37,051 nt of DNA. Source: Acidobacteriaceae bacterium. Lineage in GTDB: Bacteria; Acidobacteriota; Terriglobia; Terriglobales; Acidobacteriaceae. Each line of letters starts with the position of its first letter. Within the stretch, counting starts at the first letter, position 1. The position numbers and the translations under genes were made by a program. Positions 1 through 37,051 of the stretch are shown here, in pieces. A model generated the notes under the pieces. That model was given only the letters and a program-made list of their open reading frames with translations. It did no database searches and was not told the origin of the DNA. The DNA lies in NCBI GenBank assembly GCA_003171315.1, contig PMYE01000164.1, positions 1-37,051 of the forward strand. The letters run 5' to 3'.

Positions 1-246
1 TGGACGCTCGAGAACCTTCCTGAAACGGGCTATTTGCTGGTCTACGGCACAAGTGCGGCCTCCACAGTACGAGTGAATGGCGAGGAATTGCCGAAGGTGA
101 CAACGACCGGGTTTGGCTCGATGCCGATTGGATGGGAAGCCGACCTGGCCGGCAACCGGCTGGTGATTCACCTTGAGACGCGCCAAGTCGAACAAAGCGC
201 GCCAATAACGACCGTTGAAGTAGACCTCAACCCCAGCGAGAAATAG
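1..246 (+). CDS. C-terminal end of a probable secreted glycoside hydrolase (partial)
   Basis: The frame is open from the first base of the window and stops at TAG 244-246, so only the last 81 residues are present. They are rich in beta-strand-like segments (YLLVYGT, TVRVNGEEL, RLVIHLETR), with an 'RVNGEELP' turn typical of the accessory beta-sandwich at the end of GH31-like and similar glycosidases. No catalytic residue lies in this piece, so the family is a guess. The gene converges on the GH3 gene downstream, with about 290 bp between them. Its position beside GH3 and GH2 genes supports a carbohydrate-active role. It could equally be the tail of another exported enzyme with a C-terminal sugar-binding sandwich. 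Confidence 0.55.
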   Translation, partial: WTLENLPETGYLLVYGTSAASTVRVNGEELPKVTTTGFGSMPIGWEADLAGNRLVIHLETRQVEQSAPITTVEVDLNPSEK

Positions 247-323
247 GCCGGCTTAGGCGATAAACAAAGTCAATTTCGCTCTACTTATGTGTGACTGTTG
301 GCCGGCGATGCTGAGCGCTCCGG

Positions 324-348
324 GAGTCGCCTGAGAAATCAGGCGCTC
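324..348. terminator. Hairpin between convergent genes
   Basis: CGCCTGA, a GAAA tetraloop and TCAGGCG form a perfect 7-bp stem, extended by GAG/CTC across one bulged T. It lies between the 3' ends of two convergent genes, where a bidirectional terminator is expected. There is no clear T-run on either side, so rho-independent function is uncertain. The rest of 249-533 shows nothing else I can assign. Confidence 0.4.
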
Positions 349-533
349 GGCGCGGTTGGCGATAAGACAGTGGGTTCGGATGAAGGTTGAGACTGATAAC
401 GTACGATGTTTTTCGCACATTTGATTCGAGTTTTATGCTTGGGGGTTGGTACAAGCAGGAGGAACGAGAGCTCTGAGGCGAGCACGATGGAGCCAACCAT
501 GGAAGTGGGAGTTGGGCCCTCGAAGCAGGCTCT

Positions 534-3200
534 TTAGTCGATAGTCTGCTCCAGGCGCAAATCCCGTGAAGAAGAACCGACGCTGACAGTGCGCTTTCCC
601 GCGGCTCTGACCCACTTGCCATCGGCGGTTGACCAATATTGAAGCTGTCGCGGGGGAACATGCAGAATTACGGTCTTCGCTTCCCCGGCAGGGATGTGAA
701 CGCGATCAAAAGCCGCCAGCGCCCGGACCGGGAACTGAACGCCGCTGGGGATCTCCCGGGGTGCTCCGAGATAGACCTGCGGCACCTCGTCGGACGCCAT
801 GGGGCCTGTGTTTTTGATGGTGACGGTCACATCGAGACCCCCGTCGGGAACCCTATTTATTTTCAGGCCGGAGTAGGCAAAGTTGGTGTAGCTGAGGCCA
901 TAACCGAACGGATATAGCGGGTCGATTTTTTCTTTGTCGAACCAGCGATAGCCAACATTGACGCCCTCATTATAGATGGTCTTGCCGTCAACGCCCTTGA
1001 AAGAGCGCTCAGGATATCTAGGATCGGTTGCAGGGTAGTCCTCAAGGCGCTTGCCCCAGGTTATAGGCAAGCGACCGGCGGGACTGACCTTGCCGAGCAG
1101 CACGTTCGCTGTCGACCAGCCACCCTCGTCACCAGGGAACCACATCTCGAGAATCGCTTTGACCTTGCCGGCCCACGGCATCGCGACAGGCTCGCCGGTA
1201 TTGAGAACGACAATTGTGTTGGGGTTGACGGCGGCAACTTCATCGATGAGTTTGTCCTGATCCCCTGGCAGACCGAAGACGGGCTCAAGGCGTGCCCAAA
1301 CGAAGACCACGGCGATTTTCGCCTTGCTGGCGGCAGCAATGGCGGCTGCGTGATCGGCTTCGCGCTGCTCGGGCGTGTACCAATTGAGGCGTACCTGCGC
1401 AGGCGCGTTCGAGCTGTCAGGGTGAATATTGATTTCGATTGTGTGCGGCCCGGCGTCCAGCTCGACCGCACGGCGTACATTGTCAAGGCCGTCCGTGGTG
1501 GGAACAATGTTGTCCTGGTTGGGCTCCAGGATGTCGCCATGCTGGCCGCCTTGCGCTACGCCCGTCGAACCAACCCGCTTGCCGTCGATAGAAAAGCTGG
1601 CGTCGTCGCCTAGAGCTTGAAGATATAGCCAATAACTGCCTGTGCGCGGAACGGTCAGTGTGCCTTTCCAGGTGCAGGTTGAGTTGGGCGGCAGAGCGGT
1701 TCCACCCTTTACGGTGAAGTCGAGCTGCGCGTCAGTTTGCGAACCGCACGACCCGGCGCGCGACAAGCCGGGTTTGCCATCGTGGTTAAGGACATCGGCC
1801 GGAACGAGCGTGCCGGTCATATCATCGGCTACGGCGAAGGCGATATTGGGATTGCCGGAGATCTTCTTCATCGCATCGAGGGGACTTACCTCGCGCGAGA
1901 AAAGGCCGACGGAGCGTTCGCCAGCCATGCCGATGGAGTCTAGCTGTCCTGCGGTAGGACCAATCATCGCTACTGAAGAGAGAGCAGATGCCTTGAGGGG
2001 AAGAATGTTGCTTTCATTCTTGAGAAGAACGGCGGCGTCCTCACCGGTCTTTTCAATCACCTTTGCATTGGCGTCGATGTCCTGCGGAGTGATGGAATGC
2101 TTCTGCATGCCGTTCATGTAACCGAAACGAATGATCTCGTAGAGGACCCGGCTTGCTGTGCGATCGATCGTGGCTTCCGTCACGGTACCATCCTTAAGGG
2201 CCTCGGCCATCTTCACAGGCTTGGGCTCGAGCCCAATGCCGCCGGATTTATCGGTTCCATCCGGGTCTTCCGGAATGTGATCTTTATAGTTTGGTTCTCC
2301 CGTATATTGCGGTACCGGCAGTGGCTTGGGTGAGAAGAAGGATGGGATCGAGCCGGTGTTGCCCGGCATCTCCATATCGAGGCCGGCGTTGATGTCCTCG
2401 ACGGTGTGGGTGGCTCCCCAATCGGAGGTTACAAATCCCTTAAACCCTATCTGGTCACGTAGTATCCCGGTCAGCGTGTCTCGGTTGCCACAGGCATAAG
2501 GGCCGTTCACATGGTTGTATGAGCACATGATGGACGCCACACCCGCCTGGATGGCCGCATCGAACGGAGCCACGTAGACTTCATGAAGGGTTTGATCATC
2601 GACGAAGTTGTTGAGGCTCTGGGAATCGTAGGCTACGTAATGCTTCACCATCGCCATCACGTGCTGCGACTGGATGCCCATGATCTCAGCCGCGCCAATC
2701 TGGCCCGTGAGAAATGGGTCCTCGCCAAAGGTGTTGTACCCGCGCCCAAATACCAGATCGCGAACCATGTTGACGAAGGGCTGGAGCGAAACGTCGATGC
2801 CCATCGCCCGATCCTCGCGGCCGATCACCAGGCCATTCTCCTCTGCATCCTTGACACTAAAAGTGGCTGCAACTCCCATGGTGGCCGTCTCACCCTGCGC
2901 CGGATGACGCGTCAGTACGCCCGGTGGCCCGTCGGCAAAGCGCAGGCTGGGAATGCCCAGCCGAGGCACGCCGGCGAGATAGCCTCCTTGCCCTTGATAG
3001 ACCGCAGGATCTTCGACTGCGCCATGGATGAGGCCAAGCTTCTCATCGAGTGTCATCTCGCGCAGGAGTTTGTCGGTTCGAGCCTTTGCTTCAGCCTTCG
3101 TCACCCACTGTGCCTGCGTTGTGCTCGCCCCGATCAGCAGCGTGGAAATCCCCAACATAACCCAACATGCCGCTCGCACTGTCTTATGAAATACGTTCAT
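534..3200 (-). CDS. Exported GH3 beta-glycosidase with PA14 insert
   Basis: An 888-residue glycoside hydrolase family 3 enzyme, probably a beta-glucosidase or beta-xylosidase acting outside the cytoplasm. I start at ATG 3200 rather than 45 bases upstream because AGAGGT precedes it by about 7 bases and because this start gives a clean Sec signal peptide (basic N-terminus, hydrophobic core, cut near TTQAQ). The N-terminal barrel has the KHYVAYDSQ motif (K186-H187) and GFVTSDWGATHT, whose Asp260 is the expected nucleophile. The alpha/beta sandwich follows, interrupted by a PA14-like domain around residues 470-620 (TCTWKGTLTVP, GSYWLYLQALGDDASFSIDG). A fibronectin-III-like domain ends the protein (YPFGYGLSYTNF onward). 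Length fits PA14-containing GH3 enzymes. The GH2 gene lies 138 bp upstream on the same strand and may be co-transcribed. Confidence 0.93.
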   Translation of the reverse strand: MNVFHKTVRAACWVMLGISTLLIGASTTQAQWVTKAEAKARTDKLLREMTLDEKLGLIHGAVEDPAVYQGQGGYLAGVPRLGIPSLRFADGPPGVLTRHPAQGETATMGVAATFSVKDAEENGLVIGREDRAMGIDVSLQPFVNMVRDLVFGRGYNTFGEDPFLTGQIGAAEIMGIQSQHVMAMVKHYVAYDSQSLNNFVDDQTLHEVYVAPFDAAIQAGVASIMCSYNHVNGPYACGNRDTLTGILRDQIGFKGFVTSDWGATHTVEDINAGLDMEMPGNTGSIPSFFSPKPLPVPQYTGEPNYKDHIPEDPDGTDKSGGIGLEPKPVKMAEALKDGTVTEATIDRTASRVLYEIIRFGYMNGMQKHSITPQDIDANAKVIEKTGEDAAVLLKNESNILPLKASALSSVAMIGPTAGQLDSIGMAGERSVGLFSREVSPLDAMKKISGNPNIAFAVADDMTGTLVPADVLNHDGKPGLSRAGSCGSQTDAQLDFTVKGGTALPPNSTCTWKGTLTVPRTGSYWLYLQALGDDASFSIDGKRVGSTGVAQGGQHGDILEPNQDNIVPTTDGLDNVRRAVELDAGPHTIEINIHPDSSNAPAQVRLNWYTPEQREADHAAAIAAASKAKIAVVFVWARLEPVFGLPGDQDKLIDEVAAVNPNTIVVLNTGEPVAMPWAGKVKAILEMWFPGDEGGWSTANVLLGKVSPAGRLPITWGKRLEDYPATDPRYPERSFKGVDGKTIYNEGVNVGYRWFDKEKIDPLYPFGYGLSYTNFAYSGLKINRVPDGGLDVTVTIKNTGPMASDEVPQVYLGAPREIPSGVQFPVRALAAFDRVHIPAGEAKTVILHVPPRQLQYWSTADGKWVRAAGKRTVSVGSSSRDLRLEQTID

Positions 3201-3338
3201 TGCAGATACCTCTAGCCGGAATTTGCATGTCGTTACAGTCATCACCCCAAGCCTACGATTTATTAAACAGTGAGCTCATGGCAAGCCATTGAACAACCCA
3301 AAAACCTCTCTCGTGTTGACGCGCTGTGACAGCGGGCA

Positions 3339-5603
3339 TTATGGCGCCACAGACAGCCAGCGCCGCGAGGTCGTCGGCGTGACGCCGGTTTTGCCGTCCG
3401 GCGCCGCCGTGGCTTTCAAGATCAGGTTGTCCTGCGGTTCGTCCGGCACGGGCAATGCGATTGAGAAATCCGCCGCGCCGAAAGCCGCCAGGTCAAACGG
3501 CCGATCTGCCTTGGCCAGCATTTTCCCTTCCTTTGTCTCCAGTGTCAGAACGAGTTTACCTGCCATCGATTGGTCGTAATCGTTGATCATTTTCACCAGG
3601 AATTCGTGAGGCGCACCGGCCCGGAGCGTGGGGTGAAAGAAATTGATATAAACGCCGAGCGGCCTGAAGGCTTCGCCCACGTAATCGGCAAAAGCCGGAT
3701 CGAGTTTGAGCTCTTTCACGTCGCTCCAGTTGTCCGACGTGGGAACACCGGGAACATTGTCGCTCAGATACACGAAATAATCGACGGCGGCCATCTGGCG
3801 ATACGCCCGCCAGTATTCCGTCAAACCTGCCAGAAGATAAGCCATCTCATCGAGCCGCCGGCGCGGCGTCGCATCGGCTCCCACGAGTTGGGCGTAGAGG
3901 TTTCTGTTCACCGGCGTGCCGTCGCGATTCAACCAGAAAGCGTCGTATTCATTGAGGACCACCGTGTTGTGGGTGGAAGGTACAGGCGTATCCAGTCCGA
4001 CGGCAACAGGTTCGCCATGCATGTTTTCCAGGTCGCTCATGTGGAAGGCGAGTTTCCCTTGAGCGCCCTGGTCAAAGAAGTAGCCGTGAAACTCCTCCAC
4101 GTCCCCGGGACTGCCGGGCGGATTGTAGCTGTCCTCCCAGGGCCGATGCGACAAATCCAGTCCGCGCACGGCGGGAACTACCTGCGTATCGAATATGTCG
4201 TTGCGGGTCTCGTTGACGGCGTCCCAGACGACGACGCTCGGATGGTTCCAGTTGTCGCGCATCCAATCTTTGAATTGACGAATTGTTTCATCGGCATTGT
4301 AAGCGCGCGTGTAGCCCTCTTCTTTGAACCAGCCCCCGCCGGTCCAGACGGGAAACTCGTACTGGACCATTAGTCCCACTTCGTCGCAAACATCCAGCCA
4401 GTGCTGCGGCACCGGGCCAATGGTAAACCGGAAGTAATTCCAATTCATCTCCTTGGGAACGGTTCCCAGCAGTCTGCGCACCCAGGCGTCGTTCCACGGC
4501 AAATTGCCGCTGAGCGGGTCTTCAAAGAAGCGGTGCAGCGCGATATTCGAGCCGCGCAGATAATACGGCTTGCCGTTCAAATAAGCGCGCTTGGTAACGG
4601 GATCGAAGCGAAGCTCGCGCATCCCGAACCGCGCCTCAACTGAGTCGCCGCCGGTGCTCATTTCCAGGACATAAAGAAACGGGTCTTCGGGCCACCACAG
4701 ATGCGCGTGCGGAATCTTGATCGTTTGCGTAATAACCTTTTCCCCGCCGGGCTCAAGTGAGACGTCTTCCATCTTGAGTGCTGCGACCTGCTCGCCGGCC
4801 TTCCAGGTTTTGATGGCATAAGATATGGAGCTGGAATACGCTGCGCCGGAGCGATTCTTGAGCGTGGCTTGAACGACGATCTCATCCGTGCCTATGCGCG
4901 GCGCGACTTGAACGGTTTCAATCTCCGGATTGTCGCAGAAGAAAACCGAGACGTCGTCGTAGATACCAGGAGTCCACTCCGTCTTCTCGAAGTCCGAGCC
5001 GACCGGGAAGTCGTCGGGCAAGACCGCTGGATGCGCCCCGATGCGGACGATAAGGGTGTTCTCGGCGTTCCAGTGGATCTCGCGGCCCAGATTCCAATAG
5101 CTGGCGCTGAAGCCGCCCGGATATTCGGAGTGCCAGGCATCGTTCTCCGGCGAGAGGCGCTGTCCGTTCAACCAGACCGCGGTACCGAACTGCGACTTGT
5201 CGATTTTCAGCATCGCGATCGCACGCGCCGACGGCGCGCGAAAGGTCTTGCGATACCAGAAATAATTGCGATCCTGCTCCACCTTGCCGTCCCAGTATTT
5301 GACCATCCAATAGGGGTCCGCTTGATGACTGGCGATGCGCGAGGCCAAACGTTCGCGGCTGATAAATCGATCCACATTCGGGAATGGAGGGCTTGCCAAA
5401 TGCGCCAAACCGGGAACCGGGACTGTGTGGGTGAAGCTGCTGGGAATAGCATCCGGCAACTTGCTGTCAGTAATCTGCCATTGACCGTCCAGCGACAACA
5501 TGGTTCGCTCTGCTGCTGCGGCCTTGGCCGAGAAGCAAAGCCAGGTTGCAAGCGCGATCGTCACGAGCAACATTGCCTCAAGCAATGGTTCCGGTTTTCT
5601 CAC
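3339..5603 (-). CDS. Exported GH2-family glycoside hydrolase
   Basis: A 754-residue enzyme of glycoside hydrolase family 2 (beta-galactosidase/mannosidase/glucuronidase superfamily). A signal peptide occupies residues 1-31 (hydrophobic core LLVTIALATWLCF, cut near AKAAAAE). An N-terminal sugar-binding jelly roll follows (SLDGQWQITD, FWYRKTFRAP, AVWLNGQRL, GIYDDVSV), then an immunoglobulin-like sandwich, then the TIM barrel. VVVWDAVNETRND carries the acid/base Glu465, and VVLNEYDAFW a candidate nucleophile, Glu552. The start is GTG 5603, with GTGAGGG just upstream; ATG 5573, ten codons in, is an alternative that still leaves a signal peptide. Substrate is unknown. A BlaI-like palindrome lies about 72 bp upstream, in the space shared with the divergent TIR-STAND gene. 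Confidence 0.9.
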   Translation of the reverse strand: MRKPEPLLEAMLLVTIALATWLCFSAKAAAAERTMLSLDGQWQITDSKLPDAIPSSFTHTVPVPGLAHLASPPFPNVDRFISRERLASRIASHQADPYWMVKYWDGKVEQDRNYFWYRKTFRAPSARAIAMLKIDKSQFGTAVWLNGQRLSPENDAWHSEYPGGFSASYWNLGREIHWNAENTLIVRIGAHPAVLPDDFPVGSDFEKTEWTPGIYDDVSVFFCDNPEIETVQVAPRIGTDEIVVQATLKNRSGAAYSSSISYAIKTWKAGEQVAALKMEDVSLEPGGEKVITQTIKIPHAHLWWPEDPFLYVLEMSTGGDSVEARFGMRELRFDPVTKRAYLNGKPYYLRGSNIALHRFFEDPLSGNLPWNDAWVRRLLGTVPKEMNWNYFRFTIGPVPQHWLDVCDEVGLMVQYEFPVWTGGGWFKEEGYTRAYNADETIRQFKDWMRDNWNHPSVVVWDAVNETRNDIFDTQVVPAVRGLDLSHRPWEDSYNPPGSPGDVEEFHGYFFDQGAQGKLAFHMSDLENMHGEPVAVGLDTPVPSTHNTVVLNEYDAFWLNRDGTPVNRNLYAQLVGADATPRRRLDEMAYLLAGLTEYWRAYRQMAAVDYFVYLSDNVPGVPTSDNWSDVKELKLDPAFADYVGEAFRPLGVYINFFHPTLRAGAPHEFLVKMINDYDQSMAGKLVLTLETKEGKMLAKADRPFDLAAFGAADFSIALPVPDEPQDNLILKATAAPDGKTGVTPTTSRRWLSVAP

Positions 5604-5674
5604 CCCTCACCCGTCCTTTGCTGAAAATTGTCTACGCTTTACTTTGAGACACCGCCATTTCAGATCGGTCCATT

Positions 5675-5696
5675 CTACTACTACCAGTTGTAGTAG
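5675..5696. promoter_or_regulatory. BlaI/MecI-like operator palindrome
   Basis: CTACTAC, eight bases, then GTAGTAG: a perfect inverted repeat whose core also reads TACTAC-CAGT-TGTAGTA. This resembles sites of BlaI/MecI-family repressors (TACTACA-NN-TGTAGTA type), a family common in Acidobacteriota. It sits between the divergent GH2 (start 5603) and TIR-STAND (start 5810) genes and could control either. No blaI or blaR gene lies in the window. Regulator identity is inferred from pattern only. Confidence 0.45.
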
Positions 5697-5798
5697 CGGT
5701 ACGGATCGCCGGCGGATGCAAATGGGGCATATCAGGTATATTGATTGGCAGCCGGGAAGGCAAATGGAAATTCTGGATCGAGCGAGGTTCCGTCTCCC

Positions 5799-5805
5799 GG
5801 AGGAG
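5799..5805 (+). promoter_or_regulatory. Ribosome binding site deciding the TIR-STAND start
   Basis: GGAGGAG ends four bases before GTG 5810. The upstream in-frame ATG 5741 has no such site, and its 23 extra residues precede the first strand of the TIR fold, so the GTG is the better start. Confidence 0.7.
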
Positions 5806-5809
5806 TGAC

Positions 5810-8800
5810 GTGGCGCAGATCTTCATCAGTCATTCGAGCGCGGACGGAAAGGAGGCGGCGGAACTCCTGGAGTGGTTGCGTACTCAGGGGTTTGCGTCCA
5901 CATTTCTCGATTTCGACGACGAGCGGGGAATCGCTCCGGGGGAGAAGTGGGAGAGCACGCTGTATCGCGAGATCTCCGCTTGCGACGCGGTGATTCTCAT
6001 TCTGACGGAGAACTGGTTCCGCAGCAAGTGGTGTTTTGTAGAGTTCGCGCAGGCGCGGGCGCTGGGCAAGGCGATCTTTCCCCTGGTGGAGACGCCGACC
6101 AAAGAAAAGTTCATCGGCGACGACATTCAGCTGCTCGATCTGGTGAAGGACCGCGAGGGCGGACTGGACCGGTTGCGCTCGGAACTGACGCGGATCGCTA
6201 TGAACCGGCGCGGCGGGCTGCCTTGGGACAACAAGCGGCCGCCGTACCCGGGACTGATGGCCTTCGAGGAGGCCGACGCGGCAATCTACTTCGGGCGCGA
6301 CGATGACATTCGCGGGCTGATTCAACGGCTGGAAGCCAGGCGCGTACAGGGCGGCGAAAAGCTGGTGGTGGTGCTGGGCGCATCGGGATCGGGCAAGTCC
6401 TCGCTGTTGAGGGCCGGGGTTGCGCCGCGGTTGAAACAGGACCGGCACAATTGGATCGTGTTGCCACCGTTCCGTCCTCAGGCACAGCCCTTGGACGAAC
6501 TGGCGCTGGCGATTGCCTCGGCGCTGGGCGACGCAAAAAACTGGCGGCAATGGCGGGCAGAGCTGGAAGGGGAGAATCCTTCGCACGCGCTGATGGATCT
6601 GGCGCGAGACCTGCGCGCGGCGCACGGGCAGAACGAAGCGCACATCCTGATCACGATCGACCAGGGCGAGGAGTTGTTCAGCGGCGCTGACGCCAAACAG
6701 ACAGAGCGGTTCTTCGCGGTGCTGAATGCGATGCTGAGCGCGCAACTGCCGTACCTGGCAACGATGACGCTGCGCTCTGACTACCTGGGCCATTTGCAGC
6801 AGGAGACGCGGCTGGCGGCGCCGTTCGAGCAGTTCGGGCTGAAGCCGATGCCGCTGGAGCGGGTGCGGGACATCGTGCTGGGACCGGCGAAGCTGGCGTG
6901 CGTGACCGTGGACGATGCGCTGGTGACCGAGATGATGGCGGATGCGCGGACCGACGATGCGCTGCCGCTGCTGGCCTTCGCGCTGCGCGAGTTGTATGAC
7001 CGCTCCGCGGGAACAAGACATATGACGGTGGACGCTTATCGCGCGATGGGCGATGCGCAGGCACAGCTTTCGCCGCTGGAAAACGCGGTGCGGCGCAAGG
7101 CGGATGAAGTGCTGAGCGCGGCGAATCCGACGGCAGAGGACCTGCAGGCGCTGAAGGAAGCGTTTATTCCGGGCATGGTACGTGTGAACCCGGAGGGCGA
7201 GTATGCGCGGCGCGCGGCGGAGATGGCGAAGATTTCTCCCCGCGCCATGCCCATGATCGAGCGGCTGGCCAAAGCATACCTGCTGACGGTGCGCCATGAG
7301 CGCGGCGTGACGCTGGTGGAGGTGACGCACGAAGCGTTGTTGCGCAAATGGCCCCGGCTGAAGAACTGGCTGGACGAAGAGAAAGAGTTCCTGACCGGCA
7401 AAGAGCAGCTCGACCAGGATCTCGCGGACTGGGAGGCTGCGCCGGAGAAGCAGAAGAAGGAAGCGCTGCTGTGGGGGTTGAAACTGGCGCGGGCGCAGGC
7501 GTGGCAAACGGCAAAGCCACGGCAATTGAACGAAGCCGAACGGAGATTCATTGACGCTTCAGCGGAGCACGCGGCGGCGTTGAGAAGGCGGGAGCTGATA
7601 CGCACTACGGGCGCGCTGGCCGTGGTGCTCTGCCTGGTGTTCAGCTTCGTGATCGCGTACCAGGTGAGCAAACGGCATGACGCACAGGCGGCGGCGGCCG
7701 GCGCGCGCCTGGCGGCGAGCGAAACGGATTTCAAGTTTGCGGCGGCGGAGATGCAGCGCGGCGAGGATCCGGTATCGCTGGCGTATCTGGCGGATGCCTT
7801 GCGCAAGAATCCCGGGAACCAGAAAGCGATTGCGCTGGCGGTGTCGGAGCTGCGCAACGCGGTGTTGCCGGTGGTGACGCTGCACCATGCCGGCGAGGTG
7901 CAGGATGCGAGCTTCAGTCCCGACGGGACGCGGGTGGTGACCGCCTCGGCGGATGATACCGCGCAGGTATGGGACGCGAGGACAGGGCAGAAGATCGGCC
8001 AGGCGATGAAGGACTCGGATTGGGTGCATACGGCGGAGTTCAGCCCCGACGGCACAAAGGTGGTGACCGCGTCCTGGGACGGCACCGCGCGAGTGTGGGA
8101 CGCGCAGACCGGCGCCCAGATCGGCAGCGCCATGCAACACGACGTTTCCATTGAGCGGGGCAGGGTGAATGGCGCGCATTTCAGCGCGGACGGAACAGAG
8201 ATTGTGACCGCGTCGTGGGATCGCACCGCGCGCATCTGGGACGCGACGACGCCCACGCACCCGCAGATCGGAAAGTCTCTGGTGCATCAGCTGCCCAACG
8301 CGATCTCGGAGACGGTATGGACGGCGGTGTTCAACCCCAGGGGTGCGCCGCAGGTAGTGGTCACGGCGTCAGCCGATCATGAGGCGCGGCTGTGGGACCT
8401 GGCCACGCACACGGAGAAGTTCAACAAGCTGCACAACGACGAAGTGAATATGGCGGTGATGAGCCCCGACGGGCGATGGATCGCCACAGGCGCCGATGAC
8501 GGGACGGGATACATTCTGGACGCGAAGACGTTTCGAGCCGTGGGGCTGCCTCTGCAGCACGGGAGCGGCAATTCGATCAATTACATCGCCTTCAGTCCGG
8601 ACAGCCGCACCATCGTCACGGCGTCGAAAGACAACACGGCGCGTCTTTGGGATGTTCCCTCGGGCAAGCCGATCGGGCAGCCGATGCGCCACTCGAGCTG
8701 GGTGCGGGCAGCGACTTTCAGCGCGGACAGCAAGTTTGTGGTGACCGCCTCCTACGACCGGACGGCGCGGGTGTGGGACGCGCGCACAGGGCAGCCGCTG

Positions 8801-10186
8801 AGTGAGCCGATGCGGCACAGCGGAGCTGTGTATATGGCGCGGTTCAGCCCGGCGGATTCGTCGCTGATTGTGACTGCGTCATTCGACCATACCGCGCGCA
8901 TCTGGAAGTGGAACCGTGTAGCGGAGCTGCCGGCCATCAGCGGCACGGGTGCGCTGAAGGCCGTGTGCCTTGACGCGAGCGCCGAGAAACTCGTGACGGT
9001 GACCGCAAGCGGCGCGCAAATCTGGAACGCGCGCACGGGGCAGGCAGCGGGACAGATGGCGGCCATTGGGCCAGTGACGCTGGCCGCATGTAGCACTGAC
9101 GGGACGATGCTGTTCACGGCCTCAGGGAAGCAGGGCCAGATTCGCAACGCAATGACCGGCGCGCCCGCGGGAAGTGCAATTGCGCTGGCGGAGACGCCAG
9201 GCGCAGCGGTTTTCGATGCGCACGACCGCCGGCTGGCCGTGGTCTCGGCGGACGAGCTGGCAATATGGGATGCGGCGTCGGGACAGCCGCTGGGGAGCCC
9301 GATACGACTTGGCGGAGGCGCCACCGGCGCGGTATTCAGCGACGATGGAAGCATGGTCGCGACCTGGACGCACGGCGGAACGGTGATGGTGTGGAATGTT
9401 GCGACCGGCGCCGCAATCGGCCAGCCGATGATCCACAAGGGTGAGGTGAAGAGCGCGAACTTCAGCCCGGATGGGCAGCTACTCGTGGCCTCTTCGACTA
9501 CCGGTCACGAAGCCAGCCTGTGGACGGTGCAGACCGGGGCTGAGGTCGGGATTCTGCAGGTAGACAACTGGGTACCCGATGCGGAGTTCAGTCCCAATGG
9601 ACAGTGGGTGGCTACCTCATACGGGAGCGCCGCGCAGGTGTGGGCCGTGGCAGGCAAGAGCCGGGTGAGCCAACTGATGCAGGAGAAGGATACGGTTCTC
9701 GCTTCCACTTTCAGCCCTAACAGCGAGTGGGTGCTGACCGCATCGCAAGACGGAGTGGGACAGGTGTGGGACGGATTGACCGGAGTGGAGGCAGGCCGGC
9801 CGCTGAACCATACGATGAGCACGGCGGAGAGCCTGCCAGTTCACATGGCATTCACGAGCGATGGCAAGTGGATCCTGACGGCGTGGCAAGACGTAGACCA
9901 GAATGAAGTACCGCGGGGGTGGGAGGCGCGCCTTCAGGAAGGCCCCATCGCGACCAGCAGCGCGCCGGCGTGGCTGATTGAACTTGCGGAGTTCGCGGGG
10001 GGCGAGCAATTGGACGCAAACGGAGTGCTGCAGCCGACCCCCTCGGACGAAGACTCCGCGCGGTTGCGCAATACGCTTCTGGGGCTGGGCGGGAGCGATC
10101 CGGTGGATCAGTTTGGGAAATGGCTGGCTTCCGACCCAAGCACGCGCGCAATTTCTCCGCTCGAACAGGCAAGCGGTCAAAACTAA
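5810..10186 (+). CDS. TIR - nSTAND NTPase - transmembrane - WD40 protein
   Basis: A giant NLR-like signalling protein of 1458 residues. Residues 1-130 are a TIR domain: it opens with AQIFISHSSADG, and SKWCFVEFAQA holds Glu78 where NAD-cleaving TIRs have their catalytic Glu, so NADase activity is plausible. PYPGLMAFEEADAAIYFGRDDD then leads into a STAND NTPase of the nSTAND1 type, with Walker A GASGSGKS at about 190-197 and Walker B ILITIDQGEEL at about 279-289. A hydrophobic stretch at about 599-618 (TGALAVVLCLVFSFVIAY) looks like one membrane segment. From about 688 to 1390 I count roughly fifteen WD40-type repeats ending in xxWDAxTG, enough for two seven-bladed propellers, then a helical tail (APAWLIELAEFAGG). 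Family knowledge suggests propellers sense a ligand, STAND oligomerises and TIR acts. The ligand and any antiphage role are unknown. Confidence 0.93.
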   Translation: MAQIFISHSSADGKEAAELLEWLRTQGFASTFLDFDDERGIAPGEKWESTLYREISACDAVILILTENWFRSKWCFVEFAQARALGKAIFPLVETPTKEKFIGDDIQLLDLVKDREGGLDRLRSELTRIAMNRRGGLPWDNKRPPYPGLMAFEEADAAIYFGRDDDIRGLIQRLEARRVQGGEKLVVVLGASGSGKSSLLRAGVAPRLKQDRHNWIVLPPFRPQAQPLDELALAIASALGDAKNWRQWRAELEGENPSHALMDLARDLRAAHGQNEAHILITIDQGEELFSGADAKQTERFFAVLNAMLSAQLPYLATMTLRSDYLGHLQQETRLAAPFEQFGLKPMPLERVRDIVLGPAKLACVTVDDALVTEMMADARTDDALPLLAFALRELYDRSAGTRHMTVDAYRAMGDAQAQLSPLENAVRRKADEVLSAANPTAEDLQALKEAFIPGMVRVNPEGEYARRAAEMAKISPRAMPMIERLAKAYLLTVRHERGVTLVEVTHEALLRKWPRLKNWLDEEKEFLTGKEQLDQDLADWEAAPEKQKKEALLWGLKLARAQAWQTAKPRQLNEAERRFIDASAEHAAALRRRELIRTTGALAVVLCLVFSFVIAYQVSKRHDAQAAAAGARLAASETDFKFAAAEMQRGEDPVSLAYLADALRKNPGNQKAIALAVSELRNAVLPVVTLHHAGEVQDASFSPDGTRVVTASADDTAQVWDARTGQKIGQAMKDSDWVHTAEFSPDGTKVVTASWDGTARVWDAQTGAQIGSAMQHDVSIERGRVNGAHFSADGTEIVTASWDRTARIWDATTPTHPQIGKSLVHQLPNAISETVWTAVFNPRGAPQVVVTASADHEARLWDLATHTEKFNKLHNDEVNMAVMSPDGRWIATGADDGTGYILDAKTFRAVGLPLQHGSGNSINYIAFSPDSRTIVTASKDNTARLWDVPSGKPIGQPMRHSSWVRAATFSADSKFVVTASYDRTARVWDARTGQPLSEPMRHSGAVYMARFSPADSSLIVTASFDHTARIWKWNRVAELPAISGTGALKAVCLDASAEKLVTVTASGAQIWNARTGQAAGQMAAIGPVTLAACSTDGTMLFTASGKQGQIRNAMTGAPAGSAIALAETPGAAVFDAHDRRLAVVSADELAIWDAASGQPLGSPIRLGGGATGAVFSDDGSMVATWTHGGTVMVWNVATGAAIGQPMIHKGEVKSANFSPDGQLLVASSTTGHEASLWTVQTGAEVGILQVDNWVPDAEFSPNGQWVATSYGSAAQVWAVAGKSRVSQLMQEKDTVLASTFSPNSEWVLTASQDGVGQVWDGLTGVEAGRPLNHTMSTAESLPVHMAFTSDGKWILTAWQDVDQNEVPRGWEARLQEGPIATSSAPAWLIELAEFAGGEQLDANGVLQPTPSDEDSARLRNTLLGLGGSDPVDQFGKWLASDPSTRAISPLEQASGQN

Positions 10187-10298
10187 AGCGGTTCTCCTGC
10201 AAGTGTAGACCAAGGCACAATCGCTAAGTGGCTTTTTCATCAAGAAAAAGCCACCTTGAATTCTGTCCGAAATGGCTCATAGTTGCAGGAGAGCCGCC
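10187..10298. repeat. Nested palindromic dispersed repeat, copy 1
   Basis: The element begins at the TIR-STAND stop codon. Outer arms GCGGTTCTCCTGCAA (10188-10202) and TTGCAGGAGAGCCGC (10283-10297) pair with one mismatch. An inner hairpin (10226-10257) pairs GTGGCTTTTTC with GAAAAAGCCAC across a five-base loop. Copy 2 (30087-30197) has an almost identical inner hairpin and a shared TGTAGACC box, but different outer arms that still pair. It is probably a REP- or MITE-like element and may terminate transcription. The rest of 10299-10490 holds nothing I recognise. Confidence 0.8.
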
Positions 10299-10490
10299 GT
10301 AGGCATCCCAGGCAGACCCAGCGCCGAGTTCCAGCGCAAAGGTGCATCGCGGCTATCGCCAAGGCAGTTCGCTTGCTGGATCGGAACAAGTTCAATCACG
10401 GTTCCACTGTAGCGGGTGCGGGAGCGTGGACTGCCGCGCAGCGCTTAGATGGCTGCTACACTTTGTGAGAAAGTGGCGCGAGGTTACGAA

Positions 10491-11483
10491 ATGGCGAAGC
10501 AGGCGTCTGGCGCCGCGTCGATGGAGTTTGCTGCCATGGGGGCCGCGGCGGGTGCCGGCGCCCAGTCGTCGCGCAAACCGAGTTTGGACGCGCAGAAAGG
10601 ACGGCCCGGCCAGCCGCTGCCGCCGCTCGACGCGCATCCAGTAGCCGCCCTTACCTTTGACGATTTGCCGGCCGTGGGCACTTTGCCGCCGGGAGCAAGC
10701 CGCGTCGAGGTGGCGACAGCGCTGGTAAGCGCGTTGAAGGCCAACCGCCTTGAGGGCACGTATGGCTTTGTGAACGGCGACAAGCTCGAAAGCCGTCCCG
10801 GTGCGCCGCAGGCACTTGAAATCTGGCTCGACGCGGGGATGAATATCGGCAACCATACGTGGTCGCACATGAGGCTGAACGCGAACTCCGTCGAAGCTTT
10901 CGAGCAAGACATCGCGCAGAATGAGCCGGTGCTTGAGCAGTATGGCGAATCGCGCAACTGGCACTGGTTCCGCTATCCGTTTCTGGAGGAGGGTGACACG
11001 GTGGAGAAACGCCGTGCCGTCCGCGCCTACCTGCGCGAACACGGGTATCGCATCGCCCAGGTGACGCTGGAGTTTAAGGATTGGGCGTGGAACGACGCGT
11101 ACTGCCGGTGCCTGGCCAGGCAGGACGAGGCGGTGATCGCGTGGCTGCGGCAAAGCTACCTCGACACTGCGGCGGAGTACATCCGGCTGGGGCGTGAAGA
11201 AGAACTGATCGTGTTCGGGCACGAGATTCCAAACGTGATGCTTCTGCACGCAACGCCTTTCACCACGCTGATGCTTTCGGATTTGCTCGACATGCTTCGC
11301 AAGCAGGGATTCCGCTTCGAAAGCCTCGCGCAGGTGGAAAGCGACCCGGCTTATGCCGAGGATCCGGATGCGGGACTCGCGTCGGGAGGTACGTTTCCCG
11401 AGCAGTTCTTGGAGGCACGCCACTTGCCGTACCCGTCGGCTAAGCCTGATCCATTCCAGCAGATAACCCAGCTATGCCAGTAA
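10491..11483 (+). CDS. Polysaccharide deacetylase (NodB-like, CE4)
   Basis: A 330-residue metal-dependent deacetylase of the NodB/carbohydrate esterase 4 fold. The canonical motifs are in order: LTFDD with Asp57-Asp58, GNHTWSH with metal ligands His122 and His126, RYPF with Arg161, and a late FGHEIP with His244. The family removes N- or O-acetyl groups from polysaccharides such as chitin or peptidoglycan. I chose ATG 10491 because GAGG lies seven bases upstream; ATG 10449 in the same frame has no ribosome binding site. The N-terminus (MEFAAMGAAAGAGAQ) is only weakly signal-like, so secretion is uncertain, although relatives are usually exported. The following genes are also cell-wall or polysaccharide related. 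Confidence 0.87.
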   Translation: MAKQASGAASMEFAAMGAAAGAGAQSSRKPSLDAQKGRPGQPLPPLDAHPVAALTFDDLPAVGTLPPGASRVEVATALVSALKANRLEGTYGFVNGDKLESRPGAPQALEIWLDAGMNIGNHTWSHMRLNANSVEAFEQDIAQNEPVLEQYGESRNWHWFRYPFLEEGDTVEKRRAVRAYLREHGYRIAQVTLEFKDWAWNDAYCRCLARQDEAVIAWLRQSYLDTAAEYIRLGREEELIVFGHEIPNVMLLHATPFTTLMLSDLLDMLRKQGFRFESLAQVESDPAYAEDPDAGLASGGTFPEQFLEARHLPYPSAKPDPFQQITQLCQ

Positions 11484-11684
11484 GCTGTCTCGGCTCCGCG
11501 ATGCGAGCGAATTCGGAAATTCCGCGTGAATCGGACACGACACGGGTGGGAACTGAAAACAGAGACCTGTGTCTACGAATCAATTCAGGGACCCAAACAC
11601 GGCCCTGTTGATCCGTGCTAAGAAACTTGGGTGACTTGAGCGATAGTGTCGGCCAGTTATGGTGAACTTCGCTACAACGGTACA

Positions 11685-13439
11685 ATGGACGAAATGAAGG
11701 TGATTCAACCGCGGGATCCGGCATTCAAGTTTGTTGTTGAGGCGGTTGGCGATGACCTGGTGATTCGCAACGTCACGGCAACGTGGTTTAGCGGGCCGGG
11801 TGACCCGAGCGACACTGGCCGGACAGCCAGTGGCGTGTCGACTCGGGACAATCCAAAGCTTCTCGGATGCGCGCTTCCGATGGACGGCTTCCATTTCCAC
11901 AAGACCGACGGCAGCCCGATCCCGAGGCTTCCCTGGGGAACTCTTGTCCGCGTAGTCAATCGCATATCGGGTCAGGTAGAGTCATTCCCGCTCATCGACC
12001 TCGGCCCCTCCAAATACGCCCCTTCGGGCGCGGCGATTGATCTAACTGCAACCGCCTTCAGGCTCCTCGGGGGGAATACCGATGACGGTGTGGTCCAGGT
12101 CGACGTGATTGTCCCCCGAGGGGTTCGTTTTTTGCCAAAGCCGCGTTCTGCCGTGGGGCATGAGCAGAGCACCCCAAAGATCTCTACAGGGGAACGGAAA
12201 AGGTTCCCGTGGTTCCTCCGCGCGTTTGACGCGCGAGCCATTTTCCGGTCAAAGCGCGCGATCGCGAAACCCGCCGTCAAAAGCTTCATCGAAAGCCCAA
12301 ATTACTCCTCGCGCAATGGAACCAACATCGACATGATTGTTCTCCACTGCACAACGGCTGCGACCGCCGGGGGGACCATCAATTGGTTCTTGAATCGCAA
12401 GTCGCAAGTATCGGCTCATTACGTTGTCGATAAGAATGGCGATATATACCAGATGGTCCGCGACGAGTGTTCCGCCTGGCACGCGAAAGCCGTGAATTCC
12501 AGATCGATTGGTATAGAGCATGTCGCCACGGCAAGCGACCGCCTCACGGATGCTCAGAGCCTGGCGAGCGCACAGCTCGTTCGCTGGCTTGCAGCGGCAT
12601 ATGGAGTACCCGCCGCGAATGTGCTGGGACACAAATTTGCCCCGGGTAACGAACGAACCACCGACTGTCCTAACCACCTCTTCGGCGATCGAACGGCGGA
12701 GGCCGTTGCGGAATGGGTCAACACGAACGTTGCGGGTGCTTTGGGATCGAAAGAGTCCCGAAGAAGCCGCCCGGTCGTGGCCGAGCCTATTGCGCGCAGG
12801 GCGCTCGAACTACCTGGCTGGGCCAAGCCTTTGACGTGGCTCGCCAAGCTACGAAGCGACTTGTCGCGAATTCATCAAAACGTCCGGCCATTGCCGCGCT
12901 CGTCCGCAGTTGCATTGACAGCGTTGGAGCTGATGACCATCGCCCTGGAAGACAGAAGATTTTTTTATCATCTCGGCATCGACGTGCGTTCCATTGTCCG
13001 GGAGACGATCAAGGCGCTCAAAGGCCGCAAACATGGAGGGGCAAGTACTATTGACATGCAGTTTGTGCGTACTGCGACGGGATTCAGGGAGCCGACGATC
13101 CGGCGAAAAATCTATGAGGCATTCTTAGCTCTCATGATCCAATCCCGCTACAAAAAACTTGAGATTCTCCGGTCTTATCTGGCTTGCGCGTTTTTTGGCT
13201 CCGGCCTTATTGGCGCAGATGCGGCAGCGCAAAGGATTTTCAATAAAAACGCCGATCGGCTGGCCATCGAGGAGGCGTCTTTTATCAGCGCCATGCTCGC
13301 TTATCCGCGTCCCCTGCACGAATTGCCTCGTTGGGAACTGCGGGTGCGACGCCGGGCCGCTTATGCGGTTGAGGTGTTTTCCTTGCGCAAGGGCCGTTTG
13401 ACTGGCCCATACGAATTCGCCCCGCCGGAGGGCAAGTAA
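11685..13439 (+). CDS. DPBB - AmpD/PGRP amidase - GT51 transglycosylase fusion
   Basis: A 584-residue protein joining three cell-wall modules. Residues 25-145 resemble a double-psi beta-barrel (TWFSGPGDPSDTGRTASG, LPWGTLVRVVNR, PLIDLGPSKYAPSGAAIDLT). Residues 205-350 are an Amidase_2/PGRP domain (MIVLHCTTAAT, SAHYVVDKNGDIYQM) with zinc-ligand candidates His221, His316 and Cys328 (TTDCPN, as in T7 lysozyme). Residues 405-575 are a GT51 peptidoglycan glycosyltransferase: ALEDRRFFYHLGID (Glu422), GGASTIDMQFVR, RRKIYEAF (Glu478) and YLACAFFGSG. There is no transpeptidase domain. I see no signal peptide or membrane helix, although GT51 acts on lipid II outside the membrane, so localisation is a puzzle. 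ATG 11685 is chosen over GTG 11646, but neither has a clear ribosome binding site. Confidence 0.87.
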   Translation: MDEMKVIQPRDPAFKFVVEAVGDDLVIRNVTATWFSGPGDPSDTGRTASGVSTRDNPKLLGCALPMDGFHFHKTDGSPIPRLPWGTLVRVVNRISGQVESFPLIDLGPSKYAPSGAAIDLTATAFRLLGGNTDDGVVQVDVIVPRGVRFLPKPRSAVGHEQSTPKISTGERKRFPWFLRAFDARAIFRSKRAIAKPAVKSFIESPNYSSRNGTNIDMIVLHCTTAATAGGTINWFLNRKSQVSAHYVVDKNGDIYQMVRDECSAWHAKAVNSRSIGIEHVATASDRLTDAQSLASAQLVRWLAAAYGVPAANVLGHKFAPGNERTTDCPNHLFGDRTAEAVAEWVNTNVAGALGSKESRRSRPVVAEPIARRALELPGWAKPLTWLAKLRSDLSRIHQNVRPLPRSSAVALTALELMTIALEDRRFFYHLGIDVRSIVRETIKALKGRKHGGASTIDMQFVRTATGFREPTIRRKIYEAFLALMIQSRYKKLEILRSYLACAFFGSGLIGADAAAQRIFNKNADRLAIEEASFISAMLAYPRPLHELPRWELRVRRRAAYAVEVFSLRKGRLTGPYEFAPPEGK

Positions 13440-13519
13440 GAAGAACCGGAAACGGTGGTGTGCTGCTGAGGGTTGATGAAAGTTAACCCTGTGTCCTTGG
13501 AAAAAGTGACCAAACAATT

Positions 13520-14944
13520 ATGAAAGAAACGATCGCAGTTGCGCGTTTCCGTGACGGTGAACCGGCACCCGCTCCTTCCTGGCACGCTAAGGTGAAGCAT
13601 TGGACCGGCATGGATCGCGCCATCGCATTCGTGGTACTGGCGCGCTTATTGACATCGTTTGCGGGCATAGTGACGGTGCTGATGATCGCTCACTTTCTTA
13701 CTCCGCGCGAGCAGGGTTACTATTACACATTTCTCAGCTTGTCTGCGCTGCAGGTCGTCTTTGAGCTGGGCTTCTCTTTCGTTGTTCTTCAAATGGCAGC
13801 TCACGAGCGCGCCCATTTGAGGTTTGCCCCGGATGGCAACATACATGGCGATGCAGCCGCGTTTTCGCGCTTAGCCTCGCTGCTGCAACAGTCCGTACGC
13901 TGGTATTTTGTGGCTGCGGTGCTGATGGTCGCAACTCTCTTGCCGGCCGGGTTTTATTTTTTCAGCGCCAATCAGCATGCAGGGATGGCGGTCGCATGGA
14001 GGGGACCGTGGACTCTGCTGGTCGTGGCGGCAGCGCTGACGTTCCAGCTCAATCCAGTGTTCTCGTTCATTGAGGGCTGCGGGTTTGTGTCTCTGGTAGC
14101 CCGCATGCGTCTGGGCCAAGTCTTGCTGGGAAGCATTCTGGCGTGGACGGTCATCGCGATGCACCATGGGCTGTATTCTCCGGCGATGCTGATCCTCGGT
14201 CAGGCGGCGATGCAAGTGGCGTTTTTGGCTATGCCTGCGTTAAGGCGAATGTTGTCAGGTCTGCTCTATCGTCATGTAGGCGGAAACAGCGTGAACTGGA
14301 GGCAAGACATCTGGCCATTCCAATGGAGAATCGCCGTCACCTGGTTTTCGAGCTACTTTATCTCGCAACTGATTACTCCTGTGCTGTTCTCGTTCCAGGG
14401 GGCGGTAGAGGCAGGGCGCATGGGAATGTCGTTAAGCATTACGACATCGATCGGCGCCATTGGGGTGGCGTGGATAGGCACGAAGGCGTCTCCCTTCGGC
14501 AACATGATCGCCCGTGGTGAAAATGCGGCGCTGGATAAAGTGTTTTTCCGCACATTATGGCAATCCACTGTGCTGGTCGCTACAGCAGCTGCGGGGTGCT
14601 TCCTCTGCCTGTTGATCGGCAACCAACGCTTCCCACAGCTGGCGGTGCGAGTCCTGTCGCCGTGGACGTTTGCACTCTTGCTTCTGACGATGGTCTTGAA
14701 TCACTTTTTCTTTGGTGAGGCTCTTTACCTTCGCGCGCACAAACGCGAACCGCTCCTCGTGCAGTCCGTAGTTGTGGCCTTTGTCTTAGGCTTATGCACG
14801 GTTATCCTTGGCAAACTCTTCGGAGCCAATGCAGTTGCGGTGGGATATTTCCTGTTAGGCGGAGTCGTCAGGCTTGCATGGGCAACCTATGTATTTCTAA
14901 CCAAGAGAAGGGATTGGCACGGACGCTTAACGGCAACGAGGTGA
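13520..14944 (+). CDS. Polytopic membrane protein, Wzx/MATE-like flippase
   Basis: A 474-residue integral membrane protein with about twelve hydrophobic segments. The first (AIAFVVLARLLTSFAGIVTV), followed by HFLTPREQGYYYTFLSLSAL, is typical of polysaccharide-biosynthesis flippases of the Wzx/MATE-like group, which move lipid-linked oligosaccharides across the inner membrane. The N-terminal 30 residues are cytoplasmic in style, with no signal peptide. The gene starts 80 bp after the amidase-GT51 fusion on the same strand and may be its transcriptional partner. No glycosyltransferase genes accompany it here, so its substrate cannot be inferred. Start ATG 13520 has only a weak upstream purine stretch. 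Confidence 0.8.
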   Translation: MKETIAVARFRDGEPAPAPSWHAKVKHWTGMDRAIAFVVLARLLTSFAGIVTVLMIAHFLTPREQGYYYTFLSLSALQVVFELGFSFVVLQMAAHERAHLRFAPDGNIHGDAAAFSRLASLLQQSVRWYFVAAVLMVATLLPAGFYFFSANQHAGMAVAWRGPWTLLVVAAALTFQLNPVFSFIEGCGFVSLVARMRLGQVLLGSILAWTVIAMHHGLYSPAMLILGQAAMQVAFLAMPALRRMLSGLLYRHVGGNSVNWRQDIWPFQWRIAVTWFSSYFISQLITPVLFSFQGAVEAGRMGMSLSITTSIGAIGVAWIGTKASPFGNMIARGENAALDKVFFRTLWQSTVLVATAAAGCFLCLLIGNQRFPQLAVRVLSPWTFALLLLTMVLNHFFFGEALYLRAHKREPLLVQSVVVAFVLGLCTVILGKLFGANAVAVGYFLLGGVVRLAWATYVFLTKRRDWHGRLTATR

Positions 14945-15026
14945 TCGAATAAATGGGGATAACAAGCGAACGATAGCCAGGGCCAGCGTAACGCAAACGA
15001 CTACTCGACCGGGTTTGGCTCTGTTG

Positions 15027-15144
15027 ACAACCTTCCTTTGAGCCGGGAGAAGCGGACGGTCGAAGACGGTAGAGGTTGAAGGCTAGGGTAGTGTCCAGAG
15101 CTTTTCGCACTTTTTTGAACTTCCTTGGAACTTAGGAAGGTTGT
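15027..15144. repeat. Inverted repeat pair in degraded zone
   Basis: ACAACCTTCCT at 15027-15037 is the exact reverse complement of AGGAAGGTTGT at 15134-15144. Between them, GGTAGTGTCC (15087-15096) matches the first ten bases of the terminal repeat of the IS at 18826, which suggests a relic transposon end. The remaining bases of 14945-15145 show no gene. Confidence 0.4.
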
Positions 15145-15145
15145 T

Positions 15146-15403
15146 GGGTTGAGGTTGTTTTGCTGCTGGCCATCATGGGGGCAGCAGCAAAACGGTCTGC
15201 GATGGCCTGGACATCGGCCAGCCGGTTCATCTGCAGATACCGTTTCTGCCCCATCGGGTGGCGGCCACATGCCGTAGCCGCGCCGCCACCTGCATCAACG
15301 CGCTCTTTCCGTCGGGAAATGCGCCCACCCGCTCGCGTTCGTCGCCGGATCTCCCGCATCAACTGCTTCAGCGAAGTGCGCTGCGTCGAATCCCGGCTAC
15401 GAC
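15146..15403 (-). pseudogene. Transposase C-terminal remnant (Mutator/IS256-like), frameshifted
   Basis: Read on the minus strand, the segment gives STQRTSLKQLMREIRRRTRA. One base over it continues as GAFPDGKSALMQVAARLRHV, then shifts back to GQKRYLQMNRLADVQAIADR. These blocks read as one protein with two compensating frameshifts. The arginine-rich EIRRRTR followed by a GxFPD motif resembles the C-terminus of Mutator/IS256-type transposases; the family call is tentative. Only the last 80 or so residues remain. A candidate element end (GGTAGTGTCC, 15087) lies just downstream. The upstream part is replaced by an RHS-like scrap, so the element is dead. Confidence 0.5.
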
Positions 15404-15510
15404 TATGCGGCCAACCTGAAGCGGGTGACGGATTCGGTGACCGGGACGTGGAGTTACGCCTACGACATGCTGAACCGGCTGCTGACGGCGAACTCGGCCG
15501 GCTTGACATC
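15388..15510 (+). pseudogene. RHS/YD-repeat fragment
   Basis: This frame reads GYDYAANLKRVTDSVTGTWS then YAYDMLNRLL, which is a classic RHS/YD repeat (YDxxxNLxxVTDxxG...YxYDxxNRL). Only about one and a half repeats survive, without start, neighbours or a toxin tip, so this is debris from an RHS gene. It abuts the transposase remnant on one side and the GH39 pseudogene on the other. Confidence 0.65.
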
Positions 15511-15631
15511 ACCGGAAAAGAGTTCGCGGAAAAGAGTCCAGCTTGCTGGAGCAAGGTCACGATGTTAGACTTCCGGCCTGAGAACGGTGGCGCTTGCTCC
15601 GCGTCGCGCCCACCACGAAGGGGTCTTTCAG

Positions 15632-15958
15632 ATGGAAAGTTTTGCGCGATATTTTCTCATTCTTCTGCTGTCCAGCTTTGCTGGGTTGGCCCAAGGCCTC
15701 TCAAATAACGGTTCCCGCATTCTGCATGTGGACGCAGGCAAAATCGTCGGTAATATCCATTCTTTTTAGGGCGTGAACGGCGCGCCCGTACCGGAAATGG
15801 CTGGACTTCCTGAACTCATACGGCAATACAGGGAGCTGCGCGTCAGCCAGGTTCGCACCCACGATTTGATTGGCCCCACAGAGATAGATTCGAAGTTCGA
15901 ATACACAAACAAGTATTTGACCGATCTGATTCCCGATTCCGCGCAGCGCGCCGGGGTG
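15632..15958 (+). pseudogene. Truncated GH39-type gene, broken copy of the gene at 21222
   Basis: From ATG 15632 the reading frame follows the intact gene at 21222 residue by residue: signal peptide, LHVDAGKIVG, then NGAPVPEMAGLPEL, RVSQVRTHDLIGP, DSKFEYTN and PDSAQRAGV. Codon 46 is TAG (15767-15769) where the intact copy has CAG (21357-21359), a single C-to-T change. Similarity ends abruptly after codon 109 (GCGCCGGGGTG), and 37 bp later the tail of the sugar porter gene begins. Both catalytic glutamates (equivalents of 203 and 306) are lost, so it cannot encode an enzyme. It is the relic of a duplication broken by recombination. Confidence 0.9.
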
Positions 15959-15995
15959 CGCGACCTGGATAGCACGCCGCAGGGCGCGCTTTTGG

Positions 15996-17327
15996 TTACG
16001 CGCGCATCAGCTTGCGCTGCAACTGCTCCAGCGTTTGGCCCTTGGTCTCAGGGAAGAATAAGGAGACAACAATCAGTTGGACCACCGTGGCTGCGGCGAA
16101 GAAAGCAAACGGCGCGCCCTGGCTGAACTTCGCAGCCAGAATCGGAAACGAGAACAGAACCGTGGTGTTGAGCGCGGAGAGGCTCGCGTTGCCCACGCCC
16201 TGGCCCCTGGCGCGAACCGCGTTGGGAAAGATTTCGCCGATGTAAACGTAAACGACGAGCCCCTGAGAAAGAGCAAAGAAGGCCATGAAGGAGACCAACA
16301 GCGCCAGCAGCGCGGATTGGTGGCTGTAGGAATAGAAGACCCAGGCCACGCCGGAGAGACAAATGGCGGTGCCTATGGCTCCCACAACGAGCAAGCTCTT
16401 GCGACCGAAACGGTCGATCATCGCCATGCCGACCAGGGTGAAGGTGAGATTAGTAACGCCAATGGCGATGGCCTGCAAGTCGCTGGAGAGCTGGCTGAAG
16501 CCGGCGGCGGTAAAGATAGTGTGCACGTAGCTGACGATGGCATTGATGCCGCTCAACTGATTGAAGGCGCCGATGGCGATGGCCAGGAATAGCGGATACC
16601 GATACTTCCACTGGAAGACCGGCTCGTGGACAGTGGCATGCTCGGCCTGGAGGGCTGCCTGAATGTCGGCCAGCTCGGTCTTTGGATCAGGAGCGCCCAC
16701 GAGGGCGAGCACCTGAAGGGCTTCGTCGGTGCGGCCGCGCGAAACTAACCAGCGCGGTGAATGGGGAATGCCGAAGAGAAGGATAAGGAAGATGAGTGTC
16801 GGCGCCGCAGTGACGCTCAGCATCACGTGCCACTCCAGCGCGCCCAGATTAGCCGAGCGGACAAGGTAGTTGGAGATGAAGCAGACACATTGGCCAACGA
16901 CCAAGTTGACTTGGAACAAACCCACGAGGCGCCCGCGCCACTGCGCTGGAGACAGTTCGGTGATGTAGACCGGACCTAGCACGCTGCACGCGCCAATGGC
17001 CATGCCGCCGACAAAACGGGCGGCGACCAGCATGGGCCAGTTGATGGAGCAAGCGGCAGCCAGCAAAGCGCACAAATAGATGGCCGCGGCCAGACACAGC
17101 GCGGCGCGCCTGCCCAGTCTTTGCCCAAGAACCCCGGCGCAAAAGCAGCCCAGTATGTTGCCGACCGGAGAGGCCGCCACCGTGAGACCGACGCTTGTCG
17201 GGCTGAGGCGATAGAGCCTCGTCACAGAATCGATGATTCCGGAAATGACGACAACATCGAATCCGTAGAGCAGGCCGCCGAGGGCGCTTGTTAGAGTGGC
17301 TTTAATCAGCCTGGAGTTGGGTCGCAT
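15996..17327 (-). CDS. MFS sugar porter (SP family, XylE/GalP-like)
   Basis: A 443-residue, twelve-helix inner-membrane sugar transporter of the major facilitator superfamily. Signature motifs are GGLLYGFDVVVISG in helix 1, GRRAAL after helix 2, RFVGGMAIGACSVLGPVYI with ELSPAQWRGRLVG, PHSPRWLVSRGR, FNQLSGINAIVSY in helix 7, DRFGRKSLLV, and the terminal FPETKGQTLEQLQRKL. ATG 17327 is preferred over TTG 17351. Relatives import monosaccharides such as xylose or galactose by proton symport, which fits the surrounding glycosidases; the actual sugar is not readable. The methyltransferase gene lies about 250 bp upstream on the same strand. The 3' end abuts the GH39 pseudogene, marking a rearrangement junction. 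Confidence 0.93.
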   Translation of the reverse strand: MRPNSRLIKATLTSALGGLLYGFDVVVISGIIDSVTRLYRLSPTSVGLTVAASPVGNILGCFCAGVLGQRLGRRAALCLAAAIYLCALLAAACSINWPMLVAARFVGGMAIGACSVLGPVYITELSPAQWRGRLVGLFQVNLVVGQCVCFISNYLVRSANLGALEWHVMLSVTAAPTLIFLILLFGIPHSPRWLVSRGRTDEALQVLALVGAPDPKTELADIQAALQAEHATVHEPVFQWKYRYPLFLAIAIGAFNQLSGINAIVSYVHTIFTAAGFSQLSSDLQAIAIGVTNLTFTLVGMAMIDRFGRKSLLVVGAIGTAICLSGVAWVFYSYSHQSALLALLVSFMAFFALSQGLVVYVYIGEIFPNAVRARGQGVGNASLSALNTTVLFSFPILAAKFSQGAPFAFFAAATVVQLIVVSLFFPETKGQTLEQLQRKLMRA

Positions 17328-17574
17328 CGTTCCCGGTCCTTCAATTCTCAAAAAATGCTACAGAGTGCCGTTGCAGGAGACAAATCCTCCGAGGTCAGTT
17401 CCAACGTGGCTTTGGGGCGTCCTAGATAGGGTCCAAGCTATCCCAATCCGGCCACTATGGCAAGTTATTTATGGACTAGACGCACCTAACATGAACCGAG
17501 CGTGAGGGAACCCCGAGACTCAGACAGCAACGCACTACAAGACGGTAATCAATTCAACCGAAGTACATCCTGCT

Positions 17575-18612
17575 TCACGCGCATTCCTCCCAGCTTCCGA
17601 ACTCTCTCGCGGCGTCGGTCATCGCCTGAACATTTTCAGGCGGTGTCGTGGACATGACCAGACATCCGGGGCAAAGCACGAATCGCGCATGGCGCAGCTT
17701 GGCGGATTCGATTACCTCACGGCACTTTTCCCTGACGAAGCTGGGGGTGCCGGAATAGAGAACCGACGAAGGATCGATATTGCCAAAGACGCAGCAGCGG
17801 CCGGCAATAATTCCAAACGAGCGATCCATGTCATTGTGATGATCGAGTTCTAACACCTCCGAACCAGTGGATACCATATCTTCAATGATATGGTTTGAAC
17901 GGCCGCAAATATGAAGCGACAGAAGGCCCCCGCCGAGTTGTTCTTTATACCGCCGCTCGAAAGGTTGTGAAAATCGGCGGTACATGGCTGGTGAAATCAG
18001 CGATTCGCCCGATAGGCCATCTCCGATGGATGTGATATCTGCTCCCGCGGCAAGTTGAGCTTTTGCAAAAGCCACACCGGCAGTCCGGCAGATATCCAAT
18101 CCGGCAAAGATGTCCTCTTCAGGTTGCTCAATAAGGTCCATCATCAACATCTGCGGATCTCGCAGGAGGCCGAGCAAACCAAATGGACCTTGGTCAGCCC
18201 GCCCCATGATGGCAAAATCATCTCCTACAATGCGCCGCAGAATGCTTGTCGTTTCCAGCCACAAAGGCAAGCGTCCATCCCGCTGCGGATCGGGGATTTT
18301 AAGGTGAACGGCTTCCTGAATGGATTGAAGCGGCGACTTGACAACCCGCGCGGGCTCGTCCCCCGGGAATGTGATCGTTGCCCCCATTGCCTCGGCTAGT
18401 GTGCAGGTATCAAAGTCTATGATGATACAGTCGTACCCAAAGTCATGCGCAGTGTCCGCCAGAGCCTGTGCGGCCTTTTCGGGATGATAGGCAAACTCCT
18501 TCATGCTCATCCCAACATGCCTGGCTGCAAAGGCGAAGTTATGCTGTGCCACTGGAACCCGGTCGTGCGGCAATCCGTTAATCGCAGCAAGCGTTCGTTC
18601 TCGAGAATTCAT
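17575..18612 (-). CDS. Uroporphyrinogen decarboxylase-family (MtbA/MtaA-like) protein
   Basis: A 345-residue TIM-barrel protein of the URO-D superfamily. The N-terminus MNSRERTLAAINGLPHDRVPV is typical. Unlike true HemE it carries a zinc-site pattern seen in corrinoid:thiol methyltransferases: LSLHICGRSN (His234, Cys236) and FVLCPGC (Cys314, Cys317). It is therefore more likely a methyltransferase or related enzyme than a heme-synthesis enzyme. No corrinoid protein gene is adjacent, so its partner is unknown. ATG 18612 has GGGAGA a few bases upstream. It shares strand with the sugar porter. The space upstream, 18613-18825, contains only the tRNA-like scrap described separately. Confidence 0.87.
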   Translation of the reverse strand: MNSRERTLAAINGLPHDRVPVAQHNFAFAARHVGMSMKEFAYHPEKAAQALADTAHDFGYDCIIIDFDTCTLAEAMGATITFPGDEPARVVKSPLQSIQEAVHLKIPDPQRDGRLPLWLETTSILRRIVGDDFAIMGRADQGPFGLLGLLRDPQMLMMDLIEQPEEDIFAGLDICRTAGVAFAKAQLAAGADITSIGDGLSGESLISPAMYRRFSQPFERRYKEQLGGGLLSLHICGRSNHIIEDMVSTGSEVLELDHHNDMDRSFGIIAGRCCVFGNIDPSSVLYSGTPSFVREKCREVIESAKLRHARFVLCPGCLVMSTTPPENVQAMTDAAREFGSWEECA

Positions 18613-18757
18613 GGCTCTCCCAGTCGGAAGCTAAAGTGCAATTTTGATTCAACATGCATCATACATCCAAAACCAGAATAAACGCCCGCCAAAAAGCTTG
18701 CGAATTCCGATGTCATCCACTGACCAGCATATTGTTGAAAAAACGTTTGGTTGATGA

Positions 18758-18780
18758 TTCGAGTCCTACCGCGTCCACCA
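18758..18780 (+). other. tRNA 3'-end-like sequence (possible attachment-site scar)
   Basis: The sequence reads like the end of a tRNA: T-loop TTCGAGT, T-stem strand CCTAC, acceptor strand CGCGTCC, discriminator A and CCA. The bases before it do not pair as a T-stem and no tRNA body is present. Such scraps are left where integrative elements recombine at tRNA 3' ends. It lies 36 bp outside the IS target duplication. No second copy was noticed in the window. Confidence 0.4.
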
Positions 18781-18816
18781 TAAACACTCGGGAATTAAGA
18801 TGCGTCGGCCCTGGAG

Positions 18817-18825
18817 CACGCGCTC
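18817..18825. repeat. Target site duplication, left copy
   Basis: CACGCGCTC directly flanks the left end of the IS1-like element and is repeated exactly at 21101-21109. Nine bases is the usual size for IS1-type insertion. Confidence 0.9.
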
Positions 18826-18842
18826 GGTAGTGTCCTAATTTG
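18826..18842 (+). repeat. IS1-like terminal inverted repeat, left
   Basis: GGTAGTGTCCTAATTTG, exactly matched in reverse complement at the other end. It begins with the GGTxxTG pattern of IS1-family ends. Confidence 0.92.
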
Positions 18843-18848
18843 ATTCGC

Positions 18849-19037
18849 TTACCCGGCTAATGTGGCAAGCAACGTGCTACGAATCCATTCTGAGGCCGTC
18901 TTATCACTGGCCTTAGCTGCGTTTTCAATCGCTGTTCGTTCCTCTGGCGTGATGCGAACGCGGAGCATGACAGCCTTGGCGTTCCCATTTGGAAGCGGTG
19001 GGCGGCCGGGTTTCTTAGGCTTCGGCTGCTTCGGCAT
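18849..19037 (-). CDS. Small ribbon-helix-helix-like protein
   Basis: A 62-residue basic protein with a proline/lysine-rich start (PKQPKPKKPGRPPLPNG), then a strand (AVMLRVRITPEE) and two helices (RTAIENAAKASDKTASEWIR). This is the layout of MetJ/Arc/CopG-type DNA-binding proteins and the small regulators of mobile elements. ATG 19037 has GGGAG eight bases upstream, inside the preceding gene, which it overlaps by 23 bases. It is the third gene of the transposase operon and ends seven bases inside the left terminal repeat. An autoregulatory or accessory role is inferred from position. Confidence 0.7.
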   Translation of the reverse strand: MPKQPKPKKPGRPPLPNGNAKAVMLRVRITPEERTAIENAAKASDKTASEWIRSTLLATLAG

Positions 19038-19326
19038 CTCGGTACTCCCGTATGATGGCTGCTCTCACGGCTGTTTCTGGAGAATTGACCGGCCCTAAGT
19101 GGAGCACGGTCACATGACGCTTAGGGTTGGCCGGATCGTCTGTTTCGTGAGTCCACGCATAGACCGTGCCTGCCGTCTTGTGCTCCACCAATTCAAAGAC
19201 TTCTACCACTCCGCTCCAGACCGTCTTGCCGTCAAACTTTTCTGTCACCGGCACACTCCGCAAGTGACGGGATTCGGCCCCGTGCAGCTTGCGGATCACG
19301 TCTTGCAATTCCTCGATATAGGTCAC
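19015..19326 (-). CDS. Conserved-looking passenger protein of unknown function in IS operon
   Basis: A 103-residue acidic protein beginning MTYIEELQDVIRKLHG. I place the start at GTG 19326 because it overlaps the transposase stop as GTGA, a normal translational-coupling arrangement; the frame is open further upstream only as a shadow of the transposase. It has a helical start, then strands (KTVWSGVVEVFELVEH, GTVYAWTHE, HVTVLHLGPV) and a final helix (PETAVRAAIIREYRDA). I do not recognise a family. The match of start, overlap and strand with its neighbours indicates a real gene carried by the element. Confidence 0.72.
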   Translation of the reverse strand: MTYIEELQDVIRKLHGAESRHLRSVPVTEKFDGKTVWSGVVEVFELVEHKTAGTVYAWTHETDDPANPKRHVTVLHLGPVNSPETAVRAAIIREYRDAEAAEA

Positions 19327-20144
19327 GCCACAGCCTCCAGCAGGTCTCCTACGCTCCAGAATGAACCCTCGATACCAGCGGCCATTGCCGGAGTGCATCT
19401 CAGAGTGTTGTGCCGTTTGACGAAGTTGTAATAGGCGAAGTGAAGGCCGACAGCAGCCTCGAAATTCTCCCGTTTCTTGCTGAAAGCCAACGTCAGGCGA
19501 GTGAGCCTCCGCATGTGCAGCCGGGTAGTGGCGTTCAACCGTTCAATGTAGCTCGTCGAGATCAGTTCCCACTTTGGCCGACCGGAAACGATGATCTTCT
19601 CTGAGGAAATGACCTCTGGAGGGCTATAACGGCGATTGGGCAGTTCCTCGGAGCCGTACACCTTTACGATCTGGCCGTAATCCGCGTTGCCTGCAAACGT
19701 CTTTTCCATCGCCTGTACATAGGCGCTCAGGCCGTCCGTAGAGATTTGCACCCGGTTACGCATCCGCTTCTCAAGGTCTTTCAGAAACGCCGTTGCAGTC
19801 GTCGCGTTACGGTCGCCAACCTTGAACGCCGGAACGAGTTTGGTATCGGCATCAATGGCGCAGAACGTCCATATGTCACCAAGACTCGGATCGTCAGTAG
19901 GACGGACGCGAACCTCTTTCTTGCCGATGAATCCCCAAATTTCGTCCAGTTCTAGCCGCGTGCAAGGGAGATCGCGCATTTTAGCGTCCATGAGGGTCGT
20001 GCATCCCTGCCCAACCTTTACGCCCAGGCGCATGATCGTGTCGCGGTGAACGCCAGTGATGCGCTCAATAGAGCGAATGCTGGAACCCTCTGCCAATGCG
20101 CCGATTACTGCGATTTGCTTGTCGGTGTTGAGGACGTTTGCCAT
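19323..20144 (-). CDS. IS1-family transposase, single ORF
   Basis: A 273-residue DDE transposase. Residues 1-45 form a helix-turn-helix (KQIAVIGALAEGSSIRSIER, GVHRDTIMRL). The catalytic triad is Asp67 (LELDEIWGFIG), Asp137 (STDGLSAY) and Glu201 (SYIERLNATTR). The block after Glu201 (RRLTRLTLAFSKK...YYNFVKRH) matches the InsB pattern. No frameshift is needed, unlike classical IS1. ATG 20144 is used; seven upstream codons exist in frame but lie over the promoter. The stop overlaps the next gene as GTGA. The -10 box is so close that the message may be leaderless. Confidence 0.93.
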   Translation of the reverse strand: MANVLNTDKQIAVIGALAEGSSIRSIERITGVHRDTIMRLGVKVGQGCTTLMDAKMRDLPCTRLELDEIWGFIGKKEVRVRPTDDPSLGDIWTFCAIDADTKLVPAFKVGDRNATTATAFLKDLEKRMRNRVQISTDGLSAYVQAMEKTFAGNADYGQIVKVYGSEELPNRRYSPPEVISSEKIIVSGRPKWELISTSYIERLNATTRLHMRRLTRLTLAFSKKRENFEAAVGLHFAYYNFVKRHNTLRCTPAMAAGIEGSFWSVGDLLEAVA

Positions 20145-20153
20145 AATGTAATT

Positions 20154-20182
20154 ACTGTACCCCAATAACTATCGGTTGTCAA
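20154..20182 (-). promoter_or_regulatory. Transposase promoter
   Basis: On the minus strand TTGACA (20182-20177) is followed after exactly 17 bases by TACAGT (20159-20154). Transcription would begin about 3-5 bases before ATG 20144, giving an almost leaderless mRNA, which agrees with the lack of a ribosome binding site. Confidence 0.72.
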
Positions 20183-20199
20183 GAGGTTTTTGGGGTACA
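20156..20199. promoter_or_regulatory. Symmetric operator between divergent IS genes
   Basis: TGTACCCC (20156-20163) and GGGGTACA (20192-20199) are perfect inverted repeats; widening to 14 bases keeps 12 matches. Each arm overlaps a -10 box: TACAGT for the transposase on one side and TACAAT (20196-20201) on the passenger side. A protein bound to both arms would shut both promoters. The ribbon-helix-helix protein of the same element is a candidate binder (inference). Confidence 0.55.
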
Positions 20200-20236
20200 A
20201 TTTTTGCTATAGAAACACCGATCCGGCAAACAGACT

Positions 20237-21073
20237 ATGACGATCATGCCAATACAACAGGTGATGACGATGGCGAGCGTGATACTTTCCCAGGGCCAAC
20301 CAAACAAACCGGATATTCCAGCCCTAACCGAGCGTCTTATCCAGTTGACTCGTGCGGTCGATTTTTGGAACCGCTGGATGATCGCTGGACTTGCAGTAGC
20401 GGCTATGGCTGCTCTCTGGCTGGCGCTAACCACAAGGCTTACGATTGTCAGGCAGAAGGAACTCACCCTGAAACAGGGCGAACTCGATGCCGCGAAAGAA
20501 GGACAATTGCAACTCCAGTTGTCGTCAACCGAGACAAGGCGGATTGCACTTGTAAACCGCATCATAGATATTTTCGGTCCAAGACAGTTGACCGCGCAGC
20601 AATCGACGGAGGTCGTGAAAAAGCTGGCCGGACTGAGAGGCATAAAAGTTGATATATACGTATTTAAGCTCGGAAGTCCGTACAATCCCACCGAATTCAG
20701 CGACGACTCGGCACTTGGAATGGCTTTCGTGCGCACCCTCAAAAATGCGGGTCTAGACGCTGAGGGCTGGCTGCTAGATTCCTGCCAGGATTCGGGAGCT
20801 TCTAATCTAGTTGTAGGGATAGTCGGGAACAACCCAGAGGACCTGACGACCGCCAAACGGGTTCTCGACTCGCTCCCAACTGAAATCGGGGTATGGCCTA
20901 AAGTTGAGCCAAATTTCTTTCCTATGACTTGCGCACAGTTCTCGAATCTTGATCCATCCGCGCCAAATAAGCGCACCCATGAAGCGAAGATAAGCATCGC
21001 AATTGGAAGGAAAATTACTCCAATTCTGACGCGCGAGATGTTGGAACCACCCGACGAAGGGAACATACCGTGA
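20237..21073 (+). CDS. Membrane-anchored coiled-coil passenger protein of the IS
   Basis: A 278-residue protein read opposite to the transposase and ending 11 bp before the right terminal repeat. It has one membrane segment at about 45-66 (WMIAGLAVAAMAALWLAL), a coiled-coil-like charged stretch at about 70-100 (RQKELTLKQGELDAAKEG), and an alpha/beta domain from about 115 (RQLTAQQSTEVVKKLAGLRG, then KVDIYVF, ALGMAFVRTLKNAGLDAEGW). I know this general layout from membrane-anchored proteins of unknown function, but I cannot name a family. ATG 20237 is the first start; ATG 20246 is possible. It is cargo with no evident role in transposition. Confidence 0.75.
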   Translation: MTIMPIQQVMTMASVILSQGQPNKPDIPALTERLIQLTRAVDFWNRWMIAGLAVAAMAALWLALTTRLTIVRQKELTLKQGELDAAKEGQLQLQLSSTETRRIALVNRIIDIFGPRQLTAQQSTEVVKKLAGLRGIKVDIYVFKLGSPYNPTEFSDDSALGMAFVRTLKNAGLDAEGWLLDSCQDSGASNLVVGIVGNNPEDLTTAKRVLDSLPTEIGVWPKVEPNFFPMTCAQFSNLDPSAPNKRTHEAKISIAIGRKITPILTREMLEPPDEGNIP

Positions 21074-21083
21074 CTCCGTGCGG

Positions 21084-21100
21084 CAAATTAGGACACTACC
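21084..21100 (-). repeat. IS1-like terminal inverted repeat, right
   Basis: The reverse complement is GGTAGTGTCCTAATTTG, identical to the left end over all 17 bases. The sequences diverge immediately inside. Confidence 0.92.
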
Positions 21101-21109
21101 CACGCGCTC
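21101..21109. repeat. Target site duplication, right copy
   Basis: CACGCGCTC, identical to 18817-18825, immediately outside the right inverted repeat. Confidence 0.9.
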
Positions 21110-21115
21110 AACGCC

Positions 21116-21144
21116 TTGCATTTCTCCCGATTCCGCTATATAAC
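21116..21144 (+). promoter_or_regulatory. Probable promoter of the intact GH39 gene
   Basis: TTGCAT (21116-21121), a 17-base spacer and TATAAC (21139-21144) form a reasonable sigma-70-type promoter about 70 bases upstream of the start codon. It begins only seven bases after the IS target duplication, so the insertion removed or displaced anything that acted further upstream. Confidence 0.5.
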
Positions 21145-21221
21145 CTCAACGTGAGTTGTACAATTAGCCGCCCAGCAGTTTTCATCGTTTCTGTCGTTCG
21201 CGCCGCAAAGGAGCCTTACAG

Positions 21222-22763
21222 ATGAAGAGTTTTTCCGGTTTTTCTCTATTACTCTTGCTGCCTTGCTTAGCTGCATTCGCCCAAAGCCCTGCGCGGGAGG
21301 GTTTCCGCTCCCTGCAGGTGGACGCCGGCAAAGTAATCGGCGAGATACGCTCGTTTCAGGGGTTGAACGGCGCGCCCGAGCCGGTAATGGCGGGACTTCC
21401 CAGTCTCGTACAGCAATACAGGGATCTGCACGTCAGCCAGGTTCGCACCCACGATTTGATGGGTCCCGCGGATATCGATTCGAAGTTCGTATACACGAAC
21501 GAGGAATTGTCCGACCTGATTCCCGATCCCGCGCAGCGCGCCGGGGTGGTGAAGGCGGGCAATGCGAGCATCATCTTCCCCGACATGAGCGCGGACCCCG
21601 AAAAGCCCGAGAGCTACAATTTCGGTCCGAGCGATAAGGCGCTCGCCGCCATTCGAGCCAGCGGCGCAGAAATTTATTATCGCGTGGGACGCAGTTATGG
21701 CGCCGACTTTAGCCCGCCAGCCGATTTCGACAAGTATGCCAACGTGGTGAAGCACGTCGCCATGCATTACAACCAGGGCTGGGCAAACGGGTTCCACTAC
21801 AACATCCGCTACTGGGAGTTCTGGAATGAGCCGGAGGGATTCTGGACTGGAACTCCGGAGCAATTTTATTCTCTGTACGAGAAAACGGCGCGGGCCTTGA
21901 AGTCAACCGATCCTACGCTCAAAGTGGGCGGCAATGGTCAGGAAGATCCTTACGGCGATACACCTTACCGCGAGGGCTTTTTCGATTACTGCGCCGCGCA
22001 CAAGTTGCCGTTGGACTTTTACTCCTGGCACCACTACGCCAGCACCGAAGACCCCTACGATGCGGTTCGGCTCGCCAGGCAGATACGCGGCGTCCTCGAT
22101 GCACACGGGTTTCCCAAAGCGGAGAGCATTCTCTCGGAATGGAATTTAAAGGCCGATTATACGAAAGCCGCAAAGGCCGAACTTGAAAGCGCGCACAACG
22201 CCGCTTACGTCGGCGCGGTTCTGTGTTACGGTCAGGACGCTCCCCTCGATCAAGCGCATTTTTATCGCGGCGACGCGGCCTGGATGGGACTCTTCGATTT
22301 GAAAGGACAGTACTACAAGACTGCTTATACGTTCGAGGCCATGGGAAAGATGCTGGATACGCCGCAGAGACTTGCGGTCAAGGGCACAGATACGTTCGGC
22401 TTCGCTGCGCTTGCGGGCCGCTCCACGGATGGCAAGACCGTACAGATATTCATCGCCAATTACGCGATTCCGGAGAGCATACTTGCGAAGATGCATACTC
22501 CCAGCGTCCAGAAACCCGATTCGCGGGGCCATATATGGCTTCCACACCGCACAGATATCGTTTACCGCGATAACACCGGTTACGATCTCACGGTGAGCAA
22601 TTTACCCTGGGGCAAAAAGGCGTTCAGTCTCAAGCGTTACCGGCTAAGCGCGACCCAGAACTTGGAGCTGGTCGAGAGTAGGTCCGGCAACGGCGGCAGT
22701 GTGAGATTGTCCCATCCGCTGCCCACCGATACCGTCGAGTTGATCGTTCTGGAGCGCAAGTAA
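21222..22763 (+). CDS. Secreted GH39-like glycosidase
   Basis: A 513-residue exported enzyme of clan GH-A, closest to GH39 (beta-xylosidase-type) by pattern. A signal peptide covers residues 1-20 (LLLLLPCLAAFAQ). The barrel contains YWEFWNEPEGFW with acid/base Glu203, and ESILSEWNLK with nucleophile Glu306. A beta-sandwich at the end (NTGYDLTVSNLPW, SLKRYRLS, DTVELIVLERK) is normal for GH39. AAAGGAG lies about eight bases before ATG 21222. A truncated, stop-containing copy lies at 15632-15958, the two being separated by the porter, the methyltransferase and the IS. The 275 bp after the stop, before the convergent gene end at 23039, hold nothing I can assign. Confidence 0.9.
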   Translation: MKSFSGFSLLLLLPCLAAFAQSPAREGFRSLQVDAGKVIGEIRSFQGLNGAPEPVMAGLPSLVQQYRDLHVSQVRTHDLMGPADIDSKFVYTNEELSDLIPDPAQRAGVVKAGNASIIFPDMSADPEKPESYNFGPSDKALAAIRASGAEIYYRVGRSYGADFSPPADFDKYANVVKHVAMHYNQGWANGFHYNIRYWEFWNEPEGFWTGTPEQFYSLYEKTARALKSTDPTLKVGGNGQEDPYGDTPYREGFFDYCAAHKLPLDFYSWHHYASTEDPYDAVRLARQIRGVLDAHGFPKAESILSEWNLKADYTKAAKAELESAHNAAYVGAVLCYGQDAPLDQAHFYRGDAAWMGLFDLKGQYYKTAYTFEAMGKMLDTPQRLAVKGTDTFGFAALAGRSTDGKTVQIFIANYAIPESILAKMHTPSVQKPDSRGHIWLPHRTDIVYRDNTGYDLTVSNLPWGKKAFSLKRYRLSATQNLELVESRSGNGGSVRLSHPLPTDTVELIVLERK

Positions 22764-23038
22764 GTAAGGCGCGCAGCTCGGCGTCCCGGTCCGGCTTTGG
22801 CCATATCGATAGCCCCTCGATCTACTCGCGCAAATCGAGTTCGCTCTTCTTTACGGCACAATGGCGATAGGCATGGCTCGTTATTCCCAAGGGATGCAAG
22901 GCGCCAGCCGAGGTATCCCCGACAACCAAAGTGCCGTCGCGAGCAACAGCGGAATCGTGATCCGGACGATTTATCTCCCTGCCATCACACCGTCAACTAT
23001 TGAGGTACGAATCCAGGAAGCCAGCATGGGCCCACCGG

Positions 23039-25168
23039 TCAGATCTCGAACACTACCATCTGATGTCCCTGGACCGAAGGCACTACGGTGTAAGCGTAAC
23101 CGCCTTGGAAATCGAATTTCAAACTTTGCCGTTGTGGCGCCAGATACACCCGGGAAGGCTCCTTAACCGTCCGCAATGCAATCTTCACATTGGCGAGCGG
23201 GATTGCTTCCTCGACGATATCGAGATCCGGGGCGCGACGGGTAGCCGGATAATGCAATAAATGGACGATTCGCTTGCCGTTTTGCCCGGTCACCGTCGCC
23301 TCGGCCGTCGAGGGCAACTCCGCCTTGATCAACGGATCGGGCAGAAAACGGCGAAGGCAATTTCTCACCAGCAGTTTGTGAGCGCGATAGGCATTGTTAG
23401 CGTAGGACTCAAAGATCGGAAATGAAATATAGATGATATTGCCGCGTTGCGCGACAGTCGTGTAATCCGTAGGCTCCTCCCATGGCGTCTGATGATGAGA
23501 ACTGAAGTGCTCATATGTGCGGTCGAAGTAGGGCTTCCAGAACCAAGCCAACTCAGCAGTGCCCGGCTTGGCCTTAACCATAGAACCCCGGGCGTATGTG
23601 AACTGCACCATGGGATCTATGTCATCATTTACGCCTTCCAGGGCCTCGAAGTAATCACCGAGATCCCCAGGGTAAGGGGAGGGGCCAAAGTACTCGACCC
23701 CCATCTCGCTCAGCACGAATTGCTTGCCGTCCAAATCCAGGCCCGACTCGTGGCTGAGGATCAGCTTGCCGCCTCCGGCCAAATAGCTTCTCACCTGACG
23801 CAGCAAGTCCTGGTCAAAACGATGCGAATCTGGAAGGATCAGAACGCTATATCTGGAAAAGTCGGAATCGCGGTCAAGTACGTCGAACTGTTGGTGCAGC
23901 TCCGCCAGCATATTGGTAGCGCCGGCGTCCGATGTAGCAACCGGCTCCTGTGTCGTGGGTTTCCTTGTGGATAGAAAGCCGATCTCCGTGACCGCCTGCG
24001 CCCCGATGCACCACGGCTCTTTTTCTTCCACCTTCTTATAGGTGCTGCCGATCCGGTCATAGACAGCCTTCTCCAGCCGCCCGCGCGGGTGCATCTGGTC
24101 GCCGAGCGAACACTTGGCTGCCTGAGCCAACATGCGGAAACACTCGTAGTCCAATGCCGCTTGATTGCGCAGCGACCCGAAATCTCCCCAGCCGCGGTGA
24201 AACCGCGCGTCCATGCCCAGATATTCCAGGCCTAAGTTGCGAACATACCTCGACATCACCGCGAAATGCGTGTACCCCCATTCACCGCCGGGGAGCGATT
24301 CCACCTCGATCTGCGTGTAGTGCTTCAGGAGGGGCCGCATGTCCACATGCACCTGACCGTTAAAGAACGTGGGAACATGGGGCCGGTACCGGCGCACCGT
24401 CGTCTGCAGGCGGTCCATCGTGCGTTCGACCACCATGGCAAAATGCTTGAGGCGATCCTCCAGCTTTGTGGAGTCCAGCCCCAATTTCTCCCGCTCCGTC
24501 ATGCAGTAGTGACAGAAGCACCCATTGGGCGGGGTTAAGACGATGTCAAACCAGAAACCATCCACGTCGTAGTTCCTGGCCACTTCCTCGGCCTGCGCGT
24601 TGATGTAATCCAGATACGGCGAATTCGGACACAGCCATTTCCACCCAGGCTCCAAGGAGGCGTCGCCACCCACTGCTGCATTCTGAAGAATAAATGCCCC
24701 ATGCTCATCAAGAACGCGCCAGTCGGCGTGCTGCTCGGCGGCATACTGATCCCACATGACTGTCATGTAGACCGGCGTCAGAATGTCCGCCTTATGACAG
24801 GCGGCAATCTGCTCTCCCAGTAAGTCGATTTTCAGGCCGGGATGAACCGGACCTACTTTGCTCGGGTAATAGGCCATGCCATGATGACACTTGGCAAATA
24901 TATTGATGGAGTTGACGTGGGCATCCTTGAGCGTCTGGACAAATGCCGACGGATCGAAATCCACAGCCACGTCCGTGATGAGCGGCGAGGTATGAAAATC
25001 CAAATGAACCTGCCGGAATCGTAGGCCTTTGGGGTCGATGGTTGTGCTTGGCATCGGCACATCCGGCGCAGGAGGCGCCGTTTGACCTTCCACGACAGAG
25101 GCAACCGAACCCAACCCAGCCGCAAGACCGAGCGACTTCACGAATGAGCGCCGCGTGAAAGCATCCAT
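23039..25168 (-). CDS. Tat-exported glycosidase-like protein (GHL6/beta-galactosidase-like)
   Basis: A 709-residue protein. The N-terminus FTRRSFVKSLGLAAGLGSVA is a Tat signal. Residues 50-390 look like a TIM barrel of the hypothetical glycosyl hydrolase 6 (GHL6) type: HVNSINIFAKCHHGMAYYPS, DVDGFWFDIVLTPP, a CFCHYCM cysteine cluster and THFAVMSRY. Residues 400-620 resemble the class I glutamine-amidotransferase-like fold used as a trimerisation domain in beta-galactosidases (FDVLDRDSDFSRYSVLILPD, YLAGGGKLILSHES). A small C-terminal sandwich follows. Activity is unproven. AAGGAG lies eight bases upstream of ATG 25168. It is 118 bp downstream of another Tat-exported gene and probably forms an operon with it. 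Confidence 0.8.
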   Translation of the reverse strand: MDAFTRRSFVKSLGLAAGLGSVASVVEGQTAPPAPDVPMPSTTIDPKGLRFRQVHLDFHTSPLITDVAVDFDPSAFVQTLKDAHVNSINIFAKCHHGMAYYPSKVGPVHPGLKIDLLGEQIAACHKADILTPVYMTVMWDQYAAEQHADWRVLDEHGAFILQNAAVGGDASLEPGWKWLCPNSPYLDYINAQAEEVARNYDVDGFWFDIVLTPPNGCFCHYCMTEREKLGLDSTKLEDRLKHFAMVVERTMDRLQTTVRRYRPHVPTFFNGQVHVDMRPLLKHYTQIEVESLPGGEWGYTHFAVMSRYVRNLGLEYLGMDARFHRGWGDFGSLRNQAALDYECFRMLAQAAKCSLGDQMHPRGRLEKAVYDRIGSTYKKVEEKEPWCIGAQAVTEIGFLSTRKPTTQEPVATSDAGATNMLAELHQQFDVLDRDSDFSRYSVLILPDSHRFDQDLLRQVRSYLAGGGKLILSHESGLDLDGKQFVLSEMGVEYFGPSPYPGDLGDYFEALEGVNDDIDPMVQFTYARGSMVKAKPGTAELAWFWKPYFDRTYEHFSSHHQTPWEEPTDYTTVAQRGNIIYISFPIFESYANNAYRAHKLLVRNCLRRFLPDPLIKAELPSTAEATVTGQNGKRIVHLLHYPATRRAPDLDIVEEAIPLANVKIALRTVKEPSRVYLAPQRQSLKFDFQGGYAYTVVPSVQGHQMVVFEI

Positions 25169-25285
25169 TTCCCAACTCCTTCTTTACTTCATCGACTGAT
25201 GTACTTTGTCCAGCGCGCACTCCAGAATTCCATCACCGATACTGCAATTCGACCGGCCTGCGCACAACCTTTTCTTTGTTTTTCC

Positions 25286-27589
25286 CTAAGTCACTATATC
25301 TTTGCTTAACAACCAGCGAACGTACTCGCCGTCATCGAATGGATCCCTGGGAAGAAAGCTGGAGAAAGTAGCATTCTTGTATCGCCAGACACAACACGCG
25401 TCGCCCGCCTTGGCAATCGCGGTCGCGGCAGACCGAAGCGTCGCGCCATAGGCCAGACCGGCGGGCATGGTGACACCAGCCGGCCCCGTCACGACGAGGT
25501 TGCTGTCCCACTCAGTTATTCCACTGTAATTCTCAGGAACAATGATGCCTGGCCCGGTTGGCCCGGTTACACCGATGGCCTTGCCGGGGAGCTGACGAAG
25601 TTCCGTAACGCCGGTGAACTCGGGATGCGCGGCGAGAGACGCAGCATTCCAACAAACGATCGAGAGCGGAATGCCTTGTTTCTGCAATTCATCGAGCGGC
25701 AGGCCTTCCAGGCCGGTAACGCACAGGATGACGCGTCGATAGCCGCGCAGCTCGCGGCAATCGAGGTCTTCGCGCTTGTAGTACTCGAAGACATCATAGG
25801 GGATGTCGAGATCGATCGTCAGCCCAGTCAGTATTTGCTCGGTGAGAAAGCGGTCGTGCAGATGGTGCCGTTCCAGATCCACCAGCGAGCGCTCTGCGTA
25901 AAAGCGCAGCACGGCTATGCCTGGAACCTTCTTAGGCCGCCCCAGGTCGTGTTGTGCGCGGTCATTGATGCAGCGAAGCGCCTTCCAGGTTTCGGGCCTC
26001 ACGTTGGGCAGTGTCATCCCATACGGCGTCGGTTCCGCCGTAGCGCCCGGATCGTATCCCAGCCACATAATGCCGTCTGGGTTGTAACCCACCACCTGCT
26101 CGTACATATGCGAGACGTCGTTGGGCATAGGGTGCTGTAGGTCGAAGGAGAAGGTGTGCGCCTGCATCCAAGGCACCAACTTCTTCCCGAACCGTCTGAC
26201 CAACCCGCTCCAATAGGCGTTTTCCAACGGGATCATGGACTCGATATAACCGGGCCGCGGATTGCGGTCCGAATTCGTGCATTGCGAATCGCCCGTACGC
26301 GCGACGGGGTAGGGGTCGGGATTGACCATGTCGAATTGCTGCACCAGCAATTGCGCGCTGCAGCCGTCGTGGTCGTTCGCCAGCGTGGCGAAGGGGGTCG
26401 GATTGAACCGCGTGGTGTTGCGGAAAACCATCAGGCGTGGCGCAACTTTGTGAGCTTCGGTAACAACGGCCTTTACCAGTTCCGCGGTAGCCGTGTGGAA
26501 GGCGTACAGCCAGTCGCGGTAGGCGTTTACGCCGAAAACCTCGGGAAACCCCCATACGCGCGGGTACTCATCGATCCCATTGAGCTTGCGATAACCGGCG
26601 ATGCCGCTGTCAGAGTAGTCGTAGAGCGGTATGGCGCATTTCGGCGAGTTCGTAAAGCCGGTCCTGAGGAAACATTCGTCGCCGAACCGCATAGCGCGGA
26701 TCACATCCTCGGGGAAGGCGCCGCCGTTCTCCTGGGCGAATCGGTCCAGCACTGCGCGCACCGACTGCGCCGCGGTCTCTCGTGTTGAAGCAGCGGCCGG
26801 GCTGAGTTGGTTGGTGCGCCAATAAACGGCGAGCATCGTGTGATCCAGATCGCCCTCAACATCCGTCAGGTCGAACGTGATGCGCAGGCTCTGGCTACCG
26901 CGGTCGCTGATGAGTGCCTGGACGATCGCCAGATGCTGCCTGCCGTCGTAGTCCTTCTGCTTGACGACCACTTCCGCTTTGAATGCCCGGTCGGTCGAAA
27001 AAATCCCCGGGTCGAAGTAACTATCGAAGGTGTGATTATCGGTAAAGTAGCTCTTGGTCTTCCAATTGTACGGAGCATAATGAAACGGCAGGCCGATTTC
27101 GATGGTGTGTTTGCCCCTGGCAAACGGAAACGTATGCGAATCGATGCTGAGATCCTGATAGGTGCCTGTGATCGCCACCGCAAACTCGGGCGTCAACCCC
27201 ATCTGCTTCACATCTCTCGACCCGATGATCTCTCCCATGAACATCCCGCCGACATCGCTTGCAAGCATCACCTGTAAACCGTGCTTGCGGGCGCTCTGAA
27301 TATCGGTGGTCTCAATCACCTGTACACCGTGAGAAGCGATGTCCCCGAAACTGCTGGATGGGATGACACTCTCCGCGCTTGACATCCAGACCCTGGGAAA
27401 GCCGGCGCCCGGTTCGATTTCCTTGCTGACTTTATTCACTTCCGGCGCCGCGGATGTTGATTTGTGTGTCGGCTGGGCCGCAGACTTAACTGCGCCAAGC
27501 ACCGTCGCCAGCGTAACGGCCGAGCTGCTTTGAAGAAAATCGCGCCGGCTCAATCCGCCTTCATTTTTTTGTTTGTTGATCTTGCTCAT
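25286..27589 (-). CDS. Tat-exported protein, possible TIM-barrel glycosidase, family not recognised
   Basis: A 767-residue protein. ATG 27589 is chosen because AAAGGAG lies about nine bases upstream; an in-frame ATG eight codons earlier has no such site. The N-terminus GLSRRDFLQSSSAVTLATVL is a Tat signal. A beta-rich region at about 90-240 is followed by a barrel-like region (EYPRVWGFPEVFGVNAYRDW, MVNPDPYP, PDGIMWLGYDPG). Near 580-680 there is a fold like the amidotransferase/trimerisation domain (DIPYDVFEYYKREDLDCREL, GYRRVILCVTGLEGLP). This layout parallels its downstream neighbour, so a glycosidase role is reasonable, but I cannot assign catalytic residues. The homologous tail of a GH39 paralogue lies just upstream. 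Confidence 0.75.
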   Translation of the reverse strand: MSKINKQKNEGGLSRRDFLQSSSAVTLATVLGAVKSAAQPTHKSTSAAPEVNKVSKEIEPGAGFPRVWMSSAESVIPSSSFGDIASHGVQVIETTDIQSARKHGLQVMLASDVGGMFMGEIIGSRDVKQMGLTPEFAVAITGTYQDLSIDSHTFPFARGKHTIEIGLPFHYAPYNWKTKSYFTDNHTFDSYFDPGIFSTDRAFKAEVVVKQKDYDGRQHLAIVQALISDRGSQSLRITFDLTDVEGDLDHTMLAVYWRTNQLSPAAASTRETAAQSVRAVLDRFAQENGGAFPEDVIRAMRFGDECFLRTGFTNSPKCAIPLYDYSDSGIAGYRKLNGIDEYPRVWGFPEVFGVNAYRDWLYAFHTATAELVKAVVTEAHKVAPRLMVFRNTTRFNPTPFATLANDHDGCSAQLLVQQFDMVNPDPYPVARTGDSQCTNSDRNPRPGYIESMIPLENAYWSGLVRRFGKKLVPWMQAHTFSFDLQHPMPNDVSHMYEQVVGYNPDGIMWLGYDPGATAEPTPYGMTLPNVRPETWKALRCINDRAQHDLGRPKKVPGIAVLRFYAERSLVDLERHHLHDRFLTEQILTGLTIDLDIPYDVFEYYKREDLDCRELRGYRRVILCVTGLEGLPLDELQKQGIPLSIVCWNAASLAAHPEFTGVTELRQLPGKAIGVTGPTGPGIIVPENYSGITEWDSNLVVTGPAGVTMPAGLAYGATLRSAATAIAKAGDACCVWRYKNATFSSFLPRDPFDDGEYVRWLLSKDIVT

Positions 27590-27693
27590 CCCATTGCTCC
27601 TTTGTACGATCATAACTCGTTCAATCTGCGGAGTGAGATCACGCTGTCACGAAATGCGTCACCGAAATCCGGGACCACTTTCCGGCAATTCGA

Positions 27694-27789
27694 CTACTCC
27701 TTCGTGCCGCGCCGGGCTGCATACCAACCCGCCAGTTCGTGCCGCAGCGGGGTTGTGCGAAGTGCGGCCTCCCCCTGCGCACGCAACTC
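27694..27789 (-). pseudogene. Orphan C-terminal tail of a GH39-type paralogue
   Basis: The last 31 codons (ELRAQGEAAL, TTPLRHELAGWYAARRG, stop) match the tails of the two GH39-type genes at 34554 (ELRAQGEAALPTTPLRQEL) and 32731. The bases after the stop, down to about 27600, also resemble the region following the 34554 stop. So the 3' end and flank of a third paralogue survive here without its catalytic body. Confidence 0.82.
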
Positions 27790-27957
27790 GGGGTGCTCAC
27801 TGAACCATACCTCGGTTTCGCCGAAGGTCCAGTCTTCGTAGTGCATCAGGTACAACACCGCCAGCAACTGCGGCTGTGTGAACTGACGCTTGCTGAACTT
27901 GATGCGCTGAGCAGGCAGCGCCGCTTGCGGGCTTGCAACGCCGGCCGCACGAATCAT
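27790..27957 (-). pseudogene. N-terminal transposase fragment fused to the GH39 tail
   Basis: The frame reads RIKFSKRQFTQPQLLAVLYL then MHYEDWTFGETEVWFSEHPE, the recognisable opening of IS4/IS5-like DDE transposases of soil bacteria. It runs in frame into the orphan GH39 tail at about 27789, so an 87-codon chimeric open frame exists. The rest of the transposase, including all catalytic residues, is absent. No inverted repeats were found around it. The gap 27958-28060 holds nothing else. Confidence 0.65.
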
Positions 27958-28060
27958 ACCAGCCCGACTTCCGCCATAGCCGGCTGCGAAAACCCCAAAG
28001 CAGCTTCAGTTTAACCCGGTTCTGATGCGCCGCAACTCCCACGCACCGAGAATATCCACT

Positions 28061-28075
28061 GAGCTAAAATAGCTC
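28061..28075. promoter_or_regulatory. Inverted repeat and -10-like box before the ASPIC gene
   Basis: GAGCTA-AAA-TAGCTC is a perfect 6-bp inverted repeat containing TAAAAT (28065-28070), a good -10 match only seven bases before ATG 28078. There is no ribosome binding site, so transcription here would give a leaderless message. No convincing -35 was found. Confidence 0.35.
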
Positions 28076-28077
28076 TG

Positions 28078-29853
28078 ATGACCCGCAGAGATCTTTTGGC
28101 TGCCTTCGCCGCCTCCCTGCCCGGCTTGGGCCTTCGCCGGCTCTTTTCTCGGGAATTGGCGTCGCCTATTGCCTCCGCGGCCTCCCGCTCCGCCCTCGCA
28201 CAATCTGAGTCCAAAGGCCAGTCGTCGAGCGCTTCTTCGGCGGAGGCTGGTTCCGTTTGGTTCACTGATGTCGCCAATAGATCGAACTTTTCCTACTGGA
28301 CGAACGTCGATTACACGGGGCGGAAATACTTCCCTCAGCCGATGTGCGGCTGCGTTGCAGCAATCGACTACGACAACGACGGCAACATGGACCTGTTCTT
28401 TACCAACGGCGCCAAGTTCCCGGAACTCAAAAAGACCACGCCCGCCTTTTACAACTGTTTGCTGCGCAACAAGGGCGACGGCACTTTTGAAGATGTCACC
28501 GCCAAGGCCGGACTCAGCGGAGAGAACCTTGGCCTCAGTATCGGCGTGGCCGTGGCGGACTACGACAACGATGGCTATGAGGATATCTTTATCTGCAATG
28601 CCGGCCGGAACGCTCTCTATCATAACAACGGAAACGGCACATTCACGGACGTGACCGTTGGTTCTGGTCTGGACCACAAGCCGCCAAACCTTCTGTGTGT
28701 CGGTGCGGCCTGGTTCGACTACAACAACGACGGACTGCTCGACCTGATTGTTACCAATTACACCACCTGGACTCCACAAACGGACAAACAATGCTTCATG
28801 GACGCCGACCGCGAGGAGTATTGCAGTCCAACCATATACCCGAGCGTTGCATCGAGGCTCTACCGCAATCTCGGCCACGGCCATTTCAAGGACGTTACCG
28901 ACTCGAGCGGAATTGGAAAGGCCCTCGGTAAAGGGATGGGCATATCCATCGCGGACTTTACCGGCAATGGCCTGATGGACGTCTTCATAGCCAACGACAC
29001 CGAACCCAATTTCCTTTTTATCAACCAGGGAAACGGAACCTTCAAGGAAAGCGGCATCGAATATGGCGTGGCATACAATTTGCGGGGAGATAAGGTGTCA
29101 GGCATGGGCTGCGACGCAAAGGACTTCGACAACGACGGCTGGGTGGACATTGTTTACAACGACCTTATCGATCAAGGATGGGGCATCTTCAAGAACGAGG
29201 GTGGAAAGCTCTTTACCGACATAACATTGGAAACCGGGCTCGAGTCTCTGACCCACAAGCTGGCAGGGTGGAACATTGGATTCATCGACTACAACAATGA
29301 CGGCTGGAAAGACATTTATTCAGCCAATGGAGATGTAGATAATCTGACTGCCGACTCCAGCCAGCACGACACCATGTTCCGGAATCTGGAGGGCCGAACA
29401 CTGGTCGATGTCTCCGGGCAGATGGGCCCGGACTTCGCCTTCGTCGGCTATCAGCGAGGCGCGGCCTTTGTTGATCTCAACAACGACGGATTCATGGATC
29501 TGGTCGTTACGTCGCTGGGCGAGAGGCCGCGCATCCTCATGAACAATGCGGTCGTCAAGAATCACTGGATCATGTTCGACCTGCGGGGCCACAAGAGCAA
29601 TCGCGATGGGATCGGCGCAAAAATCAAGGTGACTACCGGCTCCGGGAGGACTCTCTATAACCATGTGACAACAAGCGTGGGGTTCATGTCATCGAGTGAT
29701 CGCCGCGCGCACTTCGGTCTTGGCGGCGAGACGAAGTTGGATCATGTAGAGATACGTTGGCCGAGTGGAATTGTGCAACGAATCAATCATCCTCCCGTGG
29801 ACCAGATCATGAAAGTGGAGGAGCCGGCTGCAACGCTTGCGCGTCCGAAGTGA
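28078..29853 (+). CDS. FG-GAP/VCBS repeat protein with ASPIC/UnbV domain (CRTAC1-like)
   Basis: A 591-residue exported protein. The start MTRRDLLAAFAASLPGLGL looks like a Tat signal. From about 60 to 480 it carries FG-GAP repeats with calcium-binding loops, such as DYDNDGNMDLFFTNG, DYDNDGYEDIFICNAG, DYNNDGLLDLIVTNY and DLNNDGFMDLVVTS, expected to form a beta-propeller. The C-terminus is an ASPIC/UnbV domain (DGIGAKIKVTTGSGRT, SSDRRAHFGLGGE, VEIRWPSGIVQ). Acidobacteria carry many such genes, often beside TPR or PD40 proteins, as here. The molecular role is unknown; calcium-dependent adhesion or polysaccharide binding is usually assumed. Confidence 0.92.
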   Translation: MTRRDLLAAFAASLPGLGLRRLFSRELASPIASAASRSALAQSESKGQSSSASSAEAGSVWFTDVANRSNFSYWTNVDYTGRKYFPQPMCGCVAAIDYDNDGNMDLFFTNGAKFPELKKTTPAFYNCLLRNKGDGTFEDVTAKAGLSGENLGLSIGVAVADYDNDGYEDIFICNAGRNALYHNNGNGTFTDVTVGSGLDHKPPNLLCVGAAWFDYNNDGLLDLIVTNYTTWTPQTDKQCFMDADREEYCSPTIYPSVASRLYRNLGHGHFKDVTDSSGIGKALGKGMGISIADFTGNGLMDVFIANDTEPNFLFINQGNGTFKESGIEYGVAYNLRGDKVSGMGCDAKDFDNDGWVDIVYNDLIDQGWGIFKNEGGKLFTDITLETGLESLTHKLAGWNIGFIDYNNDGWKDIYSANGDVDNLTADSSQHDTMFRNLEGRTLVDVSGQMGPDFAFVGYQRGAAFVDLNNDGFMDLVVTSLGERPRILMNNAVVKNHWIMFDLRGHKSNRDGIGAKIKVTTGSGRTLYNHVTTSVGFMSSSDRRAHFGLGGETKLDHVEIRWPSGIVQRINHPPVDQIMKVEEPAATLARPK

Positions 29854-30086
29854 AGTGGAATGCAGTGCAGGAGGCCCAAAGGATTGGGCATCCCAAGCCC
29901 CGCGAAGGACGATTGTTTCCCAGTATCGGCTGGATCGTTTTGTGGGCAGCCTGCTGCGGCCGGAGTCTATCGACTCTCAACTACCGTGAGAATCCGATCG
30001 GCCTTGACCTGGGTAAGAACCTGTCTGACGCCGGTGTGCCAAGAAAGCTCCCCTTGTCGACAACGGTGGCCTTCCCCAGCCCTATA
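29854..30086. other. Intergenic stretch before palindromic repeat
   Basis: This is the first part of a 393-bp gap between convergent genes. It contains a small hairpin (GGCCCAAAGGATTGGGC region, 29875-29891), a plausible terminator core for the ASPIC gene but without a T-run. I see no gene. A plus-strand frame stays open from about 30040 across the following repeat, but has no start signal. Confidence 0.35.
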
Positions 30087-30197
30087 GCGTTTTCGGAATT
30101 GCTGTAGACCGAAGGAAAACACTCAAGTGGCTTTTTCCTCAAGAAAAAGCCACCTTTCACAACCCTGAAAAAGTCTACGTGTATTCCGAAAACGCTC
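30087..30197. repeat. Nested palindromic dispersed repeat, copy 2
   Basis: Outer arms AGCGTTTTCGGAAT (30087-30100) and ATTCCGAAAACGCT (30184-30197) pair perfectly over 14 bases. The inner hairpin (30126-30157) differs from copy 1 (10226-10257) at one base, in the loop, and TGTAGACC occurs at the same offset. Total length is 111 bp against 112. It lies between convergent genes. Confidence 0.82.
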
Positions 30198-30246
30198 TAA
30201 TTGCGCGAGCAATTCCGCTCTATCGATCAGGTCCGGAAAACCCGCA

Positions 30247-32700
30247 TCAGAAAAATGCCGCATCAGGCGGTTCGCGGAGGGGCTGATTCGACGAGTACTT
30301 CTCCAGGTGAGCCTTCAGCGTGGCCGCTACGGAAGTATCGCCTCCTTGCGACGCCAGATCTAAAGCTTGCTTTTCGGTTTCGACAGCTTTGTCGAAGCGG
30401 CCGCTCTCGGCGTAAGCCGCCGACAGTGCGTCGAGAATAACAGGGGTCTTTCCGCCGCTCAGACTATTCGCTCGTTCGGCCAACGTGAGCGCCTCGGCGC
30501 CATTGCGGATCGAACTATCCGGGCAGGTCGCCAGCTGAGTCGCGGCCAGGCTGAGCGCGAAGAGCCGATCCGGCGTGGAGTCCAACTCCTGCTCTAACTG
30601 AGCTAGCGAATCGGTAAACTTCGCCTCCTTGTAGTATGCGTAGCCCAGATTCTCGCGGCCTTCCGGAAAATGGGGCCGAATGCGAACCGTATTCAGCCAC
30701 GCACCGATGGCCTCATCTTCCCGCCCGGCCGCCGCCAGCGCATTTCCCAAATTATAGTAAGCGGCAAGATAATTGCCGTCGAGTCGAGTGGCATTCTGGA
30801 GATACGGAATAGCATCCTTCGGTTTTCCCATATCCACCAGCGCGGCGCCCAAACCGCCGTTTGCAACCGGGTTATTGGGGTCCATTTCCGCGGCTTCCTG
30901 CCACTTGGCCAGCGCGGCGGGCTTGTTGCCCTGGTTCGCAAGATCCGCCGCCTGATCGATGACGCGATAGAGGTCGGAGAGCGGCACATTGATGTCTTCC
31001 ATGCCGCCGGGCCGGATATTGACAAACTCAGGCAGGTTCACGGCGCGGTTGGCCGCCGTCGAGTTATCGATATAGATGGCCGGGCTATCGTTTCCATTGG
31101 CGTCGATGTGCGTTAGATACATCTGCGTGTAAGGGGAGCGGCTCTTGGAAGAAAAAACCAGCCAGCGCCCGTTGGGCGAAAAGCTGTGCCAGGAGTTCAT
31201 CGGCGACATATTGGCGCGCAAGCGGCGCGCAACGCCTCCGGTGGCCGGAACGATCCATAACTCGCTGTCCGGGCGCATCAAAAAAGCGTTGCGGCACTTG
31301 ACGAAAACAATCCAGCGGCCGTCGGGGGAAACCTTGGGGAAATTGTTGCTCATTCCATTGTTGGATGCGCCCTTGATCGGTTCCGCCTTGCCGCCCTGCC
31401 CATTATTGAACGGTATCCGGTAAAGGTCGTACTTGATCTGCGTTTCGTTCGGGTCGTTGGCCGCCAATGCCTTTGGTTGTCCTGGCGGGTAGGAATCCCT
31501 GGCCACCGCGCGGTCAAACACGATGTACTTTCCATCCGGACTCCAGACCCCATTCCCTTGGGAATAGTAGGGATCGTCGGCGCCCGGCAGCGACTTTCTG
31601 ACGCCCGTGGCGCGGTTGTACCAGGCAAGAATGCCGCGCGTGGGATAAAAGACCTGGAGGAAACGATAATCCTTGAAATTGGCCAGGTAGTAAGAACTGG
31701 GAATGGTCTCGCCCGGCCCGGCAAAGGTAGACAGCACGTACTTGCCGTCTGGCGAGACCTGCGACATGAAGCCGACGCGCGTATTCGCAATGCTCCGATC
31801 GGGAATCCAGGCCACCAGATCTTGGTCGGTAATGGTCATATGCTTTTGAACGCGAACAACGGCGTACAGGCCTTTGTTCTGGAGGGAGCCATCCACGTCG
31901 AGGCCCATCCACTTGCCGTCGGCGGAGAAGGAGTGGCAATTGGCGCACGTATACATATCGTGCATCACAATCCGGCTCTGCGGCTGGCCGATGTCGCGAA
32001 GCCGCCAGTTGATCAGAGGCTGATTGGCAAAGGCCAACGGCTGAATCTGGCCCTTCTGGCCCTCGCTCGGCATCAGCGGAACGTCGCGATAAAAGATCTC
32101 TCCGTCCACCCGATCTCTGGAGGTAGTCAGCGTGATGCGGCCATGGTTGGTTGGCCGTCCTGCGGCATCAAGGCCGGTGATTGTCACCGTGGCTGGGCGC
32201 TTCACTGAGTGGTGCTTGATGAATGTCCAGGTCGCCTCTTCCGGTTTCCAGGTGTGCGCGGCGGCCTGCTCCGGAGTCAGTGAAGGAAGCTGATTGTTCG
32301 GAGAAATGCAACGCGGGTCGATCTCGCCGATCTGTATGTGCTCGCCCAGAGATTTTGTATGGACCGGCTTAGCGCCGTCGGCAAAGACGATATCTATCCG
32401 CCATGACGTGGAAGAGGTATCTGGATCGTGCCAGATGAAGGTCGGCGACAGAATCTCGGGCGGGAAGATGGAGCCGTTCTGGGGATAATCGACGGTGATG
32501 GGTGCAGCCCTGCTCTCGGGCCGGGTCAGTTGTTCGGTGGCAACCTTCCCGGCGGGATGCCAAGCCGCCAATGCGCTCACCACTTGCAGGCAATTAGGAT
32601 CGGAGGGTACTTGATGCGGTGAAACAGTTGCAAGCAGGAAAACCGCTCCAAACAGAGATGCGCTAACCCCTATCACACGGAATACATTGTGGTGGAACAC
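30247..32700 (-). CDS. PD40 propeller protein with c-type heme motif and TPR tail
   Basis: An 817-residue exported protein starting at GTG 32700 (GAGG four bases upstream). The first 28 residues form a signal or anchor helix (VSASLFGAVFLLATV). Around 245-260, DMYTCANCHSF gives a single heme c site (Cys252, Cys255, His256). Residues 260-590 contain TolB/PD40-type strands (VSPDGKYVLSTFAG, WSPDGKYIVFDRAV, VSPDGRWIVFVK, FSPNGRWLVFSSK). Residues 595-790 hold about five TPR helix pairs (ALAKWQEAAEMDPNNPVANG, YYNLGNALAAAGREDEAIGA). The CANCHSFSADGKW junction suggests the heme and propeller evolved as one unit. It starts 30 bp after the upstream GH39-type gene and so is the last gene of that operon. 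Role unknown; redox or sensing at the envelope is inference. Confidence 0.88.
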   Translation of the reverse strand: MFHHNVFRVIGVSASLFGAVFLLATVSPHQVPSDPNCLQVVSALAAWHPAGKVATEQLTRPESRAAPITVDYPQNGSIFPPEILSPTFIWHDPDTSSTSWRIDIVFADGAKPVHTKSLGEHIQIGEIDPRCISPNNQLPSLTPEQAAAHTWKPEEATWTFIKHHSVKRPATVTITGLDAAGRPTNHGRITLTTSRDRVDGEIFYRDVPLMPSEGQKGQIQPLAFANQPLINWRLRDIGQPQSRIVMHDMYTCANCHSFSADGKWMGLDVDGSLQNKGLYAVVRVQKHMTITDQDLVAWIPDRSIANTRVGFMSQVSPDGKYVLSTFAGPGETIPSSYYLANFKDYRFLQVFYPTRGILAWYNRATGVRKSLPGADDPYYSQGNGVWSPDGKYIVFDRAVARDSYPPGQPKALAANDPNETQIKYDLYRIPFNNGQGGKAEPIKGASNNGMSNNFPKVSPDGRWIVFVKCRNAFLMRPDSELWIVPATGGVARRLRANMSPMNSWHSFSPNGRWLVFSSKSRSPYTQMYLTHIDANGNDSPAIYIDNSTAANRAVNLPEFVNIRPGGMEDINVPLSDLYRVIDQAADLANQGNKPAALAKWQEAAEMDPNNPVANGGLGAALVDMGKPKDAIPYLQNATRLDGNYLAAYYNLGNALAAAGREDEAIGAWLNTVRIRPHFPEGRENLGYAYYKEAKFTDSLAQLEQELDSTPDRLFALSLAATQLATCPDSSIRNGAEALTLAERANSLSGGKTPVILDALSAAYAESGRFDKAVETEKQALDLASQGGDTSVAATLKAHLEKYSSNQPLREPPDAAFF

Positions 32701-32730
32701 CTGTCCTCACTCCTATAACGATTCTCTCTT

Positions 32731-34449
32731 TCATTTTGACTTTTCGCGCCGAGATGCATACCAGGCTGCCAGTTCCTGCCGCAGCGGTGCCGTGGGAAGA
32801 GCGGCTTCTTCTTGCGGGCGCAACGCCAAGTGTAGCACATCTCCGGAAGCCAGCCGAAAATCGTGACTCACCTGGCCGTTGGCTGCGTCCGGCCGGAACA
32901 ATCGCGCTTCGGGAGCAGCATGAACTTCCAGCAAATGGCGTTCGATCGGCGAAAGATTTTGAGGGCTACCCAACGACTTCCAGGTCTCATAACAACTGCC
33001 CGCGCCCGCCGTAATTCGCTCCTGCACCAGCACGGGCTTGGCCGATTCCGCCCAAGGCATTTCCAGCGTGCCGGTCCAAGGCTGCTGCGTCCCCACTCCA
33101 TAGACCGAAAGATCGCGGTACCAAAGCAGGACTTGCAGGCTACCATCTCCGGTCGTGGCCACCAGGTTGCAACCGGCGGCCAGAGGCTCGTGCTTGAGTT
33201 CAAGCCGACCGCCGCGCAAGCGGTTGAGAAAGAGGAAGGCATTGAACGTCGCTTTCGGAAGACCGTTCAGCGTCAGCAATCCATAGCAGCCGGAAAACTC
33301 GCTCAGCGAGATGCCGCTTTCGCCAACCACATCGCTGGCCTCCCACCAGCAGAAGGTGTCGCAGTCCCCATCCACCGCCAGCGCCAGATCGCAGGCGGTG
33401 GCCGCAGCAGACAGGTTATCCGCCGAATTTGGATTTTTGTCCCAGAGAAGTTGCCCGTCGGGCAAAGGGGCCACGCTGTCCCACTCCGTCAGGTGCACTT
33501 CCAAATCCGGCATGGCCGACCGGCGGACGGTTTCGCGGACGCCCCGCACCACATCCGCAACAAACATGCCGGGCTTGTGCGGGCTGCCCTTCCGGTCCGG
33601 ATACGCCACCCATTCATCCTGCGGATAGATATGAGTGCTGATGAAATCCAACGGCACGCCCTTTGAAGAACAGTGCGCGATCAAATCCGCTACCCATTCG
33701 GCATGGGCCGAGACGGGCCCGCCCACCCGCAGGCGCGGACTGACCGCCTTGAGCGCCTTCGCCGAGACGTCATAAAGCTTCCAGTAGTCGGCCTGCGTAC
33801 CCGTCCAAAAATTGATGTTCGGTTCGTTCCAAACTTCGTAATACCACTGCGCAATCTCATCCAGGCCGTAGCGATCCATGCAATGACGGGCGAATGACCC
33901 CACTAACTGGCCCCATTCGGCGTAATCGCGGGGCGGCGTGACGTTCACGCCCCAATCAAAGATGGTTTTAGCCCCAGAGGCCAGCGGAACCGGCACAGGG
34001 GATAGATTCATGAAAGGACGCAACCGGAGCCGCTGCAACGCATCGAGAACCTTATCCACCTGCGCCCAGCGGAACGCCAGGCTTCCATCCTTGCGGCGCG
34101 CCACGATGGCCATCTCATCATAGAAGAACCCATAGGTTCGGCAGTAGCGATAGCCGATGTCCCGCTGCAAAATTGCCAGATGGTTCTGTAGATCCTCGCG
34201 CAAGAGCAAGACTGGCACGTCCACGGCAATGGCGTTTTTCCACGGCTTTCGCAACGGCGGCGCGGCTTGTGCGCCGGTCACAGTGATGATGGATGGATTC
34301 TCCGCTTCCGCTTCGGCCTTCGCGGCCGTGCTTTCTCCCATCGCCGCCATGCCAACCGCGGTTGCTGCTACCGAAGTCACAAGGCTTGTCCTCAGGAACT
34401 CGCGCCGGCTCAATCCATCTTCATTCGTCAATCTGTCGATTTTGTTCAT
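32731..34449 (-). CDS. Tat-exported GH39-type glycosidase, paralogue B
   Basis: A 572-residue clan GH-A enzyme resembling GH39 beta-xylosidases. A Tat signal (SRREFLRTSLVTSVAATAVG) precedes the barrel. YYEVWNEPNINFW carries acid/base Glu209 and LEVHLTEWDSV the nucleophile Glu322. The C-terminal sandwich ends with the tail APLRQELAAWYASRREKSK shared with its neighbour and with the orphan tail at 27694. It is strongly similar over its whole length to paralogue A immediately upstream, so the pair arose by tandem duplication. The 104-bp space to paralogue A resembles the flank kept at 27600-27693. Start ATG 34449 has TAGGAC nine bases upstream. Confidence 0.9.
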   Translation of the reverse strand: MNKIDRLTNEDGLSRREFLRTSLVTSVAATAVGMAAMGESTAAKAEAEAENPSIITVTGAQAAPPLRKPWKNAIAVDVPVLLLREDLQNHLAILQRDIGYRYCRTYGFFYDEMAIVARRKDGSLAFRWAQVDKVLDALQRLRLRPFMNLSPVPVPLASGAKTIFDWGVNVTPPRDYAEWGQLVGSFARHCMDRYGLDEIAQWYYEVWNEPNINFWTGTQADYWKLYDVSAKALKAVSPRLRVGGPVSAHAEWVADLIAHCSSKGVPLDFISTHIYPQDEWVAYPDRKGSPHKPGMFVADVVRGVRETVRRSAMPDLEVHLTEWDSVAPLPDGQLLWDKNPNSADNLSAAATACDLALAVDGDCDTFCWWEASDVVGESGISLSEFSGCYGLLTLNGLPKATFNAFLFLNRLRGGRLELKHEPLAAGCNLVATTGDGSLQVLLWYRDLSVYGVGTQQPWTGTLEMPWAESAKPVLVQERITAGAGSCYETWKSLGSPQNLSPIERHLLEVHAAPEARLFRPDAANGQVSHDFRLASGDVLHLALRPQEEAALPTAPLRQELAAWYASRREKSK

Positions 34450-34553
34450 GCCATTGTCCTATTGCAAAAACCTTGCGCGGCTCAACCTGCGTCGTGCATT
34501 CACTCAGAAAGCGATGCCGCACCGAAGCCTGGCATCGCGTATCGACAATCCGG

Positions 34554-36281
34554 CTACTCCTTCGCGCCGTGGCTCGCATACCACTCCGCCAGTTCTTGCC
34601 GCAGCGGGGTGGTGGGAAGAGCGGCCTCTCCCTGCGCGCGCAACTCCAAATAGACCACCTCTCCGGGAAGCAGCCGGAAGTTGTGAGTCACCTGGCCGTT
34701 GCCTGCGTCAGGATGGAACACTTGCGCCTCCGGCGCAGCATGAACTTGGAGCAAATGGCGTTCGATCGGCGAAAGATTTTGAGGGCTACCCAACAACTTC
34801 CAGGTCTCATAACAACTGCCCGCGCCGGCCGTAATTCGCTCCTGCACCAGCACGGGTTTGGCCGGTTCCGCCCAAGGCATTTCCAGGGTACCCGCCCAGG
34901 GCTGCGGCGTCCCCACTCCATAGACCGAGAGATCCCGGTACCAAAGCAGGACTTGCACGCTACCATCTCCGGCCGTGGCCACCAGGTTGCAGCCGGGAGC
35001 CAGGACCTCGTGCTTGAGTTCCAGCCGCCCGCCCCGCAGGCGGTCAAGAAAGCGGAAGGCGTTAAACGTCGCCTTGGGGATGCCATTGAGCGTCAGCAAT
35101 CCGTAGCAGCCGGAAAACTCGCTCTGCGACATGCCGCCTTCTTCAAAAACATCGCTGGCCTCCCACCAGCAGAAAACCTCGCAGTCTCCATCCACCGCCA
35201 TGGCCAGATCGCAGGCGGTGGCCGCAGCGGACACGTTATCCGCTGAATTCGGATTTAGATTCCAGAGTTGTTGACCGTCGGAAGTAGGAACCACGCTGTC
35301 CCACTCCGTCATGTGCACTTCCAAACCCGGCATCGCCGACCGGCGGACGGTTTCGCGGACGCCCCGCACCATGTCCGGAACAAACATGCCGGGCTTGTGC
35401 GGGCTGCCCTTCCGGTCCGGATACAACACCCATTCATCCTGCGCGTAGATATGCGTGCTGATGAAATCCAGCGGCACACCCTTTGAAGAACAATGCGAGA
35501 TCATCTCCCCGACCCACTCGCAGCGTGCCGAGACCGGCCCGCCAACACGCAGGCGCGGACTGACCGCCTTGAGCGCAGCCGCTGAAACGTCGTAGAGCTT
35601 CCAGTAGTCCTGTTGCGAACCCGTCCAATAATTGATGTTTGGTTCATTCCAAACCTCGTAATACCACTGCGCGATCTCATCCAGGCCGTAGCGATCCATA
35701 CAATGACGGGCGAAGGTCCCCACCAACTGGCCCCATTCGGCGTAGTCGCGGGGCGGCGTGACGTTCCATTGCCAATCGTCGATCGTCGTGGTTCCTGAAG
35801 CCAGCGCCACCGGCATGGAGGAGAACTCCACACGCGGGCGCAGGTCAAGCCTTTGCAACGCGTCCAGAACCTTATCCACCTGCGCCCAGCGGAACGCCAG
35901 GCTTCCGTCCTTGCGGCGCGCAACCACCGCCATGTCGTCGTTGAACATTCCGTGGAATCGGCAGTAACCAAACCCGATGTCCCGCTGCAGAATTTCCAGA
36001 TGGCTCTGCAGGTCTTCGCGCAGCAGCAAGGGGGCGTACCCTGTCGCGATCGCGCTTTTCCACGGCTTTCGCAACGGCGCAGCTTGTGCTCCGGTCACCG
36101 CAATGATGGATGGATTCTCGGTGTTCGATTCAGCCTTCGCGGAGGTGCTTTCCCCCATCGCGGCCATGCCAACCGCGGTTGCCGCAACCGAAGTCACGAG
36201 ACTTGTTTTGAGGAACTCGCGCCGCGAGGTATTATTTTGACCCGGCAATTCAGGATCGGCCAACTTCGAAACAGAGCTCAT
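34554..36281 (-). CDS. Tat-exported GH39-type glycosidase, paralogue A
   Basis: A 575-residue enzyme, first gene of the minus-strand operon. ATG 36281 is preceded by AAGGAG at six bases. The Tat signal is TSRREFLKTSLVTSVAATAV. The barrel motifs are YYEVWNEPNINYW (acid/base Glu213) and LEVHMTEWDSV (nucleophile Glu326), with a C-terminal sandwich ending in PLRQELAEWYASHGAKE. Catalytic residues are preserved in both paralogues, so neither is decaying. The two differ mostly before the barrel and at scattered loop positions (SMPVALASG versus PVPVPLASG), which may tune substrate. GH39 members include xylosidases and iduronidases; the sugar is not readable here. Confidence 0.9.
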   Translation of the reverse strand: MSSVSKLADPELPGQNNTSRREFLKTSLVTSVAATAVGMAAMGESTSAKAESNTENPSIIAVTGAQAAPLRKPWKSAIATGYAPLLLREDLQSHLEILQRDIGFGYCRFHGMFNDDMAVVARRKDGSLAFRWAQVDKVLDALQRLDLRPRVEFSSMPVALASGTTTIDDWQWNVTPPRDYAEWGQLVGTFARHCMDRYGLDEIAQWYYEVWNEPNINYWTGSQQDYWKLYDVSAAALKAVSPRLRVGGPVSARCEWVGEMISHCSSKGVPLDFISTHIYAQDEWVLYPDRKGSPHKPGMFVPDMVRGVRETVRRSAMPGLEVHMTEWDSVVPTSDGQQLWNLNPNSADNVSAAATACDLAMAVDGDCEVFCWWEASDVFEEGGMSQSEFSGCYGLLTLNGIPKATFNAFRFLDRLRGGRLELKHEVLAPGCNLVATAGDGSVQVLLWYRDLSVYGVGTPQPWAGTLEMPWAEPAKPVLVQERITAGAGSCYETWKLLGSPQNLSPIERHLLQVHAAPEAQVFHPDAGNGQVTHNFRLLPGEVVYLELRAQGEAALPTTPLRQELAEWYASHGAKE

Positions 36282-36464
36282 TTTTTACTCCTTCAAGTTC
36301 ACTCTCCGCGGGCAATTCTCAAGGGGCCATGCGCGAATGAAGGCCGATTCATTTGGCTTCTTCTCGTCTTCAAGACCACTTCCCTGAGCTGCCCCCCTTC
36401 GTCTAGCCAGTATAAGTGAGAGCCACGGGAAGCAGTCCAAGGCCGCCGCCGGATGGGCGGAATT

Positions 36465-36583
36465 TGTGACCCACAGGTCACAGAAACGCAGGGCTGCGGC
36501 GGAGAAAAAATCGTCGCATCGCGAGTTCGCGGAAAATGAGACCTACAGGTGGAGCAATCGCGGGAAATTGTGACCTGCAGGTG
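36465..36583. repeat. Repeated TGTGACC palindromes upstream of the GH39 operon
   Basis: TGTGACC-CACA-GGTCACA (36465-36482) is a perfect 7-bp-arm palindrome. Degenerate half-copies follow: GAGACCTACAGGTG near 36537-36551 and TGTGACCTGCAGGTG near 36569-36583. Each is preceded by a GGAA(A)AT-like stretch. They lie about 185-300 bp upstream of the operon start and may be operators or a decayed interspersed repeat. The arms recall CRP/FNR half-sites but the spacing is two bases too wide for CRP. Confidence 0.5.
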
Positions 36584-36618
36584 CATGGAATGGGTGGAAA
36601 TCGTCGAAAAGATGGTAG

Positions 36619-36660
36619 AGAACAGGAAACAGGAGGCAGGAGACAGGGGTCAGGGGTCAA
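36619..36660 (+). repeat. Low-complexity CAGG-rich tract
   Basis: Imperfect tandem units of the form ACAGGA / GCAGGA / ACAGGGGT / CAGGGGT. Purine-rich slippage-prone filler of the kind seen between acidobacterial genes. No coding signal. Confidence 0.5.
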
Positions 36661-36960
36661 CTCTTCGCGCGGTGGGGCGGGCGGGGGCGGCGGACGCTGC
36701 CCAGGGCGGGCTGTCTCTGGTACGTTGTTCGTCGGGAATCGAACCACTCGAAGCGGAGGTTCCGGCTCGCCCGGAGGTTTTGGGGGCTTGGGAGGCAAGC
36801 GGGAAGGGCCGAAGGGTGAATTGGGCTGTTGGCTTCCGTTGACGGCCAATAGCGCCACGGATTGCTGAACGCTGGGCGACTTTTCGGGACTGGTCGCGCC
36901 ATAGAGTCTATAAGTAGTTGTTTTTACTATAGTTGTCGCACATTTTGGGGCGACCATAAT
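36661..36960. other. Gap with an unconvincing proline-rich minus-strand frame
   Basis: A minus-strand frame from ATG 36957 is open for 159 codons, with a run of PPKPPKPPGEPEPP and PPPPPAPP. It reads through the low-complexity tract and the TGTGACC repeats, has no ribosome binding site and matches no domain I know. I treat it as non-coding or as a decayed gene. The remaining bases of 36282-36464 probably hold the promoter of the GH39 operon, but no clear boxes were found. Confidence 0.3.
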
Positions 36961-36970
36961 TGGGAGCGTG

Positions 36971-37051
36971 ATGGACCTGCTTGATGTGCGGATACCGGTG
37001 ACCCATTTGATGCCTCAATCACCAGGTCATGAGCAGGCTCTCGCAGCGAGG
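36971..37051 (+). CDS. Possible start of a gene running off the window
   Basis: ATG 36971 follows GGGAGC at about four bases and the frame stays open to the end (27 codons, MDLLDVRIPVTHLMPQSPGH onward). The piece is too short to assign. It is kept only because of the ribosome-binding-site match and the divergent position relative to the GH39 operon. Confidence 0.3.
   Translation, partial: MDLLDVRIPVTHLMPQSPGHEQALAAR

Follow-up and report, generated by a model that had tools for sequence, protein, structure and literature searches.

A 2,275-bp element with four intact open reading frames (ORFs) was identified by ORF analysis of the window, by which we mean the whole stretch of 37,051 nucleotides of Acidobacteriaceae contig PMYE01000164.1 analysed here (Table 1). 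It is bounded by an inverted repeat matching at 17/17 positions, the longest perfect inverted repeat within 18500-21500, and the two copies of a 9/9 direct repeat, CACGCGCTC, abut the inverted repeat ends directly. The 17-bp ends, 9-bp duplication and four intact genes of a preliminary description were thus found again, as was its estimate of three times the size of a classical IS1, which is about 770 bp long. The start of the gene for accessory protein C4 overlaps the transposase stop by 4 bp, and its end overlaps the start of the gene for the ribbon-helix-helix (RHH) protein by 23 bp. Alternative starts would extend the 103-aa ORF to 127 aa, from an upstream ATG, and the transposase from 273 to 280 aa, from an upstream TTG. 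The protein encoded by the divergent gene has one hydrophobic segment, a long helix and an alpha/beta-looking C-terminal part.

Table 1. Features of the element and its borders (window coordinates).
Feature	Position	Strand	Basis
Target-site duplication, copy 1, 9 bp	18817..18825	.	Direct repeat D10
Terminal inverted repeat GGTAGTGTCCTAATTTG, past the 3' end of the transposase operon	18826..18842	+	Repeat I1, 17/17; same in relatives
RHH protein, 62 aa, family C5, probable repressor	18849..19037	-	Pfam NikA-like; strand MLRVRI
Accessory protein C4, 103 aa	19015..19326	-	AlphaFold pLDDT 93.3; no confident fold match
IS1-related single-ORF DDE transposase, 273 aa	19323..20144	-	Pfam DDE_Tnp_IS1; DDE conserved
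Putative sigma-70-like promoter of the transposase operon, TTGACA-17-TACAGT	20154..20182	-	Position and form recur in relatives
Predicted inverted-repeat operator, arms TGTACCCCAA... / ...TTGGGGTACA	20156..20199	.	I3 (14 nt, 93%); over the divergent promoter region
Cargo: divergent membrane-anchored protein, 278 aa	20237..21073	+	ORF analysis; orthologue in G061
Terminal inverted repeat adjoining the cargo stop codon	21084..21100	-	Repeat I1
Target-site duplication, copy 2	21101..21109	.	Direct repeat D10

The element is a member of a lineage of IS1-related single-ORF transposases. Its transposase matches Pfam DDE_Tnp_IS1 with 36.1 bits (cut-off 24.1) and the NCBIfam IS1 equivalog model with 68.5 bits, under the cut-off of 100; the putative catalytic residues D67, D137 and E201 are kept in 79/79, 78/79 and 79/79 aligned relatives, respectively. 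The InsA/InsB' frameshift arrangement of classical IS1 is absent. Single-ORF subgroups exist within the IS1 family, and the window element shares with the ISMhu11-like group the DDE_Tnp_IS1 domain, GGT-type ends and a duplication of 8-9 bp; it differs in that its transposase falls below the NCBIfam IS1 cut-off, has about 48 residues between two IS1-like blocks and a longer C-terminal region, and in that all complete members of its lineage that were found contain extra DNA. ISfinder lists ISMhu11 members of up to several kb, and long members may already be catalogued; among distant relatives on plasmids, some bear the annotation 'IS1 family transposase'. ISMhu11 is not named in the literature searched, and the search returned no publication on the present lineage, an absence that stays unproven since subscription reviews lay outside its reach. 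Membership of the IS1595 family was considered and rejected, there being no IS1595-type DDE domain among the Pfam or NCBIfam matches at E<=1.

Within the 3.29-Mb assembly the 17-mer (at most one mismatch) is present only as four sites that form two facing pairs, and the reversed-pattern control gave 0; a chance origin of the ends is therefore rejected. A composite transposon is rejected as well, with one end pair at the site, two pairs genome-wide and no two flanking IS copies. The nearest other copy in the same genome has a 77% identical transposase and a different cargo, and the third transposase is 44% identical. Recent movement had been proposed from the perfect duplication, which stands; since the closest copy is only 77% identical and holds a different cargo, the genome shows no trace of recent copying. 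To look for an empty target site, six loci that hold relatives of the GH39-like neighbour (L281-L286) were inspected with about 1.5 kb of DNA to either side; no uroporphyrinogen-decarboxylase-like gene turned up within these distances, so that no empty site could be compared. A tRNA next to the left flank was also considered and dropped: ARAGORN detects none in the window, and the genome holds a single copy of the tRNA-tail-like 25-mer.

The transposase, C4 and RHH proteins form a mobility module. C4 and RHH are present in 30/30 close complete elements (transposase identity at least 65%), and for this reason the pair is assigned to the module and is not cargo. The C4 family has 18 matches in 198 genomes, 17 of them adjacent to an end, a transposase or the remnant of one, and no match among 72,556 plasmid records. 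The earlier suggestion that these two genes are a cargo operon is contradicted by this distribution, by the four transposase-less cassettes described below, which of the pair keep only a partial 103-aa remnant in one cassette, and by the covariation of the RHH strand with the operator. From its strict linkage, C4 probably assists or co-regulates transposition. Its predicted structure gave nothing in Foldseek at E<=0.001 (best E 0.28), and with VIA the best Z was 5.7, to a designed beta protein, then 4.9, to Dcp1 and uracil-glycosylase inhibitor, in the range of common arrangements.

The RHH protein (Pfam NikA-like, 32.2 bits, above the cut-off of 27) is very probably a repressor of the transposase promoter, acting through the predicted operator, because its DNA-reading strand covaries with this inverted repeat. 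The promoter pattern alone is at chance level, with 2 sites found against 1.5 expected; its position and form are repeated in relatives. In 29 elements, with operator octamers curated manually in part, half-site and RHH strand type go together: LRxR with GGGGTACA (8/8), VIQVRF with GTAGTACA (2/2), VALR/VVVR with GTTATACA (2/2) and VPVR with GTAATAC(A/G) or GTATTACA (15/15). L039 combines GGAGTACA with the strand IQAR and belongs to neither main class. The partial Mantel correlation of RHH strand with operator, given transposase distance, was 0.79 (n=29; 0/20,000 permutations), and the value for C4 was 0.001. The operator showed weak correlations with the helices of RHH (r 0.30) and, with the strand accounted for, with the transposase (r 0.31). 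Phylogeny-independent pairs on supported branches numbered only 2, an underpowered comparison in which both agree (p 0.5), and 5 on all branches. RHH autorepressors of the Arc/CopG/MetJ type read their operator through the strand, as the covariation suggests here; unlike them, the window RHH protein goes with the promoter of an IS1-type transposase. IS1 proper uses InsA.

To place the element among its relatives we examined 125 loci. Of 87 first called complete, L036 and L064 were removed for spurious ends, giving 85 complete elements; 38 loci had no acceptable end pair (contig edge, partial transposase or no match). The shortest complete element is 1,692 bp, and thus none of the 85 is as short as a bare IS. 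An exact duplication is found in 77/85 (8 bp in 71, 9 bp in 6), a count to be read with the end finder's preference for matching duplications and with possibly wrong weak ends in the distant set, against which a strict set (ends matching at least 14/17 plus an exact duplication; n=71) guards only partly; this set has 66 duplications of 8 bp and 5 of 9 bp, and lengths of 1,766-6,267 bp. A scored or hand-picked extra ORF of at least 100 aa is present in 79/85, the exceptions being L035, L072, L084, L092, L138 and L152. The survey thus bears out the earlier proposal of a transporter-type IS: at other sites, too, related elements with the same ends hold extra genes. The lineage occurs in Acidobacteria, Verrucomicrobia, Nitrospirae and Proteobacteria. 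Transposase matches were found in 23 plasmid records of 72,556, all below 60% identity, and in 1 of 50,697 phage records. Plasmid elements of a distant form were seen in Mesorhizobium loti (CP050295; 3,370 bp) and Hoeflea (NZ_CP011481; 4,224 bp), each with 17/17 ends and an 8-bp duplication, while a Methylocapsa plasmid element has 16/17 ends and a search for its duplication found none. A RES/Xre pair adjoining the transposase on an Acidiphilium plasmid was rejected as cargo; it lies outside the element, whose end reaches no further than the final 18 bp of the RES gene.

The true cargo is the divergent 278-aa membrane-anchored protein, and its slot is exchangeable between elements. A divergent gene, from hand-picked ORFs, fills this slot in 24/30 close elements, and the operator sits at the slot border. 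In L004 and L037 the transposases are 93.7% identical at the amino acid level and the cargos not detectably related, from which we conclude that the slot is exchanged; among 13 pairs with transposase identity of at least 80%, a cargo relationship at E<1e-5 is seen in only 4. An orthologue of the window cargo lies alone between two ends in G061, and dN/dS against an orthologue is 0.217, indicating purifying selection. The protein matches no Pfam model above cut-off, falls into no PHROGs family and has a poor fold model (pLDDT 44, from 4 sequences). Cassettes of ends and cargo without a transposase include L202 (861 bp) and L203 (1,669 bp), both with exact 8-bp duplications, and L207 and L170, without an exact duplication; one of these four holds an orthologue of the window cargo. 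Cargo relatives are found on chromosomes as well, with no recognised ends around them, and a second cargo family seems mainly chromosomal, since 80/95 genus matches have no end (at most one mismatch) within 500 bp. From the cargo set proposed in the preliminary description the membrane protein is therefore kept and the C4/RHH pair removed. Its proposed check, the same cargo at other sites, is not borne out as worded: the slot is constant, the gene varies or is replaced, and cargo relatives are also chromosomal.

Three other readings of these genes were weighed. That C4 and RHH constitute a type II toxin-antitoxin module, the addiction function raised earlier, would suit two small overlapping genes with RHH second and the weak, below-cut-off resemblance of RHH to RelB/TacA. 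It is nevertheless unlikely: Pfam, NCBIfam and fold searches matched C4 to no toxin family or fold, its gene and that of RHH are widely separated and oppositely oriented in the verrucomicrobial elements L067, L073, L075 and L088, C4 occurs without this RHH in L066, L070 and L076, and RHH strand and transposase operator vary together, though antitoxins also autoregulate. The 278-aa protein might instead belong to the transposition machinery, in target choice or transposition immunity, as its fixed position in most close elements would allow; undetectably related slot proteins beside nearly identical transposases, their retention in cassettes without a transposase and the existence of relatives without recognised ends make this quite improbable. 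An ordinary IS1-like element that once trapped neighbouring genes would explain why cargo differs between elements, why its relatives are ordinary chromosomal genes and why six elements have no extra ORF of at least 100 aa. Such chance capture is highly improbable given that every complete element exceeds a bare IS, that most carry an extra ORF, that the divergent gene occupies the same slot with the operator at its border, and that four cassettes keep the cargo gene without a transposase.

The lineage might, on the other hand, be a shuttle for defence genes, with the window membrane protein itself an anti-phage factor. Among more distant relatives the genes carried include restriction, AAA-ATPase, XRE/M78 and BRO genes, and several of these match phage-defence models: RmrA-like (L117, L159), PD-Lambda-2_B-like (L143), HEC-04-like (L119), HEC-06/GmrSD (L066, L088) and PDC-S13-like (L130). 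The purifying selection on the cargo and its high divergence between elements would also fit. Against this, the 36 ORFs of the close group gave no strong PADLOC match (best E 0.0019), and several distant cargos, such as thymidylate kinase and proteasome-like proteins, are not defence-like. Cargo ORFs matched 313 PADLOC models (84 ORFs) and flanking ORFs 137 (84 ORFs), with matches tallied by model instead of by gene and with longer flank ORFs; the flanks also match strongly (mad3 4e-104, DinG 8e-106, BrxHI 2e-72), and for these reasons the enrichment is suggestive and we do not claim it. A defence shuttle is accordingly possible, if somewhat unlikely. Weakly, we favour a host-serving function of the 278-aa cargo at the envelope, of which exclusion and phage defence would be examples.

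Taken together, these results make it likely that the element is a transporter insertion sequence from a lineage related to IS1, composed of a mobility module, an operator probably repressed by RHH and an exchangeable cargo. The DDE transposase would recognise the 17-bp ends and insert the unit as a whole, with a target duplication of 8 or 9 bp. The RHH protein very probably represses the divergent promoter region through the inverted repeat that brackets it and so limits transposition, and perhaps cargo expression too, as the covariation suggests; C4 would aid or co-regulate transposition. The divergent gene beyond the operator would be the exchangeable cargo, here a membrane protein and in relatives other membrane or defence-like genes; cargo alone between the same ends has been inserted as a transposase-less cassette, as the exact duplications of two such cassettes show, presumably by movement in trans. 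The transporter IS (tIS) concept appears in PMC9330008 and PMC7986276, which have Siguier 2009 among their references. Like transporter ISs, for example members of the IS1595 family, the window element is a single IS whose own ends enclose passenger genes, and its duplications point to movement as a unit; unlike the IS1595 family, the lineage has an IS1-type transposase, a probable repressor/operator pair, one exchangeable slot and a distribution over several phyla. Mobile insertion cassette (MIC), a term already in print, describes the four relatives that consist of ends and cargo, from which the window element differs by its own transposase.

The element resembles a compact vehicle for interchangeable genes, because related elements of soil bacteria hold different genes, some of them defence-like, in the same place. 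A bolder reading, which we regard as doubtful, is that the lineage is a minimal mobile platform for defence cassettes of one to a few genes, with a repressor/operator-controlled module, a swappable slot and cassettes moved in trans, and that the acidobacterial membrane-anchored coiled-coil proteins are an undescribed family of envelope-based anti-phage or exclusion factors. Insertion sequences are usually thought to carry only the genes needed to move; nearly all complete members here hold more, the lineage exchanges these extra genes, and the DNA-reading strand of the probable repressor varies together with the operator at the slot border. The 17-bp ends and the C4 marker gene offer a search handle for unknown cargo genes, including those in transposase-less cassettes, and the lineage provides a compact model for the mobilisation of single genes, which may include defence genes.

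The element at 18826-21100 works like a transporter IS. It spans 2,275 bp within an assembly of 3.29 Mb (204 contigs), its inverted ends agree at 17/17 positions and it is flanked by a 9-bp target duplication. Read in the direction of the transposase, the element runs from one end through a divergent 278-aa gene, the divergent promoter/operator, the transposase, the gene for the 103-aa accessory protein C4 and the gene for a 62-aa ribbon-helix-helix (RHH) protein to the other end; the transposase gene shares 4 bp with that of C4, which in turn shares 23 bp with the RHH gene. The transposase scores over the cut-off of Pfam DDE_Tnp_IS1 and under that of the NCBIfam IS1 model; its best matches among named loci lie in Acidobacteriaceae assemblies, and several distant plasmid relatives are annotated as 'IS1 family transposase'. 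On sequence grounds, the transposase domain places the element near IS1, from whose strict definition it departs in two features, the NCBIfam cut-off and the two-ORF frameshift layout. The preliminary description, in which C4, the RHH protein and a membrane-anchored coiled-coil protein were all cargo, holds in outline; its choice of genes does not, as C4 and RHH go with the mobility module. About 45 bp to the left of the element lies a tRNA-tail-like 25-mer, single-copy in the genome, which might be what is left of a tRNA, or a former attachment site; ARAGORN found no tRNA in the window.

Coordinates and content of the element, its surroundings and selected relatives (L, fetched loci; G, searched genomes, G000 being that of the window)
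Feature	Position	Length	Ends and duplication	Content
tRNA 3'-end-like sequence with CCA	18747-18781			GATTCGAGTCCTACCGCGTCCACCA at 18756-18780
GH39-like gene, right of element	21222-22763			paralogue at G000:C153, 72% identical
L004, second element in window's genome	2226-5525 (G000:C3:8725-12024)	3,300 bp	8-bp duplication	cargo unlike window's: type-B membrane protein and additional 279-aa ORF; RHH/operator type differs from window element's
Third transposase in window's genome	G000:C72:16439-17239		no ends found around it	44% identical
L045, type-A cargo	3207-3956			
L063, type-A cargo	2972-3826			
L271 (G031)	1306-3762		differing but similar, GGTACTGTCTTAAATGT / GGTACTGTCTGAAATCT; 8-bp duplication	type-B gene and end of window-element kind
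G061 cassette		954 bp	15/17 and 16/17; no exact duplication	window-cargo orthologue; transposase, C4, RHH absent
L202 cassette		861 bp	17/17; 8-bp duplication	one 229-aa membrane protein; no transposase match
L203 cassette		1,669 bp	8-bp duplication	one 417-aa protein and C4 remnant; no transposase match
L207 cassette		1,075 bp	no duplication	284-aa protein; no transposase match

Transposase matches at E<=1e-20 were present in 74 of 199 searched genomes, from which a subset of about 60 places was fetched; in the species collection, 72 loci carried the transposase. After 9 duplicates were dropped, 125 loci were examined. End pairs were found in 87 of these; with L036 and L064 discarded for spurious ends, 85 complete elements remain, no two identical in sequence. 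Exact duplications flank 77 of the 85 (8 bp in 71, 9 bp in 6); the end finder rewarded a duplication in its scoring, so distant members with weak ends are to be read with caution. A strict set, with ends alike at >=14/17 and an exact duplication, comprised 71 elements of 1,766-6,267 bp (median 2,699). Transposase and two ends alone would take ~0.95 kb; the shortest of the 85 measures 1,692 bp, in a survey resting partly on draft assemblies, where short bare copies, if collapsed, could escape it. Among scored or hand-picked ORFs, an extra gene of >=100 aa beyond transposase, C4 and RHH was present in 79/85 and was not found in six (L035, L072, L084, L092, L138, L152).

Thirty complete elements have a transposase that matches the window's at 65% identity or more (the close elements), and every one of them contains both C4 and the RHH gene. 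A C4 profile search of 198 genomes gave 18 matches, 17 of them next to an end or to a whole or remnant transposase; the lone match outside such a context (G140, E 4e-6) is partial. A deleted element of 1,339 bp in G171 retains C4 and a transposase remnant. C4 and RHH are separable parts and no fixed gene pair, since they lie far apart on opposite strands in four verrucomicrobial elements (L067, L073, L075, L088) and C4 occurs without an RHH of this kind in L066, L070 and L076. Nine of 13 elements without C4 encode another small basic protein or domain (cluster C8) with GG(L/I)KGG- and RW-like motifs; one plasmid element's protein, of C8 type as judged by eye, is annotated 'histone H1'. The predicted C4 fold is helix, four strands, helix (pLDDT 93.3), with no convincing fold match, and no family match was found for the protein.

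Upstream of the transposase, TTGACA-17-TACAGT lies within the inverted repeat TGTACCCCAA ... TTGGGGTACA, a layout repeated in close elements with a varying half-site: GGGGTACA, GGAGTACA, GTAGTACA, GTTATACA, GTAATACA/G or GTATTACA. Because L004, L046 and L052 have a weak left arm or none at all, the right half-site served for the comparison, which covered 29 of 30 close elements; L084, where no promoter was detected by the scan, was omitted. RHH-type repressors read DNA by the strand. Strand LRxR accompanies GGGGTACA in 8/8 elements, VPVR accompanies GTAATAC(A/G) or GTATTACA in 15/15, VALR/VVVR accompanies GTTATACA in 2/2 and VIQVRF accompanies GTAGTACA in 2/2 from separate branches, with single cases of IQAR with GGAGTACA and VQVR (L044) with GTAATACA. 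Given transposase distance, the partial Mantel correlation with the operator was r 0.79 for the RHH strand (0/20,000 permutations) and r 0.001 for C4 (9,551/20,000); the RHH helices correlated weakly (0.30). The clearest case is L004/L037, whose transposases are 93.7% identical and whose operator and RHH strand both differ, matched within each element. Each trait requires 10 changes on the transposase tree, where the test is underpowered because supported branches yield just two independent pairs, both agreeing (p 0.5).

The cargo slot was compared in 24 close elements with an intact divergent upstream gene, picked by hand. Among 13 pairs with transposases >=80% identical, cargo was related at E<1e-5 in only four, over >60% of the length in two of these; C4 kept a median identity of 67% while cargo diverged. 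Two cargo types recur. Type A (window, L045, L053, L063) has a hydrophobic segment, a coiled coil and an alpha/beta-looking part, with a weak mutual likeness of 20-31% bar one N-terminal stretch: L045 and L063 share 63% identity limited to the first quarter (the membrane/coiled-coil N-terminus), the remainder being different, a pattern that hints at an exchange of domains inside cargo proteins. The window cargo matched two of 119 genomes, G061 (an orthologue, 60% identity over 278 aa) and G058 (a C-terminal homologue with no recognisable ends around it). Between window and G061, dN/dS is 0.217 (dS 1.3), and the protein is therefore kept by selection. Type B combines a hydrophobic segment and coiled coil with a domain bearing RAW, NxGxxPA and GxxxYxD (mean column identity 17%). 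Its profile, trained partly on elements of this lineage, gave 95 matches in 59/79 genus genomes; because only 15 lie <=500 bp from an end with <=1 mismatch, type B appears to be a mainly chromosomal family, some members of which are carried by elements, and this speaks against a closed set of cargos. At least one further match (L272) lies 30 bp from a 15/17 end.

A search of 80 genus genomes for the 17-bp end added L202, L203 and L207 to the G061 cassette, a cassette being a cargo gene between such ends without the transposase (Table). In G051, three gene-less 120-bp copies with the same ends (L204, L205, L206), one with a 9-bp duplication, are MITEs of this lineage. The L271 region perhaps holds nested elements.

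Distant cargo was sampled as 84 ORFs picked by hand from 50 elements. It includes GmrSD-type restriction (L066, L088), XRE/M78 proteins (L117, L143, L159), an AAA_21 ATPase (L119), an nSTAND ATPase with Clp protease (L156), BRO-N (L067, L130), DUF433 (L073), DUF3800 (L126) and thymidylate kinase (L085); 15 of 30 proteins scanned singly had no Pfam match at E<=0.01. Long PADLOC matches were to HEC-06, RmrA, PD-Lambda-2_B, HEC-04 and PDC-S13; four of ten proteins chosen as likely candidates (L070, L156, L121, L126) had none at 1e-8, and 36 close-group ORFs gave weak matches only (best 0.0019). Distant cargo matched 313 PADLOC models against 137 for 84 flanking ORFs, and since flanking ORFs also match, some strongly, enrichment for defence genes is no more than suggestive. 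Six distant elements (L120, L121, L124, L137, L147, L148) share a cargo cluster adjoining the transposase; L121, the member scanned, matches Pfam Proteasome.

At the level of sequence, the ends, duplications, conserved DDE, linked module, slot variation and cassettes are the established parts of the mechanism. The transposase would act on both kinds of unit, complete elements and cassettes, through their ends, with C4 as a probable helper or regulator of transposition and the RHH protein repressing the divergent promoter. For the membrane cargo, a role at the envelope in defending the host or in exclusion is weakly favoured.
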